NCBI GenBank assembly: GCA_945881735.1
Contig: CAMCVF010000005.1
Location: 1 to 64,000, forward strand
DNA: 64,000 nt
Direction: 5' to 3'
Source of the DNA: Methylotenera oryzisoli
Lineage (GTDB): Bacteria > Pseudomonadota > Gammaproteobacteria > Burkholderiales > Methylophilaceae
Shown here: piece by piece, positions 1-64,000 of the stretch
How the letters are laid out: each line of letters starts with the position of its first letter
Numbering within the stretch: position 1 is the first letter of the stretch
Made by a program: the position numbers and the translations under genes
The notes under the pieces: model-generated
What the model was told of the DNA's origin: nothing
The model's input: only the letters and a program-made list of their open reading frames with translations
The model's database searches: none

Positions 1-18
1 TTTTTTAAACCATCAATA

Positions 19-579
19 TTAAGACTTTTTACGGCTTGAAAAACCCAACAAAATTAAGCCAGTTGCCAACATACTCACAATTTCAGGCTCTGGAATTTCT
101 AAAATTGGTAAAATGGATGCATTACTCACACTTAAAACAACATCGTTGTAATCTTTGTCGCCACCTAAAACGATATCTTCAAAACCAACTAATACAGAAT
201 TACCCTCTTGTTGATAAGCCGTGTGCGCGGTTTTGTCGGCGTTATTATTAGCAGCGCCGCTTAAAAAGGTGTCTCCTGTGTTGTTAACAAAAAAACTAAA
301 TACAATTTCGGCACCCTTTTGAAAACTACCTAGTGAGTATGTAGTACCCGCAACAGCCGTTTGATTATTAAACAAAGCAGTAGGTGAACCTAGCACGCTA
401 ACATCTGTAGAAAAAAAAGCTTGTTTTGATAAGAAAGTTAAAATAACTTCAGCCGTTGTAGCCGCATAAAGGCTGCTGATTGAAGGGTTCGATGCGCCGA
501 TAAATGGGGTTTCTTCGGCAACTGAAACAGCTGCCGAAAGCGATAAAGCACAGGCAAGAACTAGTTTACGAAAATTCAT
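19..579 (-). CDS. PEP-CTERM sorted secreted protein with DUF4114 domain
   Basis: This is a predicted exported, exosortase-sorted surface or EPS-associated protein. The N-terminus (MNFRKLVLACALSLSAAVS) is a classic signal peptide. The middle holds a DUF4114-type motif (LVGFEDIVLGGDKDYNDVV). The C-terminus ends in IPEPE, a hydrophobic helix and a basic tail (RKKS), which is the PEP-CTERM tripartite signal. I chose the ATG at 579 because AGGAG lies at 588-592, correctly spaced; an upstream in-frame ATG at 621 would put 14 residues before the signal peptide. Its neighbours are exopolysaccharide genes, as is usual for PEP-CTERM proteins. No exosortase gene is in the window. The specific function is unknown. 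Confidence 0.85.
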   Translation of the reverse strand: MNFRKLVLACALSLSAAVSVAEETPFIGASNPSISSLYAATTAEVILTFLSKQAFFSTDVSVLGSPTALFNNQTAVAGTTYSLGSFQKGAEIVFSFFVNNTGDTFLSGAANNNADKTAHTAYQQEGNSVLVGFEDIVLGGDKDYNDVVLSVSNASILPILEIPEPEIVSMLATGLILLGFSSRKKS

Positions 580-621
580 TTGTGTTACTCCTAGAGAGTG
601 AGATGGCGTTTTAGCACCCAA

Positions 622-789
622 TCAAAATGGTATAATCTATTTTTAGATATTATAGCTATTGTTTGTTAGTGATATTAATATTTTATGACATCTACTGTCT
701 TATCAGCTCATATTAGCCCGAATGGGCTATAGGATATTTTCACAATATACTAGCCCACAATTTTTTCTCAAAATAAGATTGACCTGCTT
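622..789. other. Intergenic region upstream of the PEP-CTERM gene
   Basis: This is AT-rich non-coding DNA that should contain the promoter of the PEP-CTERM gene on the minus strand. A TATAAT-like hexamer is seen on the minus strand at 649-654. A short perfect hairpin (TAGCCC-GAAT-GGGCTA) lies at 714-729. No convincing sigma-54 site was seen. Confidence 0.4.
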
Positions 790-1002
790 CCCTTTTGCAA
801 TTGCAATCCAAGCGGCAGGATTTACGATTGCGGACTTATGTAATCAAGAAGGTATTAGTGTTGGCACCTTCTAAAGTTTGCGATCCAATAATAGCGGCAT
901 GTATAGCATTGAGGAGCAAAGCCTTCGTCGGTTACAGGATGAGAGTACTGACTCAAAGTAACTGCCAGCCGAAGCGCATGTATATATCTCTGCACTTTAA
1001 TA
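788..1002 (+). pseudogene. Degraded IS3-family OrfA transposase fragment
   Basis: One plus-strand frame reads FAIAIQAAGFTIADLCNQEG, then ISVGTF, an in-frame TAA, and SLRSNNSGMYSIEEQSLRRL followed by QDES, with a second stop before LPAEAHVYISAL. This follows the order of an IS3-type OrfA helix-turn-helix plus leucine zipper (compare the family pattern I-A-D-L-C-x-x-x-G-I-S-x-x-T-F-Y-K-W-x-x-x-Y-G-G-M and L-x-x-L-x-x-E-N). There are two in-frame stops, no OrfB and no visible terminal repeats. It is an old remnant whose end touches the 3' end of the sugar transferase gene. The family call rests on pattern recognition only. Confidence 0.6.
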
Positions 1003-2400
1003 GGCTTTTGAATCTTTAAAAACCAACAAGATTGTTTTTAAAATAATCCGAAGATCCAAGGCTAGTGACCATTTTTTTAGGTATTCTAAATCGTATTCAA
1101 TACGTTCTTTCATATTTTCAACGGTTTTGGTTTCACCTCTGCAACCATTCACTTGTGCCCAACCAGTAATACCAGGCTTTACTTTGTGACGAATCATATA
1201 ACCTTTGATTAATTTGCGATACATTTCGTTATGCGTAACCGCATGGGGGCGCGGTCCTACCACGCTCATTCTGCCTTGCAACACATTGATAAATTGTGGC
1301 AATTCATCCAGTGATGTTTTACGAATAATCTTCCCAAACGCCGTCACTCTTTTATCATTTAATGTCGCTTGCATTACAGTTGCACCGTCTTCCATCACTT
1401 TCATCGATCTAAATTTATAGACGATGATTTCTTGACCATCTAAACCATAACGGCGCTGTTTAAATAAAACGGGACCTTTAGAACTTAACTTAACACCCAC
1501 GGCAACAATAACTAACAATGGTAAAAGCAACAGTAGCAAAACTCCAGAAATCACAATATCGCTAATACGCTTAACCATACCATTAAAAGACGTGAACGGT
1601 GTTTCGCACATAGCCACCACGGGCATGCCATCAATTTCATCTATTCTGCCTTGAATCAAATCTACCATAAAAAAATCGGGTACAAAGTAAATAGAGGCAG
1701 TGGTGTCTTTTAAATCATCCAATAAAGCCATCATTTGCACATGCATAGAAGGCGGCAGAGTGATGTAAATCAGGTCTATGGCATGCCGTTTTACATAGTC
1801 TGCAATCTCGTTCATAGGCCTAAACATATGTCCATCTAAAAGCTGGTTGCCAACCTTAACTTTGGGGTTGCCAACAGTCAAATCATCAAAATAACCTTTA
1901 ATTTCAATGGATAGCTGCCTATTTCCCTCAATACGTGAATGTAACTGATGACACAATTCATTGCGTCCAACAATTACCGCGGTTTTTTTTATGTACGCTA
2001 AATAATGATTACTCATTAAATAATGGCGCATTATCCTATGCGTCAACACCAATACCAGCGGCGTAATCAATACCCAAGCCATTAAAACTTGCGATGAGAA
2101 TATAGGCAAATATTTAGTGGCGTATCCAAAAAATAATAAGATACCTACAATCAAAAACCATTGGCTTAAGGTCGCCAGCATGTCTTTAACAAAATTGCCT
2201 TGGTTATGCCAAGATCCAGGAAAACTCAGCGCAAACACCATAATTGACAACACAATATAATGCGAACTTAATCGGCCCTCAATTAGCAGAATCAAGCCGA
2301 ATAACATGAAAATTATCAATACTGGATCGACCAGAATTTTTATCATTTGGTTAATCGTCAACGATTTACTAAAACTGAGTTTCTGCTGAAATCTAAGCAT
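997..2400 (-). CDS. Undecaprenyl-phosphate sugar phosphotransferase (EPS priming enzyme)
   Basis: Predicted polyisoprenyl-phosphate hexose-1-phosphate transferase of the WcaJ/EpsB type. It starts exopolysaccharide repeat assembly by loading a sugar-phosphate, probably glucose, onto undecaprenyl phosphate at the inner membrane. At 467 aa it has the family's usual layout: four to five N-terminal membrane helices, a CoA-binding-like Rossmann region (AVIVGRNELC, about 143-152), one more helix near residue 290, and the catalytic bacterial sugar transferase domain. That domain shows KLSSKGPVLFKQRRYGLDG, YKFRSM, RKTSLDELPQFINVL and MSVVGPRPH, and then the KPGITGWAQVNG stretch. A GT4 gene lies upstream on the same strand, so the two probably share an EPS operon. 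Confidence 0.9.
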   Translation of the reverse strand: MLRFQQKLSFSKSLTINQMIKILVDPVLIIFMLFGLILLIEGRLSSHYIVLSIMVFALSFPGSWHNQGNFVKDMLATLSQWFLIVGILLFFGYATKYLPIFSSQVLMAWVLITPLVLVLTHRIMRHYLMSNHYLAYIKKTAVIVGRNELCHQLHSRIEGNRQLSIEIKGYFDDLTVGNPKVKVGNQLLDGHMFRPMNEIADYVKRHAIDLIYITLPPSMHVQMMALLDDLKDTTASIYFVPDFFMVDLIQGRIDEIDGMPVVAMCETPFTSFNGMVKRISDIVISGVLLLLLLPLLVIVAVGVKLSSKGPVLFKQRRYGLDGQEIIVYKFRSMKVMEDGATVMQATLNDKRVTAFGKIIRKTSLDELPQFINVLQGRMSVVGPRPHAVTHNEMYRKLIKGYMIRHKVKPGITGWAQVNGCRGETKTVENMKERIEYDLEYLKKWSLALDLRIILKTILLVFKDSKAY

Positions 2401-2525
2401 TTTAAAGTGATCTTCTAGTTAGCCAATGTGGCCATAATGAACTTCAGAGTAGTTCATGAATATGACATTGATGTGTAAAGATATGAGGATTATAGGGAAC
2501 GGCGTATAACTAAAAACGTTGTAGA

Positions 2526-3917
2526 TTAAAATTTTAAAGCGCTATGGTATGCAATAATGGTTTTTTCAGCAATATTTTTCCAATTGTAATGGCTGTTAAT
2601 CCAAGAACGTACATGCATTTTATTTTCTGGGGAAACAGTTTTCTTTGCTTGTTTCCGCAAGATTTCTTTAAGTTGCTCCGTATTACCCAACTCAAAATAA
2701 TCGCTCGGATTCAAACCAACTTCAATATTAGCTGGAATATCACTCGCAATAACGGGCAAACCATAGCTTAAAGCTTCCAGTAACGATATAGACAAACCTT
2801 CATGCGATGACGGCAATACAAATAAGGCCGCATGCGTATACAAACTGCGCAATGTTTCACCTTTTTGAAAACCCGTAAACACAATATTAGGGTTAGCTTT
2901 TGCCGCCTCATACAATGAATGCACATAAGCATCTGGATGATCCGAATTACCCACTAGCGCTAATTTAAAACCGTTTAAACTAGCCTGATTAAAGGCTTCA
3001 ATCAAATCTAAATGGCGTTTTTCTGGAACTAAACGGCTGACCAATAAAATGTAACGGTTTTTTTGAAGTCCAAATTGCATTAAGTAATCTTCTGATGCAT
3101 CCAAAGTTGGCAATACCACACCGTTGTGAATCAACTCAGATTGCACTGCATATTTGCGCGCAACCATGTCGCGAATTACATCTGATATCACAATACGCGC
3201 ATGTGAAAATCGCATGCCAAACCACTCGCCCAACAATAATACCTTGCGTGCCACATAACCCCATTTTTGACGGTTATAGTCCTGACCATGATGCGTTACT
3301 ACTACCCGCAGACCCAGCAAACGCGCTAAAGGCGTCATCAATGCTGGGCCAACCGCGTGAATATGCAAAATATCAGGACGTTTAATCGCCGCGTACAGCA
3401 CACCAAAAAAAGTATGCACAAGCGTCTCTAGTACTTTAGATTTAGGCGACCAAAGTTTGGTAAATTTTATGCCACGCCATATTTTACCAGCGCTCGGTTT
3501 TTGACAGTGTGTGCGCACAACTACTTCTAAATCACACCCTAAATTCACTAGCAATGGCGCTAGATGTTCAACATGCGTTTCAATACCGCCCTGTACATCG
3601 GGAAAACCGCGAAGACCCAACATCATCACACGCAAAGGCCTTGTAACGACGCGTTGGTCGTTATGACCATCAGTAGAACCATTGTGATGAGTAAAATTGG
3701 TATCAGTAATAAACGCTTGAGCTGGCGCTTGTAAAGAAAGTTGACTATATAAAAACGGCTTAGGGAAATTTTTCAATAGATAATATCTACCAAAAAAATG
3801 ATTGGAAAGAAATTGTGATAAGTATCGATTAAATCGTGCGATATATTCAACAAAAACATTCACTTGCTCTACCTTTTTAATTGCTTCGATACCATGCAAT
3901 AAAATCAAATTGTGCAT
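2526..3917 (-). CDS. Glycosyltransferase family 4
   Basis: Predicted GT-B fold retaining glycosyltransferase adding a sugar during EPS assembly. The catalytic part starts near residue 94. Its N-domain has GLRGFPDVQGGIETHVEHL, the donor-side C-domain begins at YILLVSRLVPEKRHLDLIEA, and the EX7E-type region reads SSHEGLSISLLEALSYGLPV. The first ~93 residues have no recognisable domain and may be either a genuine extension or upstream sequence. Met98 (VMMLGLRGF) is an alternative start, but I kept the longer frame because no better RBS was evident. It lies 126 bp upstream of the sugar transferase gene and is probably cotranscribed with it. Confidence 0.85.
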   Translation of the reverse strand: MHNLILLHGIEAIKKVEQVNVFVEYIARFNRYLSQFLSNHFFGRYYLLKNFPKPFLYSQLSLQAPAQAFITDTNFTHHNGSTDGHNDQRVVTRPLRVMMLGLRGFPDVQGGIETHVEHLAPLLVNLGCDLEVVVRTHCQKPSAGKIWRGIKFTKLWSPKSKVLETLVHTFFGVLYAAIKRPDILHIHAVGPALMTPLARLLGLRVVVTHHGQDYNRQKWGYVARKVLLLGEWFGMRFSHARIVISDVIRDMVARKYAVQSELIHNGVVLPTLDASEDYLMQFGLQKNRYILLVSRLVPEKRHLDLIEAFNQASLNGFKLALVGNSDHPDAYVHSLYEAAKANPNIVFTGFQKGETLRSLYTHAALFVLPSSHEGLSISLLEALSYGLPVIASDIPANIEVGLNPSDYFELGNTEQLKEILRKQAKKTVSPENKMHVRSWINSHYNWKNIAEKTIIAYHSALKF

Positions 3918-4306
3918 GACGTAGATTGCGCCAATATGAATAGGAATACGCTCATATAGTCCGAAAAGACTATATAAAAAGGTACCTAATTTGTCATATT
4001 AAAGTCAAATTTTAAAAAAATTAATGATGATGCGAATCTAATCCTGGGGCATCTTTTGCTTTATATAGCCGCATTTTAGCGCTGGCGTTATGTTCTATAT
4101 CATCAATATTGGCTTATCCCTGCAAAGGCTTCTATGAAATGGCCATTATAGGTGCTTGTTGCAAAACATGTTTAAGCAAATTGATTGTAACTTGATGCTT
4201 GGCCTTCGCATAAGTCGCTTTAAGCGGCACTTGCAACGCTGGCACCCAATTTATATGCGTTTAAAAACTATTCAACTTGCCATCAAGGTTCAAGCGCGAA
4301 TTTAAA
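3918..4306. other. Intergenic region with possible coding debris
   Basis: No intact gene is seen. On the minus strand at about 4021-4300 there are two stretches that read like coding sequence but are separated by stops: VPALQVPLKATYAKAKHQ followed by VTINLLKHVLQQ, and NIDDIEHNASAKMRLYKAKD ending in SHHH and a stop. They look like pieces of one decayed gene. I cannot name the family. Confidence 0.3.
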
Positions 4307-4528
4307 TCAATCAAAATCATCCGCACTTGGATAACCGGCTGAATTTGAACAATCATCCTTTTCATAACCCGCCTGCTCATATTTCAATCGATAAGCGCAT
4401 GAAGGCAAATGCCCTTGTAGGCTACCGTTAATTTTAGTGGTTACCACCTTGCAATAAACACACTGATAAGTATGTGCCTGCCCCTCAACATGTTGTTGTG
4501 GGTAGTCAATATAATATGCTTTTTTCAT
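4307..4528 (-). CDS. Small hypothetical protein with a zinc-finger-like motif
   Basis: This is a 73-aa protein of unknown function. It contains CVYC followed by a His (GHLPSC), i.e. C-x2-C-x15-H-x4-C spacing, which looks like a C2HC zinc-binding knuckle. The acidic C-terminus ends SADDFD. A palindrome like the MarR operator elsewhere in the window lies just upstream (4533-4549). The ORF is isolated between debris-rich intergenic regions, so it may be an accessory gene. Coding potential is moderate and no strong RBS was seen. Confidence 0.45.
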   Translation of the reverse strand: MKKAYYIDYPQQHVEGQAHTYQCVYCKVVTTKINGSLQGHLPSCAYRLKYEQAGYEKDDCSNSAGYPSADDFD

Positions 4529-4532
4529 AGTC

Positions 4533-4549
4533 TAGTTAAGTACCTAACT
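4533..4549. promoter_or_regulatory. Palindrome resembling the MarR operator at 39570
   Basis: TAGTTA-N6-TAACT lies 5 bp upstream of the start of the 73-aa gene. It shares both half-sites and the spacing with the perfect palindrome in front of the MarR gene at 39570-39589. That the same regulator binds here is inference only. Confidence 0.35.
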
Positions 4550-4834
4550 CAATATAAACGCTAGCTTTTTAGTAAAACTGGAGATAATAACTTACGCACA
4601 AACGCTTATTTTATTCAAGAAAAACAATCAGTGTATCGCAATTGATAAAACATTATTTAAATTTGTTAAATCTTGCAGCCGCGTTTTAGTAAAGATAATT
4701 ATGCAAAATCTGTTTTGAAAAAATCGTCAATTTTCGGTCCAAAGCGGATATTAGGCACCACGATCGTTTTAAAAAAAGTATCACATTTAGATTTACTTTA
4801 TCTTCCTGTTTTTCCCCTATCTTTATAATTTAAT

Positions 4835-5036
4835 TCATTTTTTACGCCAATCGACAAACTCTACAGCTTAGGCTTCAAGTTGAATGCCTAGCACCTCCAA
4901 GGCATCAAATTTTTGGTTTTCCCCATTTACGTATTAACTTACCGCGCATTCTGCTTAAAAGCCATTCTTTTTCGGCTTCACTCAAGTAACCTACTGATTT
5001 TATATGATACTTATCTGGAGCTTTAATTTTTATGAT
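4835..5036 (-). pseudogene. Unidentified decayed coding fragment
   Basis: On the minus strand a start-less frame reads IKAPDKYHIKSVGYLSEAEK, EWLLSRMRGKLIRKWGKPKI and a stop. A +1 frame continues as KFDALEVLGIQLEA, stop, AVEFVDWRKK, stop. The composition is protein-like and the frameshift plus stops indicate decay. I do not recognise the family. The rest of 4550-5160 shows nothing I can name. Confidence 0.35.
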
Positions 5037-5165
5037 TTACTTTTCCGTGAAATATTTAATGAATGAGTATAGGTCCATGATGGAAACAATTGTGTGACAA
5101 ATTTGTGAATTGTTAATTTTTGTTCCCCACAAAATAGGGATATACTTATTAAGTGCGGTAAAAGC

Positions 5166-5179
5166 TGACCCATTAAAAA
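5166..5179. repeat. Left copy of a 14-bp inverted repeat
   Basis: TGACCCATTAAAAA here matches exactly, in inverted orientation, the copy at 7373-7386. The pair brackets the CBS-GGDEF-EAL gene and the MCP fragment (2.2 kb). TGACCC-starting ends occur in IS21/IS481-like elements, but no transposase is present. Confidence 0.5.
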
Positions 5180-5236
5180 TGGGTTCGATTAAAATTGACT
5201 ACTATGGAATGATGAAACTACCAAAAATAAGTTAGT

Positions 5237-7027
5237 TTAATGATCTAATAAATTAAATTGCCGAATATGAAGTATCATTTTTGTTGCTTCATATTCGATC
5301 CGCCAAGGCTGAAATTCAGCTGAGGGCAGGGGTTTTGAAAACTTATATCCTTGCACTAAGTCACATCCACATGACTCTACGATGTTCATTTCATCAACTG
5401 TTTCAACACCCTCAGCAACCAATTCTAAAGACATTGCTTTTGCAAGAGTTGAAATTGTTCGGACAATTTCCATATTTGTGGCTTCAGTGTCAATTCCTCT
5501 GATAAATGATTGATCTATTTTTAATCGATTAATTGGAAATCGTTTGAGATAACCAAGATTTGAATAGCCAGCGCCAAAATCATCAATTGCCAATAAAACG
5601 CCTAAATCGTGAAGATCATTTAGTACATTTATTACATTTTCAATATTATGCATAAACATACCTTCAGTAAGTTCAAGCTCTAAATATGATGGATCCATTC
5701 CAGTTTCGTTTAAAGTTAATCTAATATCATTACTAAAACTCGTTTGGTAAAACTGCAAAGGCGAGATATTTACTGACATTCTTAATGGTTTGAATCCATC
5801 ACAAATCCACTTTTGGTGTTGGCTACAAGCTTCTCTTATAACCCACTTGCCAATTTGAATGATTAATCCAGTCTTTTCGGCAATCCGGATAAAGTGTGTT
5901 GGTGTAAGCATGCCACGTTCAGGATGATTCCAACGAATAAGAGCTTCCATTCCAATAATTTCACCCGTATCAACTGATATCTGTGGCTGGTAAAATAATG
6001 TAAATTCTTTGCGCTCTAATGCATATCGCAGATCGTTCTCTAACAACATATTATCCATTGAGTAAAGACGCATGCCTGCTTTGAAATGATTATATGCATT
6101 GCGACCACCACGCTTAGCCTCATACATTGCAGCATCGGCTTTTAGTATCAATTCACTAGGATCAATTGCATCTCTTGGAAATGTTGAGGTGCCAATACTT
6201 ACCGTAATAAATATATTGCGTCCCATGATTTCCAAAGGCAACTTCATACTCTCTAAAATTCGGTTGCATAAAATATCTAAAGACTGATCGTTTTTGACAT
6301 CCTCAATAATCATCACAAACTCATCCCCAGAAAGTCGGGCAACTGTATCCATCTCTCTCGCACAATTTAAAAAACGATTAGCAACAGCAATTAGTATTTG
6401 ATCTCCAAACCCATGCCCCATAGAATCATTGAAGTTTTTAAAATTGTCTAAATCTATAAACAATAGGCCTATTGATGATTTCTTTCTATTTGCATCGCTA
6501 ACTGCTTTTGATAACCTATCCATAAATAACAATCTATTTGGAAGATTAGTCAGTTGGTCGAAATGAGCGAGATAAAATAAACCATCTTGTTTAATATGCA
6601 TAATCTCATTAAGTAAGTCATGCCCATTTGCTATACCGACATAACGTCCATTTTCGGTGATGATGAAACCAATCATCATGTGTTGCATTCCAGCGTCTAT
6701 GATGATTTTGGAAACATCATCTATGCTTGTATCCATATCGACCATAATTGTGTTTGCGACCATAAAATCAGAGATTTTACGTTTTGCATATAACTCTCGA
6801 CCAAAAGGTTTAATAAATGTCTCAACGAAAGTTTGACGATCCACTATCCCTAATGGCTTCCCATCAGAATTTACTATTGGTAGAGCAAACACATTGTGAT
6901 TTTTTTGAAAAAAATCCAGAACGGTCAAGCAAGGTACGTCTTCGAGTGAGGGCCGCACATAGCGCATTAACGTTCTAACTGTGGGGCTTTGGTAAGAAAT
7001 GGAATTAATAGAGATGTGTGAGCTCAT
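5237..7027 (-). CDS. CBS-pair / GGDEF / EAL c-di-GMP signalling protein
   Basis: Predicted cytoplasmic c-di-GMP turnover protein of 596 aa with no membrane helices. A CBS-domain pair spans about residues 25-145 and probably senses an adenine nucleotide. A GGDEF domain follows (about 155-315) whose signature is SGDEF at 233-237 instead of GGDEF. The EAL domain (about 330-580) starts at EALIRW (361-363) and keeps NISPLQF, ELELTEG, AIDDFGAGYSNLGYL, LKIDQSFI and VAEGVET. The metal-binding and catalytic residues of the EAL domain are therefore all present, so phosphodiesterase activity is more likely than synthesis; the GGDEF part may be regulatory. It is a monocistronic gene between decayed regions. 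Confidence 0.9.
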   Translation of the reverse strand: MSSHISINSISYQSPTVRTLMRYVRPSLEDVPCLTVLDFFQKNHNVFALPIVNSDGKPLGIVDRQTFVETFIKPFGRELYAKRKISDFMVANTIMVDMDTSIDDVSKIIIDAGMQHMMIGFIITENGRYVGIANGHDLLNEIMHIKQDGLFYLAHFDQLTNLPNRLLFMDRLSKAVSDANRKKSSIGLLFIDLDNFKNFNDSMGHGFGDQILIAVANRFLNCAREMDTVARLSGDEFVMIIEDVKNDQSLDILCNRILESMKLPLEIMGRNIFITVSIGTSTFPRDAIDPSELILKADAAMYEAKRGGRNAYNHFKAGMRLYSMDNMLLENDLRYALERKEFTLFYQPQISVDTGEIIGMEALIRWNHPERGMLTPTHFIRIAEKTGLIIQIGKWVIREACSQHQKWICDGFKPLRMSVNISPLQFYQTSFSNDIRLTLNETGMDPSYLELELTEGMFMHNIENVINVLNDLHDLGVLLAIDDFGAGYSNLGYLKRFPINRLKIDQSFIRGIDTEATNMEIVRTISTLAKAMSLELVAEGVETVDEMNIVESCGCDLVQGYKFSKPLPSAEFQPWRIEYEATKMILHIRQFNLLDH

Positions 7028-7173
7028 TGATGATTTATTGTTTAAGGGGTTAAATTCATCATTATTTTAATACACTAAGTACACATTCAAGGTATGCTAA
7101 AACTTCACTTTAAGTTATGTTTATGACGTTTAAGTGAAATTTTTAATATTTATAATCATATCTCCAGAAATGA
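7028..7173. other. Upstream region of the CBS-GGDEF-EAL gene
   Basis: AT-rich, probably containing the promoter of the minus-strand gene. No specific site could be assigned. Confidence 0.3.
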
Positions 7174-7272
7174 ATTACAAGCAAAACTGCCGAAGGCACA
7201 ACCCAAGCAGATGAGGTCGGTAAAACTATGCAAGAAATTGTGTTTTCTTTACAGCGTGTGACATCCAATCGT
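7174..7272 (+). pseudogene. Remnant of a methyl-accepting chemotaxis protein signalling domain
   Basis: A plus-strand frame reads SKTAEGTTQADEVGKTMQEI followed by VFSLQRVTSN. This matches the MCP cytoplasmic signalling-domain pattern in which A-G-x-x-x-x-D-E-A-G-K-T-M-Q-E-I-V-x-S-V-x-R-V-T is conserved. A stop precedes it, and the similarity ends at about 7272. It is only a ~33-codon piece, so the parent gene has been lost. Confidence 0.65.
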
Positions 7273-7372
7273 TGGTGTGCATGCTTGTTCGAGCCAAAAA
7301 GTATAGTTTTATGCATTAAATTTTGATTCAATAACTATACATGTTAAACATTTTATTCAATGCGTTATTGAA

Positions 7373-7386
7373 TTTTTAATGGGTCA
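7373..7386. repeat. Right copy of a 14-bp inverted repeat
   Basis: TTTTTAATGGGTCA is the exact reverse complement of 5166-5179. It separates the MCP fragment from the EAL remnant. Confidence 0.5.
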
Positions 7387-7387
7387 T

Positions 7388-7552
7388 TTATTAATTCAAT
7401 TCAACATACTGATTAAAAACATGCCGTTAGAGTTAGTTGCAGTAGGGGTTGAAACAGATAGTGGGACTAACTTGGCCGCACCATGCGGCTGTGAGGATGT
7501 TTAAGGGTAACGGTTTTCAAAACCACCACCAGCGGACCAGAAAGGTTTTGAT
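7388..7552 (+). pseudogene. Remnant of an EAL domain C-terminus
   Basis: A plus-strand frame reads LIKNMPLELVAVGVETDSGT, NLAAPCGCEDV, stop, G, stop, RFSKPPPADQKGF. This follows the EAL-domain end L-E-L-V-A-E-G-V-E-T ... G-C-D-x-V-Q-G-Y-x-F-S-x-P, with the conserved Q and Y codons both replaced by TAA and the catalytic E of AEGVET changed to V. It is on the opposite strand to the intact EAL gene at 5237-7027 and differs from it in sequence, so it comes from another gene. The nearby MCP piece could be debris of the same locus. Confidence 0.65.
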
Positions 7553-7733
7553 TAAAACATTATATTGCTTATAAGACTTAATTTTTCTAAATAATTACAT
7601 TCTTTGAATCCGAATATAAATTACCAACTATTACAACGGATTTGATAAAAAATCTGTAGCTGAAAGTTAAACAAACACAGATCCAAAAATGAGCTGGTAC
7701 ACATCGCCTTATTCGATATAACTTCAAAAGCTC
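7553..7733. other. Intergenic region downstream of the protease gene
   Basis: I see no gene, no strong terminator and no named motif here. Confidence 0.3.
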
Positions 7734-9911
7734 TTAAATCAACCGCCTTGAACGTAAGCTAAGCAACATAAGAATAGTTGCCATCAGTAACATACCCCAC
7801 TCAGAAAGTGTAGGTACGTCTGCATTGTTTTGATTTTCGTCAATTGCTATTGCAAGGTTACTGTCGTTATTTGATACAGTGCTATCAGGTAAATCAGAGG
7901 TTACACTAGATGAAATAGACGTACTCGCAGCTAGGCTATTCCAAGTAAGTTCAATGATGAAAGACTGTGTAGCACCACTCGTTAAGAAATCAACTGAGCA
8001 AGTGACAATATTGCTATTTGATGAACAATCACTGGGTGCGGATATAAAGCTAGCACCAACAGGAATTATTAGAGTCGCCCTAACGTTGGAGGCTGATTGT
8101 GGTCCAGCATTATTTACATTCAGCGTATAACTACTCGTGTTACCTAAGCTAATATTTGTTGGGCCAGATATACTAGAGGATAGATTTGCTTGTGCAGTAG
8201 TATTTAAACTCCAATTTAAATCAACTGCTCCTTCAAGGTTGTTTGCCCCATCCACAGCAAATTGATACTGTGTGCCTGCCACAGCCTGAAAAACTAAGTT
8301 GCTAGTGTTGATGCCTCCGTTGTTATCATTTGCTGACTTTTTGCTTAATGCATTTACGCTTGAACCAGTATATACAGCAAGCAAGGTATCAAAACTACTT
8401 CTCGTGCTTAGAGTCACCTGACCAGACGATGGTGCTGTCCATGCCCACCATATTGAACTGCCACCAATATTATTTGCATGATTAGGCTCTCCATTTTCTT
8501 TGGTACCTAATAAAGTATTTCCGCTAGTACTTCCTGAAGCTCCACTTAAGCTAGTTCGATTTAGAAAAGTGTCATTAGCAGGCCTAGCGGCGGCAACTAA
8601 GTTTAAACGTGGCTTAGCAATACTGTTTCTGGTATCAATCACCGTCACACCGGTGCTTGTTAGGCGTGATTGAGTTTGGGCAAGCGTTTCATTAGGAAAC
8701 GCTGCCCTTAAAACCGCTACAGCTCCGGCAACATGCGGAGCTGCTTCCGAAGTGCCAGCGTAAGTCACCCCAGCTGCAGTAATATAAGCGCCAGGTGCCA
8801 GCATTGTTAAGTAGCTTGCGCTGTTAGAAAAACAAGTGACCTTATCTGCGGCTGTTGTGCTATCTGAGCAACTAGGTGAAGTAGCCCATGTCTGCGAGCC
8901 AACATTTGAATCATAAACTGCACCAACAGAAATAGCCTCTGGCGCGCAAGCAGGGCTTGTTAACCCATCTGTGAATGTAGAGTTGCCAGAAGCGACAACA
9001 ATACTAATTCCCGCATCTTTTGCGTCGGCAATTGGTTTAGTAGACCAATCATTCGAACATGTTGAGGAGTATTTTGTAGAGCCACCTAAACTCATATTGA
9101 TAGCCACAATATTAAGCAACGTTCGATTATCAATAGACCAGTTAATAGCAGCAATAATGTCAGATACAAATGCTCCATTTGAGCTATCAAACACATTGAG
9201 TGCTGCAATTTTTGCACTAGGTGCTACGCCTAATACAATTGCTGATACATTATTGCCATGACTATGATTGGTTGTTGGTGCCGCTGCAAATGAATTTGAA
9301 GCTACTATGCGGCAGGTAGCGGGGGTATTTACCCCAGTACAGGGACTGAATGCAGAATTGCTGATATCTATTCCTGAATCAATCACAGCAACAGTAGCGT
9401 CGTTGCCCAAATATGCTGGATTGACATTACCAACTGCTGTAACACTTGGTTGGTTAATCAAATTCAGACTTTGAGCCAATCCAAAATGCATTTTTTCATT
9501 TAAATATACGGCTTTAACACCCGCAGTAGCCAAAAATGCATCAAGCCCTTGTTTGGTATAAAATCGCTTTAAAGACATTGGAATATGTTTATAGTCTTTA
9601 AGTTGCTGAATATCTTTACGTATGAGCAACTTATTTACTTTATTTTTCAAATCAAGAAATTTATCTGACTTATAACGCAAGATAGTTTCATCATCGATTT
9701 TATTGGCTATCTTCTTCCGCATCCCCTTTGCTGTTTTCTCAATTAAGGTGTCATCGTACTCCACAATTAAATCAATCGCATTACCTTGTGAAAGTTGTTG
9801 CAATGCTTCGGCTGGAGCAGTTGCAGCCAACAACTCGTTTGTAAATAGCATCAACAACTGTGCTAATAATACAAAAGTGACTGAGATTTTATTGATTGTA
9901 GATACCTGCAT
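7734..9911 (-). CDS. Secreted subtilisin-like serine protease with IPTL-CTERM anchor
   Basis: Exported S8-family peptidase of 725 aa. A signal peptide (about 1-30) precedes a ~110-residue inhibitor-like propeptide. The catalytic domain carries Asp178 (AVIDSG), His218 (HSHGNN) and Ser388 (AGTSEAAPHVAG). After it come a PPC-like beta domain (about 445-570), a DUF11-type repeat (about 575-690; NVNNAGPQSASNV) and a C-terminal VPTLSEWGMLLMATILMLL helix with an SRRLI tail. That tail is the IPTL-CTERM sorting signal, a cousin of PEP-CTERM handled by a dedicated exosortase. It probably acts at the cell surface or is released. The gene stands alone, and no sortase gene is in the window. Confidence 0.92.
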   Translation of the reverse strand: MQVSTINKISVTFVLLAQLLMLFTNELLAATAPAEALQQLSQGNAIDLIVEYDDTLIEKTAKGMRKKIANKIDDETILRYKSDKFLDLKNKVNKLLIRKDIQQLKDYKHIPMSLKRFYTKQGLDAFLATAGVKAVYLNEKMHFGLAQSLNLINQPSVTAVGNVNPAYLGNDATVAVIDSGIDISNSAFSPCTGVNTPATCRIVASNSFAAAPTTNHSHGNNVSAIVLGVAPSAKIAALNVFDSSNGAFVSDIIAAINWSIDNRTLLNIVAINMSLGGSTKYSSTCSNDWSTKPIADAKDAGISIVVASGNSTFTDGLTSPACAPEAISVGAVYDSNVGSQTWATSPSCSDSTTAADKVTCFSNSASYLTMLAPGAYITAAGVTYAGTSEAAPHVAGAVAVLRAAFPNETLAQTQSRLTSTGVTVIDTRNSIAKPRLNLVAAARPANDTFLNRTSLSGASGSTSGNTLLGTKENGEPNHANNIGGSSIWWAWTAPSSGQVTLSTRSSFDTLLAVYTGSSVNALSKKSANDNNGGINTSNLVFQAVAGTQYQFAVDGANNLEGAVDLNWSLNTTAQANLSSSISGPTNISLGNTSSYTLNVNNAGPQSASNVRATLIIPVGASFISAPSDCSSNSNIVTCSVDFLTSGATQSFIIELTWNSLAASTSISSSVTSDLPDSTVSNNDSNLAIAIDENQNNADVPTLSEWGMLLMATILMLLSLRSRRLI

Positions 9912-9932
9912 GGAAACTAATTGAATACTTAA

Positions 9933-9956
9933 CTAACTTAATCACTGCTAAGTTAG
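9933..9956. promoter_or_regulatory. Inverted repeat upstream of the protease gene
   Basis: CTAACTTA-N8-TAAGTTAG is a perfect 8-bp inverted repeat, 22 bp upstream of the protease start. It could be an operator or a 5'-UTR hairpin. No binding factor can be named. Confidence 0.35.
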
Positions 9957-10098
9957 TATAAGTTTGTGACACCAGAATTATGAGTGGACTAAATAAAAAT
10001 ATAATGTTGCGTCTTTAATTAAAACAATTTCTTTATTCGTTTATGATGGAGAATGCTTTACATTGGTACTTTATATAATGGATGTAGAATAAAATAGT

Positions 10099-10767
10099 AT
10101 GGTGGCAATATCTAAGCAAAGCTTAAACTGGATTAATCAATTATGGCGCCCTGCGGCGATATTATGGACTACTATTTTACTCATGTATTCAAATGCTACT
10201 ATGGCAATTGAAGAACCAAAATTTACACTCTTAGAAAAAGAACAATCTTTTGAAATTAGACAATATGAGCCTAAATTAATCGCTGAAGTCTTGGTAGATG
10301 GCGACATGAGTGAGGCGTTTAGTAAAGGATTTAAACTGATTGCTGACTTTATCTTTGGAAACAATACAACACAATCCGGTAAGAGTGAAAAAATCAGCAT
10401 GACGGCTCCAGTCGCTGTTAAGCTATCAACTGAGAAAATTTCAATGACGGCGCCTGTAGGATTGCAAAAATCCAATAATCGCTGGAGAGTATATTTTGTA
10501 ATGCCTAGCCAATACACTCTGCAAACACTGCCAAAACCAAACAACCCACAAGTATCGATCAAGCTTGTGCCGGCACAGAAATTCGCAGTCGTTCGATTTT
10601 CTGGGTTGGTGGATGAAGAAAAAATGAATATGAAACTAGCTGAACTCAATCAGTGGATAAAGCGCAAAAACTTTAAAACGCTTAGTAACCCAGAACTCGC
10701 CAGATACAATCCACCATGGACATTACCTTTTTTAAGGCGTAATGAATTATTGGTGGAAGTGGAATAA
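10099..10767 (+). CDS. SOUL family heme-binding protein, exported
   Basis: SOUL/HBP family protein of 222 aa with an N-terminal hydrophobic export segment (about 17-36) followed by the SOUL fold. Family features seen are FEIRQYEPKLIAEV (about 50-63), two KISMTAPV repeats that form the characteristic loop region, YFVMPSQYTL and AVVRFSGLVDEEK, and a C-terminal ARYNPPWTLPFLRRNELLVE. Bacterial SOUL proteins are presumed to bind heme or tetrapyrroles; the physiological role is not settled. It is monocistronic and divergent from the protease gene, with about 190 bp between the two starts. Confidence 0.88.
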   Translation: MVAISKQSLNWINQLWRPAAILWTTILLMYSNATMAIEEPKFTLLEKEQSFEIRQYEPKLIAEVLVDGDMSEAFSKGFKLIADFIFGNNTTQSGKSEKISMTAPVAVKLSTEKISMTAPVGLQKSNNRWRVYFVMPSQYTLQTLPKPNNPQVSIKLVPAQKFAVVRFSGLVDEEKMNMKLAELNQWIKRKNFKTLSNPELARYNPPWTLPFLRRNELLVEVE

Positions 10768-11094
10768 AACACTAAATTTTAAAGTTCAAAACCATTCCGG
10801 TAGGCGCATAATATACCTGAACACTTAGAACCTACCCATACGTCGCACGCAAAAGTCTTCTTTAAAGAAAATAAATCCCTCGACTTTTTTGAGGGGGCGG
10901 GGATGCGAATTCTGACCTACTCGTTACCACGGTGCGCACAGGCGAAGCTTTTTGCAGCGTGGATTCAGCCCACCCACAGAAAATTTTTTGGTCATAGGAT
11001 GCTTCGCGGAAAAAGCATACTTTAAAAAAGTTTTCGCAAAAATAAGAAGGCGAGTAGGACAATTATGCTCGATTCTCAATGCGCAACTCAAAAT
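10768..11094. other. Intergenic region between the SOUL gene and the tRNA remnant
   Basis: A hairpin CCCTC-N9-GAGGG lies at 10870-10893 and may terminate the SOUL transcript, although it lacks a clear T-run. Short open frames exist on both strands at 10862-11163, but they overlap each other, run into the tRNA remnant and have no recognisable protein features, so I treat them as noise. Confidence 0.35.
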
Positions 11095-11122
11095 AAAAAA
11101 GGGCCCAGATTTTTCCGAGTCC
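11095..11122 (-). terminator. Weak rho-independent terminator behind the split tRNA copy
   Basis: Read on the minus strand: GGACTCGG, a six-base loop, CTGGGCCC, then a run of T. The stem has one A/C mismatch and two G-T pairs. It sits directly behind the tRNA 3' half, where a tRNA terminator is expected. Confidence 0.5.
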
Positions 11123-11131
11123 TTTATTTTG

Positions 11132-11175
11132 GTGGCCACCCTGTGAGTCGAACACAGTGTCAACGGATTATGAGT
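11132..11175 (-). pseudogene. 3' half of a split tRNA-Ile2(CAU) copy
   Basis: The minus strand reads ACTCATAATCCGTTGACACT, then GTGTTCGACTCACAGGGTGG, then CCACC: anticodon loop with CAT, 3' anticodon stem, T-arm and acceptor 3' strand. The T-arm is identical to that of the intact gene at 11936-12229. The fragment stops exactly at the anticodon stem. The missing 5' half is at 12375-12417. The joined molecule would be a cloverleaf with one acceptor mismatch (C5:T68). Confidence 0.75.
11166..11175. repeat. 10-bp direct repeat GATTATGAGT, left copy (candidate att core / TSD)
   Basis: GATTATGAGT here and at 12375-12384 is the only overlap between the two tRNA halves. Removing 11176-12384 rebuilds a full tRNA with no base missing or added. 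This is what a target duplication or a recombinase crossover core in the anticodon loop would leave. Confidence 0.6.
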
Positions 11176-11336
11176 AGCTTCAATAAATAATCGCGTTCTT
11201 TTATAGTTATTGCCTTTAAGTTCTTGTTCTAAAATAGCAACCCATTAAAAAAACAAAGGACGTATATTTTAGTATGGACTAATTTGAAGGAACTTTTTGT
11301 CTAGGCAAATAGACCAATGTAATTCAATTAATCCGC

Positions 11337-11789
11337 ATGCACATTTTTATCCATTTATGTGTATCGATAGCCAAAAGCTTTAGGAGAATTAAATTGTTAC
11401 AACAAGTATGCGCCATCGGTATGATGGTTGGTTTATTTATTAGCTCAATTGCTTCAGCAAACAACCATACTCAAAATGTATTGTTATTGCAAAAGCAATA
11501 TCTGAATCAAGTCAATCAGTGTAGTTCGATTGCATCCTTTAGTCGCTTAATCAATGTCGCATTAAAACCTAGCCATCCCAACGAAAGAAGCTTAGTGGCA
11601 ATGACAGTAGAAGAAATGATTTTAAACAATCCCACTTGTTTCGTTGAGGCATCTGTCAAGCTAGGTAAAGCTAAATGTGAATTGATAGAAGATATGTTTA
11701 TACGTGAGCCCCATTTTAATCCTCGAGATAATCTAAAAGAATCATTGGCAAGTACACGACTATTTAAGCAATCGTGTTTTGCTAGCTAG
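11337..11789 (+). CDS. Hypothetical exported protein, possible cargo of the tRNA insertion
   Basis: 150-aa protein of unknown function. A hydrophobic segment (VCAIGMMVGLFISSIASA, about 25-42) looks like a signal peptide with a cleavage site after ASA. Starts further in (Met28 or Met29) would give a normal short signal peptide but lack a positive n-region, so the true start is unclear. The mature part has five cysteines (NQCSS, NPTCF, AKCEL, QSCFAS), which would suit periplasmic disulfides. It lies inside the segment that separates the two tRNA halves, and a strong hairpin follows it. I do not recognise the family. Confidence 0.6.
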   Translation: MHIFIHLCVSIAKSFRRIKLLQQVCAIGMMVGLFISSIASANNHTQNVLLLQKQYLNQVNQCSSIASFSRLINVALKPSHPNERSLVAMTVEEMILNNPTCFVEASVKLGKAKCELIEDMFIREPHFNPRDNLKESLASTRLFKQSCFAS

Positions 11790-11894
11790 TATTTCTAAAC
11801 ATAAACTTTTTACAGTTTAAATGCTTTTTAACCGCGTTAAATATGGTTAAAAAATTCATTTATACTCTCGTTTAGGATTTTGGAAAATAACTAT

Positions 11895-11932
11895 AAAAAA
11901 GCTACCTAGTGATCCCTCACTAGGTAGCTTTA
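11895..11932. terminator. Bidirectional rho-independent terminator
   Basis: A perfect 15-bp stem (AAAGCTACCTAGTGA at 11898-11912 paired with 11917-11931) with a 4-base loop and T/A runs on both sides. On the minus strand it immediately follows the tRNA-Ile2 3' end. On the plus strand it lies about 110 bp after the 150-aa gene. Confidence 0.85.
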
Positions 11933-11935
11933 TTT

Positions 11936-12229
11936 TGGTGGCCCCTCTGTGAGTCGAACACAGTACCAACGGATTCTGGTTTGTGACGGTTTCCCGCCTC
12001 CCTGGACTATGCCTTCACCATACCAATCATGACGATTGCTTTAGGTGGGTGCCGTCTAGTCTCTACACGTTCAACAAGCATTTCTTACTTGTTGCTTCGC
12101 TCGGCATTGCCTTGTGCATTGCTGCCGTTAGGTTTCACCGAATTTGACACCATCCCATACGCAGTTTCCTATCGTATGGCACATTTACATATGAGTCCGC
12201 TGCTCTAACCAAGCATGAGCTAAGGGGCC
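11936..12229 (-). tRNA. tRNA-Ile2(CAU), interrupted by a group I intron, CCA encoded
   Basis: Exon 1 is 12191-12229 and exon 2 is 11936-11975. The spliced 79-nt RNA folds well: acceptor GGCCCCT/AGGGGCC perfect, D-arm GCTC/GAGC with an 11-nt loop, anticodon arm GCGGA-CTCATAA-TCCGT (one G-T pair), T-arm CTGTG-TTCGACT-CACAG perfect, and CCA encoded. The GGCCCCTTAGCTC start and CAT anticodon match tRNA-Ile2, which needs TilS lysidinylation to read AUA. This identity is also the host of the Azoarcus intron. Elongator Met is less likely because its acceptor usually differs. The terminator is at 11895-11932, and rpoD lies upstream on the same strand. Confidence 0.9.
11976..12190 (-). ncRNA. Group I (IC3-like) self-splicing intron in the tRNA-Ile2 anticodon loop
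   Basis: The 215-bp insert lies directly after the CAT anticodon. On the minus strand it shows a 5'-splice-site guide GTG able to pair with exon CAT, P2 (CCATACG/CGTATGG capped by GAAA), P3 GGTGTC with GGCACC, the core AAATTCGGTGAAACC, and P7 GACTA/TAGTC within GAGACTAGACGGCACC and GAAGGCATAGTCCAGGGAG. It ends CAAACCAG, placing a terminal G at the 3' splice site. The core closely follows what I know of the Azoarcus sp. BH72 tRNA-Ile intron. No homing endonuclease ORF is present. Confidence 0.92.
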
Positions 12230-12244
12230 TTAAACTTTAATTTG

Positions 12245-12298
12245 CTTCCACGGTTTTTGAAACTTTACTTCCACAAAACTGTGGAAGCACTGTGGAAG
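12245..12298. repeat. Cluster of four CTTCCAC/GTGGAAG motifs
   Basis: CTTCCAC occurs at 12245-12251 and 12268-12274, and its reverse complement at 12281-12287 and 12292-12298. The central pair forms a hairpin (CTTCCAC-N6-GTGGAAG). Spaced short repeats beside a tRNA end resemble arm-type integrase sites, but no integrase gene is present, so this is inference. Confidence 0.45.
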
Positions 12299-12374
12299 CA
12301 ATTTTTACTACTTTTTATAAAACTAAGTTATTGATTTATATATACTTTATTACCTAAACACAACTTCTTGAATA

Positions 12375-12417
12375 GATTATGAGTCCGCTGCTCTAACCAA
12401 GCATAAGCTAGGGGGCC
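12375..12417 (-). pseudogene. 5' half of a split tRNA-Ile2(CAU) copy
   Basis: The minus strand reads GGCCCCCTAGCTTATGCTTG, then GTTAGAGCAGCGGACTCATA, then ATC: acceptor 5' strand, D-arm with the same 11-nt loop as the intact gene, anticodon stem and loop. Sequence identity to a tRNA stops right after GATTATGAGT (plus-strand view). It complements the 3' half at 11132-11175. The upstream side (12418-12438) is the short gap to rpoD. Confidence 0.75.
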
Positions 12418-12438
12418 GTAAGCTTTATCAAATTAGAA

Positions 12439-14373
12439 TTAATCTTGACCTGTTTCTAAGAAGCTACGTAGTCTTTCAGAGCGAGTTGGATGACGTAGTT
12501 TACGCAACGCTTTCGCTTCAATTTGGCGAATACGTTCACGCGTTACATCAAACTGTTTGCCTACTTCCTCTAGCGTATGGTCTGTATTCATTTCAATACC
12601 AAAGCGCATACGCAGCACTTTTGCTTCACGTGGTGTTAATGATTCAAGCACTTCACTCGTTGCATCGCGCAGGCTGGCATACACAGCCGCATCCATTGGC
12701 GCTAGCGTTGTGTTGTCCTCAATAAAGTCACCGAGGTGAGAATCTTCATCATCACCAATTGGGGTTTCCATTGAAATAGGTTCTTTGCTGATTTTTAGGA
12801 TTTTACGAATCTTATCTTCTGGCATTTCCATTTTTTCAGCAAGCAAAGCTGGGTCTGGCTCTACGCCAGTTTCTTGCAGAATCTGACGGCTGATACGATT
12901 CATTTTGTTAATCGTTTCAATCATGTGCACAGGGATACGAATGGTACGTGCTTGGTCAGCAATTGAACGGGTAATCGCTTGGCGAATCCACCATGTTGCG
13001 TAGGTTGAAAACTTGTAACCGCGACGGTATTCAAACTTATCTACTGCTTTCATCAAGCCAATATTGCCTTCTTGAATCAGATCCAAGAATTGCAAACCAC
13101 GGTTGGTGTACTTTTTGGCAATCGAAATCACCAAACGCAAGTTGGCTTCAATCATTTCACGTTTGGCACGGCGCGCACGCGCTTCCCCCGTAGTCATCTG
13201 CTTGTTGATTTCTTTAAGCTCTTTAATCGGAATGCCAACTTTAATTTGCAAAGCGATTAAACGATCTTGCTGGTCGATAATAGAGTGTCTGTAACGGGTT
13301 AATTTTTCAATATAAGGTTTATCAAAACCTAACTCAGTATCCAACCAAGTTAAATTGATTTCATTACCTGGAAAGCTTTTAATGAAGTGTGGGCGTGGCA
13401 TACCCGATTTATCCACACAAAAATCCATCACCTTACGCTCATGGCCTCGAACTTCATCAACCAAACCGCGCACTTGTTCACACAATGCTTCTACTTGTTT
13501 GGCTGAGAATCTGAACGCGGTTAGCTCTTCTAGTATGGCTTCATGCAGTTTTTTGTAGTCTGCATCTTGCGAGCCTTTTTGCTCACGAATCATGTTCATT
13601 TGTATGTTGGCTTTACGAATAATCGCAAAGCGTTTTAATACTTCTTGTTTTAGCTTGGCTAAGGCCTCAGCTGAAATGGCTGCTGCTTTGGCGCCATCTT
13701 CATCCTCGCCGTCATCCAAATCCTCCTCGGCACTTGCCTCTGCCGCCATGGCGTCATCTAAACCAATATCGGTATCAATTAAGCCATCAACTAAATCATC
13801 TACACTGATTTCGTCTTTTTCAACTTTGTCCACCATGTCCAATAATTGGGCGATTGTAGTTGGGCAAGCAGCAATTGCCTGCACCATGTGCTTCAGGCCA
13901 TCTTCAATACGTTTGGCGATTTCAATTTCGCCTTCACGTGTCAGCAAATCTACCGTTCCCATTTCCCGCATATACATACGTACAGGGTCGGTGGTACGAC
14001 CAAACTCAGAATCCACTGTAGCCAGTGCCGCTTCTGCTTCTTCTACCGCATCTTCATCGGTAACAGGTGGTGGTGCATCAGACATTAATAATACTTCAGC
14101 ATCAGGCGCCTCTTCGTACACCTGAATACCCATATCGTTGATTAAACCGATAATGCCATCAATTTGCTCAGAATCCTGAGTATCATCGGGCAGATGGTCA
14201 TTGATTTCGGCATAGGTTAAATAGCCGCGCTCTTTACCTAAAATAATGAGAGACTTTAAGCGGGTACGGCGCGCTTCTGCATCTAGCGCTTGCGCAACTG
14301 GGTCGAGTGCAGCTTCTGCCGCCAGCTTATTGCGCTCTTTTTCTAATGTTTTATCTGATTTTGGTCTGGCCAT
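12439..14373 (-). CDS. rpoD: RNA polymerase primary sigma factor RpoD (sigma-70)
   Basis: Housekeeping sigma factor of 644 aa, the normal size for proteobacterial RpoD. Region 1.1 is N-terminal. Region 1.2 reads [11 protein letters not shown] (about 130-140). A long non-conserved insert rich in Asp/Glu follows, then regions 2.1-2.4 ([37 protein letters not shown]), region 3 ([13 protein letters not shown]) and region 4.2 helix-turn-helix ([20 protein letters not shown]). It is the last gene of the rpsU-dnaG-rpoD macromolecular synthesis cluster, 233 bp downstream of dnaG. I see no terminator between its stop and the tRNA remnant. Confidence 0.98.
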
Positions 14374-14606
14374 GCCTGATCCTATTCTATGAGACTACTT
14401 CTATGATTTCGGCGCATCGTCACCATCAAACTTATTGGTCGTGACGAATAACCCTAAATTATACCTTAAAAAGCTCAGAATTTTAAGCAAAATATGCCGT
14501 ATTGTGATATGACGCGTTTTGCTGATGAGCTAACAGGCTAATTTAACTACTTTTTTTAGGGTCCTATTTTGAGGCTAGACTTTGGGTTAACTGTTTCACC
14601 AACTGG

Positions 14607-16352
14607 CTATTTTTTTGCGGTCAAACTCTTCAGCATTTCACGTTCTTCGCTTGTTAAAGCACTTAATGGCTTCTCTTTTAAGGTATCTAGCATACCACCT
14701 TCATGCTTTTGCTGTCTCGCCTCCACTAATTGGGTACAAGCACCCGCAAATTCAAGCTTAAAGTCTAAACTTTCGTCTAATAGCTGCAGTTCACGCTGTA
14801 ACTCACGTAATAATCTCAATTCTATTTGTGGCTCAATAGTATGTAATAACGCCGCTGGCTTGGATTGTGGTTGCTGTAGTGCAGCATTCACAACCGCTTT
14901 CAATAAAATGTCTTGCTCACTAAATCCTAGCCCAAAATTGAGATGCTCAGGCTTAGCTAAACTTGGCTGCATCATCAACATCAATACAAAGCGTTTCTCA
15001 ATAGACAGCGGCGCGCGTGATTGTTTTTGCGTAGCTTTGGCAGGGGCTTTGTTGGACGCTGGCAGTTTCAACAAACTTTGCATTTCTGCATCCGTTACGT
15101 CGGCCATTTCCGCAACGCGCTTACGTAATAACAACGAAAACCTTGGCGCTACAATTTTCCGTAAAATTGGCTCTGCTTCGTTTAAAAACTTCACTTTATC
15201 CTCTTGCGAATTAAGCGGGTTTTGCTCGCTTAAATGCGCAATAATATATTGCGAAAGCGGCATGGCATTTTGCATTTCCAGCTCAAATTTCTCTTTACCA
15301 AATTCGCGCACATAGCTATCCGGGTCATGCTCTTTGGGTAGAAATAAAAAGCGCAATTTTAAGCCATCAGTTAAAGCAGGTAGGGCATTAATAGCAGCTC
15401 GCCAGGCAGCATTGCGGCCTGCATTGTCGCCGTCAAAACAAAATACAATTTCATCGGTTTGACGCATTAGTTTGGTGATATGAAACGGCGTAGTAGCCGT
15501 ACCCAGAGCAGCTACCGCATACTCAATACCGTATTGTGCCAGCGCCACCACATCCATATAACCTTCAACTACCAGCACACGCCCTGCATCGCGAATCGTG
15601 CGCCGTGCCATAAATAAACCGTACAACTCATGGCCCTTTTGAAATAAGGGCGTTTCAGGAGAGTTGTAATATTTGGGCGTATCTTCTGGGTTAATAACGC
15701 GCCCACCAAATCCAATTACTTGACCTTTTTGATCATGAATGGGGAACACAATACGGTCACGAAAACGGTCGTAACGACGACCTTGCTCATTCTCAACAAC
15801 CAAACCTGCGGTTTGTAATGCTTCATTTTCGTAATTCGAAAATACTTCTTGTAAGTTCTGCCAACCCGCAGGAGCGTAACCAATTTGGAATTTGGCCGCA
15901 ATCACACCGCTTAAACCACGCCCTTTTAAATAATCAATCGCGCGGTCTGATTTTTTTAATTCCGCTTTGTAATAATTGGCAGCTTGTTGCAAGGTTTCTT
16001 GTAAGCCTAGCTTAATAGTTTTGTTTTGCTCATCTGCCTCGCGTGAAGCGGGTGTTGAGTCCTGCTGCGGCACAATCATGCCTACATTTTTGGCCAAATC
16101 ATGAATGGCTTCTACAAAACTTAAGCCCGCGTATTCCATCAAGAATCCAATGGCCGTGCCATGCGCACCACAGCCAAAGCAGTGATAAAACTGTTTGCTT
16201 GGGCTTACAGTAAAGCTGGGAGATTTTTCGTTGTGAAATGGGCAACAGGCAGAATAATTAGCACCCGCTTTTTTAAGCGGTACGCTTTTATCAATCACAT
16301 CGACAATATCGACGCGGTTGAGTAGGTCTTGAATAAAACTGTCAGGAATCAA
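14607..16352 (-). CDS. dnaG: DNA primase DnaG
   Basis: Makes RNA primers at the replication fork, working with DnaB. At 581 aa it has the N-terminal zinc-binding domain (CPFHNEK, FHCF-like YHCFGCG, about residues 37-62), the catalytic core with the EGYMD TOPRIM Glu and the DGDNAGRNA Asp pair, and a C-terminal DnaB-interaction domain. It belongs to the macromolecular synthesis cluster, between yqeY and rpoD. A rho-independent hairpin upstream (16437-16456) separates it from the rpsU-DUF3144-yqeY part. A large open frame on the opposite strand is only a shadow. Confidence 0.98.
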   Translation of the reverse strand: MIPDSFIQDLLNRVDIVDVIDKSVPLKKAGANYSACCPFHNEKSPSFTVSPSKQFYHCFGCGAHGTAIGFLMEYAGLSFVEAIHDLAKNVGMIVPQQDSTPASREADEQNKTIKLGLQETLQQAANYYKAELKKSDRAIDYLKGRGLSGVIAAKFQIGYAPAGWQNLQEVFSNYENEALQTAGLVVENEQGRRYDRFRDRIVFPIHDQKGQVIGFGGRVINPEDTPKYYNSPETPLFQKGHELYGLFMARRTIRDAGRVLVVEGYMDVVALAQYGIEYAVAALGTATTPFHITKLMRQTDEIVFCFDGDNAGRNAAWRAAINALPALTDGLKLRFLFLPKEHDPDSYVREFGKEKFELEMQNAMPLSQYIIAHLSEQNPLNSQEDKVKFLNEAEPILRKIVAPRFSLLLRKRVAEMADVTDAEMQSLLKLPASNKAPAKATQKQSRAPLSIEKRFVLMLMMQPSLAKPEHLNFGLGFSEQDILLKAVVNAALQQPQSKPAALLHTIEPQIELRLLRELQRELQLLDESLDFKLEFAGACTQLVEARQQKHEGGMLDTLKEKPLSALTSEEREMLKSLTAKK

Positions 16353-16433
16353 AATGTATCTGCAACATCGATTGTAATTGCTGCCAAAATTGGATGATAA
16401 ACAATTTAATGATTTTAACTTAATTTAGAAAAC

Positions 16434-16456
16434 AAAAAAGGAGCTTTCGCTCCTTT
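16434..16456 (-). terminator. Terminator between yqeY and dnaG
   Basis: A perfect stem AAAGGAGC-TTTC-GCTCCTTT with a T-run in the minus direction, 22 bp after the yqeY stop. It occupies the same place as the internal attenuating terminator between rpsU and dnaG known from the E. coli macromolecular synthesis operon. Confidence 0.85.
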
Positions 16457-16477
16457 AGTTTTGCAGCTTGTTTACGC

Positions 16478-16921
16478 TTAACTCAAGCGCGATTTAATCA
16501 ATCCAGAAACTTTGCCCATATCGGCCACACCAACAACCAAGGGTCTAATCAAGCCAACTACTTTACCCATATCCTTAGCGCCAGTTGCTCCTGAATCGGC
16601 AATTACTTGAGTGATAATCTGATTAAGCTCTTCATCACTTAGCTGTTTTGGCATATAAGCTTGCAGCACAGTCACTTCAAACTTTTCAATATCAGCCAAA
16701 TCGCTTCTTTTAGCAGATTCAAAAGCAGTGATAGAATCGCGACGCTGTTTAAGCATTTTTTCAATGACTGTAATCACATCAGCATCTTGTAACTCAATCC
16801 GCTCGTCCACTTCACGCTGTTTAATCGCAGATTGCAATAAGCGGATTGCACTTAGACGCGCGCTATCTTTACCGCGCATAGCGGTTTTCATGTCTTCTGA
16901 AATTTGGGCCTTTAAGGTCAT
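16478..16921 (-). CDS. GatB/YqeY domain protein
   Basis: 147-aa GatB/YqeY-domain protein. It resembles the tRNA-binding tail of GatB, the amidotransferase subunit that makes Gln-tRNA(Gln) or Asn-tRNA(Asn), but occurs alone; its exact role is unclear. The family start (MTLKAQISEDMKTAMRGKDS) and the KMLKQRRDSITAFESAKR, LQAYMPKQLSDEEL and GKVVGLIRP segments are present. The last ~20 residues carry an extra GKVSGLIKSRL repeat. In proteobacteria yqeY commonly sits between rpsU and dnaG, as here. The start at 16921 agrees with the family N-terminus. Confidence 0.92.
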   Translation of the reverse strand: MTLKAQISEDMKTAMRGKDSARLSAIRLLQSAIKQREVDERIELQDADVITVIEKMLKQRRDSITAFESAKRSDLADIEKFEVTVLQAYMPKQLSDEELNQIITQVIADSGATGAKDMGKVVGLIRPLVVGVADMGKVSGLIKSRLS

Positions 16922-16942
16922 AGCGGCTTACTTGCGAATTAC

Positions 16943-17275
16943 TTATTTAAAGTACTGTACGAAGTTTTTTTGGTAGTCAGAAATATTGCTGGTAAGTGCT
17001 TGTGCGTATTGATTTACAAAATACTCAATGGCAACAGCTTTTTCAGCTTCAAGCGCTTCCGCAGTACCGCATTGGGAAGCCACTAAGAAGGCGGTAAAAC
17101 GTGCATTCGCATACAAAAAACCTGCACTTGCCGTTGATAAATCTTTTTGTTGTGCTTGCTCATTGGCTAACGCAATAAATCGATCAGCAATATGCAAAAA
17201 TGCAGGAACATCGGTCGCTGTTGTATTTGATGCAGGATCAGCGGTTTGATTGTCCGCTACATTTGTTTCAGCCAC
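16943..17275 (-). CDS. DUF3144 family protein
   Basis: 110-aa protein of the DUF3144 type, function unknown. The diagnostic core is FLHIADRFIALANEQ (about 26-40) followed by GFLYANARFTAFLVASQ (about 52-68). The C-terminus (EYFVNQYAQAL ... NFVQYFK) is typical of the family. The first ~22 residues are a low-complexity Thr/Ala/Asp-rich lead. It is encoded 10 bp after rpsU and 21 bp before yqeY, so the three probably form one transcript ending at the hairpin 16434-16456. Confidence 0.8.
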   Translation of the reverse strand: MAETNVADNQTADPASNTTATDVPAFLHIADRFIALANEQAQQKDLSTASAGFLYANARFTAFLVASQCGTAEALEAEKAVAIEYFVNQYAQALTSNISDYQKNFVQYFK

Positions 17276-17285
17276 TTTTTATAAC

Positions 17286-17498
17286 TTAGTAAAGTTTTGC
17301 TGGCAATGTTTGATTGCGTAAACGACGATACTGACGTTTAACAGCCGCTGCTGCTTTACGTTTACGTTCCCAAGTTGGTTTTTCGTAAAATTCGCGTGCT
17401 CTGAGGTCGTTTAACAAACCTGTTTTTTCAATTAGGCGTTTAAAACGGCGTAATGCAACGTCGAACGGCTCATTTTCTTTTACACGTACACTAGACAT
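17286..17498 (-). CDS. rpsU: 30S ribosomal protein S21
   Basis: 70-aa, highly basic S21 that sits at the 30S platform near the anti-Shine-Dalgarno sequence and helps start translation. The sequence ([33 protein letters not shown]) is canonical in length and content. It is the first gene of the cluster that runs through DUF3144, yqeY, dnaG and rpoD. The promoter should lie in the ~185-bp gap shared with the divergent tsaD. Confidence 0.97.
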
Positions 17499-17684
17499 TC
17501 GTTCTCTCTTATCGGCAATTGCTTAAAAATGACACTTGAGAATCTATTTGAAACTCAAGAAAAGTCTATTATTTTAATCGTATAATTGTTTTTGTTCAAT
17601 GATTTTGTGCATTTAACTTACAAATGATGCAAGATAATGGCATATTTCACTTTTTTTCTTTACACTCATCTTAGGAATTATCAT

Positions 17685-18731
17685 TTGTTGGTTTTAGGTT
17701 TTGAATCATCTTGTGACGAAACAGGGGTCGCGCTTTACGATACGCACCAGGGTTTATTAGCGCATGCGTTACATTCACAAGTGACTATGCACGCCGAGTT
17801 TGGTGGTGTAGTACCAGAGCTCGCCTCGCGCGATCATATTCAGCGCGCCTTACCTTTGACTGAAGCTGTTTTAAAACAAGCCAAAAAAACACTGAGCGAA
17901 ATTGATGGTATTGCCTATACGCAAGGCCCTGGTTTGGCTGGCGCCTTGTTGGTTGGCACCAGTATCGCGCAATCACTGGCTTTTGCGTTAAATGTACCTA
18001 GCGTTGGCGTGCACCATTTAGAAGGTCATTTGTTGGCGCCCTTGTTAGAAGAAAATCCGCCGCAATTTCCATTTGTAGCACTGTTGGTTTCAGGCGGTCA
18101 TAGCCAACTTATGCGTGTTGATGGCATTGGCTTATACCAGTTATTGGGCGACACCTTAGATGACGCGGCAGGTGAAGCCTTTGATAAAACAGCCAAATTG
18201 CTAGGCTTGGGCTATCCTGGCGGCCCAGCATTAGCAAAACTGGCCTCTAAAGGTAGTGCACAATTTACTTTACCTAGACCCATGTTAACGAGCCGCGACT
18301 TGAATTTTAGTTTTAGCGGTTTAAAAACAGCCGTTTTAAATTTGACTAATAATAATCAGCCACTTACTGATGCCACTAAGGCCGATATTGCGTGGGAGTT
18401 TCAAGAAGCAGTCACTGAAATCTTAATGGAAAAATCAATGGCAGCCTTGCGTGAAACGGGCTTGGATAATTTGGTAGTTTCTGGCGGCGTGGGCGCCAAC
18501 TCCCGATTGCGTGAGCGCTTAAATGCGGCGACCAAACGCCGATTATGCACAGTTAGTTATCCGCGATTAGAGTTTTGCACCGACAATGGCGCAATGATTG
18601 CGTTTGCAGGGGCGATGAGATTAAGTGCAATGCGATTAAATGCAGACCAACTGGAATCTAACGGCGAGCAACAAGACTATAGTGTTAGCGTAAAACCAAG
18701 ATGGGATTTAGCTGAGCTACAAGCGCCTTAA
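17685..18731 (+). CDS. tsaD: tRNA N6-threonylcarbamoyladenosine synthase subunit TsaD
   Basis: Transfers the threonylcarbamoyl group to A37 of ANN-reading tRNAs together with TsaB and TsaE. The ASKHA fold shows [11 protein letters not shown] at the N-terminus, the metal ligands in [41 protein letters not shown] and a C-terminal [14 protein letters not shown] place the start at a TTG (17685), preceded by AGGA at 17673-17676. The family begins L-V-L-G-I-E-T-S right there, whereas the upstream ATG at 17637 would add 16 unrelated residues. It is divergent from rpsU, and it converges on plsY with only 8 bp between the two stops. Confidence 0.95.
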
Positions 18732-18739
18732 GTATTCGC

Positions 18740-19378
18740 TTATTTCTTACCAAATCCTGATTCTGTTCCTGCCAGTAATTTTTGAATATTACTTTTATGG
18801 CGCCAAATCAACATGAGCGCAATAAACACCATCATGATGATGTAATCCTTATACGGCAAAAAAACCCATGCGTACAAGGGTGATAAGGCGGCGGCAACAA
18901 TTGCAGCTAGTGAAGAGTAACGTGAAATGGCGAATACGATTACCCATGTGATTAAAGCCGCTAAACCTAGCATTATTGAAATCGCCAGCATAATTCCTAA
19001 CGCAGTTGCTACGCCCTTTCCACCTTTAAAACGATGAAAAATGGGGAATAAATGCCCAAAAAATACAGCCAAGCCGACGGCAGCGATAACCCACATTAAC
19101 ATACCTGATTGCAAAGCCAACCAAACAGGCAGCCAGCCTTTAAATGCATCGCCGAGCAACGTTAAAATAGCCGGTAACTTTTTGCCGCTTCGCGCCACAT
19201 TGGTCGCCCCAATATTGCCACTACCTACTGTACGTGGATCTGGCAGGCCAAATAATTTGCTTAAAATAATGCCGAAAGAAATAGAGCCAATTAAATAGGA
19301 AGCTACCATCCATAAGACGGGCACTAGTGTAACGGGAATAAAACCTAACTCACTCATAAAAACTTTCATAACGTCCAT
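18740..19378 (-). CDS. plsY: Glycerol-3-phosphate acyltransferase PlsY
   Basis: Inner-membrane enzyme that transfers an acyl group from acyl-phosphate (made by PlsX) to glycerol-3-phosphate, the first step of phospholipid synthesis. The protein has several membrane helices and the PlsY motifs SYLIGSISFGIIL, GSGNIGATNVARSGKK (phosphate-binding) and GHLFPIFHRFKGGKGVATALG. The family normally starts shortly before the SYLIG helix, so one of the downstream ATGs (19369 or 19354) may be the true start; the ORF as listed has ~24 residues ahead of it. Confidence 0.95.
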   Translation of the reverse strand: MDVMKVFMSELGFIPVTLVPVLWMVASYLIGSISFGIILSKLFGLPDPRTVGSGNIGATNVARSGKKLPAILTLLGDAFKGWLPVWLALQSGMLMWVIAAVGLAVFFGHLFPIFHRFKGGKGVATALGIMLAISIMLGLAALITWVIVFAISRYSSLAAIVAAALSPLYAWVFLPYKDYIIMMVFIALMLIWRHKSNIQKLLAGTESGFGKK

Positions 19379-19442
19379 TCCAACAAAAATTGAAATCTAG
19401 CGTTTTACTTTTTAATTCAATAATGATTGGTATTATATTACT

Positions 19443-19466
19443 GGATTCCGACTTTCGTCGGAATGA
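19443..19466. repeat. Short palindromic intergenic repeat
   Basis: GATTCCGACTTTCGTCGGAA with ATGA behind it forms the stem ATTCCGA-CTTTCG-TCGGAAT. Repeats of this kind (ATTCCxGC...GCxGGAAT) are common between genes in beta- and gammaproteobacteria. No second copy was noticed in this window. Confidence 0.5.
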
Positions 19467-19484
19467 GAATTGAGATTAAATACT

Positions 19485-19838
19485 ATGGACATCATTTTTA
19501 TTTCTGAGCTAAAAGTTAAAACCAAGCTGGGCGTGCCTGCTTGGGAACGGATGGTGCCGCAAACAGTTATTTTAGATATTGAAATTGGCTACGATTTAAA
19601 AGCGGCTGGTAAAAGTGACTCCATTAATGACACCATTGATTACGGAGCAATTGTGATGCGAATTCAGGAGACTTTAAACAAACACAGCTTTCATTTGGTT
19701 GAAGCGCTTGCTGAGCATATTTGCCAATTAATTTTTTGCGAGTTTGGCGCGCAAAGTACAAAAGTAAAAGTGGCAAAACCAGCAATACTGCCGGGGTTAA
19801 AGGCATTGGGCATCATCATCAAAAGAGAAAAAGATTAA
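19485..19838 (+). CDS. folB: Dihydroneopterin aldolase FolB
   Basis: Converts 7,8-dihydroneopterin to 6-hydroxymethyl-dihydropterin plus glycolaldehyde in folate synthesis. The 117-aa protein has the family start MDIIFISELKVKTKLGVPAW, the NDTIDYGAIV and HSFHLVEALAEHIC segments (Glu and Lys of the active site included), and ends KVKVAKPAIL. I chose the ATG at 19485 because it matches the family N-terminus; a TTG at 19470 would add five residues. It is divergent from plsY, with the palindromic repeat in between. The plsY-folB pairing is common in proteobacteria. Confidence 0.95.
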   Translation: MDIIFISELKVKTKLGVPAWERMVPQTVILDIEIGYDLKAAGKSDSINDTIDYGAIVMRIQETLNKHSFHLVEALAEHICQLIFCEFGAQSTKVKVAKPAILPGLKALGIIIKREKD

Positions 19839-19979
19839 ATTAATCATCTTTTAATTGATATTGGCTATTGCCATTTTCAGGGCTATTTATATAGTTAGCC
19901 TTAACTATTAATGGGCTTAATACTTTTGTGCTTGCAAAAAGAAAAACATAACTTGTTTCTTGACTCCACTCTATTAAGG

Positions 19980-20885
19980 CTAGCCTCTTGGATGATGCAC
20001 GCTATGTAGCTGCTTTAAGCGCTCCCGCGCCACATGGGTGTAAATCTGCGTGGTCGAAATATCTGAATGCCCCAATAACATCTGTACCACGCGTAAATCA
20101 GCACCATGATTCAACAAGTGTGTGGCAAAAGCATGGCGCAATACATGCGGGCTCATGGGTTTATTAATACCAGCCATCAGCGCATAACGTTTAATCAAAT
20201 ACCAAAATGCTTGGCGCGACATCATATCAGCACGATTAGTCACAAATAGCGCATCACATAACTTTTTTTGCAAAATGTCTGGCCGTGCATATTTTAAGTA
20301 TTTATCTATCCAGCTTGCCGCCTCTTGCCCCATAGGCACAAGCCGGGTTTTACTACCCTTACCAGTTACCCGCACCACTCCATCCTGCGTGCTCACTTCA
20401 TTCACTTTTAAGGTTACCAGCTCCGAAACCCTTAACCCACTAGCATACAAGAGCTCCAGCATTGCCCTATCGCGCATGCCAATCGGCTCATTAATATCAG
20501 GGGCATTCAATAAATCTGTCACCTCTTCCTCGTTTAAGCTTTTGGGCAAACTTCGTGGCAATTTGGGAGACTCAATCTGCAAGGTTGGATCAGTCTGTAT
20601 CAAGTTTTCGCGCAAATTATAACGATAAAATCGGCGCATACTGGCAATCAATCGGCCAATACTGCGCGGCTTGCTAGAGGGAAATTTAAATGCCAAATAA
20701 TGCTGAATGTCTGCTTGCTTGGCATGCAATAGATACTTTTGTTGGCTGCTCAACCATATACTAAACTGGCTTAAATCTGTGCGATAACTTTCAAGTGTGT
20801 TCTTAGATAACCCATCTTCCAACCAAAGATGATCAATAAATGTATCGAGTTCGCTTGGCGCTTTATCTTGATCTATTTCTGCCAC
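19980..20885 (-). CDS. xerD: Site-specific tyrosine recombinase XerD
   Basis: Resolves chromosome dimers at dif with XerC and FtsK. It is 301 aa, the standard size. The SAM-like N-terminal core-binding domain is followed by the catalytic domain with all active-site residues in place: Arg152 (SGLRVSEL), Lys176 (GKGSKT), His247 and Arg250 (SPHVLRHAFATHLL), His273 (LLGHSD) and nucleophile Tyr282 (QIYTHV). Assignment to XerD over XerC follows from the closest motif match and the overlap with ogt, but a search is needed to be sure. Its start overlaps the ogt end by 13 bp, so the two are translationally coupled. Confidence 0.9.
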   Translation of the reverse strand: MAEIDQDKAPSELDTFIDHLWLEDGLSKNTLESYRTDLSQFSIWLSSQQKYLLHAKQADIQHYLAFKFPSSKPRSIGRLIASMRRFYRYNLRENLIQTDPTLQIESPKLPRSLPKSLNEEEVTDLLNAPDINEPIGMRDRAMLELLYASGLRVSELVTLKVNEVSTQDGVVRVTGKGSKTRLVPMGQEAASWIDKYLKYARPDILQKKLCDALFVTNRADMMSRQAFWYLIKRYALMAGINKPMSPHVLRHAFATHLLNHGADLRVVQMLLGHSDISTTQIYTHVARERLKQLHSVHHPRG

Positions 20886-21385
20886 AATGGTTTACTCTTT
20901 TCAAGGCTAATACCCTCATGCTTTAACAGCCATTGTTTAATTTTCAAACCATCGGCCTTACCGCGCATATAGCCACCCAAACCATTTTTAGATACCACAC
21001 GATGACAGGGAATAACCAACGGTAAATGATTAGCGCCACATGCGTTTGCAACGGCACGTGGACCGCTGCCAATCTGCTCTGCTATCTCGCCGTAAGTAAG
21101 TACTCGCCCACAGGGAATCGCTCCAACGGCTTGCCATACGCGGCGCTGAAAAGGTGTACCTTTGTAAACGATTGGCAAATTAAAATCATTGTAAGCATTG
21201 CTAAAATAAGCCTCAATTTGCAAAGCAACTTTCTCTGCCATTTTTTGCTGTGCAGGCTTGGGTTCATGTTTTTCAGTTAGCAACTCAATCACCACTTGCA
21301 CGCCTTGTACGGCAATACCTACCGCACCAAATGGCACTGTCAGAACGGCATCATATTGCAGTGGGTGCTTATTATTGGTCTGCAT
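20873..21385 (-). CDS. ogt: Methylated-DNA--[protein]-cysteine S-methyltransferase
   Basis: Suicide DNA repair protein that accepts the alkyl group from O6-methylguanine or O4-methylthymine. 170 aa with the active-site motif IPCHRV (Cys127), the recognition helix RAVANACGANHLP, the TPFQRRVWQAVGAIPCG helix-turn-helix and YGEIAEQIG. It lacks an AdaA domain, so it is the constitutive Ogt type. It overlaps xerD by 13 bp. Confidence 0.93.
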   Translation of the reverse strand: MQTNNKHPLQYDAVLTVPFGAVGIAVQGVQVVIELLTEKHEPKPAQQKMAEKVALQIEAYFSNAYNDFNLPIVYKGTPFQRRVWQAVGAIPCGRVLTYGEIAEQIGSGPRAVANACGANHLPLVIPCHRVVSKNGLGGYMRGKADGLKIKQWLLKHEGISLEKSKPLWQK

Positions 21386-21466
21386 ATTGTTGATTGAATT
21401 GAGCCATTAAAAGGTTTAATTTCTACAGATACTAATTTAACTTAAATATGAAAACTAACGCAAATA

Positions 21467-21504
21467 AAAAAGCCCCAAAACAGTATTAATTGTTTTGGAG
21501 CTTT
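21467..21504 (-). terminator. Terminator of the rpsP-rimM-trmD-rplS operon
   Basis: Stem AGCTCCAAAACA / TGTTTTGGGGCT (21471-21482 with 21491-21502, one G-T pair) followed on the minus strand by a T-rich run, about 50 bp after the rplS stop. Confidence 0.85.
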
Positions 21505-21550
21505 TGATATTGCTAAAAAAAACCGCTAAATCTAATTCATTTAACTGAAT

Positions 21551-21946
21551 TTAGACTTTTTCGGCTGGCGCCATAACTTCTTTTTCGCGTGCGACTAATT
21601 TTTCTTTAATACGTGCTGATTTACCTGAACGCTCACGCAAGTAATATAGTTTTGCACGACGTACATCACCACGACGTTTCACTTCGATAGAAGCGATTAA
21701 TGGTGAGTAAGTTTGGAATGTGCGCTCTACACCTTCACCGGATGAGATTTTACGCACGATGAATGATGAGTTAAGGCCACGATTGCGAATCGCAATCACA
21801 ACACCTTCATAAGCCTGCACACGTTTACGTGTACCTTCCACAACGTTTACACCAACTACTACTGTATCGCCTGGGGCGAAATTTGGAATGGTTTTGCCCA
21901 AACGCGCAATTTCTTCCGTTTCTAACATTTTAATAATATCTGCCAC
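21551..21946 (-). CDS. rplS: 50S ribosomal protein L19
   Basis: L19 lies at the 30S-50S interface. 131 aa, with the family hallmarks [39 protein letters not shown] and [20 protein letters not shown], then [18 protein letters not shown]. The C-terminus is slightly extended ([12 protein letters not shown]). It is the last gene of the rpsP-rimM-trmD-rplS operon, ~200 bp after trmD and followed by a terminator. Confidence 0.97.
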
Positions 21947-22145
21947 TTTGTGCTCCTTTTAATTATAAAAAAGCTTGTTCCTGCTAAAAGCAATTCATAA
22001 AAAACTGTATTGGATTCTGATTACAGCGTTGCAAGGTACTGGCAATCCACAAGTAAAACTTGTTCACTCCGGTTACTGTGTTCCGAGCGCCTTATACCTA
22101 AACGCAATTCACATTTTTCTAAAGTACTTTTGTTTAGAAATAGTG

Positions 22146-22907
22146 CTAATTATTTTCAGCACCAATTTCTTTAAGCAGCCGAGCTTCCTCTTTCGTCAAC
22201 GACCTTGCGGCCAATAAATCAGGGCGTTTCGCCCTTGTTAGCAACAACGATTGTTTTAATCGCCATTCTCTAATCTTTGCATGGTTGCCAGACAATAATA
22301 CTTCTGGCACCTTTTGTTCTTCACTATCGTCTAAACATAAGATTTCTGGTCGTGTGTAATGCGGATAATCCAGCAAGCCATTCACAAACGAATCTTCTAC
22401 CGCTGAATCAGCGTCACCCAACACTTCTGGCAACTGCCTTACAACCGCATCTATTAGGGCCATGGATGGCAATTCACCGCCACTTAGAACATAATCTCCA
22501 ATAGATACTTCCTCATCTACCAGCGCGTTGATCAAGCGCTCATCCACACCCTCATAACGACCAGCTAGCAATATCAAACCTTGCATTTGACTTAACGCCA
22601 TCACCTTTTGATGATTTAAAACAGCACCACGAGGCGAAAAGTAAATCACATACGGTTTAAACCCTAAACCCAATTGATTTTGCTTTGCTAAATTAATCGA
22701 TTTTGCCAGCGGATCAGCTAACATCACCATGCCAGGCCCACCACCGTAAGGTCTATCATCAACAGTTTTATGATTATCCTGACTAAAATCGCGCGGATTA
22801 ATCACGTTAACACTATATATATTGCGCGCATGAGCCCTTGATGTAATACCATATTTGGTAATGGCTTCAAACATTTCAGGAAACAAACTAATCACATCAA
22901 AACGCAT
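22146..22907 (-). CDS. trmD: tRNA (guanine-N1-)-methyltransferase TrmD
   Basis: SPOUT methyltransferase that makes m1G37 and so prevents +1 frameshifting. 253 aa. Seen are [29 protein letters not shown], the trefoil-knot AdoMet-binding loops [13 protein letters not shown] and [19 protein letters not shown], then [15 protein letters not shown] and PHYTRP. It lies third in the rpsP-rimM-trmD-rplS operon. The gap to rplS is 199 bp with no obvious gene. Confidence 0.97.
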
Positions 22908-22974
22908 CAGTCTATTTACGCTTTCTGTGCCTAATATTGAAACAGAGCATTAAAACCCGCATTTAATTCAGTAA

Positions 22975-23538
22975 CTAAAACTCAGCGTCCCAGTCCACCA
23001 GCATGGTTTTTGCTTCAATGTTCACATCTAATATGGTTTGCGCCGTGAAAGGAATCAGTCGCTCGCGACTCTCCGCCCCCTCTTTACTACTCACCACAAT
23101 CACATCATTTGCACCAGTTTCAAACACATCGCTGATCTCACCAAAAGCGGTATCTTGCTGATTTTTAACGCTTAAACCAATTAAGTCTGACCAGTAATAT
23201 TCATTTTCTGCTGTTTCAGGTAATGCCTCTCGTGGGACGGCTACCTTTTTACCTTTGCAAGCAAATGCCGCATCGCGGTCATCAATACCTTGCAATTTCA
23301 CTACCAATACATCGCTATGTATTTTTGCTTCAACAACATCCAGCTTACGCCAGTTACTATCTTTACCAATCCACCAAGCGTCGTAAGCAAATAAGCTGTC
23401 CATCGTCTCGGTATCAGGTAGTACTTTCAGCCACCCGTATACACCGTAGGGCGCCACAATGCGACCCATGATTACTAAATTCTCTGGCAAATTATTTGAC
23501 AGGAAATTTGATGTTATCTTAGTTGTTACTAAACTCAT
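22975..23538 (-). CDS. rimM: 16S rRNA processing protein RimM
   Basis: Ribosome maturation factor that binds S19 and helps assemble the 30S head. 187 aa. Its N-terminal RimM domain has VIMGRIVAPYGVYGWLKV; the PRC-barrel part has YYWSDLIGLSV, FGEISDVFETGANDVIVV and ERLIPFTAQTILDVN. The ~20 residues before VIMGRI are longer than usual, and an in-frame Met24 (MGRIV) could be an alternative start. It lies between rpsP and trmD in the conserved operon. Confidence 0.95.
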   Translation of the reverse strand: MSLVTTKITSNFLSNNLPENLVIMGRIVAPYGVYGWLKVLPDTETMDSLFAYDAWWIGKDSNWRKLDVVEAKIHSDVLVVKLQGIDDRDAAFACKGKKVAVPREALPETAENEYYWSDLIGLSVKNQQDTAFGEISDVFETGANDVIVVSSKEGAESRERLIPFTAQTILDVNIEAKTMLVDWDAEF

Positions 23539-23588
23539 TGCTTAAGACTGCCTTAAGCAGTCAGCCCCATAGCAATTGTTAAAGCCAA

Positions 23589-24062
23589 TTAAGCGTCAGT
23601 TGCAGGAGTTTCTGCTGGTGCTTCAGTACCAGCATCTTCTGCTGAAGCGGCGGCGGCTTCAGCGGCTTTTGCAGCCTCGGCGGCGGCTTTAGCATCGGCT
23701 TCAGCTTTGGCAGCATCTGCAGCAGCTTTAACTTTAGCAGCTTCTAATGCTGCCACTTTCGCTTTTGCAGCGTCAGCTTTAGCAGCATCTTTAGCTTTTG
23801 CAGCCAATGCAGCTTCTGGGCCTTTTGCATGCGTTTTAGCTAAACGTGCAACAGTGTCTGACATTTGTGCACCATTGCTAGTCCAATGACTAATGCGAGC
23901 ATCATCAATACGCAAACTCTCTGCACCAGCTTTAGCGGATGGGTTGTAAAAACCAACGCGCTCAATAAAGCGACCATCACGACGATTGCGTGAATCAGCT
24001 ACTACAACATTGTAAAATGGACTCTTTTTAGAACCACCACGAGATAAACGAATCACTACCAT
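23589..24062 (-). CDS. rpsP: 30S ribosomal protein S16 with long Ala/Lys-rich tail
   Basis: S16 assembles early onto 16S rRNA. The first ~83 residues are canonical ([50 protein letters not shown]). From about residue 84 there is a 70-residue low-complexity extension of Ala, Lys, Asp and Glu ([16 protein letters not shown], then [19 protein letters not shown]), making 157 aa where 80-100 is usual. The extension is in frame with no sign of a frameshift; shorter Ala-rich tails occur in other betaproteobacteria. It is the first gene of the operon. Confidence 0.95.
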
Positions 24063-24146
24063 AGCTATATTTCTCTTTAATAGAAAAGGTTATGCATAAA
24101 GGCGCGGATTATACGCGAAAAACTAGTAAGTTGACAAGTAAAATAT

Positions 24147-24321
24147 TTAAATCGACTTTAATCTTCTAGCGGTTTCTGCGATATTCCAGCGCTTAACCTA
24201 CCAGCTCATGTTGTTTTTGTAAACCCATTTTTTATGTACTGGTGCGACAAAACTCTTAATCTAGCAATAAATCGTCCACGCTTTCAGGCAACTCATTTAA
24301 ATCATTCGGTAATATAAGCAT
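24147..24321 (-). pseudogene. Possible remnant of a Fis-type response-regulator C-terminus
   Basis: On the minus strand, WNIAETARRLKSI and a stop (24147-24188) resembles the Fis-like helix-turn-helix of RegA/NtrC-type regulators (pattern W-N-I-S-E-T-A-R-R-L). Upstream pieces in other frames are VHKKWVYKNN-like and a 21-codon frame MLILPNDLNELPESVDDLLL at 24256-24321. Stops and frame changes indicate decay. The evidence is weak and could be coincidence. The rest of 24063-24483 shows no gene. Confidence 0.3.
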
Positions 24322-24483
24322 TAATTGGAATATAAAAAATGTTACAACTGAATCTTAAAGGCAAAAAAGCCTATCCACCCCCCTATTGGGGTTGAGCAGA
24401 CCAGTGAATTAAGAAAATAAGACTATTAAATATTGATTAAAATAGACTGATTTTATGAGCCTATTTTATAAAACGAACAAATC

Positions 24484-25176
24484 TTAAGATTGGTAGCGCG
24501 TCGGATCTTGTATACGTGCTTGCGTAAAACCCTCGCGGCGCAATCGGCAAGAGTCACATTTACCGCAGGCATGGCCTTGATTATCAGCCTGATAGCAGGA
24601 AACTGTCATCGCATAATCCACCCCTAATTGCATACCTAGGTGAATAATTTCAGCCTTAGTCATCTCAAGTAATGGCGCATGAATGGTAATTTTTTGACCT
24701 TCTACTGCGCTTTTTGTTGCCAAGTTAGCCATTTGTTGAAACGCCTCTACATACTCACCACGGCAATCAGGGTAGCCAGAATAATCTAATGCATTAACGC
24801 CGATGAAAATATCTTGCGCGTGCAATACTTCAGCCCAAGCCAAGGCCAAAGATAGCATAATGGTATTGCGGGCGGGCACATAGGTAACAGGAATGCCAGC
24901 AGGGATCGGATTAGTACCGCTTTCTGGCACATTAATAGTGTTGTCGGTAAGAGCAGAGCCACCAAATAAACTTAAATCCAGCTGCGCGGTTTTGTGCGCA
25001 GCGGCGCCTAATGTTATTGCCACCTTATTTGCCGCTTGCAACTCAGCAATATGCCGTTGGTGGTAATCTAAGCTCAGGCAAAAACATTCAAAACCCTGCG
25101 ATTTTGCAATGGCTAAACAGGTGGCAGAATCCAGTCCACCAGATAAAAGTACTAACGCATTTTTTGTCATATTCAT
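24484..25176 (-). CDS. queC: 7-cyano-7-deazaguanine (preQ0) synthase QueC
   Basis: ATP-dependent conversion of 7-carboxy-7-deazaguanine to preQ0 in queuosine synthesis. 230 aa. The PP-loop [13 protein letters not shown] is at the N-terminus; [18 protein letters not shown] and [14 protein letters not shown] follow. The C-terminal zinc site is [17 protein letters not shown]. queE lies 104 bp upstream on the same strand, so the two consecutive pathway enzymes are probably cotranscribed. Met3 ([12 protein letters not shown]) is an equally possible start. Confidence 0.96.
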
Positions 25177-25280
25177 TTAGATCTCTTTCACATTAAGCTG
25201 ATGGCGCGAAAGTAAATTGCAGCAAGTGAATTTGCAACAATAAGCGATGCTGACAAAACTAGTGCTTGATTTCAATAAAA

Positions 25281-25940
25281 TCATACGCCTTGTTTTTCGC
25301 CCCATAGTATTTTATGAAGCTGAATTTGCATGCGCACAGGTAACTTGTCCTGCAAAACCCAGCTAGCAAGCTCATCCGCTTTAAGTTCATGGTAGCTTGG
25401 CGAAAACAGCACTGGGCATTTTTCGGCTAACTTAAGTTCTGTTAATTTAGCTTTAGCCCAATCATAATCAGCGCGATTACACAGGACAAATTTGATTTCA
25501 TCACTGGATTTAACATACGACAAATTCGTCCAAAGCATATTTTTTTCTTCGTTAGAAGCTGGAGTTTTAATATCTAAAATGATTGATACGCGTGCATCAA
25601 CTGGCTCAATATCTATAGCTCCGCCAGTTTCCAAAGATACGCTATAACCATCGTCGCACAAGGCTTTTAACAATTCATGGCATGTCTTTTGTGCCAAGGG
25701 CTCACCTCCAGTTACTGTCACATAGTGTGCGCCAAACTCACCCACTTTTCTTAAAATATCTGCAATTTGCATATTGCTGCCGCCGCTAAATGCATAGGCT
25801 GTATCGCAATAAGTACAGCGCATAGGACAGCCAGTTAGGCGAATAAACACTGTAGGCAAACCAAAACGACTGGTTTCGCCTTGAAGTGAATAAAATATTT
25901 CGTATACTTTTAACGCAGCCATACTGATGCCAATCAACAT
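25281..25940 (-). CDS. queE: 7-carboxy-7-deazaguanine synthase QueE
   Basis: Radical SAM enzyme that contracts the ring of 6-carboxytetrahydropterin to 7-carboxy-7-deazaguanine, the step before QueC. 219 aa. The [4Fe-4S] motif CPMRCTYCDT has CX3CX2C spacing; EIFYSLQGETSRFGLP precedes it and VTVTGGEPLAQ follows. The family usually starts close to KVYEIFYS, so Met7 (MAALKVYE, 25922) may be the real start. It is located just before queC. Confidence 0.95.
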   Translation of the reverse strand: MLIGISMAALKVYEIFYSLQGETSRFGLPTVFIRLTGCPMRCTYCDTAYAFSGGSNMQIADILRKVGEFGAHYVTVTGGEPLAQKTCHELLKALCDDGYSVSLETGGAIDIEPVDARVSIILDIKTPASNEEKNMLWTNLSYVKSSDEIKFVLCNRADYDWAKAKLTELKLAEKCPVLFSPSYHELKADELASWVLQDKLPVRMQIQLHKILWGEKQGV

Positions 25941-26307
25941 TAAGTCCCTATTTTACCGCGAAAGCGTGTTTTCACTAAAATTTAAGAACTCGCTATTTTG
26001 TTGATATAAAAATATGCATGCTGAAAAAAGCAAAAAGGACGCAAGCGTCCTTTTTGGGTGTGCATTATTGCTATGCCTATTTTTATTTATGTATGCTACC
26101 TTACAAGCGTATTAAGCCAAATCAGCTTTAACTTGACTGCGGCGGTGCAAACTTAACAAACCTCAAGAAGATGCCATTAATGGCATAGATGCAATAACAG
26201 TTACTAATGATACTGGTAGGAATCTTAATACCACTAAAAAGTCATCAAAATCATATCCATTAGTGCTGCTAACGTTTAAGCCTAGAGGGAGTTGGTTAAG
26301 CACTGTT
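25941..26307. other. Intergenic region between queE and cpoB
   Basis: Contains the terminator at 26030-26056. A plus-strand open stretch (about 26150-26334) reads KLNKPQEDAINGIDAITVTN and onward, but it has no start and no family I recognise; part of it overlaps the cpoB end. No gene is called. Confidence 0.3.
26030..26056. terminator. Rho-independent terminator downstream of the tol operon
   Basis: AAAAAGGACG-CAA-GCGTCCTTTTT is a near-perfect hairpin with A/T runs on both sides, so it can work in both directions. It lies 250 bp after the cpoB stop and 90 bp upstream of queE. Confidence 0.8.
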
Positions 26308-27120
26308 TTATTTAAGTGCTTCCAAGGTCTTTAATCGCTTTTGTGCATTGGGCGTCACTTCGGCATCTGGGTACTTGGCTACCAAATCACGCAAGGTTTT
26401 TTTGGCGCTAGTTACTTGTCCAAGCTGAATTTGACTGTTAGCCATGCTATACATAGCGTCAGGTACTTTTGGGCTGTCTGCATGTAAATCAATGACTTTT
26501 TGATGAGTGACTAAACTAGATTTATAGTTTTTTAAGGCAAATTGCGAATACCCCATGCCGTAAAGCGCATCTGGTACTAACTTACTTGTTGGATAGTCTT
26601 TCAAAAAGCCATCAAAAGCGGCAAACGCCTCTTTATGTTTGGCAGACTTGCTTAAGCTATCTGCTTCAGCAAACGCCTTCATGTCGGCTTCCTCTAACGC
26701 AACAGGCGCAACGACTTCAACTGGTGGCGCCAAAGCGGCACTTTCAATTTTACGCAATCTGGTATCGGTATCTGCATACAGATCTTTTTGGCGCTGTTGC
26801 GTGGTCCCCAAATGATGATTAGCAAGCTCTAGCTCACCTTTTAAATTAGCGATTTCCTGCTTTAGCGCTTCTAATTGATTTTGCATATCAGCCAAACCTT
26901 GACCTTTAATCACAGCATCGGTGGCGGCAAGATTTTTTTTTAGCTCATTAATGGCGGCTTGATTTGCCTCAAAATTACTTTGGCTTTTTGCTTCTACTTC
27001 TAAAATCTTTTTGCGAGCTTCTTTGTCGTCAAATAGCGCGGCATGACTGTTCATGGCACTACTGGCAATCAACATTGCCAGTAGGTTTCTAGATAGGTTT
27101 TTCAACATAACACTAGGCAA
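26308..27120 (-). CDS. cpoB: Cell division coordinator CpoB (YbgF), TolA-associated
   Basis: Periplasmic protein that links Tol-Pal to PBP1B during constriction. 270 aa: a signal peptide (about 1-28, ending MNSHAALF), an N-terminal coiled coil (about 40-125) for trimerisation, and C-terminal TPR repeats (ADSLSKSAKHKEAFAAFDGF, YPTSKLVPDALYGMGYSQFA, KVPDAMYSMANSQIQLGQ, YPDAEVTPNAQKRL). It lies 5 bp downstream of pal as the last gene of the tol operon, the standard position. Confidence 0.95.
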   Translation of the reverse strand: MPSVMLKNLSRNLLAMLIASSAMNSHAALFDDKEARKKILEVEAKSQSNFEANQAAINELKKNLAATDAVIKGQGLADMQNQLEALKQEIANLKGELELANHHLGTTQQRQKDLYADTDTRLRKIESAALAPPVEVVAPVALEEADMKAFAEADSLSKSAKHKEAFAAFDGFLKDYPTSKLVPDALYGMGYSQFALKNYKSSLVTHQKVIDLHADSPKVPDAMYSMANSQIQLGQVTSAKKTLRDLVAKYPDAEVTPNAQKRLKTLEALK

Positions 27121-27125
27121 GATGA

Positions 27126-27704
27126 TTACTCGCCTTGATGCACGATATCAACACGGCGGTCTTTATCACAAGCTTCGCCAGCACAATTTTGCGTGGCTTT
27201 TTCTTCGCCATTGCTTATTGTTTCAATTTGCGAATCTTGCACGCCAAACAAATTAAGCGATTTTTTAACCGCCACAGAGCGACGTTGTCCAAGCGACAGG
27301 TTATATTCGCGTGTACCACGCTCATCGGTGTTACCTTGCAGCATCATTTTGGCATCAGGATGCGCTAATAAATATTTAGCATGCGCCTCAACGATTGCGC
27401 GATATTCCACTTTAACAGCATCGCTGTCGTAATCAAAATAAATATTACGCTTAGATAAAATATTGTTTGGATCACGCAAAGGATTGCCGTCAGCAGAAGC
27501 GATAGCATTTCCATCAATACTCAATTCTTTTACCGCATTTGCATCTGCAACTGCAACTGTAGCATCTGTACTTGTAGATGCAGTAGTAGGGCTCTTATCT
27601 TCTACTTTAACTGGTGTAATGGGAGTGCTTTTACAAGCTACCAACAATGCTGCCAAGCTTAATGCTGTGATTAATTTCGTGTTTATTACCGTTTTTCTAA
27701 TCAT
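27126..27704 (-). CDS. pal: Peptidoglycan-associated lipoprotein Pal
   Basis: Outer-membrane lipoprotein that binds peptidoglycan and TolB. 192 aa. The lipobox LLVACKS gives lipidation near Cys24. A Thr/Ala/Asp-rich linker follows, and the OmpA-like domain (about 85-190) has IYFDYDSDAVKVEYRAIVEA, the DAP-binding NTDERGTREYNLSLGQRR and the YGEE-like SNGEEKA. It lies between tolB and cpoB. Confidence 0.97.
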   Translation of the reverse strand: MIRKTVINTKLITALSLAALLVACKSTPITPVKVEDKSPTTASTSTDATVAVADANAVKELSIDGNAIASADGNPLRDPNNILSKRNIYFDYDSDAVKVEYRAIVEAHAKYLLAHPDAKMMLQGNTDERGTREYNLSLGQRRSVAVKKSLNLFGVQDSQIETISNGEEKATQNCAGEACDKDRRVDIVHQGE

Positions 27705-27801
27705 TCTGCTCTCCTATTTTATGCCTTGATAAGGACTTAAGTTTAAAATTAAATACAATTATTTAGCACACTAACTAATGTGTCAAATGTGTTCACTCAC
27801 C

Positions 27802-29076
27802 TTAATTTAACAACGGCCCCCATGCTGGTTCACGCAAATCACCAGCGGCGTCATTTAAACGTTGACGCACTTTACCATCAGATGAAACAGCTGCCAAAGC
27901 ACCGCGGCCACGCACTTTGGTTGCGTATAAAATAACGCGACCGTTTGGTGCAAAGCTTGGCGATTCATCTTGGCTACCTTCCGATAACATCTGTACCTGA
28001 CCTGAAGCCATGTCTTGAATTGCTACTTTAAATTTACCACCATCGTTACGAATATAGGCCAGTAATTTGCCATCGGGTGAAAACTTTGGCGATACGTTAT
28101 AACTGCCTTCAAACGTTACACGGCTTGGCGTGCCGCCACTCAAAGAGACCTTGTAAATTTGAGGTTTTCCGCCACGGTCTGAGGTAAAATAAATGTGGCT
28201 ACCATCTGGCGAAAATACAGGTTCAGTATCAATTGCATTACTCTTAGTAATTAATTTCAAATCGCTACCGTTGGCATTAATCGTGTGCACTTGTGAGTTA
28301 GCACCATAGGTCAAAACAATTGCTAGTTTACTGCCATCGGGCGACCAAGAAGGTGCGCTATTATTGCCTTTAAAATTGGCTAATACTTCGCGGCTGCCGC
28401 TGGTAAGCGATTGCACATAAATGATGGGTTTTTTCTTTTCGAAAGATACATATGCTAGCTTAGTGCCATCCGGTGACCAAGCAGGAGAAATAATTGGCTC
28501 ATTCGAAGAAACGACCGTTTGCGGATTAAACCCGTCTGCATCCGCTACTTGCAAAGCATAGCGCTTGCCTATTTTTGTAATGTAAGCAATGCGGCTGGCA
28601 AATGCGCCAGGCTCACCAGTGAGTTTTTGATAAATAATATCGGCAATTTTGTGTGCGGTTGTACGTACCTGGCTTGGTGTGATTTGATAATCCATGCCTG
28701 CTAATTGGGTTTGCTTTAATACATCCATGAGTTGAAAACTTACCTTAAAGCGCCCACCTGCAATTGGATCTACACTTCCAACCGTTACTGCTTGGGATTG
28801 TAAGGCAAGCCACTCAGCATATTTAATTTGCGCAGGGGTTGTTGGCAAATTCGCCATACCACGCGTTTCAAGCACCTTAAACAAACCACTTCGCCTTAAG
28901 TCGGCATTAATAATATCGCTAATACTATCTTTAGTGACAGCAGAATTGCCAAATGGTACTACCGCGATTGGGATTTGCTGCGAACTACCGCCACTAATGT
29001 CAATATCCAATGCCGCGTTACTAACGCTTGTCAATAATAAGCTGGCTAAAAAAGCGATTAATTTATTTAGTTTCAT
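27802..29076 (-). CDS. tolB: Tol-Pal system periplasmic protein TolB
   Basis: Periplasmic translocation protein linking TolA and Pal. 424 aa: a signal peptide (about 1-21, SVSNA/A), an N-terminal anticodon-like domain (IPIAVVPFGN) and a six-bladed WD40-like beta-propeller with repeated SPAWSPDGTKLAYVS, APSWSPDGSKLAIV, EPVFSPDGSHIYFTSDRGG and SPKFSPDGKLLAYI. It lies between tolA and pal. Confidence 0.97.
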   Translation of the reverse strand: MKLNKLIAFLASLLLTSVSNAALDIDISGGSSQQIPIAVVPFGNSAVTKDSISDIINADLRRSGLFKVLETRGMANLPTTPAQIKYAEWLALQSQAVTVGSVDPIAGGRFKVSFQLMDVLKQTQLAGMDYQITPSQVRTTAHKIADIIYQKLTGEPGAFASRIAYITKIGKRYALQVADADGFNPQTVVSSNEPIISPAWSPDGTKLAYVSFEKKKPIIYVQSLTSGSREVLANFKGNNSAPSWSPDGSKLAIVLTYGANSQVHTINANGSDLKLITKSNAIDTEPVFSPDGSHIYFTSDRGGKPQIYKVSLSGGTPSRVTFEGSYNVSPKFSPDGKLLAYIRNDGGKFKVAIQDMASGQVQMLSEGSQDESPSFAPNGRVILYATKVRGRGALAAVSSDGKVRQRLNDAAGDLREPAWGPLLN

Positions 29077-29207
29077 TATCTTTTAGTATTATAAATGCTC
29101 AAAAGTTCATTTAAATTCTACTGCAAACGAGACTTGACACCACCCTATTTACATTTTAATTACATCTTTTACGCTTTGTTTACATTACAAGGCAGGCATT
29201 TTTGTCG

Positions 29208-30032
29208 CTATTCGTTTGGCTTAAACTTCAAATTTAAATTTCTAAATTTAGCATAAATGGTAGGGTCACTCGGAAGCGGTAATGGCTGAGAGGTGACTAT
29301 AGCGCGCTCTACGGCATCATCACATGCAGCGCTGCCACTTGATTTCACCAGTTTTGGCGGGCCACTTAATTCACCTGTTGGCAACAAATCAATATTAAAC
29401 TGCAACTCGGGGTTACTATCGCCGCACAAAGTTTTATTAACATTTCCACGAATTTTAGTTCTGATTCTATCGGTGTATTCACCTATCACATTGGCACTCG
29501 CCGCACTTGCGGCCTTAATATCTGTGTCCGTGTTTTCATTTAGCATGTCTTGCTTTAATTTATCCAAGGCTTTTTGGCTATCAAGCTTGGCTTGTTTTTC
29601 GGCTGATTTAGCATCTTTCAGTGCGTCTTCGCGCATTTCTTCTGCTAATTTTTTAGTGTGCGCTTCTTTCTTTTGCTTTTCCAGCTTATTTAGCTTCAGT
29701 TTTTCCAACTCTGTTTTTTCTTGTTGCTCAAGCTCTTTTTTCTTTTTTTCCAGCCCTATATCACCTTTGGGCTCTTCTGATTTTGGCTTCTCTTCAACAA
29801 TAGGCTTTGGCTTTTCTTGTTCAATAGGTTCAGGTTTTGGTTTTGGCTGTGGCAAAATTACTGGCTGAACCACTGGCAACTTATCCCACAATTCTACTTC
29901 TGTGATGTTTAAAACTGGATGCGCCGCTTTCCAATTAAACGATACCAACATCCCGCCCAACAACAGAACATGAACAGCAATCGCTAGGAATCCCGCTTTC
30001 CAAGAATCGGTATTTTCGCGCTTTCTAATCAT
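29208..30032 (-). CDS. tolA: Tol-Pal system protein TolA
   Basis: Inner-membrane anchored energy transducer. 274 aa: one N-terminal helix (about 13-32), a Pro/Lys/Glu stretch (QPKPKPEPIEQEKPKPIVEE), a long Lys/Glu/Ala helix (about 85-175) that spans the periplasm, and a C-terminal TonB/TolA domain (GEYTDRIRTKIRGN, NPELQFNIDLLPTGEL, KSSGSAACDDAVERA) that contacts TolB/Pal. The helical domain is shorter than in E. coli TolA. It is in the conserved tolQRAB order. Confidence 0.95.
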   Translation of the reverse strand: MIRKRENTDSWKAGFLAIAVHVLLLGGMLVSFNWKAAHPVLNITEVELWDKLPVVQPVILPQPKPKPEPIEQEKPKPIVEEKPKSEEPKGDIGLEKKKKELEQQEKTELEKLKLNKLEKQKKEAHTKKLAEEMREDALKDAKSAEKQAKLDSQKALDKLKQDMLNENTDTDIKAASAASANVIGEYTDRIRTKIRGNVNKTLCGDSNPELQFNIDLLPTGELSGPPKLVKSSGSAACDDAVERAIVTSQPLPLPSDPTIYAKFRNLNLKFKPNE

Positions 30033-30075
30033 GAGTTAATAATACTGGTTAATCTATATATAAGGATTTTAATTG

Positions 30076-30483
30076 TTAAGGTGCTGGTTTAAATAACAAG
30101 CCTATTTTGTCCACTTTTGCTTGCTTCAATAAATCCATCACTTCAATCACTTTGCCGTAAGGTGTTTTTTCATCGGCTGCCACCACCACAGAGCGCGGAT
30201 TGGTGGAGCTATCTTTGGTATTTAATTGTTTTTTAATTTCAAATAACAACTCATCACGCTGCAGATTTTTGCCTGCAATTTCTGCCATACCATCTTTTTG
30301 CACAGTTACCACAATCGGCGCCGCACTTTGTTTAAGCGCTTGACCAACTTTAGGCAAATCAACTACACCTGGGTTAGTCATGGGTGCTGTCACCATAAAA
30401 ATAACCAGCAGCACCAAGGTCACGTCGATATAGGGCACCACATTAATCTGGTTCATCATGCGGCGTTTGCGATTGCGCGCCAT
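30076..30483 (-). CDS. tolR: Tol-Pal system protein TolR
   Basis: ExbD/TolR-family stator component. 135 aa, one membrane helix with the proton-path aspartate in INVVPYIDVTLVLLVIFMVT (residue ~20), then a periplasmic domain with PIVVTVQKDGMAEIAGK and VVAADEKTPYGKVIEVMDLL. It is 3 bp after tolQ. Confidence 0.97.
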   Translation of the reverse strand: MARNRKRRMMNQINVVPYIDVTLVLLVIFMVTAPMTNPGVVDLPKVGQALKQSAAPIVVTVQKDGMAEIAGKNLQRDELLFEIKKQLNTKDSSTNPRSVVVAADEKTPYGKVIEVMDLLKQAKVDKIGLLFKPAP

Positions 30484-30486
30484 GAT

Positions 30487-31161
30487 TTAGCTCTTTCTCT
30501 GCAGAATATTGGTAAATTCTTCCATAAAGCTTTCATAGCGCACCGATAGCCGATCTACACTGGATGCAAAACGGTTGTAAGCAATTACCGCTGGAATCGC
30601 CGCAAATAAACCAATCGCAGTTGCAATTAAGGCTTCTGCAATACCAGGTGCCACTTGGCTAAGCGTTGCTTGCGCAACACTAGATAAACCACGGAATGAA
30701 TTCATAATGCCCCATACAGTGCCAAATAAGCCAATGTAAGGGCTAACTGAGCCGACGGATGCAAGAAACGGTAAATGAGCATCCAAATCATCAAGCTCAC
30801 GATTGTAAGCGGCGCGCATTGCACGGCGTGAACCTTCCATGACATCGCTGATTTCCATTTTGCCTTGTTGTTTGTGGCGGATAAATTCTTTAAAGCCTGC
30901 TTCAAATATACTGGCCATACCTTGGGGTTTGCGACGTCCTACAGTAACGGTTTCATATAGCTCATTTAAATCGCCACCAGACCAGAATTTATTTTCAAAA
31001 TTTTCTGATTCGGTTTCGGCGCGTTTAATGGTGGCCACTTTAATAAAAATATACCACCAAGAAAAAATTGAGGTGATCAGCAATATCACCATCACCAGCT
31101 GCACAGGCAAGCTGGCGCCTGCAATTAGGGTAAGTAAGGACATATCATTTGCTACACTCAT
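30487..31161 (-). CDS. tolQ: Tol-Pal system protein TolQ
   Basis: ExbB/TolQ-family inner-membrane proton channel protein that drives TolA. Three helices; the family block reads LASVGSVSPYIGLFGTVWGI and MNSFRGLSSVAQATLSQVAPG, then IAEALIATAIGLFAAIPAV. I place the start at 31161 ([13 protein letters not shown]) because its ATG overlaps the ybgC stop as ATGA. An upstream ATG at 31194 would extend the protein by 11 residues into ybgC. Coupling to ybgC is expected. Confidence 0.95.
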   Translation of the reverse strand: MSVANDMSLLTLIAGASLPVQLVMVILLITSIFSWWYIFIKVATIKRAETESENFENKFWSGGDLNELYETVTVGRRKPQGMASIFEAGFKEFIRHKQQGKMEISDVMEGSRRAMRAAYNRELDDLDAHLPFLASVGSVSPYIGLFGTVWGIMNSFRGLSSVAQATLSQVAPGIAEALIATAIGLFAAIPAVIAYNRFASSVDRLSVRYESFMEEFTNILQRKS

Positions 31162-31583
31162 ACTAACTCCATCGTTTGTTTTTGCATGATGCATTTTACG
31201 GCTGGTGGGACGGCAATTGGTTTAAATGTCTGCGCATCTACGCACGCCAACTTCAAATTTGCCTCTACCAATTTCTGTTGATTTAACTGAATGGTTTGTA
31301 AGAACTCTACGCTAACACGATCCGTTTTAGTGATTTGGCTGGTTATTGTAAGTAAATCATCCAACTTGGCGGATTTTTTGAATTGAATTTGCATGCTATG
31401 CACTACAAACACGCAATTGTATTCTTGCAATAAGGTCATGTGCTCAAAGCCCAGAATGCGCAACCACTCTGTGCGGCCGCGCTCCATAAAATTGAGATAC
31501 TGCGAGTGGTACACAACACCGCCCGCATCGGTGTTTTCGTAGTAGACGCGCACCGTCCACTGATGCGAGTTTATTGCTGCCAA
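31158..31583 (-). CDS. ybgC: Tol-Pal associated acyl-CoA thioesterase YbgC
   Basis: Hot-dog fold thioesterase, first gene of the tol operon. 141 aa. Shows [20 protein letters not shown], with the catalytic Asp and His of the 4-hydroxybenzoyl-CoA thioesterase type, then [18 protein letters not shown]. It overlaps ruvB upstream by 13 bp and tolQ downstream by 4 bp, so translation of the three is coupled. Confidence 0.95.
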
Positions 31584-32608
31584 GCTTCACCCGTTATTAA
31601 TGTTTTAGGAACTGGCAGACCAAAATGTTGATAAGCCAAGCCAGTAGCCATGCGTCCGCGTGGGGTACGCATCAAATAACCCTGCTGAATCAAATAGGGC
31701 TCTAGTACGTCTTCAATGGTATCGCGTTCTTCGCCAATTGCCGCCGCCAAATTATCTAAACCCACCGGGCCGCCGCCGAATTTTTCAAGTACGGCTTGTA
31801 ATAGTTTTCTATCCATCACATCAAAACCCAAACTATCGACATCTAACATTTTAAGTGCGGCATCGGCCACTTCGCTACTCACAATACCATCGGATTTCAC
31901 TTGCGCATAATCACGCACGCGACGCAATAATCGGTTCGCAATACGCGGTGTACCACGAGAGCGCTTAGCAACTTCTAACGCGCCTGTTGCCGTGATATGC
32001 ACTTCTAACAAACCCGCACTGCGATGGACGATTTTACCCAACTCTTCTGAGGTGTAAAACTCTAGCCTAGACACAATCCCAAAACGATCTCTTAGCGGAT
32101 TAGTTAGCATGCCTGCACGTGTAGTGGCGCCTACCAATGTAAATGGGGGCAAATCGAGGCGCACACTTCTGGCAGCAGGGCCTTCACCAATCATAATATC
32201 CAAGCGATAATCTTCCATTGCAGGGTATAAAATCTCTTCCACCACAGGGCTTAGGCGATGAATTTCGTCAATAAATAACACATCGTTGGGCTCTAAATTA
32301 GTTAGCAATGCTGCCAAATCGCCAGCGCGCTCTAAAACTGGGCCTGAAGTTTGACGCATATTCACACCCATTTCGCGCGCGATAATATGCGCCAAGGTGG
32401 TTTTGCCTAAACCTGGAGGACCAAATAACAATACATGATCTAAGGCTTCACTTCGGCCACGTGCCGCATTAATAAAAATCTCTAGCTGGCTTCGTGCTTT
32501 CTCTTGGCCGACATATTCATCCAAATCTTTGGGTCTAAGCGCGCGCTCTATCGCCTCTTCTTGAGGGCTGGCGGCTTTTGGGGCAATAAAACGGTCGGGT
32601 TCTATCAT
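31571..32608 (-). CDS. ruvB: Holliday junction branch migration helicase RuvB
   Basis: AAA+ motor that drives branch migration with RuvA. 345 aa. Seen are [19 protein letters not shown], Walker [16 protein letters not shown], Walker [14 protein letters not shown], sensor 1 [11 protein letters not shown], the arginine finger region [15 protein letters not shown], and the C-terminal winged helix ([28 protein letters not shown]). It is separated from ruvC-ruvA by a two-gene c-di-GMP module. Confidence 0.98.
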
Positions 32609-32651
32609 AAGGGCTAAATGTTTAAACGCGTTATGCGTTAATTAAACTCCA

Positions 32652-34841
32652 TTATGAGTTTAATTGCGAAAAATTCTCAATCAATTTTTTTATAGTCACG
32701 GGTGAGCCAATATGCATACCTTGTCCATAATGCACCCCAATTATTTTAAGTTCTTTTAAAATCTCTACATTTTCTACAAACTCAGCCACAGTTTTAATAT
32801 TCATGGCTTCGGCTACACTATGAATGGATCGCACCATGGCGTGATCAATTTTGTTAATATGCATTTCTTTTACAAAGGTGCCGTCAATTTTTAAATAATC
32901 GACCTCAAAGTTTTTCAAATAAGTAAACGATGACATGCCACTACCAAAATCATCTAGCGCAAATCTACAGCCTAATTTTCTTAAAGAAGTAAATAAGTGC
33001 ATGGTGTGTTTAAGATTTACTATCGCAGAGGTTTCGGTGATTTCAAAACAAATGGCGGTGGCTGGTACAGCATAAATCGCTAGTTGCTCGCGTATATAGC
33101 CTAGTAAGGTTTTATCGCTTACAGAGGTCCCAGATAAGTTTATTGAAAATACGTAATTACACTTTTCTAAACTCTTATCTAACATTTCGCGGTAAGCGGC
33201 AAACGTCTTGCGAATCACCCAGCGATCGATATTGGGCATTAAATGATAGCGTTCGGCCGATGGAATAAATGATGTTGGCAACAAAATTTGCCCATCAGCA
33301 CTGACTTTTCTAATCAATATTTCAAAGTGATGCAGCGCCGGCACATTGACCGATAAGGGCACAATGGGTTGGCAATAAAGCATAAACTGCTCATCATTAA
33401 TTTCATCGGTAATGTCAGAAATCGCTTCCACTTCGCTTCGGTGCTGGGTGACTTCGATATCGCCTGCACTAAACAAAAAGCTTTGATTTCGGCCTGCTTT
33501 TTTGGCAGAGTAGCAGGCAGAATCGGCAGCATGAATAATATCGCTGACACTTGCAAAGCTGGCGTTAACAACCACAATTCCTATACTGACACCAATATTA
33601 AAGATTTTATCGTCATGGATAAATCGATAATCGCGCACTATTTTTAGGATGGTATTCGTTATTTGATTTGCATCGGCAAGGCTACAGTTTTCTAGCAACA
33701 AGCCAAACTCATCACCGCCTAAACGCGCCAAAGTATCTCTATCACGCATATGGTTAGCAAACAAAGTACTAATTTGTCTCAGCAAATCATCGCCTGCAAC
33801 ATGACCAGAAGTGTCATTCACCAGCTTAAATTGATCTAAATCCATATAGCAAAATATATGTTGCGCATTGGCTTCATACACATTTTTTAAGCTTCGTTCT
33901 AACCTTGCCTCGAACTCGCGGCGGTTAATTAAACCTGTTAAATCATCATGCTGCGCTTGATGCCGTAACATAGTAGTGGCATCGTTTATTTTATCTTGCA
34001 TCTCATCATGAGCATGCTTTAGGCTACTCGACATGGAATTGAAACCTTTTTGTAGCGTTTTTAACTCTCCGCTAGAATTTTCAGTAATCATTTGCGCATA
34101 AATACCCTCACTGACCTTATTTACCGCATTGGCGATTTCCTGGATAGGCTTGGTAATGTTGCGGCCAATACGCCATGCAATTAACGCACTGACTAGCAAG
34201 CCCAATAAACCTATCAACAAGATTTTGCTAATCAAATCTTGCTTGATGTTTTGCAGAGTTTGATTACTCAAATCCACATAAACTTGACCAATTTGCTGCT
34301 GAGCTTCTGATTTATTGAGCTCTAGGTCAGCATCATAGGTTCTGGTAATATCATCAATTTCGACCAGGCTTCGATAAATGGGTGCGGTAAAAATAATACT
34401 GCTTTTTTGACTCAATTCGCTAATATTATTTAAATGGATGCGTTTAATTAAATCTTTCGGCAATGGGCGCCCACTCAACGCTAACACTGTTCCTTTATTA
34501 TCAATCACCAGTACCGTTCTCACTTCTTGCTCATTGACTAATACTTGCTGAACCAGCTTTTGCAGAATTTGACGGTTACCAGAAATAACGCCGTATTCAG
34601 TAACTGGCGCCAAATGAGAGGCAATAATGCGACCACGTTCGCTTAAGGTTTGATTGAGAACCCCGAAAACGTTTGAAATGGCGTATCCCCCCAAAATAAT
34701 CGCAAATAGCATGGCGGGGATTGTGCCCAGCAAAATAACACGTGATTTAATGCCTAAATTATTATTACCAAGCGCGCTCCACAAAATATTTTTGGGCTGA
34801 ACGAGCGGTTCGTTTAAAGCTTTATCGTGGGCTTTATTCAT
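32652..34841 (-). CDS. Membrane GGDEF-EAL protein with HAMP and periplasmic sensor
   Basis: Predicted c-di-GMP turnover enzyme of 729 aa. Helix 1 (about 36-58), a periplasmic sensor region (about 60-200, CHASE8-like in size), helix 2 (about 205-224), HAMP (about 225-277), an intact GGDEF domain (LARLGGDEFGLL, 375-379) and an EAL domain starting FEILIR (507-509, EIL variant) with SINLSG, CFEITETSAI, ALDDFGSGMSSFTYL, LKIDGTFVKEM and a degenerate AEFVEN in place of AEGVET. It overlaps the substrate-binding-protein gene upstream by 8 bp, so that protein probably feeds a ligand signal to it. Confidence 0.93.
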   Translation of the reverse strand: MNKAHDKALNEPLVQPKNILWSALGNNNLGIKSRVILLGTIPAMLFAIILGGYAISNVFGVLNQTLSERGRIIASHLAPVTEYGVISGNRQILQKLVQQVLVNEQEVRTVLVIDNKGTVLALSGRPLPKDLIKRIHLNNISELSQKSSIIFTAPIYRSLVEIDDITRTYDADLELNKSEAQQQIGQVYVDLSNQTLQNIKQDLISKILLIGLLGLLVSALIAWRIGRNITKPIQEIANAVNKVSEGIYAQMITENSSGELKTLQKGFNSMSSSLKHAHDEMQDKINDATTMLRHQAQHDDLTGLINRREFEARLERSLKNVYEANAQHIFCYMDLDQFKLVNDTSGHVAGDDLLRQISTLFANHMRDRDTLARLGGDEFGLLLENCSLADANQITNTILKIVRDYRFIHDDKIFNIGVSIGIVVVNASFASVSDIIHAADSACYSAKKAGRNQSFLFSAGDIEVTQHRSEVEAISDITDEINDEQFMLYCQPIVPLSVNVPALHHFEILIRKVSADGQILLPTSFIPSAERYHLMPNIDRWVIRKTFAAYREMLDKSLEKCNYVFSINLSGTSVSDKTLLGYIREQLAIYAVPATAICFEITETSAIVNLKHTMHLFTSLRKLGCRFALDDFGSGMSSFTYLKNFEVDYLKIDGTFVKEMHINKIDHAMVRSIHSVAEAMNIKTVAEFVENVEILKELKIIGVHYGQGMHIGSPVTIKKLIENFSQLNS

Positions 34842-35799
34842 TTTGAGTAGCCTCCGCCTCTAGCAATTTTTTATAAAGCCTTTCTTTGTCGGCAAGAATT
34901 ACGTTTAATGAACGCGCTACTTGATAATTAATAGAAAGCGAAAAATAGCGTGGGGTTTGCGGCGGGGGGAGAAGGCCCGGTGCAGCTTGCGTTTTAACGG
35001 CGATTTCTGCAGCTTGTTTTGCATACTGCTTGGTTTTGCTATACACAGCGGCCAGTGCGCCAGCCCGCACATAGGAATGCGAATAACCAAACACGGGTTT
35101 TTGGTGTTGATAAGTGGTGAGTAAAATCGGCTGCGCCGTCTCGCGACTGTATACCAACGGGTCAGGTATCGCCATAAGAGCGTCATTATTTTCCAGCAGT
35201 TTTTGCAACTTTGGAATCAACTCAGATTCCTGATTGATCGTTTCAATAGAGATATTAATGGCCTTTTTCTCACCAGCATCTCTAATCAGCTTATTATATT
35301 GCGATGAAGTTTTACCTAACATCACACCTACATTTTTAACGTCTGGCAAAAGCGTTTTTATCAATAACAATTGCCGTGAATAAGGCTGATCTAAAAAAAT
35401 AGCACTAAAATTACCTAAATCTCGACCACTAGCGGCTAACAGGCCGTTAAAGCTGGGTAATGGCGTGTACAACCCTAATACAGGCGTGCTGTAGTTCAAT
35501 TTGCTAGCTGCCTCCAACGCTTTCACACCGAGAGCTATTACAAGCTCACTGTTTTCTGCCACAACAGGTCTTTTAGTCTCTCGCAGATCAATCACTTTAA
35601 CACGTAAAGCGGTGTTTTTTGTCAGAATCAATTCTTCTCTAAAATGATGAACAAACTCTAAATAGGCTTGAGATGGAGCGCTTAATATAATGGTAACGCC
35701 AGTATATGCTTGTGATAGCGCAGGACAGCACAAAATAATGCCTAGCGCCAATAACGCTATTTTTTTAAACAAAAAATGGTCATTCGAATCAGTATACAA
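34834..35799 (-). CDS. ABC-type periplasmic substrate-binding protein (PF04392-like)
   Basis: 321-aa exported binding protein. A signal peptide (about 12-31, CCPALSQA) is followed by a two-lobed periplasmic binding fold: LVIALGVKALEAA, TPVLGLYTPLPSF, NFSAIFLDQPYSRQLLLIKT, NVGVMLGKTSSQYNKL, ALMAIPDPLVYS and VFGYSHSYVRAGALAAVYS. This is the ABC-sub-bind family, often coded beside GGDEF or sensor kinases rather than a permease. No permease or ATPase is nearby. Its end overlaps the GGDEF-EAL gene by 8 bp, suggesting a sensory pair. Confidence 0.88.
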   Translation of the reverse strand: MYTDSNDHFLFKKIALLALGIILCCPALSQAYTGVTIILSAPSQAYLEFVHHFREELILTKNTALRVKVIDLRETKRPVVAENSELVIALGVKALEAASKLNYSTPVLGLYTPLPSFNGLLAASGRDLGNFSAIFLDQPYSRQLLLIKTLLPDVKNVGVMLGKTSSQYNKLIRDAGEKKAINISIETINQESELIPKLQKLLENNDALMAIPDPLVYSRETAQPILLTTYQHQKPVFGYSHSYVRAGALAAVYSKTKQYAKQAAEIAVKTQAAPGLLPPPQTPRYFSLSINYQVARSLNVILADKERLYKKLLEAEATQNE

Positions 35800-35870
35800 A
35801 ATTTACCTTATTTAATACCGCAACAAAAAATCCGCTTTTTTGAGGAGCCTTTTTAAAAAATACAGGGCAA

Positions 35871-36455
35871 TTAATTGGAACTTGAAAGCAATTTAAGCGC
35901 TTGCCTAATACCTTCTGATACGGTCAGTTCTTTTGGCAACAGCTTAATTGTCGCCAGTGCTTCTTTTTCGTTATAACCAAGCGCCAACAGTGCATTTAAT
36001 ATATCACTTGTAGCAGATTTAGGCAGGGTAGCACCCACGCCACTTATACCGTTAATCGAAAACTTATCTTTAAGCTCAAGCAACAAGCGCTCAGCTGTTT
36101 TTTTACCAATTCCAGGAATCCGCGTCAGCATCACCACTTCCTGGAGATTAACAGCTTGAATCAAATCTTCTATACTTACGCCACTCAAAATAGACAAGGC
36201 AGATTTAGCACCAATACCATTTACTTTAAGCAATTGTTTAAACGTACTTTTTTCTTGCTCACTGCCAAAACCATAAAGCAATTGCGCATCTTCACGCACC
36301 ACCATATAAGTCAGCAATTGAACTTTTGCGCCAATCTCTGGCAAATTATAGAAAGTGCTCATTGGCACTTCCACTTCATAGCCTACGCCCGCACAATCAA
36401 TCACCACTTGCGGTGGCGCTTTTTCAATCAAAATTCCGTTTAAGCGTCCAATCAT
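35871..36455 (-). CDS. ruvA: Holliday junction branch migration protein RuvA
   Basis: Binds the Holliday junction and loads RuvB. 194 aa. Domain I is [20 protein letters not shown]; domain II has the helix-hairpin-helix pairs [18 protein letters not shown] and [19 protein letters not shown]; domain III (about 145-194) is the RuvB-binding tail ([15 protein letters not shown]). Its ATG overlaps the ruvC stop by 4 bp. Confidence 0.97.
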
Positions 36456-37015
36456 ATTAATCTTCCATTTTTAACGCGGAATCCTGATGTCGCCAGTTTT
36501 CCTAATCCTTGCCCGCCATGCGCATGACAAATCGCGCAAGCTAGCGCATCTGCTGAATCTGGGCTTGGAAATCCAGGTAAATTCAGTAAGCGCTTGACCA
36601 TTTCTTGCACTTGCTCTTTTTGAGCATGGCCATTGCCTACAACGGATTGCTTTACTTGCAAGGCCGTATATTCGGCCACGATTAAATTACGTATAACCGA
36701 TGCGCTAATGGCCGCGCCACGTGCTTGGCCAAGTAATAAAGTGGATTGCGGATTGACATTGACGAACACTTTTTCTATCGCCGCTTGTGCGGGCTGGTAA
36801 GTATCAATTACCTCAAACAAACCATCTAAAATGATTTTCAAACGCGCTGGCAACTCTTCTCTATCGTCCTCGCCTGCTGCTTTATTTATTTTACCACTGG
36901 CAGTTTTAATAGTGCCACTGGCTATATAGGTGATTTTTTCTCCTACTTTTTCAATGACACCAAAGCCCGTTAAGCGCAGGCCGGGGTCAATTCCCAGTAT
37001 CCTTATATTTTCCAA
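36452..37015 (-). CDS. ruvC: Crossover junction endonuclease RuvC
   Basis: Resolves Holliday junctions. 187 aa. The catalytic acidic residues are visible in [27 protein letters not shown] and [17 protein letters not shown]. It has a ~12-residue insert ([20 protein letters not shown]) before the [10 protein letters not shown] helix and a slightly longer C-terminus than E. coli. It is between yebC and ruvA. Confidence 0.97.
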
Positions 37016-37070
37016 AAGGCTGCCAAAAACGTTAAATCCACTGCACGGATAGGCGACACGGTTTTCATTT

Positions 37071-37799
37071 TTAGCTTTCTTCGATTACTGCAGTGGTATA
37101 CACATCCTGCACATCATCTAAATCTTCCAGCGCATCCAGAATTTTTTGCATTTTAATCGCATCATCCCCTGTAAAAACATTTTCAACGCCGGGCTTCATC
37201 ACTACTTCCGCCATCACCGCTTTTAATCCAGCAACTTCCATGGCTTCTTTTATCGCAATTAAATCGTTTGGTGGGGTAATCACTTCAATGCTACCGTCTT
37301 CATCGGTAACGATGTCTTCTGCGCCTGCTTCAAGTGCAATTTCCATTACTTTATCTTCAGAAGTACCAGGCTCATACAGCAAGCTACCGCAGTGTTTAAA
37401 CATAAAAGCCACAGAACCATCTGTGCCTAAATTGCCTCCAAATTTGGTTAATGCATGCCGCACATCGGCGACGGCGCGCTGTTTATTATCGGTTAGGCAA
37501 TCAATAATAATGGCGGCACCATTGATGCCGTAGCCTTCATAACGAATCTCTTCGTAATTCACGCCTTCTAGCTCACCTGTACCTTTTTTTATGGCGCGCG
37601 TAATATTGTCTGCCGGCATATTTTCTTCTTTCGCCTCAGCCACCGCGGCGCGTAGCCGCGGATTCATGCTCACATCGCCGCCGCTTAATCGCGCTGCTAC
37701 GGTGATTTCTTTAATGAGTTTTGTGAAAATTTTACCTCGCTTGGCGTCTTGACGACCTTTGCGGTGCTGAATATTGGCCCATTTACTGTGTCCTGCCAT
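37071..37799 (-). CDS. YebC/PmpR family transcriptional regulator
   Basis: TACO1/YebC family, 242 aa. Begins [20 protein letters not shown] and contains [40 protein letters not shown] and [12 protein letters not shown]. Members act as DNA-binding regulators, and recent work links the family to translation of difficult sequences. It is upstream of ruvC as in most proteobacteria. Confidence 0.96.
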
Positions 37800-37898
37800 A
37801 CTATTTCCCTTGATATTTTTGCATCGATATTTTAATTATCTTTACATTTTATCATAGGCTTGATGTAGTTTATTCTTGGCCTTTGCGCTATCTACTGG

Positions 37899-38786
37899 CT
37901 AATGTTTGCGCATGGTAATAACCGATATTTGCACCAGCGCCAATGCAATTAGCAACATGCCAATTAGCTCAAATGTATTAGGCACTTCGTTTAATTGTAT
38001 CCATGCGGCAATCACGCCAATCACTGGCGCTAACATAGATGCCATGCTAGCCACGCCTGCTGGCAAGCGTTGAAGAGCATATAACCATAGCAACCAAGCC
38101 AACGCTCCACTTAAAATCACATTAAACAATACGGCGCCAATAAAATAACCTGTCCATTGAATCGATGGTGCGGGTACGATAAAGGCAATTGCCAACATCG
38201 GCACTGAACCAAGCAACATCGGCCAAGCAGTTAAATTAAGTAGATCTAGATTTGGACTACGTTGATGCAGTTTTTTAGAGATAGTCGCGGATAAAGCCCA
38301 GGATACGCCCGAACATAAGGCCAGAAACATGCTAAAACCATCGGCTTTGATATGAAGAGGGTCAAATATCAGCACCATACCAAAGATGGCAGTAGCCACC
38401 GCTAGCCACTGCCATCCATGCACTTTTTCGCCCAGCATTGGCCACGCAAACAGCATTACCCAAAACGGCATGGTGTAGGTGAGCACAGCGGTTTTACCTG
38501 CGCCACCTTCTACCAATGCCCAGATTAGCAAGCCTGTAAAGCCAATCGTTTGTAATAAACCCAACACAAGCATGGTGGGAAATTCTTTTAATCCCAATGG
38601 TCTTTTAGTGAAATAAATCAAAACAAACAGCGCAAGTGCTCCTAAAAAAGTACGCAAAGCCGCAAATTGAAAAGGCCCTGCATATTGCAGCGCACTTTTC
38701 ATGACAACCCAGTTATAACCCCAGATAATGGTTAATACCATTAACGCAATAAAGGCGCGGATGGTGACTTTTTTACTTTTTTCCAT
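37899..38786 (-). CDS. DMT superfamily transporter (EamA family)
   Basis: 295-aa inner-membrane protein with ten predicted helices arranged as two EamA repeats (about 10-140 and 150-290). Seen are IWGYNWVVMKSAL, AALRTFLGALAL and LAPVIGVIAAWIQLNEVPNTFE, typical of drug/metabolite exporters. The substrate cannot be predicted. It is a single gene with a decayed SnoaL-like gene upstream. Confidence 0.9.
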   Translation of the reverse strand: MEKSKKVTIRAFIALMVLTIIWGYNWVVMKSALQYAGPFQFAALRTFLGALALFVLIYFTKRPLGLKEFPTMLVLGLLQTIGFTGLLIWALVEGGAGKTAVLTYTMPFWVMLFAWPMLGEKVHGWQWLAVATAIFGMVLIFDPLHIKADGFSMFLALCSGVSWALSATISKKLHQRSPNLDLLNLTAWPMLLGSVPMLAIAFIVPAPSIQWTGYFIGAVLFNVILSGALAWLLWLYALQRLPAGVASMASMLAPVIGVIAAWIQLNEVPNTFELIGMLLIALALVQISVITMRKH

Positions 38787-38832
38787 GAGTTTGTTGCCTT
38801 AACTTAAGCGCCCTATCATAAGCGCATCAATC

Positions 38833-39205
38833 TCAGATATGTTTTACTGCTTTCCATGCACCATCGGCTTGTTTGCGATATACAAATGCACATTACCACC
38901 AAAATTTTGGCGCACGCCATTAGCATCAACCATCGCACCCGCGCAGTTTCAGCGTTGATAGGCTGTGTGCCATCCTCAAACAAGTCGTTTAATGTCAGTT
39001 TATTGTTAATAAAACCAGCCTCAATTAAGTCTGCAAAAAATCTTGAATTGCCTGCACAACAATGACTGGCAGCACCTGCAGGTACTTGCGTTACGATTGC
39101 ATTTGTGTAACAGAGCTTGGCAATTTCGGCCGCATTTTCGCTATTAAATGGTTGGTCAAATGTTGCATTAATGGCTGTAATTTCTGTTTGAATAGCTTCT
39201 ATTGC
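38833..39205 (-). pseudogene. Frameshifted SnoaL-like (DUF4440/NTF2-type) gene
   Basis: The minus strand reads AIEAIQTEITAINATFDQPF, NSENAAEIAKLCYTNAIVTQ and VPAGAASHCCAG, then continues through FFADLIEAGFINNKLTLNDL. It then shifts frame to WLMLMA / MVDANGVRQNFGGNVHLY and shifts again to KQADGAWKAVKHI and stop. This is the layout of a SnoaL-like protein (cone-shaped alpha+beta fold ending W-K-I-x-x-x-x). It has no start codon and at least two frameshifts. Confidence 0.6.
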
Positions 39206-39241
39206 TTATCTTTTTTGTGTGAATGAAATTGTTTACGCTTG

Positions 39242-39568
39242 CTAAATAAGTGCTGGAATACCCATATTGATTAATCCCAATAATTGTTGTAATTGCAGTC
39301 GCTTATCTTCATCCAATCCCTGCATACACAGCTTTAAACGGCAATAATAATCAGGCATCACCACATCAAGTTTGGCTTGTCCAGCAACCGTCAATTGAAT
39401 TTTAACGCTGCGCCTGTCTTCTTTTGCAAATACTCTGGTAACTAATCTGCTTTTCTCCAAACCATCTAACAAGCCAGTCATGGTAGCGCGCGAAACACCT
39501 AGCTTTTCTGCCAATACCGATGGGGTAGAAGTTACCAATTCTGCGCACATCAACAAAATCAGAACCAT
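39242..39568 (-). CDS. MarR family transcriptional regulator, short N-terminus
   Basis: 108-aa winged-helix regulator. The recognition helix region VLAEKLGVSRATMTGLLDGL, the wing FAKEDRRSVKIQLTVAG and the C-terminal dimer helices are MarR-like. MarR proteins are normally ~140 residues; here about 30 N-terminal residues are missing. The frame stays open upstream for 22 codons without an ATG, so the gene may be 5'-truncated or start at a rare codon. A perfect 20-bp palindrome abuts the ATG. It is divergent from the CBS gene. Confidence 0.8.
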   Translation of the reverse strand: MVLILLMCAELVTSTPSVLAEKLGVSRATMTGLLDGLEKSRLVTRVFAKEDRRSVKIQLTVAGQAKLDVVMPDYYCRLKLCMQGLDEDKRLQLQQLLGLINMGIPALI

Positions 39569-39569
39569 T

Positions 39570-39589
39570 ATAGTTAGCTTCCTAACTAT
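39570..39589. promoter_or_regulatory. MarR-type operator palindrome
   Basis: ATAGTTAGCTTCCTAACTAT is a 20-bp perfect inverted repeat (8-bp arms, 4-bp centre) 1 bp upstream of the marR ATG and 87 bp upstream of the divergent CBS gene. Its position suits autoregulation, and the spacing between half-sites suits a MarR dimer. Confidence 0.7.
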
Positions 39590-39676
39590 ATCGACAAATT
39601 TATGATTTTTTCTCTGTGGATATTGGCTAATTTATTTAAAGGTGTATATTAAAATGCTAACTTGCGGAAGAAGAAC

Positions 39677-40108
39677 ATGAAAACTTTACAGCAAATATTG
39701 AACGATAAAAAACATAACCAAGTAATTAGTATTGCGCCCAATCGTCCTGTTTTTGATGCGCTGGTAATTTTAGCTGAATATAAAATAGGCGCACTGGCGG
39801 TAATTGAGGATGGCAAGTTAGTCGGCATTTTTTCTGAGCGCGATTATGCTCGCGAAGTTGTCTTAAAAGGACGATCCTCTAAAACGACTCAAATCTCCGA
39901 AGTGATGACAAACAAAGTTATTTTTGGAAAAGCCGATGATTTAGTGGAATCCACCATGAGCATGATGAGTGAAAAACGTATTCGCCACCTGCCAGTTTTA
40001 AATGGCGAAGAACTTGCTGGTATGCTGTCTTTGGGCGACTTGGTCAAAGAAACCATTAGTTATCAGCAACGTTTGATTGCAGAGCTTGAGCAGTATATTA
40101 GAGGCTAG
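39677..40108 (+). CDS. CBS-domain pair protein
   Basis: 143-aa stand-alone CBS pair (Bateman module). CBS1 is about 8-60 (ISIAPNRPVFDALVILAEYK, GKLVGIFSERDYAREV) and CBS2 about 70-125 (MTNKVIFGKADDLVESTMSM, RIRHLPVLNGEELAGMLSLG). Such proteins bind AMP/ATP or S-adenosylmethionine and act as energy sensors; the partner is unknown. I chose the ATG at 39677, with GGAAG upstream, over a TTG at 39662. It is divergent from the MarR gene. Confidence 0.9.
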   Translation: MKTLQQILNDKKHNQVISIAPNRPVFDALVILAEYKIGALAVIEDGKLVGIFSERDYAREVVLKGRSSKTTQISEVMTNKVIFGKADDLVESTMSMMSEKRIRHLPVLNGEELAGMLSLGDLVKETISYQQRLIAELEQYIRG

Positions 40109-40258
40109 TTAACGACTCAACAGATTAATCAATCTAAGCTCATGATAAAACTTAACCTTAAACATAAATTGCAGTGATAGGAACACGCAACGAATTTAAC
40201 GTTAAGGTTTGATGTGATTCCAAATTTATTAACTGATTTTTAAAAAAGGAAATTTATC

Positions 40259-40330
40259 ATGCGGGCAACTTTAGCTGTAACAGAAATGCGATTTGGCTTT
40301 GAAGTTACAATATATGTTATGAATAAATAA
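40259..40330 (+). CDS. Possible 23-aa small protein
   Basis: ATG-initiated 23-codon frame (MRATLAVTEMRFGFEVTIYV then MNK and stop) with AAGGA at 40246-40250 about 8 nt upstream and a rho-independent hairpin 20 bp after the stop. The RBS and terminator make it look like a mini-transcript, but the peptide matches nothing I know. It could equally be the 5' part of a small RNA. The rest of 40109-40258 shows nothing. Confidence 0.35.
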   Translation: MRATLAVTEMRFGFEVTIYVMNK

Positions 40331-40348
40331 TTCAGTTTTTTGAATTTG

Positions 40349-40375
40349 AAAAGGGAGCGTTTGCTCCCTTTTTTG
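40349..40375. terminator. Rho-independent terminator
   Basis: AAAAGGGAGC-GTTT-GCTCCCTTTTTT forms a strong hairpin with a T-run on the plus strand. It can also serve the minus-strand yjbQ transcript ending at 40400. Confidence 0.85.
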
Positions 40376-40399
40376 TTTAGCTAAAGTTTAAATAACGAC

Positions 40400-40819
40400 T
40401 TATTCACCAATAATTTTAACAAGAACGCGTTTTTTGCGTCTGCCATCAAATTCGCCATAAAAAATCTGCTCCCAAGGTCCAAAATCTAAGCGACCCTCGG
40501 TAATCGCCACCACCACTTCTCGGCCCATAATTTGGCGCTTCATATGTGCATCGGCGTTGTCTTCCCCTGTATCGTTATGACGATAGCTACTAACCGGCTC
40601 ATGTGGTGCCAGCTTTTCTAGCCATTGTCCGTAATCATGGTGCAAACCACGCTCATCGTCATTAATAAAAACACTGGCGGTAATATGCATTGCATTGATT
40701 AATACCAAGCCTTCGCGCACATTACTTTCGCGCAAACATTCGTTAATTTGGTCGGTAATGCGTATAAATGCCACACGTGTTGGTGGATTAAACCACAGTT
40801 CTTTGCGATAGCTTTTCAT
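40400..40819 (-). CDS. yjbQ: YjbQ (UPF0047) family protein
   Basis: 139-aa YjbQ/UPF0047 protein. Members show weak thiamine-phosphate synthase activity, but the cell role is not settled. Conserved features are [54 protein letters not shown] (His/Asp cluster), [20 protein letters not shown] and [19 protein letters not shown]. It is a single gene, with terminators on both sides. Confidence 0.92.
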
Positions 40820-40889
40820 GTTTTATCTCCTTTAAATTATGGCGCTAATTCTAGCACCGCAACGCCTTAATCAATGACGGTTGAGCAAT

Positions 40890-40917
40890 AAAAAAGGCTT
40901 CCCGAAAGAAGCCTTTT
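40890..40917. terminator. Rho-independent terminator of the SoxYZ-like gene
   Basis: AAAAGGCTTC-CCGAAA-GAAGCCTTTT (40892-40901 with 40908-40917), 18 bp after the stop of the minus-strand gene at 40935. Confidence 0.85.
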
Positions 40918-40934
40918 CAACACTCAACAAGCAA

Positions 40935-41735
40935 TTAACTTTTCACATCAACCGCGTGTGTAAAGCTTTTGCCTTCGTTATCGGTTGCTACCACTTCTAA
41001 CTTACCTGGCTCTGCCGGCACAAAATTGAATTTAAAATAGGGGTCTTCCGCCGTACCAACACCCACATCCACTGTCATCACTGGTTTACCGTTATATTTA
41101 AATTCCGTTTTATTAATGTAAAAAGCAGGCATAAAACCTTGTGTTACTAATTCACGCTGTAAGCCAGTTCGCATCACGTGCTTAATATTAAAAGTGGCTG
41201 GCGTTGCCGCGCCAATTTTAACTTTATCTACATTCATTTTAATTTTGCCAGACGCGGCACGAGTGGCCTTATCATCAATTTCTACCGTACCACCGCAGCC
41301 GCCTGCTGCTCGAATCTCACGCGATGCTAGATATAAATTACCTTTTGCATCTTCACCCACCAAACGCACAAAGGCATCCGTTTCAAAACGAATCCGTGTG
41401 GCCAATTGAAAATCGCCTAATGCTTCAGTCAAATGATAAGTGGCTGTTAACGGAATCGGGTTGGCATCCACAAAAGCATATAACTTGGTGATTTTTACGC
41501 CACCAGCCGCGGCATTATCAATGCTATAAGTCACTGGCACTTGTGCACCACTTTCGGCGCGACGTTGCGCATCGATTTTCATGAAGGTAACCTCAGTCAT
41601 AGGCCGCTTTTCAAAAAACGCTTCTTTCATCACAGGCCATAAGGTTGGATTAGGTTCAGCTATTACGCTTGAACTTGCGCCAATCAAGAAAACACATACA
41701 AGCATTGAATTCACTAAAAATTGTTTGGTTTTCAT
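40935..41735 (-). CDS. Quinoprotein dehydrogenase-associated SoxYZ-like carrier
   Basis: 266-aa periplasmic SoxY-SoxZ fusion. Signal peptide about 1-26. The SoxY-like part (about 35-150) ends in IRAAGGCGG, the swinging-arm cysteine motif, but here it sits internally. The SoxZ-like part (about 170-266) has FNIKHVMRTGLQRE, FYINKTEFKYNGKPV and LEVVATDNEGKSFTHAV. This fused form is typical of methylotrophs and other bacteria with PQQ-dependent alcohol dehydrogenases, not of sulfur oxidisers. No dehydrogenase gene is nearby, so its partner must be elsewhere. Confidence 0.88.
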   Translation of the reverse strand: MKTKQFLVNSMLVCVFLIGASSSVIAEPNPTLWPVMKEAFFEKRPMTEVTFMKIDAQRRAESGAQVPVTYSIDNAAAGGVKITKLYAFVDANPIPLTATYHLTEALGDFQLATRIRFETDAFVRLVGEDAKGNLYLASREIRAAGGCGGTVEIDDKATRAASGKIKMNVDKVKIGAATPATFNIKHVMRTGLQRELVTQGFMPAFYINKTEFKYNGKPVMTVDVGVGTAEDPYFKFNFVPAEPGKLEVVATDNEGKSFTHAVDVKS

Positions 41736-41859
41736 CTCTTCTCCAAATCTGCTTATGGCAAAGTTTACACTATTATTAAATAGGACTACATATTACCATT
41801 TTAGTTTTATTCAAGCACTTGTATGTAATGCAAGTCACACAACAAATATTAAGCTTTTA

Positions 41860-42252
41860 TTAGTTGTTGCGAAACTCTTCAAAATTAAGCTCAATACCAT
41901 TACCAGCAGGGTCTTTAAAGTTAATTTGTTTGACGCCATTCATCAGCATGCGCGTGGTGTAAGGTATTGAATGAGAAGTTAAATGCGCTTCCATCGCTGG
42001 CATATCGTTACAAGTAAACGATACATGGTCGTAGGTACCATTCACGTGTAAGTCAGGAGCACCAATACCTTTATTGTACTCAGCAATATGAAGCACATCA
42101 TTTTCGCCAATGTATAACCAAAAACCATAACTGGTCGTTGCCGTTCGCGGCCCAACTCTCAAACCCACAATATCGCAGTAAAAATCGCGCAAAACATGCA
42201 TCATGTCACGATTGGCTCGAAGGTTGATATGGTTGATATCGGTAATTGGCAT
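41860..42252 (-). CDS. VOC (glyoxalase/dioxygenase) family protein
   Basis: 130-aa vicinal-oxygen-chelate fold protein. Two beta-alpha-beta-beta-beta modules: INHINLRANRDMMHVLRDFY and TYDHVSFTCNDMPAMEAHL. Candidate metal ligands are His8 (DINHINLRA), the His of LHIAEYN, His in TYDHVSF and Glu120 (GIELNFEEF). The substrate is unknown. It is ~110 bp after aspS on the same strand and may be cotranscribed. Confidence 0.88.
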   Translation of the reverse strand: MPITDINHINLRANRDMMHVLRDFYCDIVGLRVGPRTATTSYGFWLYIGENDVLHIAEYNKGIGAPDLHVNGTYDHVSFTCNDMPAMEAHLTSHSIPYTTRMLMNGVKQINFKDPAGNGIELNFEEFRNN

Positions 42253-42363
42253 AGCATCTCTTTAAAAAATGTAATTCACGATGCGTTAACTTGGCACATC
42301 GAGTAGAGAATACAATCAGCAAAGGAAGCATATGTAAGGACTTTATCGCGAAGTGAGTGCATT

Positions 42364-44154
42364 TTAAACGGCTGGATTTTGTAAGCGAAGGCGTATATGC
42401 AACTCTCGCAGTTGTTTATCATCCACTTCATTTGGTGCATTGGTCATTAAACATTGTGCACGTTGCGTTTTTGGGAAGGCGATGACATCACGAATCGATT
42501 CGGCACCTGCCATTAATGTTACTAAACGGTCTAAACCAAACGCCAAACCGCCATGAGGAGGAGCGCCGTATTGTAGAGCGTCCAACAAGAAGCCGAATTT
42601 TTCTTGTGCATCTTCTTTACTAATTTTCAGCGCATCGAAAACTTTAGATTGCACATCTTGCTTGTGGATGCGCACTGAACCGCCGCCCACTTCCCAGCCG
42701 TTTAGTACCATATCGTAGGCTTTAGATAAACACGCTCCTGGGTTAGAAACCAACATCTCTTCGTGGCCATCTTTTGGCGCGGTAAACGGATGATGCAATG
42801 CTGCCCAGCGATCGTTTTCTTCATCGTGTTCAAACATGGGGAAATCAACCACCCATAGTGGCGCCCATGCGCGACCATCCACATGACCTTTATCGTGGCC
42901 AACTTTTAAGCGTAATGCGCCTAACGCCTCGTTAACCACTTTGGTTTTATCTGCACCAAAGAATACGATATCGCCATTTTGTGCACCTGTGCGGTCAATA
43001 ATCGCTTGCAAGGCGGTAGCGTGAATGTTTTTTACGATTGGGCTTTGCAAGCCCTCTTCGTTCAATTTATTCACATCATTGATTTTGATGTAAGCCAAAC
43101 CTTTTGCGCCATAAATTTTGACAAATTCGGTATAGGCATCAATTTCACTTCTTGCAATCGTTGCGCCACTTGGTACACGTAAGGCCGCCACGCGACCGCC
43201 AGTCATGTTAGCTGCACCTGCGAATACTTTAAAATCCACATCTTTCATCACATCTGAAAGTTCTGTGATTTCCAGAGTCACACGCATATCCGGTTTATCT
43301 GAACCGTATCGGTTTATGGCCTCACTAAAGGGCATGCGTGGAAATTTGACTGGCAAATCTACGTTTTGAACAGACTTAAGCATTTGTCGAATCATCTCTT
43401 CGACAATGTCCATAATCTCATTTTCACTCAAAAATGAGGTCTCAATATCCACTTGTGTGAATTCTGGTTGACGATCTGCACGCAAGTCTTCATCGCGGAA
43501 ACATTTTGTAATTTGGAAATAACGGTCAAAGCCCGATACCATTAATAATTGCTTGAATAACTGCGGTGATTGAGGCAATGCAAAGAACTGGCCGGCATGT
43601 ACGCGGCTTGGCACTAGATAGTCGCGCGCGCCTTCTGGCGTACTGCGGGTTAGCATCGGTGTTTCCACCTCAATAAAACCGTTTACATCTAAATAATCAC
43701 GCAAAGTTTTAGCCACGCGATAGCGCAACATCATATTTTTTTGCATTGCTGGGCGACGCAAATCAATATAGCGGTGTTCAAGTCTTACTGTTTCAGTCAG
43801 ATTTTCATCATCTAACATAAAGGGCGGCGTAAGCGATGCGTTTAAAACTTCAATTTCGGTGGCAATCATTTCTACTTCGCCAGTCGACAAGTTAGCGTTT
43901 ACCGCGCCTTCTGGGCGGGCACGTACAACACAGGTAATTTTTAATACGTATTCACTGCGCACCGATTCGGCTATTTTAAAGGCTTCAACCGTATCAGGGT
44001 TAACGACAATTTGTGCCATACCTTCACGGTCGCGCAAATCAATAAAAATAACACCTCCATGATCGCGGCGGCGATGCGCCCAGCCACATAAGCTAACTGT
44101 TTGGCCAATGTGGCTCCGGTTTAAGTGGCCGCAATAATGTGTACGCATAGTCAT
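42364..44154 (-). CDS. aspS: Aspartyl-tRNA synthetase
   Basis: Class II synthetase, 596 aa, bacterial length. An N-terminal OB-fold anticodon-binding domain ([20 protein letters not shown]) precedes the catalytic core with motif 1 ([20 protein letters not shown]), motif 2 ([18 protein letters not shown]) and motif 3 ([15 protein letters not shown]), and the GAD insertion domain (about 290-420). Bacterial non-discriminating forms occur in betaproteobacteria; that cannot be told here. Met3 ([10 protein letters not shown]) is the probable start. It is downstream of DUF502. Confidence 0.97.
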
Positions 44155-44204
44155 AAAAATAAATTTCGTTAAATTGTGGTGTTAATTAAAAATTACTAAA
44201 AATT

Positions 44205-44819
44205 TTACAGTGGCAGCTCACGGGTTTTGCGATCTCTCGGCGTGACTGTACCCATGCTGATAATGTACTTCAATGCCTCATCTACGCTCATATCAAGCTC
44301 AATTGCATCGGCTCTTGGCAGCATGAGAAAAAAGCCAGAAGTTGGATTAGGCGTGGTGGGCACATAAACACTTACATAATCGCCAATCAAATAGTTACTG
44401 ACATCACCGCCTGGCGAGCCAGTTAAAAAGGCTATTGTCCAACTATCTTGGCGTGGGTATTGAATTAATAAGGCTTTGCGAAATGCGTTACCAGAGTCTG
44501 AAAACAAGGTGTCAGATACTTGTTTAACGCTTGAATAAATAGTTTTGACGAAGGGCACGCGAGAGAGTAAATTTTCCCATAAGGCTATTAATTGCTGTCC
44601 AAATATGTTGGTTGCTATTAAACCTGTGACAAAAATAATCACCAAGGTGAGGATTGCGCCCAAACCAGGCACATTAAACCCGAATACATTTTTAGGTTGC
44701 CAAGCTTGCGGTAACAATTGCAAGCTTTGATCCATGGTTTGAATAAGGGTTGTAACCACCCAAATGGTAATGAATAAGGGCACCAACACTAGCAAACCAG
44801 TTATAAAGTACTTTTTCAT
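44205..44819 (-). CDS. DUF502 family membrane protein
   Basis: 204-aa protein with two membrane helices (about 4-25 and 55-78) and the DUF502 features GLLVLVPLFITIWVV, PGLGAILTLVIIFVTGLIA, LLSRVPFVKTIYSSVKQVSD and YVPTTPNPTSGFFLML. Function is unknown. It lies between FmdB and aspS, an order conserved in betaproteobacteria; spacing to FmdB is 15 bp. Confidence 0.9.
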   Translation of the reverse strand: MKKYFITGLLVLVPLFITIWVVTTLIQTMDQSLQLLPQAWQPKNVFGFNVPGLGAILTLVIIFVTGLIATNIFGQQLIALWENLLSRVPFVKTIYSSVKQVSDTLFSDSGNAFRKALLIQYPRQDSWTIAFLTGSPGGDVSNYLIGDYVSVYVPTTPNPTSGFFLMLPRADAIELDMSVDEALKYIISMGTVTPRDRKTRELPL

Positions 44820-44834
44820 AAAATTTAATTCGCT

Positions 44835-45113
44835 TTAGTGACAGGCACAACCTGTTTTGCATGCAGCAGGGGCATCCAAGGTACTTGCAGAAGTATCTGA
44901 AGCCACTGTTGACGAGGCCGGTTTTGGTGATTTATCTTTGAAATCGGTGGCATACCAGCCGCTACCGCTTAACTGAAAACTGGGCGCTGAGAGCATTTTA
45001 TTAAATGTATCTTGATTGCAATTTGGGCACGTACTGGTGCTTTTATCGCTTATTTTACGCAATAGCTCTAGCTTGTGGCCGCAGCTTGTGCAATGGAAAT
45101 CATAAATTGGCAT
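44835..45113 (-). CDS. FmdB family zinc-ribbon protein
   Basis: 92-aa protein. The N-terminal zinc ribbon has two knuckles, YDFHCTSCGHKLEL and STCPNCNQDTF, separated by ~20 residues; LSAPSFQLSGSGWYATDFK is the family's second block. A Ser/Ala-rich linker leads to a Cys/His tail (CKTGCACH) that may bind more metal. It is the first gene of the FmdB-DUF502-aspS set. Function is unknown; the family is named after a regulatory gene of the formamidase operon. Confidence 0.9.
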   Translation of the reverse strand: MPIYDFHCTSCGHKLELLRKISDKSTSTCPNCNQDTFNKMLSAPSFQLSGSGWYATDFKDKSPKPASSTVASDTSASTLDAPAACKTGCACH

Positions 45114-45236
45114 AATTTTAGCTTTTAAAATTACAAATAATGTAAAGACAAAATTATAACTGATGTTGACTAAATGTTTTACTGCAAGTGTTTAATTGCA
45201 AATGTTTTACGTGTGTATTTGTTGTCATTTTAGGCG

Positions 45237-45509
45237 CTAGGTAGGATAGCAAGATAATGTATTAAAAACGTTTAAAGTCAGTGTTTTAATCACTTGCTTG
45301 TAGTCTTCACCATTGGCTGTGGTAAAGTCATTGGGTACGGCCACATTTAAAATAAGATTCTCGACCATTACGCATGCTGACAAGACCATGTTGACCACCG
45401 AAAAAACCGCGCTCAATACAGGAGACATCATTTCGACCAGCTGCAATTGCAGGAAGTTTAGCAACATATCCGCATCATTAGTTAGCTCTAATGCCTTAAT
45501 TGGCATCAC
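45237..45509 (-). CDS. Hypothetical protein next to the IS256 remnant
   Basis: 90-aa open frame with a hydrophobic middle (VEMMSPVLSAVFSVVNMVLS). No family is recognised and no clear RBS was seen. It starts 13 bp from the presumed IS end, so the original gene may have been cut by the element, or the frame may be spurious. Low-confidence call. Confidence 0.3.
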   Translation of the reverse strand: MMPIKALELTNDADMLLNFLQLQLVEMMSPVLSAVFSVVNMVLSACVMVENLILNVAVPNDFTTANGEDYKQVIKTLTLNVFNTLSCYPT

Positions 45510-45521
45510 GTCGGTTAATTT

Positions 45522-46135
45522 GAGGGTATCCCGTATTTTGTGTTAACGCCAGTTAATTACTGCTGAGGCATACTCTATTCAAACTGGATAGTAAACCTAT
45601 TTAAATCAGGTTTCCAGTCACGCAGTGTCATCGTCCATTTCTTGCTGATATTAATCAGCGCCAAATAGAACAATTTCATGACCGCATCATCGTCAGGAAA
45701 TGAGCCACGGCTCTGCGTTACTTTAGGTAAACTCATTTTTACAGACTAAATAGCATTGGTGGTGTGAATTATTCTACGTATCTCTGGTGAGTAATCAAAA
45801 AAAGGGTGGTACGTGCCCAGTTATTCCATCAGGATTGCGCTATGGTTGGATACGGAGTGTTCCATATAGCCTCAAACTCCGTGAGATACTGTTTGGCTTC
45901 AGCCTCGGTCGCTGCAGAGTAGATACGCTTTAAATCAGCCGCCACAAGGTCACGCTTATTCCATCCTAAGTAATTCAAACTGTTGAGCACCATATGCACA
46001 ATAAAAACTGCACTGCTGCCTTAGGGTAGAACGCTTCAATGGCTTCAGGGAAGCACTTTAAGTCATCCACGCAGGTAATGAAGATATCCGTCACGCCGCG
46101 GTTCTTAAGCTCAGTGAGGAATGGTTTTCACTTAA
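45522..46135 (-). mobile_element. Degraded IS256-family (mutator type) insertion sequence
   Basis: The minus strand carries the C-terminal half of a mutator transposase broken by stops: CIVHLV-like [104 protein letters not shown], then FTIQFE and stop at 45575. The end 45522-45546 (ACACAAAATACGGG-like on the minus strand) resembles an IS256 terminal repeat. The N-terminal half is missing. The right boundary is unclear; 46136-46270 holds no recognisable gene. Confidence 0.8.
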
Positions 46136-46275
46136 AGCAACTTTGGGTCGAGCAGCGATATCCTAAGTCTAGTCGAGTTTTATGAAGTCCAACCCTGTAT
46201 CACCCTAATTCATTAAATTGCTCAAATCTAATTTATGAAATTTTTTACTTGCGCACCACATCACACCAAAACATA

Positions 46276-46303
46276 AAAAAGCCACTGCTAAGTGTGGCTT
46301 TTT
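46276..46303 (-). terminator. Terminator of the monooxygenase-metY pair
   Basis: AAAGCCAC (46278-46285) pairs with GTGGCTTT (46294-46301), flanked by A/T runs, 14 bp downstream of the metY stop. Confidence 0.85.
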
Positions 46304-46316
46304 AGAATGAGTGCTA

Positions 46317-47606
46317 TTATTTTGAAGCCTCAATTGCTTGTTTAACATCCCCAATGATGTCATCAATATGCTCAATACCCACTGAAATTCTTATCAAATC
46401 TTCACTAACACCAGCCAAAACTTTTTGTTCTGGGGTTAATTGTCTATGTAAGGTTGATGCTGGATGGCATGCGAGTGATTTCGCATCCCCCATACTAAGT
46501 ACCCTCAAAATTATTTGAAGTGCGTCAATAAATTTAGCAGCTGCCTCACTTCCACCCTTAATGCCAAAACTGATGATGCCTGAGGCTTGGCCATTCGTTA
46601 TTTTTTTACAAACATCATGATATTTATCGTTAGGCAGAGCGGCATAATTTACCCATTCTACTCGTTCGTGTTTTTCTAGGTAAGTGGCTAACGCAAGGGC
46701 ATTTTGGCAATGTCGCTCCATCCTTACGCCCAATGATTCAAGCCCCAGCATGATTAAAAAAGCACTATGGGGTGACAAGCAGGCTCCTGATTCTCTTAAA
46801 GGAACAACCCGACAACATGCAATAAACGCAGCTGCGCCAAAGTGTTCCGTATATATAACTCCGTGGTAAGAAGGGTCTGGTTGATTAAGCATTGGATATT
46901 TCTTTGCCGCTTTAACCCAATCAAATTTTCCCGAATCAACAATGATTCCGCCAATCGTCGCCCCATGACCATCTATATATTTTGTAAGAGAGTGAATAAC
47001 AATGTCCGCTCCAAAATCAATAGGTTTGCATATATAGGGTGTGGCTACCGTATTATCTACTATCAAAGGGATACCATGTTTATGCGCAATATCTGCAAAC
47101 TTCTTTAGATCAATAATATTGCCTAAAGGATTGCCAATTGATTCGCAATAGATAGCCTTAGTATTTTCATCTATTGCTTCATCAAGACCCTTGAAATCTG
47201 CTCCATCCACCATTTTCACAGTAATGCCCTGCTTAGGGAAGCTATGCATAAAACAGTTATATGTCCCTCCGTATAGCTGATTGGTACTCACAATGTTATC
47301 CCCAGATCTTGCAATACACTGGATAGCATAAGTAATTGCCGCCATGCCAGAGGCAAGAGATAACGCTCCAATACCTCCCTCCATTGCCGCGACTCTTTTT
47401 TCAAGTACAGCGTTAGTAGGATTACCTATTCTTGAATAAATATTTCCTTCGACCTTAAGGTCAAACAAGTCTGCGCCATGCTGCGTATCGTCAATGGTGA
47501 ATCCTGATGTTTGATAGATTGGTGTTGTTGCTGCTTTTTGGTCATTTTTATCTGAATCATAACCATGATGTAGCGCTATTGTTTCAAGTTTCATAAGTGT
47601 ATCCAT
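46317..47606 (-). CDS. O-acetylhomoserine aminocarboxypropyltransferase (MetY-like)
   Basis: PLP enzyme of the Cys/Met metabolism family, 429 aa, which is the usual MetY size. It replaces the acetyl group of O-acetylhomoserine with sulfide (giving homocysteine) or methanethiol (giving methionine). Seen are YSRIGNPTNAVLEKRVAAME, the PLP phosphate site SGMAAI, IPLIVDNTVATPYICKP (Asp of the cofactor site), Lys in HSLTKYIDGHG, and SLGGAESL-like VLSMGDAKSLACHPAS. Start choices are 47606 or Met5 at 47594. Its start is 7 bp after the monooxygenase stop, so both are one transcript. Confidence 0.92.
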   Translation of the reverse strand: MDTLMKLETIALHHGYDSDKNDQKAATTPIYQTSGFTIDDTQHGADLFDLKVEGNIYSRIGNPTNAVLEKRVAAMEGGIGALSLASGMAAITYAIQCIARSGDNIVSTNQLYGGTYNCFMHSFPKQGITVKMVDGADFKGLDEAIDENTKAIYCESIGNPLGNIIDLKKFADIAHKHGIPLIVDNTVATPYICKPIDFGADIVIHSLTKYIDGHGATIGGIIVDSGKFDWVKAAKKYPMLNQPDPSYHGVIYTEHFGAAAFIACCRVVPLRESGACLSPHSAFLIMLGLESLGVRMERHCQNALALATYLEKHERVEWVNYAALPNDKYHDVCKKITNGQASGIISFGIKGGSEAAAKFIDALQIILRVLSMGDAKSLACHPASTLHRQLTPEQKVLAGVSEDLIRISVGIEHIDDIIGDVKQAIEASK

Positions 47607-47613
47607 TTAAATA

Positions 47614-48939
47614 TCATTTGAAATCTACTGCTACATCATTAATTCTTGCCCATTTGAAAATTAGATAATCTATGTAGTAATTTGAGTTATAAAATTTATA
47701 AGTTCGATTAGGAAATTTGTCTACTGATCGTAATACATAATTTGCTTCTATTGATGGCTTTGATTTTTTACCCAAGTATTTAGGTGTGCAAGTCTCTAAT
47801 CTCTTTTTCTCCATATACTTAAGTGTTCGGCAAATACGCTGACTAACTATTTCGCATCTAGCAGTCCAGCTAAAATTGATATATCCGGTATGTGCAAAAA
47901 GATTCGGAATGCCACTAAACATCATTCCCCTATACCAACTCGTATCATTAAGGTGTATTTTTTTGTCGTTAACTAAGATTTCAATACCACCTAGTAATTG
48001 CGCGTTAAGGCCTGTGGCCATAATGGTAAGATCACATTCAATAACTTTTCCATTTTTTAACTTAATACCATTTTTTTCGAAATTACTAACCTCTTGGTGT
48101 TCTACAGATACTTTATTTAGCTTTACAGCATTAAAATAATCATTATCTAGGCTACAAGCAGGTCGTTGATCCCAGTAATCATAAGAAGGTATGTTGGTGT
48201 TATTGTAATAAGGGTAGCGAGCTATAATCTTTCTTTTATATGATTTTTTAAAAAGCCTGCTATGAAAATAATCCATTAAGGTTTCAAACGTTTTATAGCC
48301 TCGTGTTGATTTTTCTTTACCATCTACATTTACAATCCACGCAGCACTTCGTTGTATTAATGTTACCTTCTTAGCTTCTTTTACAATTGCCGGTGTCATT
48401 GTTACAGCCGTGCATCCACTTCCAATTATAGCTACACTCTTATTTTTAAACTCCACATCTCCCCAATCTTGGGTATGTACAATCTTTCCTTGGTATTTGT
48501 TTTGATCTTTAAAGATGGGAAAATTAGGCTGTGTATAATCACGCGATCCAGTGCAGCAAATAACATATTTACTGGCGAAATCTTTACAGCTTGTTTTTGT
48601 AGTCCATTGGGTATCAATCCAGGATAATGATATTACCTTTGTATCAAATAATATACGTTCTCTGATATTAAACTTTTTTGCAGTATCAGTTAAATAAGCT
48701 TTGATATCTCTTCCTTGAGCTATTATTGATCCCTGCCAAGGATTAAAGCTGAACCCGTAGGTATACATATCAGTGTCTGAACGAACCCCCGGGAACTTCA
48801 TTTGATCCCAAGTGCCACCAAGATCACTTCTTGCCTCTAATATCACATACGTAAGATTGGGGAAATTTTTTTGTAAGTAATATGCCGTTGTTATCCCAGC
48901 TATTCCAGAACCAATAATAACTACATCTATTTTATTCAT
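47614..48939 (-). CDS. FAD/NADPH-dependent monooxygenase, Baeyer-Villiger / FMO type
   Basis: 441-aa flavoprotein. FAD-binding GSGIAG near the N-terminus, a conserved GGTWDQMKFPGVRSDTDMY segment, the fingerprint YQGKIVHTQDWG (about residue 155, a Y variant of F-x-G-x-x-x-H-x-x-x-W), and an NADPH site IIGSGCTA. ATGLNAQ closes the second Rossmann unit. It oxygenates a ketone or a soft N/S nucleophile; the substrate is unknown. The coding sequence is richer in AT, Lys and Asn than neighbouring core genes, consistent with transfer. It is the first gene of a pair with metY, inside an island bounded by an IS remnant and tRNA debris. Confidence 0.88.
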   Translation of the reverse strand: MNKIDVVIIGSGIAGITTAYYLQKNFPNLTYVILEARSDLGGTWDQMKFPGVRSDTDMYTYGFSFNPWQGSIIAQGRDIKAYLTDTAKKFNIRERILFDTKVISLSWIDTQWTTKTSCKDFASKYVICCTGSRDYTQPNFPIFKDQNKYQGKIVHTQDWGDVEFKNKSVAIIGSGCTAVTMTPAIVKEAKKVTLIQRSAAWIVNVDGKEKSTRGYKTFETLMDYFHSRLFKKSYKRKIIARYPYYNNTNIPSYDYWDQRPACSLDNDYFNAVKLNKVSVEHQEVSNFEKNGIKLKNGKVIECDLTIMATGLNAQLLGGIEILVNDKKIHLNDTSWYRGMMFSGIPNLFAHTGYINFSWTARCEIVSQRICRTLKYMEKKRLETCTPKYLGKKSKPSIEANYVLRSVDKFPNRTYKFYNSNYYIDYLIFKWARINDVAVDFK

Positions 48940-49054
48940 CTTTATTCATCCTCTACCAATCAATATTTATAGTGAATGCCATAAGGGCTAAAAAAATAAT
49001 TTAATTTAGCTGTGTTTTTTGCTTGAGTGTGTTTTTTTAATGCCAAATGTAATG

Positions 49055-49125
49055 TTAGAAATTATCCATGGTAACTGCCGTAGTATCTGCGCCACCCCCA
49101 TTAAAGTCAACTAAAGCTGATTAAC
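49055..49125 (-). pseudogene. Possible C-terminal fragment of a secreted protein
   Basis: After an in-frame stop the minus strand reads SALVDFNGGGADTTAVTMDN, F and stop. The Gly/Asp/Thr-rich ending with a terminal aromatic residue resembles type I secretion substrates or surface proteins. The piece is ~21 codons, so the assignment is weak. The rest of 48940-49300 shows no gene. Confidence 0.25.
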
Positions 49126-49306
49126 TGGGGGGCTATTTTCAAAAGAGTAAATATTCTCTGAAAATCCTACCTTTCGATTGTAAATTTAAAATGACAAAAA
49201 TCTCCAGATTCCGGATCTTTTTTAGCATCCCCCCTTTTTTTCCTGCCCACTGACCCACCCAACCTGTCTAAAAATTCCTTAAATACTGTAAATTATCGAC
49301 TTCTGG

Positions 49307-49597
49307 TAGAGGTTAGCTCATTTGGTAGAACAGCGGACTCATATGTAGATGTGCATACGACAGGAAACTGTGTATGGGATGGTGTCAAATTCGGTGAAAC
49401 CTGTCGGTAGCAAAATGGACTTGGCAATGCCGATCTAAGCTTCAAACAGAAATGTTTGTTAAACGTTTAGAGACTAGACGACACCTATCTAAAGCAATCG
49501 TCGAGATTGTTATGCTGAAGGCATAGTCCAAGGAGGCAGGAAACCGTCACTAAACAGGATCCTTTGGTGCGGTGTTCGACTGACAAAGAGGCCACCA
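49307..49597 (+). pseudogene. Degenerate tRNA-Ile2(CAU) copy with a group I intron
   Basis: Exons 49307-49342 and 49558-49597. Exon 2 still encodes CCACCA and a T-loop TTCGACT, and exon 1 keeps GCGGACTCAT. However, the acceptor 5' strand (TAGAGGT) no longer pairs with AGAGGCC, the D-stem has a C/A mismatch, the anticodon stem has a C/T mismatch, and the T-stem (CGGTG/GACAA) is broken. Such an RNA should not fold into a functional tRNA. It is on the opposite strand to the intact gene 37 kb away and is followed by a terminator. Confidence 0.85.
49343..49557 (+). ncRNA. Second group I (IC3-like) intron
   Basis: 215 bp, the same length and insertion point (after CAT) as the intron at 11976-12190. 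The core is retained: GGGATGGTGTCAAATTCGGT and GAAACC, P7 GACTA/TAGTC in GAGACTAGACGACACC and GAAGGCATAGTCCAAGGAGG. P3 GGTGTC/GACACC is fully Watson-Crick here where copy one has a G-U pair. P2 is re-paired as CATAC(G)ACAG/CTGTGTATG around GAAA. It ends TAAACAG. Peripheral stems differ from copy one, so it is diverged but structurally conserved. Confidence 0.9.
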
Positions 49598-49601
49598 TTT
49601 G

Positions 49602-49636
49602 AGACGATCTAGGGAGAAATCTCTAGGTCGTTTTTG
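49602..49636 (+). terminator. Rho-independent terminator behind the tRNA-Ile2 copy
   Basis: ACGATCTAGGGAG / CTCTAGGTCGT hairpin (one G-T pair) followed by TTTTT, starting 5 bp after the CCA. Confidence 0.8.
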
Positions 49637-49671
49637 ATTTAAGAAAGCTCTTATACATTTCAGGAGTGCGT

Positions 49672-49718
49672 GACTGTTAATCCGTGTGTCCCTGGTTCGA
49701 GCCCAGGTCGAGGAGCCA
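49672..49718 (+). pseudogene. 3' half of a tRNA-Asn(GUU)
   Basis: GACTGTTAATCCGTGTGTCC followed by CTGGTTCGAGCCCAGG and TCGAGGAGCCA: anticodon loop CTGTTAA, 3' anticodon stem, perfect T-arm (CCTGG/CCAGG), acceptor 3' strand, discriminator G and CCA. The sequence before GACTGTTAATC does not look like a D-arm or an acceptor strand. Truncation exactly at the anticodon stem is what integration into an anticodon loop leaves behind. Confidence 0.75.
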
Positions 49719-49725
49719 AATACTT

Positions 49726-49754
49726 AAAGCCCTACAGCGATGTGGGGCTTTTTT
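49726..49754 (+). terminator. Terminator behind the tRNA-Asn fragment
   Basis: AAAGCCC-N11-GGGGCTTTTTT-type hairpin (AAGCCC with GGGCTT) and a T-run, 8 bp after the tRNA-Asn CCA, as expected of a tRNA terminator. Confidence 0.75.
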
Positions 49755-50208
49755 ACTTTTAGCGTTGGCTAGCACCGAGCTAGCATTAGCATTTAATTTG
49801 GTTAAATTAAATCTATATAGTATTCATGTTGTTGTGTCGCCTTTGGGCCAAAAGGAGTCTGTCAGATAGAGTTTTCTGATTTCTGCAATCGGCCCAAACA
49901 GGACATCCAATCATGTCTAATAAAGCGGATCAAGTCCAAAGCTTATTTACAATTCCACCAACAACGTCAGAGTAAAAAGATTGACTAAGTATTGCCACCA
50001 TCAAGTAATAACGAGTAATCTTCCTAATAGGTTTAGGCGTTTTTCACTCCACTTTGAACAGATAATCCATTTTTTAGCTTAAAATCTGTATTGTTCAATA
50101 CATTTAGCATAGAAGTACATAACACCCTTTAGAAATATTCCTATTGTCGAATAAAACAACTTAAGTGAAATATTCACTTTTCAACATTCACATCATTTGG
50201 AGTCTAGA
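49755..50208. other. Intergenic region upstream of the DUF3422 gene
   Basis: Should contain the DUF3422 promoter. I see no gene, tRNA or recognisable fragment in it. Confidence 0.35.
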
Positions 50209-51540
50209 ATGGCAGCTACTATTCAACAGTTACCCGTTGATGATCCAAATCGCTTTTTAATTCACAATGAAGTTCATGCTAGACCAAGTGCAACGTTTAG
50301 CTTACCTGCAATGGTAATTTATTTAGCAGTTTTAAATCACAAGGTCAGCCGCAATGATGAATATGCACATTTATGCTGGCTACCCAATCAGCAAGATTTA
50401 TCCGTTGACATGATGAAAGGTAATTTTTTACGTTTGCAGTTAGCGGATTACAGCATCAAGTGGGAGCGCCACACAGAATTTACCAGTTATACAATTGTGC
50501 AGCCTTTAGTCGTCAATGCGCAATCAGCCAGTAGCCCTGATATTTTCTCAAATCTAAAATTACCAAAAAAATGGCTGCAAACTGTTCCTGGCGACACAAT
50601 TGCCGCAATTAAATTAGCCATGTTACATGGTGATATTAGTAAGCCTAATGAGGCGTTAAACATTGCAAAAGAATGGTTAGGTACCCAATCAATATTCGCA
50701 TCATTGGTTGGTAACACAAGTCACTCAATGGCTGTGACTGATTTTCTACTCGGTGATGATGGGTTTGAAAACATGGTGGTTATTGCGCCACCAGAAACCA
50801 CTGAAATGCGTGCAGGGCGGGTATCTCAACGATTAATTGAACTTGAAACCTACCGATTAATGGCGCTTAGAGGCTTGCCAATTGCTAAGCAACTTGCGGT
50901 TTTTTTAGCGCAGTCGGATAAAAGCTTGGCTGATATTACCTTGCAATTAGAAAAAAAATCATCATCAGATCAAGAACTGCTTGATCGCCTAATTGCACTT
51001 GCCACAGAAATAGAGCGGGCAACCTCAGAGCATACATTTCGTTTTTCCGCTACGCGCGCATACGATGCTTTGGTTACACAGCGTATTGCTGAGCTGCGAG
51101 AGTGCTCGATTCATGGCACGCAAAAGATTGGCGACTTCATGAAACGGCGGCTTTCTCCAGCTATTGCCACGGTAGCTTATACGGCTGAACGATTAGCTTC
51201 ACTTTCAGGGCGTATATCGCGGGTAAGCGCGTTGCTTCACACGCGTGTAGATATTGCCACCGAAGTGCAAAACCAGCTCTTATTAGAAAAGTTAACACGT
51301 GGGCAAGAGCTGCAGTTAAGGTTACAAGCAACCGTTGAGGGCCTATCTATTGCAGCAATTTCTTATTATGTGGTGAGCTTGGTCTATTACTTAGCAAAAG
51401 CGCTAAAAGCCTATGGGCTGCCGATTCATGTTGAGATTTTTACAGGCTTAATGATTCCTGTGGTTTTGTTAGTTGTTTGGCGAACAACGAGCGCTGTGCA
51501 AAAAATACGTGTTAACCATACGGCCAAAACAAAAGACTAA
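50209..51540 (+). CDS. DUF3422 family membrane protein
   Basis: 443-aa protein of the DUF3422 type, function unknown. Diagnostic start DPNRFLIHNEVHARPSATFS, then WERHTEFTSY, a long helical region (about 230-360: YRLMALRGLPIAKQLAVFLA, DRLIALATEIERATSEHTFR, FSATRAYDALVTQRIAELRE) and two C-terminal membrane helices (about 375-395 and 405-425). I chose the ATG at 50209, with GGAG at 50199-50202, rather than a TTG at 50197. The protein is common in alpha- and betaproteobacteria. It is a single gene. Confidence 0.9.
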   Translation: MAATIQQLPVDDPNRFLIHNEVHARPSATFSLPAMVIYLAVLNHKVSRNDEYAHLCWLPNQQDLSVDMMKGNFLRLQLADYSIKWERHTEFTSYTIVQPLVVNAQSASSPDIFSNLKLPKKWLQTVPGDTIAAIKLAMLHGDISKPNEALNIAKEWLGTQSIFASLVGNTSHSMAVTDFLLGDDGFENMVVIAPPETTEMRAGRVSQRLIELETYRLMALRGLPIAKQLAVFLAQSDKSLADITLQLEKKSSSDQELLDRLIALATEIERATSEHTFRFSATRAYDALVTQRIAELRECSIHGTQKIGDFMKRRLSPAIATVAYTAERLASLSGRISRVSALLHTRVDIATEVQNQLLLEKLTRGQELQLRLQATVEGLSIAAISYYVVSLVYYLAKALKAYGLPIHVEIFTGLMIPVVLLVVWRTTSAVQKIRVNHTAKTKD

Positions 51541-51687
51541 AAGTTAAGATCAAAAATTTAAGAACTAAAAATTTAGAATGTATTTTTACTTTTTAACTTT
51601 GATAGCAACCCAAGGTTTTGAAATTTTTAGTTGATTAAAGCTTAATTTTTCAAGCCTTAAAAAAGTTTGGAGCCCAAGCTATTGAAG
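51541..51687. other. Intergenic region after the DUF3422 gene
   Basis: No gene seen; short AT-rich near-repeats such as AAATTTAAGAACTAAAAATTT occur at about 51553-51573. Confidence 0.25.
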
Positions 51688-51727
51688 TAGCAATTAGCAA
51701 TTAGCAATTAGCAATTAGCAATTAGCA
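51688..51727. repeat. 7-bp tandem repeat (TAGCAAT x 5.7)
   Basis: Five perfect copies of TAGCAAT and a partial sixth. As a 7-mer it shifts frame, so it cannot be part of a simple coding repeat. It directly precedes the fasciclin remnant. Confidence 0.9.
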
Positions 51728-51729
51728 CT

Positions 51730-51834
51730 GAGGGTGGCGTAAAACTAAACGGTTCAGCAAATGTAACAACAACTGATATTGAATGTACAAATGGTGTTAT
51801 CCACATCATTGATGCAGTTATTTTGCCAGCTTAA
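51730..51834 (+). pseudogene. C-terminal remnant of a fasciclin-domain protein
   Basis: The plus strand reads EGGVKLNGSANVTTTDIECT, NGVIHIIDAVILPA and stop. This is the end of a fasciclin (beta-Ig-H3) domain: V-x-V-N-G-x-A-x-V-x-x-x-D-I-x-x-x-N-G-V-I-H-V-I-D-x-V-L-x-P. The N-terminal part is missing, replaced by the 7-mer repeat. A strong terminator still follows, as it would have done for the intact gene. Confidence 0.8.
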
Positions 51835-51853
51835 TTTTAAGCTTGTTTGAAAG

Positions 51854-51882
51854 AAAAGCCCAACTAGTTTGTTGGGCTTTTT
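51854..51882. terminator. Rho-independent terminator
   Basis: AAAAGCCCAAC-TAGTTT-GTTGGGCTTTT is a perfect 11-bp stem with a T-run. It is positioned behind the fasciclin remnant and also behind the minus-strand DUF4149 gene. Confidence 0.88.
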
Positions 51883-51906
51883 TGTTAATGGATCTTTAAA
51901 GTATCA

Positions 51907-52281
51907 CTAATTTATCCAAAAGCAGTAAATGAGTGCCAGCAAAATGACCATATTGATGGTCACACTCAGCCCATGCAAAACATTAAATTTTTTGAGATTG
52001 TTTTCATCTTTTGCTTTGTTTACCGCTGGTGTTAAGAGCCAAAGTGAAATGGCAAACAATACTGCGCATATAAACGTGATGACTTTGAGCTGAAGTGACT
52101 GGGCAAATATACCCGAGACGATGCAGCTAAATCCCAAGACGAAATAATACTTAGGAAAAAATTGGCGCACATAAGCGCTAGCCCACTCTTGAGGTAATAC
52201 TTTAAAAATTGTAGGTGCGACAGCAACACTGAAAAATAACATTACACCTACGATACCTGCAACTAAGTACATGCTTAACAT
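51907..52281 (-). CDS. DUF4149 family membrane protein
   Basis: 124-aa protein with four predicted membrane helices (about 3-22, 45-65, 68-85, 105-123). Family-like features: VMLFFSVAVAPTIFKVLP near the N-terminus and LFAISLWLLTPAVNKAKDE before the last helix, which fit the DUF4149/TMEM205-like family. Function is unknown. It is 75 bp downstream of the SDR gene, same strand, and may be cotranscribed. Confidence 0.75.
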   Translation of the reverse strand: MLSMYLVAGIVGVMLFFSVAVAPTIFKVLPQEWASAYVRQFFPKYYFVLGFSCIVSGIFAQSLQLKVITFICAVLFAISLWLLTPAVNKAKDENNLKKFNVLHGLSVTINMVILLALIYCFWIN

Positions 52282-52356
52282 TTTTTTGGCTTTCGAAATT
52301 ATATTGTTAACTTGAGACTTTTTTTAATTGCCTAAAATCCAATAATTGGGTATCAA

Positions 52357-53097
52357 TCATTTGACTAAAGGTCTAATACTCGAAAATCCGCCATCAATAG
52401 CCCATGCTTGACCTGTTACGCGCTTTGCAGCATCAGATAGCAGCCAAACCATCAATTCAGCAACATCCGCTGGATTGCCAATACCTTTAATTGGATATTG
52501 CTTACTTGCCATTTCACGCATTAAATCACCGCTTATAATGCCAGCTGCAGCTGGTGTATCCATTATCCCTGGTGAGACTGCATTAATGCGTATACCAGAA
52601 CTTGCATAGCTAGCTGAAGCGCTTCGGACCATGGCCTCTATACCACCTTTGGCAGCCGATATTGCTTCATGATTAGGTGTTCCAATACTAGCAGCAGCGG
52701 ATGACACCAAAACCGCAGAGCCAGAAAAGGAATGCTGTTTTAGATGATTTATAAATCCAGAGAGCGTATGAAAGGCGCTGAACAAATTGGTGTGCATACA
52801 GTCCAGAAAATCTGTTTCTGCCATTCTGTGCATTGGGGCTAATCTAATATTGCCAACACAGTGCGCGAGCGCTGTTGGTTGCAAACTACTATCATTTATT
52901 TGCGAAAATATTTTCCTTACACCTTCTGCGTTAGTGCAATTTCCAACAATTTGCATTTGTTGATCACCATAAACAGTTTTCAGTTTATGAGCATCGCGAC
53001 TGACAAGAATTAATTTCCAGTCATCAGCAATCAATTTTTTGGCAAGCGCTTGACCTAATCCACCACTTGCACCAGTAATTAAAGCAACTTTTTCCAT
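52357..53097 (-). CDS. Short-chain dehydrogenase/reductase without the catalytic Tyr
   Basis: 246-aa classical SDR fold. TGASGGLGQALAKKL is the NAD(P)-binding motif, CVGNIRL replaces NNAG, and LVSSAAASIG holds the Ser. The expected Y-x-x-x-K reads ISAAK (HEAISAAKGGIEAM): Lys is kept but Tyr is Ile. RINAVSPGIMDTP and GNPADVAELMVWLLSD then GQAWAIDGG complete the fold. A subset of SDRs with HEAI-type active sites exists, so a non-standard or non-oxidoreductase role is possible. Confidence 0.9.
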   Translation of the reverse strand: MEKVALITGASGGLGQALAKKLIADDWKLILVSRDAHKLKTVYGDQQMQIVGNCTNAEGVRKIFSQINDSSLQPTALAHCVGNIRLAPMHRMAETDFLDCMHTNLFSAFHTLSGFINHLKQHSFSGSAVLVSSAAASIGTPNHEAISAAKGGIEAMVRSASASYASSGIRINAVSPGIMDTPAAAGIISGDLMREMASKQYPIKGIGNPADVAELMVWLLSDAAKRVTGQAWAIDGGFSSIRPLVK

Positions 53098-53360
53098 ATA
53101 AAATCCAATACATTTAATCGATTATCCATTGAGTCATATAATCAACAAAATGTTTAGTTTTTCCGCAGAAATAAAATTCAATATTTTTTTCACACAGACA
53201 CATTTTTACTATTAGACCAAACGATTAAATAATTACTTAGTCAACTTAATAAGTTCTACCACTTCTGCAAGGTTTACCATAACTGCACGGCAAGTGTATT
53301 TTGCATAATTTAAGCATTTTTTGGTATTGTGAAAAATGCCACATAAGTTTATTTATAAAA

Positions 53361-53791
53361 ATGTCTTATTTAAAATCACTAGAATCTATCACTACTAAGT
53401 TAACCATATTTTATGACGGCGACTGCCCATTGTGCTTAGCGGAAATTCATTTTCTTAAGCAACACAACCAACGCGGTCTGCTTGCATTTACATGCTTGCA
53501 GCAATTGATTTTGCAAACTCTGATATCAAATGTGATTTGGCACTCAGAACCATACATGCCAAATTGGGTGCAGATGAGATTATTGTTGGTCCAGATGTTT
53601 TTTATGAAGCCTACAAAAGAACAGACCTGAGATTATTGAATTACTTATTTTCATTGAAGTTATTCAGATACATCTATGCCAAATTTTATGTGCTGTTTGC
53701 AAAATATCGTCACCAAATCTCGAAACTAATTGGCTCCTACATGCTTCGCAAAGTTAAAAAGAAATATCCAGAAAACTCACTACCCTTATAA
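53361..53791 (+). pseudogene. DCC (DUF393) family thiol-disulfide oxidoreductase-like gene, frameshifted
   Basis: Frame 1 from ATG 53361 gives MSYLKSLESITTKLTIFYDG, DCPLCLAEIHFLKQHNQRGL and LAF, with the DxxCxxC signature. The homology then moves to another frame at about 53485-53495 (AAIDFANSDIKCDLALRTIH, AKLGADEIIVGPDVFYEAYK, RTDLRLLNYLFSLKLFRYIY) and stops at 53791. A single 1-base insertion or 2-base deletion would restore one ~143-aa DCC protein. This is either a real recent frameshift or a sequencing error; the rest of the frame is clean. Confidence 0.75.
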
Positions 53792-53889
53792 ATGTATCTG
53801 AATTATTTAAAAGACAATAATGTTCTGTTATTGTTTGATAGGACTGTTAAGATAACTAAGTTGGGCCATTCAAATATGAGGGGGTTGAT

Positions 53890-54858
53890 ATGAAAGCGCT
53901 ACTAAATATTGCAGTATTTGCACTTATGTTATTTACGTCAACTGTTTTTGCTGGGGAGTTTGGAAATTACTGTACTACCAGTATGGCAGGAGGTTTAGCT
54001 GTACCTAGTGACTGTTCCCAAAATTTAATTTTTGAGGGTAAAACCTATTGTTTCGGCAACGAACAATCAAAATCAGCATTTGATAAGTCACCTAATAAAC
54101 AAGAGATCATTTTAAAAGCAGCTGCTGAATATTCAAAAATCACAGAAGTTGAACGCGTTAAGATTACGCAAGAACAAGCATTAACTGAAATCAAAAATAC
54201 TAAGTGTGACCTTTCAAACAGGGATCTAGGCTACTTAGATTTTAAGGGCATGGACTTAACCCATTGCAAATTGGTCAATGTAAGCTTTTTTGGATCCGAC
54301 TTACGTGGTTCGAACCTGAGCGGTACTAATTTACAGCGTTCATATTTAAACTTAGCAAGACTTGAAAATACGAACCTAAGTGGTGCTAATTTAACAGACG
54401 CGACTATATTTCAGGCTATTTTTGATAAAACAAATTTTAAAGGGGCTAATTTAACCAATGCAAGGATGATTGGAACGTTAGGTAAAGTCGATATGAGTAA
54501 TGCCAATGTCCAGAAGGGGAGATTTGGTTTAGATACAGGTAACCAGCCTATGGGCCAAATGAAATTTGACTCAGTTGGAGGTGATTTTTCAAATACAAAT
54601 TTTGAAGGTGCGGATCTTAATATCGCTAGCTTTCTTTTTGCTAACTTACGAGGTGCAAATTTAAGTAACACGAATTTATACCGAGCGGAGTTTGGGCAAG
54701 CAGATTTGACTGGGGCTAATTTAACAGGGGCAAACATGACGGATGCACTAGTTGATGATGCGAAGTTTACTGACGTAATCGGGTTAGAAACAGTAAAAGG
54801 ATTAGATACCATCAAAGGTAAATGTAAAGACTGTAATGTAAAAAAAATCCCTAAATAA
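53890..54858 (+). CDS. Exported pentapeptide-repeat protein with YHS-like N-terminal domain
   Basis: 322 aa. Signal peptide about 1-21 (FTSTVFA/GEF). A YHS-like segment follows (about 42-72: LIFEGKTYCFGNEQSKSAFD, KSPNK), suggesting metal or ligand binding. From about residue 108 there are pentapeptide repeats of the A(D/N)Lxx type in two blocks (about 110-200 and 230-295; SDLRGSNLSGTNLQRSYLNL, GANLTGANMTDAL), forming a right-handed beta-helix. The C-terminus has a CKDC pair. A Shine-Dalgarno GAGGGGG lies just upstream. It acts in the periplasm or outside; function is unknown. Confidence 0.88.
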   Translation: MKALLNIAVFALMLFTSTVFAGEFGNYCTTSMAGGLAVPSDCSQNLIFEGKTYCFGNEQSKSAFDKSPNKQEIILKAAAEYSKITEVERVKITQEQALTEIKNTKCDLSNRDLGYLDFKGMDLTHCKLVNVSFFGSDLRGSNLSGTNLQRSYLNLARLENTNLSGANLTDATIFQAIFDKTNFKGANLTNARMIGTLGKVDMSNANVQKGRFGLDTGNQPMGQMKFDSVGGDFSNTNFEGADLNIASFLFANLRGANLSNTNLYRAEFGQADLTGANLTGANMTDALVDDAKFTDVIGLETVKGLDTIKGKCKDCNVKKIPK

Positions 54859-55022
54859 TTAAATGTTCTTACAATAATAAAATGAGTAATAGTGATACGT
54901 TCAAAGGCATGACCAATACTCCAAAATCACAACCTTCTAAAAATATTGTTAAGCGTGACAATAATGACGAATATTATCAAGCTCTAGCGAATGATGGCGA
55001 GCTAATGCTGTTAATAGTCATT
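54859..55022 (+). other. Intergenic stretch with a 47-codon open frame
   Basis: A frame from ATG 54882 (MSNSDTFKGMTNTPKSQPSK ...) runs 47 codons to a stop at 55023-55025 and has no good RBS. It is hydrophilic and could be the N-terminal debris of the same lost gene whose end follows. Not called as a gene. Confidence 0.3.
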
Positions 55023-55197
55023 TGACAATCCAGCTACTATTAATACTTGCGAGCCATCCTGTACTGGCAGCTTGGTAAATGGCGACAAGATACAAGGCGT
55101 GTTTTTTGGTGCAAATGCTTAAAAAATAGGACTGCAGCAAGGATTTACCACAAATGGTGCTGGTGAAATATTTGGTAGCGTTAAACTAGGCCGTTAA
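55023..55197 (+). pseudogene. C-terminal remnant of a surface/TbpB-like barrel protein
   Basis: Plus-strand frame DNPATINTCEPSCTGSLVNG, DKIQGVFFGANA, stop, KIGLQQGFTTNGAGEIFGSV, KLGR, stop. The order G-x-F-x-G-x-N-A-x-x-x-G ... G-E-I-x-G-S-x-x-x-x-R resembles the last strands of transferrin-binding-like or FecR-associated surface proteins. One in-frame stop interrupts it and no start is present. Confidence 0.5.
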
Positions 55198-55210
55198 TCT
55201 TATATTAAAC

Positions 55211-55240
55211 AAAAAAGCCCGCGTTTAAGCGGGCTTTTTT
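55211..55240. terminator. Bidirectional rho-independent terminator
   Basis: AAAAAGCCCGC (55212-55222) pairs with GCGGGCTTTTT (55229-55239). It serves the minus-strand ssb transcript and the plus-strand remnant. Confidence 0.9.
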
Positions 55241-55260
55241 GTGGTTAAGTTTTATATCAA

Positions 55261-55767
55261 TCAAAACGGAATATCATCTTCAAAATCATCAAAACTGCCA
55301 CCTCCTGATTGTGATGTGGCTGGTTTTACCGCCGACTGGTTGGCTGGCGCTGATTGTCGTGCAGGCGCCTGATTAAATTCATCTGAGCCGCCACTTTGAT
55401 CCATACCGCCATCATAGCTGGCGTTTGAACCGCCACTGTCTTTTCCACCTAACATTTGCATGCTGTCTGCAATAATCTCAGTGCTGTAGCGCGTTATGCC
55501 ATCTTTTTCCCATTTACGGGTTTGCAAGCGGCCTTCTACATATACTGGGCGGCCTTTTTTAAGATATTCACCTGCGATTTCGGCTAGTTTGCGATACATC
55601 ACAATATTGTGCCATTCGGTTTTTTCTTGTTTAACACCTGATTTATCTTTCCAGTTTTCAGTAGTGGCAATACTAAAATTGGCTACCGCTTCGCCGTTTG
55701 GCATGTAACGCACTTCTGGGTCACGACCTAAATTACCCACTAAAATCACTTTGTTAACTGATGCCAT
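55261..55767 (-). CDS. ssb: Single-stranded DNA-binding protein
   Basis: 168-aa SSB. The OB-fold is about 1-110 ([71 protein letters not shown]). A Gly/Ser/Gln-rich linker follows, and the acidic tail [10 protein letters not shown] recruits SSB partners. Its start overlaps the end of the MFS gene by 14 bp, the usual betaproteobacterial uvrA/MFS/ssb arrangement. Confidence 0.97.
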
Positions 55768-57160
55768 TATCTGCTCCTATCAATTTTAAAATATTCTGCT
55801 CTATTAGCGCTTGGCTATCGTTACTTTGTTGATTATTTACCTTTACAATCAACAGTTGTTCTTGCGCAATCGCTACCGCCTCATAAACACCCGTCATTTG
55901 GGATACTTTTTGAGCTAGCGTAGTTGCTTGCTGCCCGTTTAAATCATTTAAGTGGTACATTTTTGTGCGCACCGCAGGTGGTGTAATCATACCAAAAGTT
56001 AACACTAACCAAATACACATTAACAAGGCGCAAAAAATAAACACGGCAGAATAACCAAAACGATGTGATAAATAACCACCAACGACAGCACCTAAAAATA
56101 TACCAAAGGACTGCGCGGTGCTATGCAAGCCCATTGCCGTGCCTTTTGAGGCGGCAGGTGCCATTTTGGAAATAAGCGATGGCAGTGAAGCTTCTAGAAT
56201 ATTAAAAGCGGTAAAGTAAATCAAAAGTGAAATCACAACACCCCAAAATTCATGAATGGTGCTGGCAAATACAATTTGCGCAACCAGCATCAAAGCTACC
56301 GCGCCAATAAAAACAATTTTTAGCTTTGCGCGCTTTTCACCGATAATAATAGCTGGCAACATCAACACAAAAGAGGCGATTAAAACTGGCAAATACACTT
56401 GCCAATGTGAATTCACATTCATGCCACTACTTTCTGTCAGTGCAAACGGCACCACAATAAACATGGCCATTTGTGCCGCATGCAACGAAAAAGTACCAAA
56501 ATTAAGTCTAAGCAATTGCCTATCACGCAACACGCTTTTCATTTTTTCGGGCGCGGCTTGTGCATCTGAATGAAACTGGCTTAATACTGGGTCGGGTACA
56601 TAGTATTTGATGACTAAAATAGCCAAAGCTGACAATACGGCTGTCATCCAAAAAATGCCTGAAACACCAATCCACTGATTTAGCAAAGGGCCAGCCACCA
56701 GTGATAGCGCAAAGGTGATACCAATCGTGCCACCAATCATTGCCATGGCTTTGGTGCGGTGCTCCTCACGCGTCAAATCGGCTACAAGCGCAGTCAATAC
56801 AGCAGAAATCGCGCCAGCACCTTGAATCGCGCGACCAATAATGACCATATAAATATCAGTTGCCAATGCGGCAACCATGCTGCCGATGATAAATAGAACC
56901 AGTCCTATATAAATCACTTTTTTTCGACCATATTTATCGGATGCGATACCAAATGGTAGTTGTAGCAACACTTGGGTAAGGCCATAGGCTCCAAGCGCTA
57001 AGCCAATTAAAGTATGGTTACTGCCGCCCTTTAATGTTTCCGCATATACAGAAAAAATGGGCAGTATTAAAAACATACCTAGCATGCGCAACCCATAAAT
57101 AGAAGCCAAACTAATGGTAGAACGCAACTCTGTTGGCGTCATTTTGTCGGAAATTTGCAT
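55754..57160 (-). CDS. MFS transporter, 12-TM
   Basis: Major facilitator with 12 predicted helices and MFS motif A ([20 protein letters not shown]), plus motif C-like [17 protein letters not shown]. The first helix contains [21 protein letters not shown], as in the YajR-like group. The C-terminal ~90 residues ([20 protein letters not shown]) form a soluble ferredoxin-like domain that such proteins carry. I used Met at 57160 ([13 protein letters not shown]); an in-frame ATG at 57214 would add 18 unrelated residues. It is divergent from uvrA and overlaps ssb. Confidence 0.88.
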
Positions 57161-57259
57161 GGGATGGTAAAGGTTATCGATTTTTATTACAGAAAATTTT
57201 AGCTGAAAACACAATAATTGCGTATATTAACAGGTTGCCTTAATTTTCGTTTAAAGCTG

Positions 57260-60073
57260 ATGGAATATATCAAAATACGCGGTGCCCGCACTCACAATCT
57301 CAAAAACATTTCGCTGGATATTCCGCGCAATAAACTAGTCGTCATTACGGGGCTTTCTGGCTCTGGCAAATCTAGTTTGGCATTTGACACCTTGTATGCA
57401 GAAGGCCAGCGGCGTTATGTTGAAAGCCTTTCAGCCTATGCACGCCAGTTTTTGGCACGCATGGATAAACCCGATGTGGACTTAATTGAAGGCTTATCGC
57501 CAGCGATTTCGATTGAGCAAAAATCCACTTCGCACAATCCACGTTCAACCGTTGGTACCGTTACCGAAATTCACGATTATTTGCGCTTGCTTTTCGCACG
57601 TGCCGGAGACCCAGAATGCCCAGACCATCATATTAAGCTAGAAGCGCAAACGGTTAGTCAAATGGTTGATAACGTTTTAGATCTGCCAGAAGAAACCAAG
57701 CTGATGATTTTGGCGCCTGTGGTGTCCAATCGCAAAGGCGAGCAAGTGGATTTATTTGAGCAGTTAAAAGCGCAAGGTTTTGTGCGCGTGCGCGTGGACG
57801 GCAAAATTTATGAAATTGATGATTTGCCGAAATTAACCAAAACGGTGAAGCATTCTGTAGATGTAGTGATTGACCGCATTAAAGTAAAAGCCGATTTAAA
57901 ACAACGTATCGCTGAATCTTTTGAAACGGCATTACGTTTGGCACAAGGCAAAGCCATTGCAGTAGAAATGGATACCGATAAAGAGCATCTATTTTCAGCC
58001 AAGTTTTCTTGCCCTGTGTGTGATTACTCACTAGCAGAATTAGAGCCGCGCCTGTTCAGTTTTAATAACCCTATGGGTGCTTGCCCAAAATGCGATGGCT
58101 TGGGCAATATCAGCTTTTTTGACCCCAAACGTGTGGTAGCTTTTCCCACTTTATCATTAGCTAGCGGAGCCATCAAAGGCTGGGATAAACGCAACCAGTT
58201 TTACTTTCAGATGCTGCAAAGTTTGGCGTCACATTACAATTTTGATTTGGAAATGGCGTTTGAAGAATTGCCCTTACCCATTCAAGATGTTTTATTAAAT
58301 GGCAGCGGGCGCGAAGTAATTATGTTTAAATACCTCAATGAACGCGGTACTTTTTTTAGTAAAACCCATACCTTTGAAGGTATTTTAAACAATCTACAGC
58401 GCCGTTATCGCGAAAGCGATTCAACCGCAGTGCGTGAAGAATTGTCTAAATACTTAAATAATCAAGCTTGCCCAGAATGTAGTGGTACGCGTTTACGTCG
58501 CGAAGCGCGCCATGTAAAAGTGGGTGGCCAAAATATTCATCAAGTTTGCCAAGTGCCGCTTAAAGTCGCGCTTCACTTTTTTGAAACCCTGCAACTTGAA
58601 GGCGCGAAGCTAGCGATTGCAGACAAAATTGTTAAAGAAATTGAAAATCGCCTTAAATTCTTAACCAATGTGGGGCTGGAATACCTATCACTTTCGCGTT
58701 CTGCAGAAACTTTATCAGGCGGTGAAGCGCAACGGATTCGTTTAGCAAGCCAGATTGGCAGCGGCTTAACGGGTGTGATGTACGTGTTGGATGAGCCAAG
58801 TATTGGCTTGCATCAACGCGACAATGACCGATTGCTAGAAACCCTGAAACGCCTGCGAGATATTGGCAACAGCGTGATTGTGGTGGAGCATGACCACGAC
58901 GCGATTTTAGAAGCGGATTATGTGGTGGATATTGGTCCTGGCGCAGGTGAGCATGGTGGACAGATTGTGGCAGAAGGAACGCCAGCTGAAATTTTAGCCA
59001 ATCCAAAATCGTTAACGGGCCAATATTTGAGCGGCAAAAAACAAATCGAATACAAAAAAACTCGCACCAAGCCAGACCCAGCGCGCTGGTTAAAACTATC
59101 CAACGCCACAGGCAATAATTTACGCGATGTTTCGGTTGAAATCCCGGTTGGCTTACTCACGTGCGTAACAGGCGTATCAGGCTCTGGCAAATCAACATTA
59201 ATTAATGACACCCTATACCGGGTGGTTGCGCAACATTTGTATGGCAGCAATACAGAACCTTCGCCCTTTAGTGAAATTGATGGCTTAGCGTTTTTTGATA
59301 AAGTGGTAGATGTAGACCAAAGCCCAATCGGACGTACACCTAGATCTAACCCTGCCACCTACACAGGTTTATTTACTCCGATTCGCGATTTATTCGCAGG
59401 CGTGCCCGAAAGCCGTGCGCGTGGGTATGGGCCTGGCAGATACTCATTTAACGTCAAAGGTGGCCGCTGTGAAGCCTGCCAAGGCGACGGTGTGATTCGC
59501 GTTGAAATGCACTTTCTGCCTGACGTTTATGTGCCATGCGATGTGTGCAAAGGTAAACGGTATAACCGTGAAACGCTAGAGATTAATTTTAAAGGAAAAA
59601 ATATCCGCGAAGTGCTGGAATTAACGGTTGAACAAGCGCATGACTTTTTCCAAGCGCAGCCAGTCATTTCACGCAAACTTAAAACATTGCTGGATGTTGG
59701 CTTGGGCTATATTACCTTAGGCCAATCGGCCACCACCTTAAGCGGTGGTGAAGCACAGCGTGTTAAATTATCACTAGAACTAAGTAAACGTGATACAGGC
59801 CGTACTCTTTACATTTTGGATGAGCCAACAACCGGTTTGCATTTTGCGGATATTCAATTATTGCTCGATGTGATTCATCGCTTGCGCAATGCAGGCAACA
59901 CCATTGTGATTATTGAGCACAACTTAGATGTAATTAAAACCGCTGATTGGTTGATTGATATGGGGCCCGAGGGCGGCGATGGCGGCGGAATTGTAGTGGG
60001 GGTAGGCACGCCCGAGACCTTAGCCGAAAATACGCAGAGTTATACTGGAAAATATTTAAAACAGATGCTTTGA
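57260..60073 (+). CDS. uvrA: Excinuclease ABC subunit A
   Basis: DNA damage recognition ATPase of nucleotide excision repair, 937 aa. Two ABC modules: Walker [19 protein letters not shown] and [17 protein letters not shown]; signatures [18 protein letters not shown] and [19 protein letters not shown]; Walker [15 protein letters not shown] and [14 protein letters not shown]. Zinc modules are CPVC...CPKCDG and CEACQGDG...CDVCKGKR. I start at ATG 57260 ([17 protein letters not shown]), matching the family; an upstream frame start at 57218 is unrelated sequence. No LexA box was found upstream, so SOS control is not evident. Confidence 0.98.
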
Positions 60074-60108
60074 ACCTTTTTAATTGTAAGCAGGTTTAAC
60101 GTTTTTAA

Positions 60109-61380
60109 TTACTTTGATGTAAGGGCAACCCTATCTAAAACAGATTGATAGTAGTCCAATGTTTGTGCGGCTACCACTTCCGGTGAAAAACGCTTTTTAC
60201 AATCTTCAATCGCATTTTTAGATAATCGTTGCATTTTTTCAACGTCATTAATCAGCACCAACACTTTTTCAGCAATACTTTCTGGTGATTCTGATTCAGC
60301 TAATACCCCGTTGTAATCATCAATAACTATTTCTTTCACGCCACCGACAGCAGTTGCTACAGTTGGACATCCCGCGGCTAAAGACTCCAATAAAGAAAGC
60401 GGGAAATTTTCATATCTAGAACAAACTACTGTTATGAGTGCTTTTTTTCGTTGCTCAGAAATACTCTCTTGATCACAATGCCCCAAAAACCGAATGCGTT
60501 TTTTAATATCTGCATCTAATATAAATCGCTCAATGTAGTCATCAATTTTAAAATCTTCACCATCAATTGTTAAGCCTCTATCTGGTCCAACAAATAATAA
60601 CTCAAGATCACTGTTTTGCAGCGCAATCTGCCTAAATGCCTCTAATACTAAATCGCCACCTTTAACTGAGTCAAACCGTCCAACAAATAAAATAAATGGT
60701 TTCTGACTGATTGAATATTGCCATTTCATGTCATATCCGACCTCAGGAACTGGGTTTGGAATCACCTGAGCATGTGATAGCTCTAGGCCGTAGTACTGTC
60801 TCACTTTATTTAATACATCAAGACTAGGAGATGTTAGACCTTGAGAATTCCTTATGGCCTCGCCTTCATTAAAGACTCTTAATTTAAAATCCCAGGCATT
60901 GTGTGCTTGTAAAATGGGACCTATTAAAAACCAAGGGCCATGAAGTCGAGTGACAACTGGCACATTAGTTTTTTTTGTTACTAAATTGCCTGTTCCAAAA
61001 GACTCTTCAATTTCTAATATATCTAAAGTTACAGTTAATTCTTTTACAGCCATTAATATTTTGTTAGCGCTTCTCTCTATATTTCTTTGATATTGAAATT
61101 TATAAATATATTTAATATTAATTCTAAATAAAACTTTATCTAGCAACTGCTTAACTGTGGCGTGGTCCACTTTTACTCTTGATAAATCGATTAAACGATT
61201 TTTAACTTCTGACCCCAGCAGAGAGGCGGCAAATACGATAGGCTTAGCAATTTCATCCAATCCTAAAAGAAGATTGTGTGTATAGGTGACAATACCATTT
61301 TGAAAGTGATTAAGAGGCCAGCCTGGCGTTGCTATTGCCACGGAAAGTTTTCTTTTCTTATGTTTTGAAAGATTTTGCAT
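60109..61380 (-). CDS. Glycosyltransferase family 4
   Basis: 423-aa GT-B fold transferase. The N-domain has VAIATPGWPLNHFQNGIVTY and THNLLLG; the C-domain has FILFVGRFDSVKGGDLVLEA and the EX7E region CSRYENFPLSLLESLAAGCP, with VKEIVIDDYNGVLAESES. It builds a surface polysaccharide; donor and acceptor are unknown. Its start overlaps the end of the membrane protein gene upstream by 23 bp, so the two are coupled. Confidence 0.9.
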   Translation of the reverse strand: MQNLSKHKKRKLSVAIATPGWPLNHFQNGIVTYTHNLLLGLDEIAKPIVFAASLLGSEVKNRLIDLSRVKVDHATVKQLLDKVLFRINIKYIYKFQYQRNIERSANKILMAVKELTVTLDILEIEESFGTGNLVTKKTNVPVVTRLHGPWFLIGPILQAHNAWDFKLRVFNEGEAIRNSQGLTSPSLDVLNKVRQYYGLELSHAQVIPNPVPEVGYDMKWQYSISQKPFILFVGRFDSVKGGDLVLEAFRQIALQNSDLELLFVGPDRGLTIDGEDFKIDDYIERFILDADIKKRIRFLGHCDQESISEQRKKALITVVCSRYENFPLSLLESLAAGCPTVATAVGGVKEIVIDDYNGVLAESESPESIAEKVLVLINDVEKMQRLSKNAIEDCKKRFSPEVVAAQTLDYYQSVLDRVALTSK

Positions 61381-62734
61381 TACTGTGACCCATTAATTTT
61401 TTTTGTTTCGCTAAAAGTTCTGATTGCCCTAATAATGCACCAGCTAAAAACAAATGCATAACACTCATACCAGCATTAGGAACAGAATCAAAAATGCAAA
61501 TAGCCAATATTAGTGCTAGTGCTGCAAAGTAAACCTTTTGTCGTGGATTTTGTATATTTTCAATATTTTTATGCGCATAAAACAAAGGGATAAGTAAAAT
61601 GATATAAAATAATATAAAGCCTATAAATCCATTCATACCTAGCTCTATAATCCATTTTCCATCGGTTACACTAATATCTTTGCCGTCTTCATTGTAAACG
61701 CGATTTCTTCCCCACCCGTTCCAGCCGAAATAAGGCCTCTCCATTGCACGCGCCAGCAAAATAGTTTCGTTATTAAACCTAAAATCTAAAGACTGCGCAC
61801 GTTCAGGGCTATATTGTTGAATGGTGCTCACGATTTCTCGGTCTGGAAAAATATCTGCAATTTTAGCTGCTGGATAGGTGAAAACGATAGCTGCTATTAC
61901 TAAAGCCCATTTAGTCTGTTTTGCTGGCTTTAATTTAAAAATGAACAGCATGGCTACAAGCGCGTAAATCATGGCAGACCATGTTTTGCATAACACCAAA
62001 ATAATGGCTAGGTAAATCGCCACCTTTGATGCAGAAAAAACGGAAACGCGCACTTTGTTTTTTTGTAGCGCAAGTGCTGCAATAACGCATGTCGTAATCC
62101 AAAATGCTAAGCCCAAACCATGTCCGTAAAACACGGTTGGTCTATACCCTTCACCGCGCATCTGTTGCAGAAAGTCAACATTCGAATAGCCATATACCCA
62201 ATTGTGAAATTGTGGGCTTAGTCTAAGCTCGACCAACATAAATGGCGTATAAACAAGACCCATTACTACTAAAGCTTTAAATATTTTCTCGTTATCTTCT
62301 ACATTATTTAAGAAGAACCTACCTAAAAAAAACGGCATCAGTGTTAGTAAAACGCGTACTACCGTAGAAAGCGCATCATAATGAGTTAATGCAGGGAAGT
62401 ATTTACTCCCAATAACAAATGCATCAGAGTTTAACTCTGTGGATATCACTAAAACTAATAAGTATCCAATTAGTATTTTCGAAGGAAATCCAGATGGAAA
62501 AATAGTAAATTTTTTGTTTTTAATAAATAAGAATAGCGCCAAAGACAGCGATGTTAAGGTTTCTCTATCGATGGGGGGAATCAGCGGATAATCGACAGAA
62601 AATCCATTGGGTAAAAACATAATCGCAAGCGTGAAAGCAAAAAAGATGGCTTGTTTGGCAGGATATTTAGAAAGCAACCAGAATATTAGCAAAGGCCAAC
62701 TGTAAAAAACTAAGATGCCAAAAATATTGGGCAC
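61358..62734 (-). CDS. O-antigen ligase / polymerase-like membrane protein
   Basis: 458-aa polytopic protein with about eleven predicted helices and one large periplasmic loop (about 305-355) that contains PERAQSLDFRFNNE and RPYFGWNGWGRN, the kind of loop seen in Wzy_C (O-antigen ligase/polymerase) proteins. It probably polymerises or transfers the glycan made with the GT4 encoded next to it. Exact role (Wzy, WaaL or other) cannot be told from sequence. Confidence 0.75.
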   Translation of the reverse strand: MPNIFGILVFYSWPLLIFWLLSKYPAKQAIFFAFTLAIMFLPNGFSVDYPLIPPIDRETLTSLSLALFLFIKNKKFTIFPSGFPSKILIGYLLVLVISTELNSDAFVIGSKYFPALTHYDALSTVVRVLLTLMPFFLGRFFLNNVEDNEKIFKALVVMGLVYTPFMLVELRLSPQFHNWVYGYSNVDFLQQMRGEGYRPTVFYGHGLGLAFWITTCVIAALALQKNKVRVSVFSASKVAIYLAIILVLCKTWSAMIYALVAMLFIFKLKPAKQTKWALVIAAIVFTYPAAKIADIFPDREIVSTIQQYSPERAQSLDFRFNNETILLARAMERPYFGWNGWGRNRVYNEDGKDISVTDGKWIIELGMNGFIGFILFYIILLIPLFYAHKNIENIQNPRQKVYFAALALILAICIFDSVPNAGMSVMHLFLAGALLGQSELLAKQKKLMGHSNAKSFKT

Positions 62735-62832
62735 AAGATTACCTTAATAGAAAATAGCAGATTGTAAAAATTAACATTTGCATATGGCAAAAATATAAAT
62801 GTTAAAAATTATATTCTTTAAAAACTTAATAT

Positions 62833-63567
62833 CTATGGCACTTCCACAAGCCGCATTCTTGCTTTTATAGTCGCGATCCGTCGGTTTAAATAGCGCGTAT
62901 TTCGATGATCATCATAAAAAAGTGGGTTAGGAATCATAGCCGCCAGCTTTGCCGCTTGCGTTATACCTAAACCTTTCGCCGTTGTTTTAAAGTAATGCTT
63001 AGCCGCCGCTTCTGCACCAAATAAGCCATTCCCCCACTCAATCATATTGAGATAAATTTCTAAAATACGGCGCTTGGTAAGCATTTTTTCTAGCATTAGC
63101 GTAATTACCGCTTCTTCTGCCTTGCGCCAAGGTGTTCGCCCGCTGGATAAAAATAGATTCTTGGCAAGTTGCTGACTAATGGTAGAGCCGCCGCCAACAA
63201 TTTTTCCTTTTTTGATGTTTTTATCTAAGGCCTTTTCGATACCTTCCCAATCAAAACCTTCATGATGCTTAAATTTTGCATCTTCACTGGCGATAACAGC
63301 ACGTTTTAGGTGTGTGGATATCTTTGCGTAATCGACCCATTTATGTTTCAACTCGGCATCTGGCTTGGACTTCTGAATAATAGCAAGCCTGTCATCCATA
63401 AACGCGGTTGAGCTTGGGTTAAACTTAATCCACCAGACGATATGCAAGAAAATCCACAACTGATATAAAATCAGCCATGTTAAAAATAATACGATTGCAC
63501 GATTAAAATAACCCCAAAAACCAAGCGATCTTGCACTAGCCTTGCTGTTAAATAACCAGCGTAGCAC
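62833..63567 (-). CDS. mtgA: Monofunctional biosynthetic peptidoglycan transglycosylase
   Basis: GT51 glycosyltransferase that polymerises lipid II. 244 aa: an N-terminal membrane helix (about 25-48) and the GT51 motifs EDAKFKHHEGFDWEGIEKA (catalytic Glu first), GGGSTISQQLAKNLFLS, KLTKRRI-like EKMLTKRRILEIYLNMIEWG and GAEAAAKHYF. There is no transpeptidase domain. It starts with GTG directly after the aroE stop (TAA-GTG), so it is cotranscribed with aroE. Confidence 0.95.
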   Translation of the reverse strand: MLRWLFNSKASARSLGFWGYFNRAIVLFLTWLILYQLWIFLHIVWWIKFNPSSTAFMDDRLAIIQKSKPDAELKHKWVDYAKISTHLKRAVIASEDAKFKHHEGFDWEGIEKALDKNIKKGKIVGGGSTISQQLAKNLFLSSGRTPWRKAEEAVITLMLEKMLTKRRILEIYLNMIEWGNGLFGAEAAAKHYFKTTAKGLGITQAAKLAAMIPNPLFYDDHRNTRYLNRRIATIKARMRLVEVP

Positions 63568-64000
63568 TTAAGATTTTTCCATTTGCAGCGATTTAACTAT
63601 TTGTATAACTGGCTTTGTTTCTGGCCTTACTCCACGCCACAAATAAAACGCTTCTGCCGCTTGCTCTACCAGCATACCTAATCCGTCAGCCACTTGAGCA
63701 CCCGATGCTTTAGCCAGCGCAATAAAAGGCGTTTCGCGGCCATACATCATGTCGTAGGCTAAAGCATTTACTGAAAAGTTACTCACACTAATATCAGGCA
63801 AATCGTCTGTTAACCCTGTAGAAGTAGCATTTATTACAATATCAAACGGGTGATTTTTAAACATTACAAATTCACCCGCATTTATTTCTAGCTTACCAAG
63901 TTTTAGTCGATTAAATGTATTGGCAAGCAGCACAGCCTTATGAAGGGTTCGATTAGCCACAGACAACAGGGCCCCTGCTTCTAGCAAGGGTAAAACCACG
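63568..64000 (-). CDS. aroE: Shikimate dehydrogenase, partial (C-terminal 144 residues)
   Basis: NADPH-dependent reduction of 3-dehydroshikimate. Only the C-terminal half is in the window; the frame runs off the right edge. Seen are VANRTLHKAVLLANTF (NADPH-binding loop N-R-T), INATSTGL, AYDMMYGRETPFIALAK and GLGMLVEQAAEAFYLWRGV, the AroE signature end. It is directly upstream of mtgA. Confidence 0.93.
   Translation of the reverse strand, partial: VVLPLLEAGALLSVANRTLHKAVLLANTFNRLKLGKLEINAGEFVMFKNHPFDIVINATSTGLTDDLPDISVSNFSVNALAYDMMYGRETPFIALAKASGAQVADGLGMLVEQAAEAFYLWRGVRPETKPVIQIVKSLQMEKS

Follow-up and report, generated by a model that had tools for sequence, protein, structure and literature searches.

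A probable tRNA-replacing mobile element, or its remains, within a split tRNA-Ile2 gene beside rpoD in Methylotenera oryzisoli

The split tRNA-Ile2 locus

The window analysed here is a stretch of 64,000 nucleotides of Methylotenera oryzisoli (contig CAMCVF010000005.1 of assembly GCA_945881735.1, positions 1 to 64,000). On its minus strand, rpoD is followed by the 5' half of a tRNA-Ile2(CAU) gene, which starts 21 bases downstream of it, a spacer, a complete tRNA-Ile2 gene with a group I intron, a hairpin, an open reading frame (ORF) lying on the opposite strand and, lastly, the 3' half of the split gene (Table 1). Both halves contain ACTCATAATC, here called the core, and the distance from core to core is 1209 bp. 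Direct reading confirmed what the sequence-only reading had described, a tRNA-Ile2(CAU) split in the anticodon loop with its halves on the same strand and a 10-bp repeat in common; the coordinates given for the 5' half stood, whereas the 3' half, said to end at 11132, reaches 11130 with CCA included. It had also been claimed that removal of one repeat and the intervening DNA restores a tRNA, and the window flanks joined over one core were indeed called by ARAGORN as a tRNA with anticodon CAT. ARAGORN labels CAT-anticodon genes tRNA-Met, and Ile2 was assigned by likeness to the Azoarcus pre-tRNA-Ile type. By eye, the joined tRNA shows ageing in the form of one acceptor-stem mismatch and altered variable-loop bases. 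ARAGORN called no tRNA gene in the window, and neither the program nor the sequence revealed an intact tRNA at either end of the segment; the tRNA is not rebuilt, unlike in a conventional tRNA genomic island.

Table 1. Features of the split tRNA-Ile2 locus, in positions of the window
Feature	Position	Strand	Basis
rpoD, host gene upstream of the target tRNA	12439..14373	-	ORF; served as rpoD query, with homologues ahead of the tRNA in relatives
5' half of host tRNA-Ile2(CAU), core at its end, putative attL side	12375..12417	-	sequence
Left copy of the 10-bp core ACTCATAATC	12375..12384	-	sequence
Left-end spacer, 145 bp	12230..12374	-	sequence; similar spacers in G115, G120, G128, G119, G146
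Repeated TGCTTCCACA-like units in left-end spacer	~12300-12245	-	sequence
Complete intron-bearing replacement tRNA-Ile2(CAU)	11936..12229	-	sequence; conserved fold in 23 relatives
Group I intron, 215 nt, after CAU inside the core (CTCAT^AA)	11976..12190	-	Rfam Intron_gpI 11983-12202; exact ends by eye
Terminator-like hairpin 3' of the replacement tRNA	11898..11931	-	15 pairs; consensus match only
150-codon ORF, cargo or captured gene	11337..11789	+	ORF list; no Pfam/PHROG match
Right end of the putative element, ...TTATTTATTGAAGCT ahead of the core	11176..11200	-	14/16 bases as in the G116 junction
3' half of host tRNA-Ile2, core at its start, putative attR side	11130..11175	-	sequence; CCA included
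Right copy of the 10-bp core	11166..11175	-	sequence

The complete intron-bearing tRNA-Ile2 that had been reported inside the segment was also found there: it is of the same isotype as the split tRNA and has to lose the intron to read as a tRNA. Against Rfam Intron_gpI the intron scored 46.6 bits (E 3.2e-10), short of the gathering score of 50, and no Rfam match at the gathering threshold was obtained in the window. That score was reached by four of the five relatives tested, the fifth being cut by a contig end, and the introns of Rugamonas, Herbaspirillum and contig C72 of genome G116, different in sequence, are Rfam group I introns above gathering. In every case read, the intron is placed inside the core. 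A second intron-bearing tRNA-Ile2 lies at 49304-49597 (plus strand) of the window, decayed, 82-85% identical to the first and with damaged acceptor and D-arm bases. With this decayed copy, L005, L054, L061 and L086 excluded, 23 of the 28 intron-tRNAs collected fold with 77 pairs, 28 of them with compensatory double changes, and 22 of 1771 cells are unpaired, in a structure derived from the same alignment with the tRNA stems included and without a shuffle control.

A promoter scan found no minus-strand promoter in the window spacer, which is consistent with transcription of the replacement tRNA from upstream of the 5' half. The TGCTTCCACA units of the spacer may represent integrase arm sites. 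In the spacers of L101 and L110, and also in G216, a GCTTACACACCGCTTACACAC repeat is conserved between core and replacement tRNA, and these repeats, like the TGCTTCCACA units of the window spacer class, are candidate arm sites.

The ORF of the segment, taken in the sequence-only reading for a putative exported protein gene, gave no Pfam or PHROG match, and homologues were found in 23 of 187 genomes of the family (window genome included). It was considered as a mobility gene and rejected on the lack of such matches and on the absence of the core from each of the 11 homologue loci examined (L128-L138). Since a homologue in G006 sits 1.5 kb beyond the 3' half, the ORF does not belong to a fixed gene set of the element. 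Furthermore, a Phage_integrase search of the whole window contig found no integrase in the element, the sole match being an Xer-like gene at 20022-20540, outside it, and the window copy would therefore be a remnant or non-autonomous.

Empty and occupied sites in related genomes

Among the 15 genomes of the genus searched, window genome included, 13 matched and two (G002 and G009) did not. The proposal that the tRNA was split by insertion of an element supplying a replacement is supported by the empty site, an intact intronless tRNA-Ile2 beside rpoD, which is present in seven congeners (G001, G004, G005, G008, G010, G012 and G013). Four members of the genus (the window genome, G003, G006 and G014) have rpoD, an orphan 5' half and an intron-tRNA, and in G007 and G011 pieces of the intron, along with 3' halves, lie on parts of contigs that lack rpoD. 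The empty site of G005 is clean: the gene after its tRNA is 78% homologous to the gene after the second 3' half on contig C36 of G003, and its further flank matches G014 beyond the island as well as the window at 997-3917. The ends in G003 lie on two contigs and their connection is for that reason indirect. In G014 the island spans about 22 kb by gene content, which alone places its right boundary; no 3' half was present in 60 kb, and a one-mismatch site 0.95 Mb away, considered as the 3' half, contained no tRNA half by eye. Contig C36 of G003 has two tRNA-Ile2 3' halves and G004 has three beside its intact tRNA, which makes the site a hot spot. The two halves in G003 (L038, 1-2355) are 2.3 kb apart and enclose two ORFs, which we take to resemble a HipB/HipA pair.

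In the family, 74 of 187 genomes matched at 1e-12, many of the listed matches being plain tRNA halves. An intron-tRNA preceded by a same-strand orphan 5' half was found in 16 Methylophilaceae genomes (G000, G003, G006, G014, G061, G062, G115, G116, G119, G120, G128, G133, G136, G146, G148 and G153), with rpoD upstream in each. An intron-blind pattern scan of genome contigs returned 16 stretches, three of them tandem tRNAs and 13 with this layout, each including intron sequence. Four of these 13 come from outside Methylophilaceae, namely from Rugamonas fusca FT3S, Herbaspirillum sp. RV1423, an Oxalobacteraceae MAG and a betaproteobacterial MAG. A second intron-blind pattern, applied to 399 genomes of the order, matched three times, in the window, G489 and G544. 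The left junction of the window recurs in 23 other genomes, and the layout of an orphan 5' half and then a same-strand replacement tRNA was counted in 24 distinct genomes with the intron (the 16 of Methylophilaceae and 8 more) and one without; the 24 were found partly via intron queries, and the two intron-blind searches gave 15 of 16 with intron. In four of the 24 (G115, G120, G153 and L112) the contig ends inside the intron. Left out of the counts were G007 and G011 (no rpoD on the contig parts concerned), G117 (no orphan half), G168 (contig edge), L100, L103 and L113 (tandem tRNAs) and G162, which has a 19-nt 5' fragment beside rpoD (C5), a core junction (C52) and an intact tRNA (C67).

The intron type of the window was present in 11 of the 399 order genomes, in a search for this type alone, and an orphan 5' half accompanies it in five (the window, G489, G216, G369 and G568). 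No orphan half was detected beside the intron-tRNA in the other six or in G117, so the intron is not always the marker of a scar; none was found in L122 either, whose sequence presumably resembles that of Azoarcus. Neither is the intron obligatory, since in G544 (L170, about 1461-1750) rpoD is followed by an orphan 5' half, a spacer with GCTTCTACA repeats and an intact intronless replacement tRNA. In G369 the orphan half and the replacement are visibly different tRNA types. G116 has two replacement tRNAs with two group I intron types (L139 on C72, L092 on C76), one beside rpoD and the other after an island end, and contig C4 of G128 (L080) carries the intron-tRNA-Ile2 three times at spacings of about 3.7 kb, with 5' truncation in two of the copies. 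In G003, G006, G014, G061 and G148 the orphan half is the sole place with the exact stem-loop GGACTCATAATCC, which is absent from G000; an intact GGACTCATAATCC stem-loop is present as well in G162. In G014, a single contig, the intron-bearing gene was the only tRNA-Ile2 found by a search that a divergent copy could escape. That no other tRNA-Ile2 was found suggests that the integrant may need the tRNA of the element.

The window spacer is 86% identical to that of G115 (165 bp), 91% to that of G120 (123 bp) and 83% to that of G128 (166 bp), all from other genera, and has no match to those of the congeners G003, G006 and G014, which resemble the spacers of G061 and G148. RpoD identity to the window is 93-97% in these three congeners and 87-88% in G119, G120 and G128. 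The likeness of the spacer to other genera and not to congeners would speak for a mobile element and for horizontal movement.

Element ends, integrases and cargo

On contig C76 of G116, a core separates an island end from a left spacer and no 5' half is present, the arrangement that a circle or a tandem pair would show. The 16 bases preceding this core match the window right end at 14 positions; the other 19 core contexts listed, 5' halves and chance cores included, match it at no more than 9 of 16. The attP predicted from the window thus exists as a junction in another genus. A similar core junction without 5' half is present on C52 of G162, with a different spacer class. Additionally, five other two-ended elements were read, with 2841 bp between cores in G369, 8587 in G489, 15826 in Rugamonas, 20962 in G568 and 32587 in G216; the flanks of each join into a CAT tRNA, and the shared core is 7-10 bp by eye. 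The same 40 bases stand ahead of the right core in G216 and G568. The left junction shared with 23 other genomes, the attP junction and the five two-ended copies show that the split of the window tRNA goes beyond chance.

Six genomes have a tyrosine integrase next to the intron-tRNA or no more than 1.2 kb from it. The one adjoining it in G061 has 424 aa and matches Arm-DNA-bind_3, Phage_int_M and Phage_integrase; adjoining integrases are also found in G136 (65% to that of G061, cut by a contig end), Rugamonas (462 aa, no Pfam match, PHROG integrase at 2.3e-29), the Oxalobacteraceae MAG (76% over 74 aa) and G062 (a 42-aa fragment, 55%), and G216 has a 53% relative within 1.2 kb. The 2.8-kb element of G369 yielded no integrase. 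A relative of the G061 integrase with 75% identity stands next to an intact tRNA in G008, so that related integrases occur with both outcomes.

The cargo proteins selected for analysis are of mixed kinds. They comprise DNA methylases, a type ISP restriction system, SNF2/Mrr proteins and an Xre-RES pair as well as products of metabolic genes, among them a chorismatase-like enzyme and an iron permease, and no phage structural family appeared among their Pfam matches. The exact predicted attP had 0 matches in viral contigs. Carriage by phages was considered and rejected, the phage collection giving only four Klebsiella phages with 42-bp 3'-half matches, as was carriage by plasmids, which gave five partial matches covering at most 41% of the query.

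Proposed integration and its alternatives

Taking together the anatomy of the locus, the empty sites, the attP junction, the five two-ended elements and the integrases near intron-tRNAs, as they read in these sequences, the 1.2-kb segment is very probably an integrated mobile element, or the remains of one, that replaces the tRNA it breaks. A tyrosine integrase would act on the short core of a circular element and recombine it with the anticodon loop in the tRNA-Ile2(CAU) gene beside rpoD. The attP would carry the core alone, with no tRNA 3' half, and integration would therefore split the host tRNA instead of rebuilding it. What would make the element tolerable is the complete tRNA-Ile2 close behind its left end, oriented like the lost gene and placed where it may be read from the host promoter; the group I intron after the anticodon of this tRNA would have to splice. 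Which integrase moved the window copy, which has none, we infer rather than read.

The sequence-only reading had offered, as an alternative, a tandem duplication of tRNA-Ile2 followed by two truncations meeting in the anticodon loop. Tandem tRNA-Ile2 copies do occur in other taxa (L100, L103, L113), but the core junctions without 5' half, the integrases, the other two-ended copies, the varied cargo of 2.8-32.6 kb between the same halves and the similar spacers across genera contradict this history, which we regard as very unlikely. Relatives were searched for a layout produced by stepwise duplication, and the same layout proved common but with element-like ends. An assembly artefact would be still more improbable: the window genome is a 34-contig assembly, yet the same left junction is present in Rugamonas fusca FT3S, Herbaspirillum sp. 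RV1423 and the single-contig G014, G216 and G568. As for the extent of the inserted DNA, we lean towards a deletion remnant of a larger island over a complete small element moved in trans, because the window element lacks an integrase, related elements reach 32.6 kb and the ORF has a homologue outside the 3' half in G006; against this, both ends of the window element are intact to the base, and the element of G369 is likewise small (2.8 kb) with no integrase found in it.

Within the preferred reading of a tRNA-replacing element, the role of the intron deserves separate treatment. If uninterrupted, a replacement tRNA lying some 150 bp from attP would present another, directly oriented core. An intron at this point is therefore plausible as a lock, and by breaking the core it may keep integrases off the replacement. 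The chances seem even that the intron is instead a passenger, carried by a tRNA picked up by chance and with no role against the integrase. The intronless replacement in G544 and the six of 11 order genomes with the intron but no detected orphan half favour a passenger, as does the other intron type in Rugamonas and on C72 of G116, which can be read too as repeated independent gain; the presence of an intron in 15 of 16 intron-blind layouts, compared with 11 of 399 order genomes for the intron type of the window, and the position of the intron inside the core in each case read speak for a role. It is further possible, although we hold it somewhat doubtful, that after decay of an island the intron-tRNA remains as the sole tRNA-Ile2 and that integrative elements, not intron homing, spread the Azoarcus-type tRNA introns.

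Comparison with known systems

Integration that breaks a tRNA while the element provides a compensating one is known already. According to the sections of PMC10865867 used here, actinobacteriophages integrate in this way through tyrosine integrases and short cores, tRNA-Ile2-CAT and cores of 9-10 bp included. This tRNA-dependent lysogeny shares with our loci an attB in a tRNA gene, a core of about 10 bp, a host tRNA that is not rebuilt and an element tRNA of the same isotype. Its tyrosine integrase has counterparts in six relatives but not in the window element, which lacks an integrase of its own, and the window copy is for this reason said to work like tRNA-dependent integration and is not counted as a member. 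In addition, those systems are phages of Actinobacteria, whereas islands of Betaproteobacteria with mixed cargo are found here, and the replacement tRNA here has a group I intron in the core, while those sections mention an intron only in the title of a reference. The Rhizobium phage of PMC8631192, in the passages drawn upon, similarly carries a whole replacement tRNA-Leu that is suggested not to be a target; that tRNA lacks the att motif, which is suggested to prevent super-integration, whereas here the motif is interrupted by an intron.

Introns have been proposed to protect att sites in archaea by blocking further invasion (PMC3293823, in part). The Caldiarchaeum tRNA-Thr locus in that account resembles ours in its element-borne intron tRNA, upstream tRNA fragment and adjacent recombinase, but its intron is of the archaeal bulge-helix-bulge kind and is carried in attP, whereas ours is a bacterial group I intron housed in a complete gene of its own. 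Conventional tRNA islands, as the consulted portion of the Islander paper (PMC4383910) presents them, show site-specific tRNA insertion, anticodon-centred sites and tandem islands, as here; they regenerate the tRNA from a fragment, whereas in our case the element brings an entire gene and neither half is repaired. The Azoarcus pre-tRNA-Ile group I intron agrees with ours in host tRNA, position after CAU and conserved core, and is not linked to integrative elements in the part of PMC3984707 consulted. Tycheposons with tRNA-Met(cat) and xerD have been described in Methylophilaceae, in an account (PMC10872708) whose consulted parts make no mention of an intron or rpoD; a tRNA at the border is present here too, and the tyrosine recombinase of the element is absent from the window copy. 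Within the mostly open-access literature consulted, parts of papers included, we found no report of a group I intron inside the core (CTCAT^AA) of an island-borne replacement tRNA.

Our reading would widen the range of tRNA-dependent integration, known from phages of Actinobacteria, to include islands of environmental Betaproteobacteria, and would offer a vehicle for the spread of a well-studied family of tRNA group I introns. It also shows how tRNA-Ile2 comes to escape a standard tRNA finder in genomes of this kind, and it makes the old proposal that tRNA introns protect integration sites directly testable.

Elsewhere in the window, a tRNA-Asn(GTT)-like 3' half cut in the anticodon loop lies at 49672-49719 (plus strand), with no GACTGTTAATC elsewhere in the window, and is possibly a second island scar. 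The window genome has an intact tRNA-Asn (L174) and, on contig C34, a 93% copy of this stretch (L175) that is not called as a tRNA; the same contig also has an integrase match.
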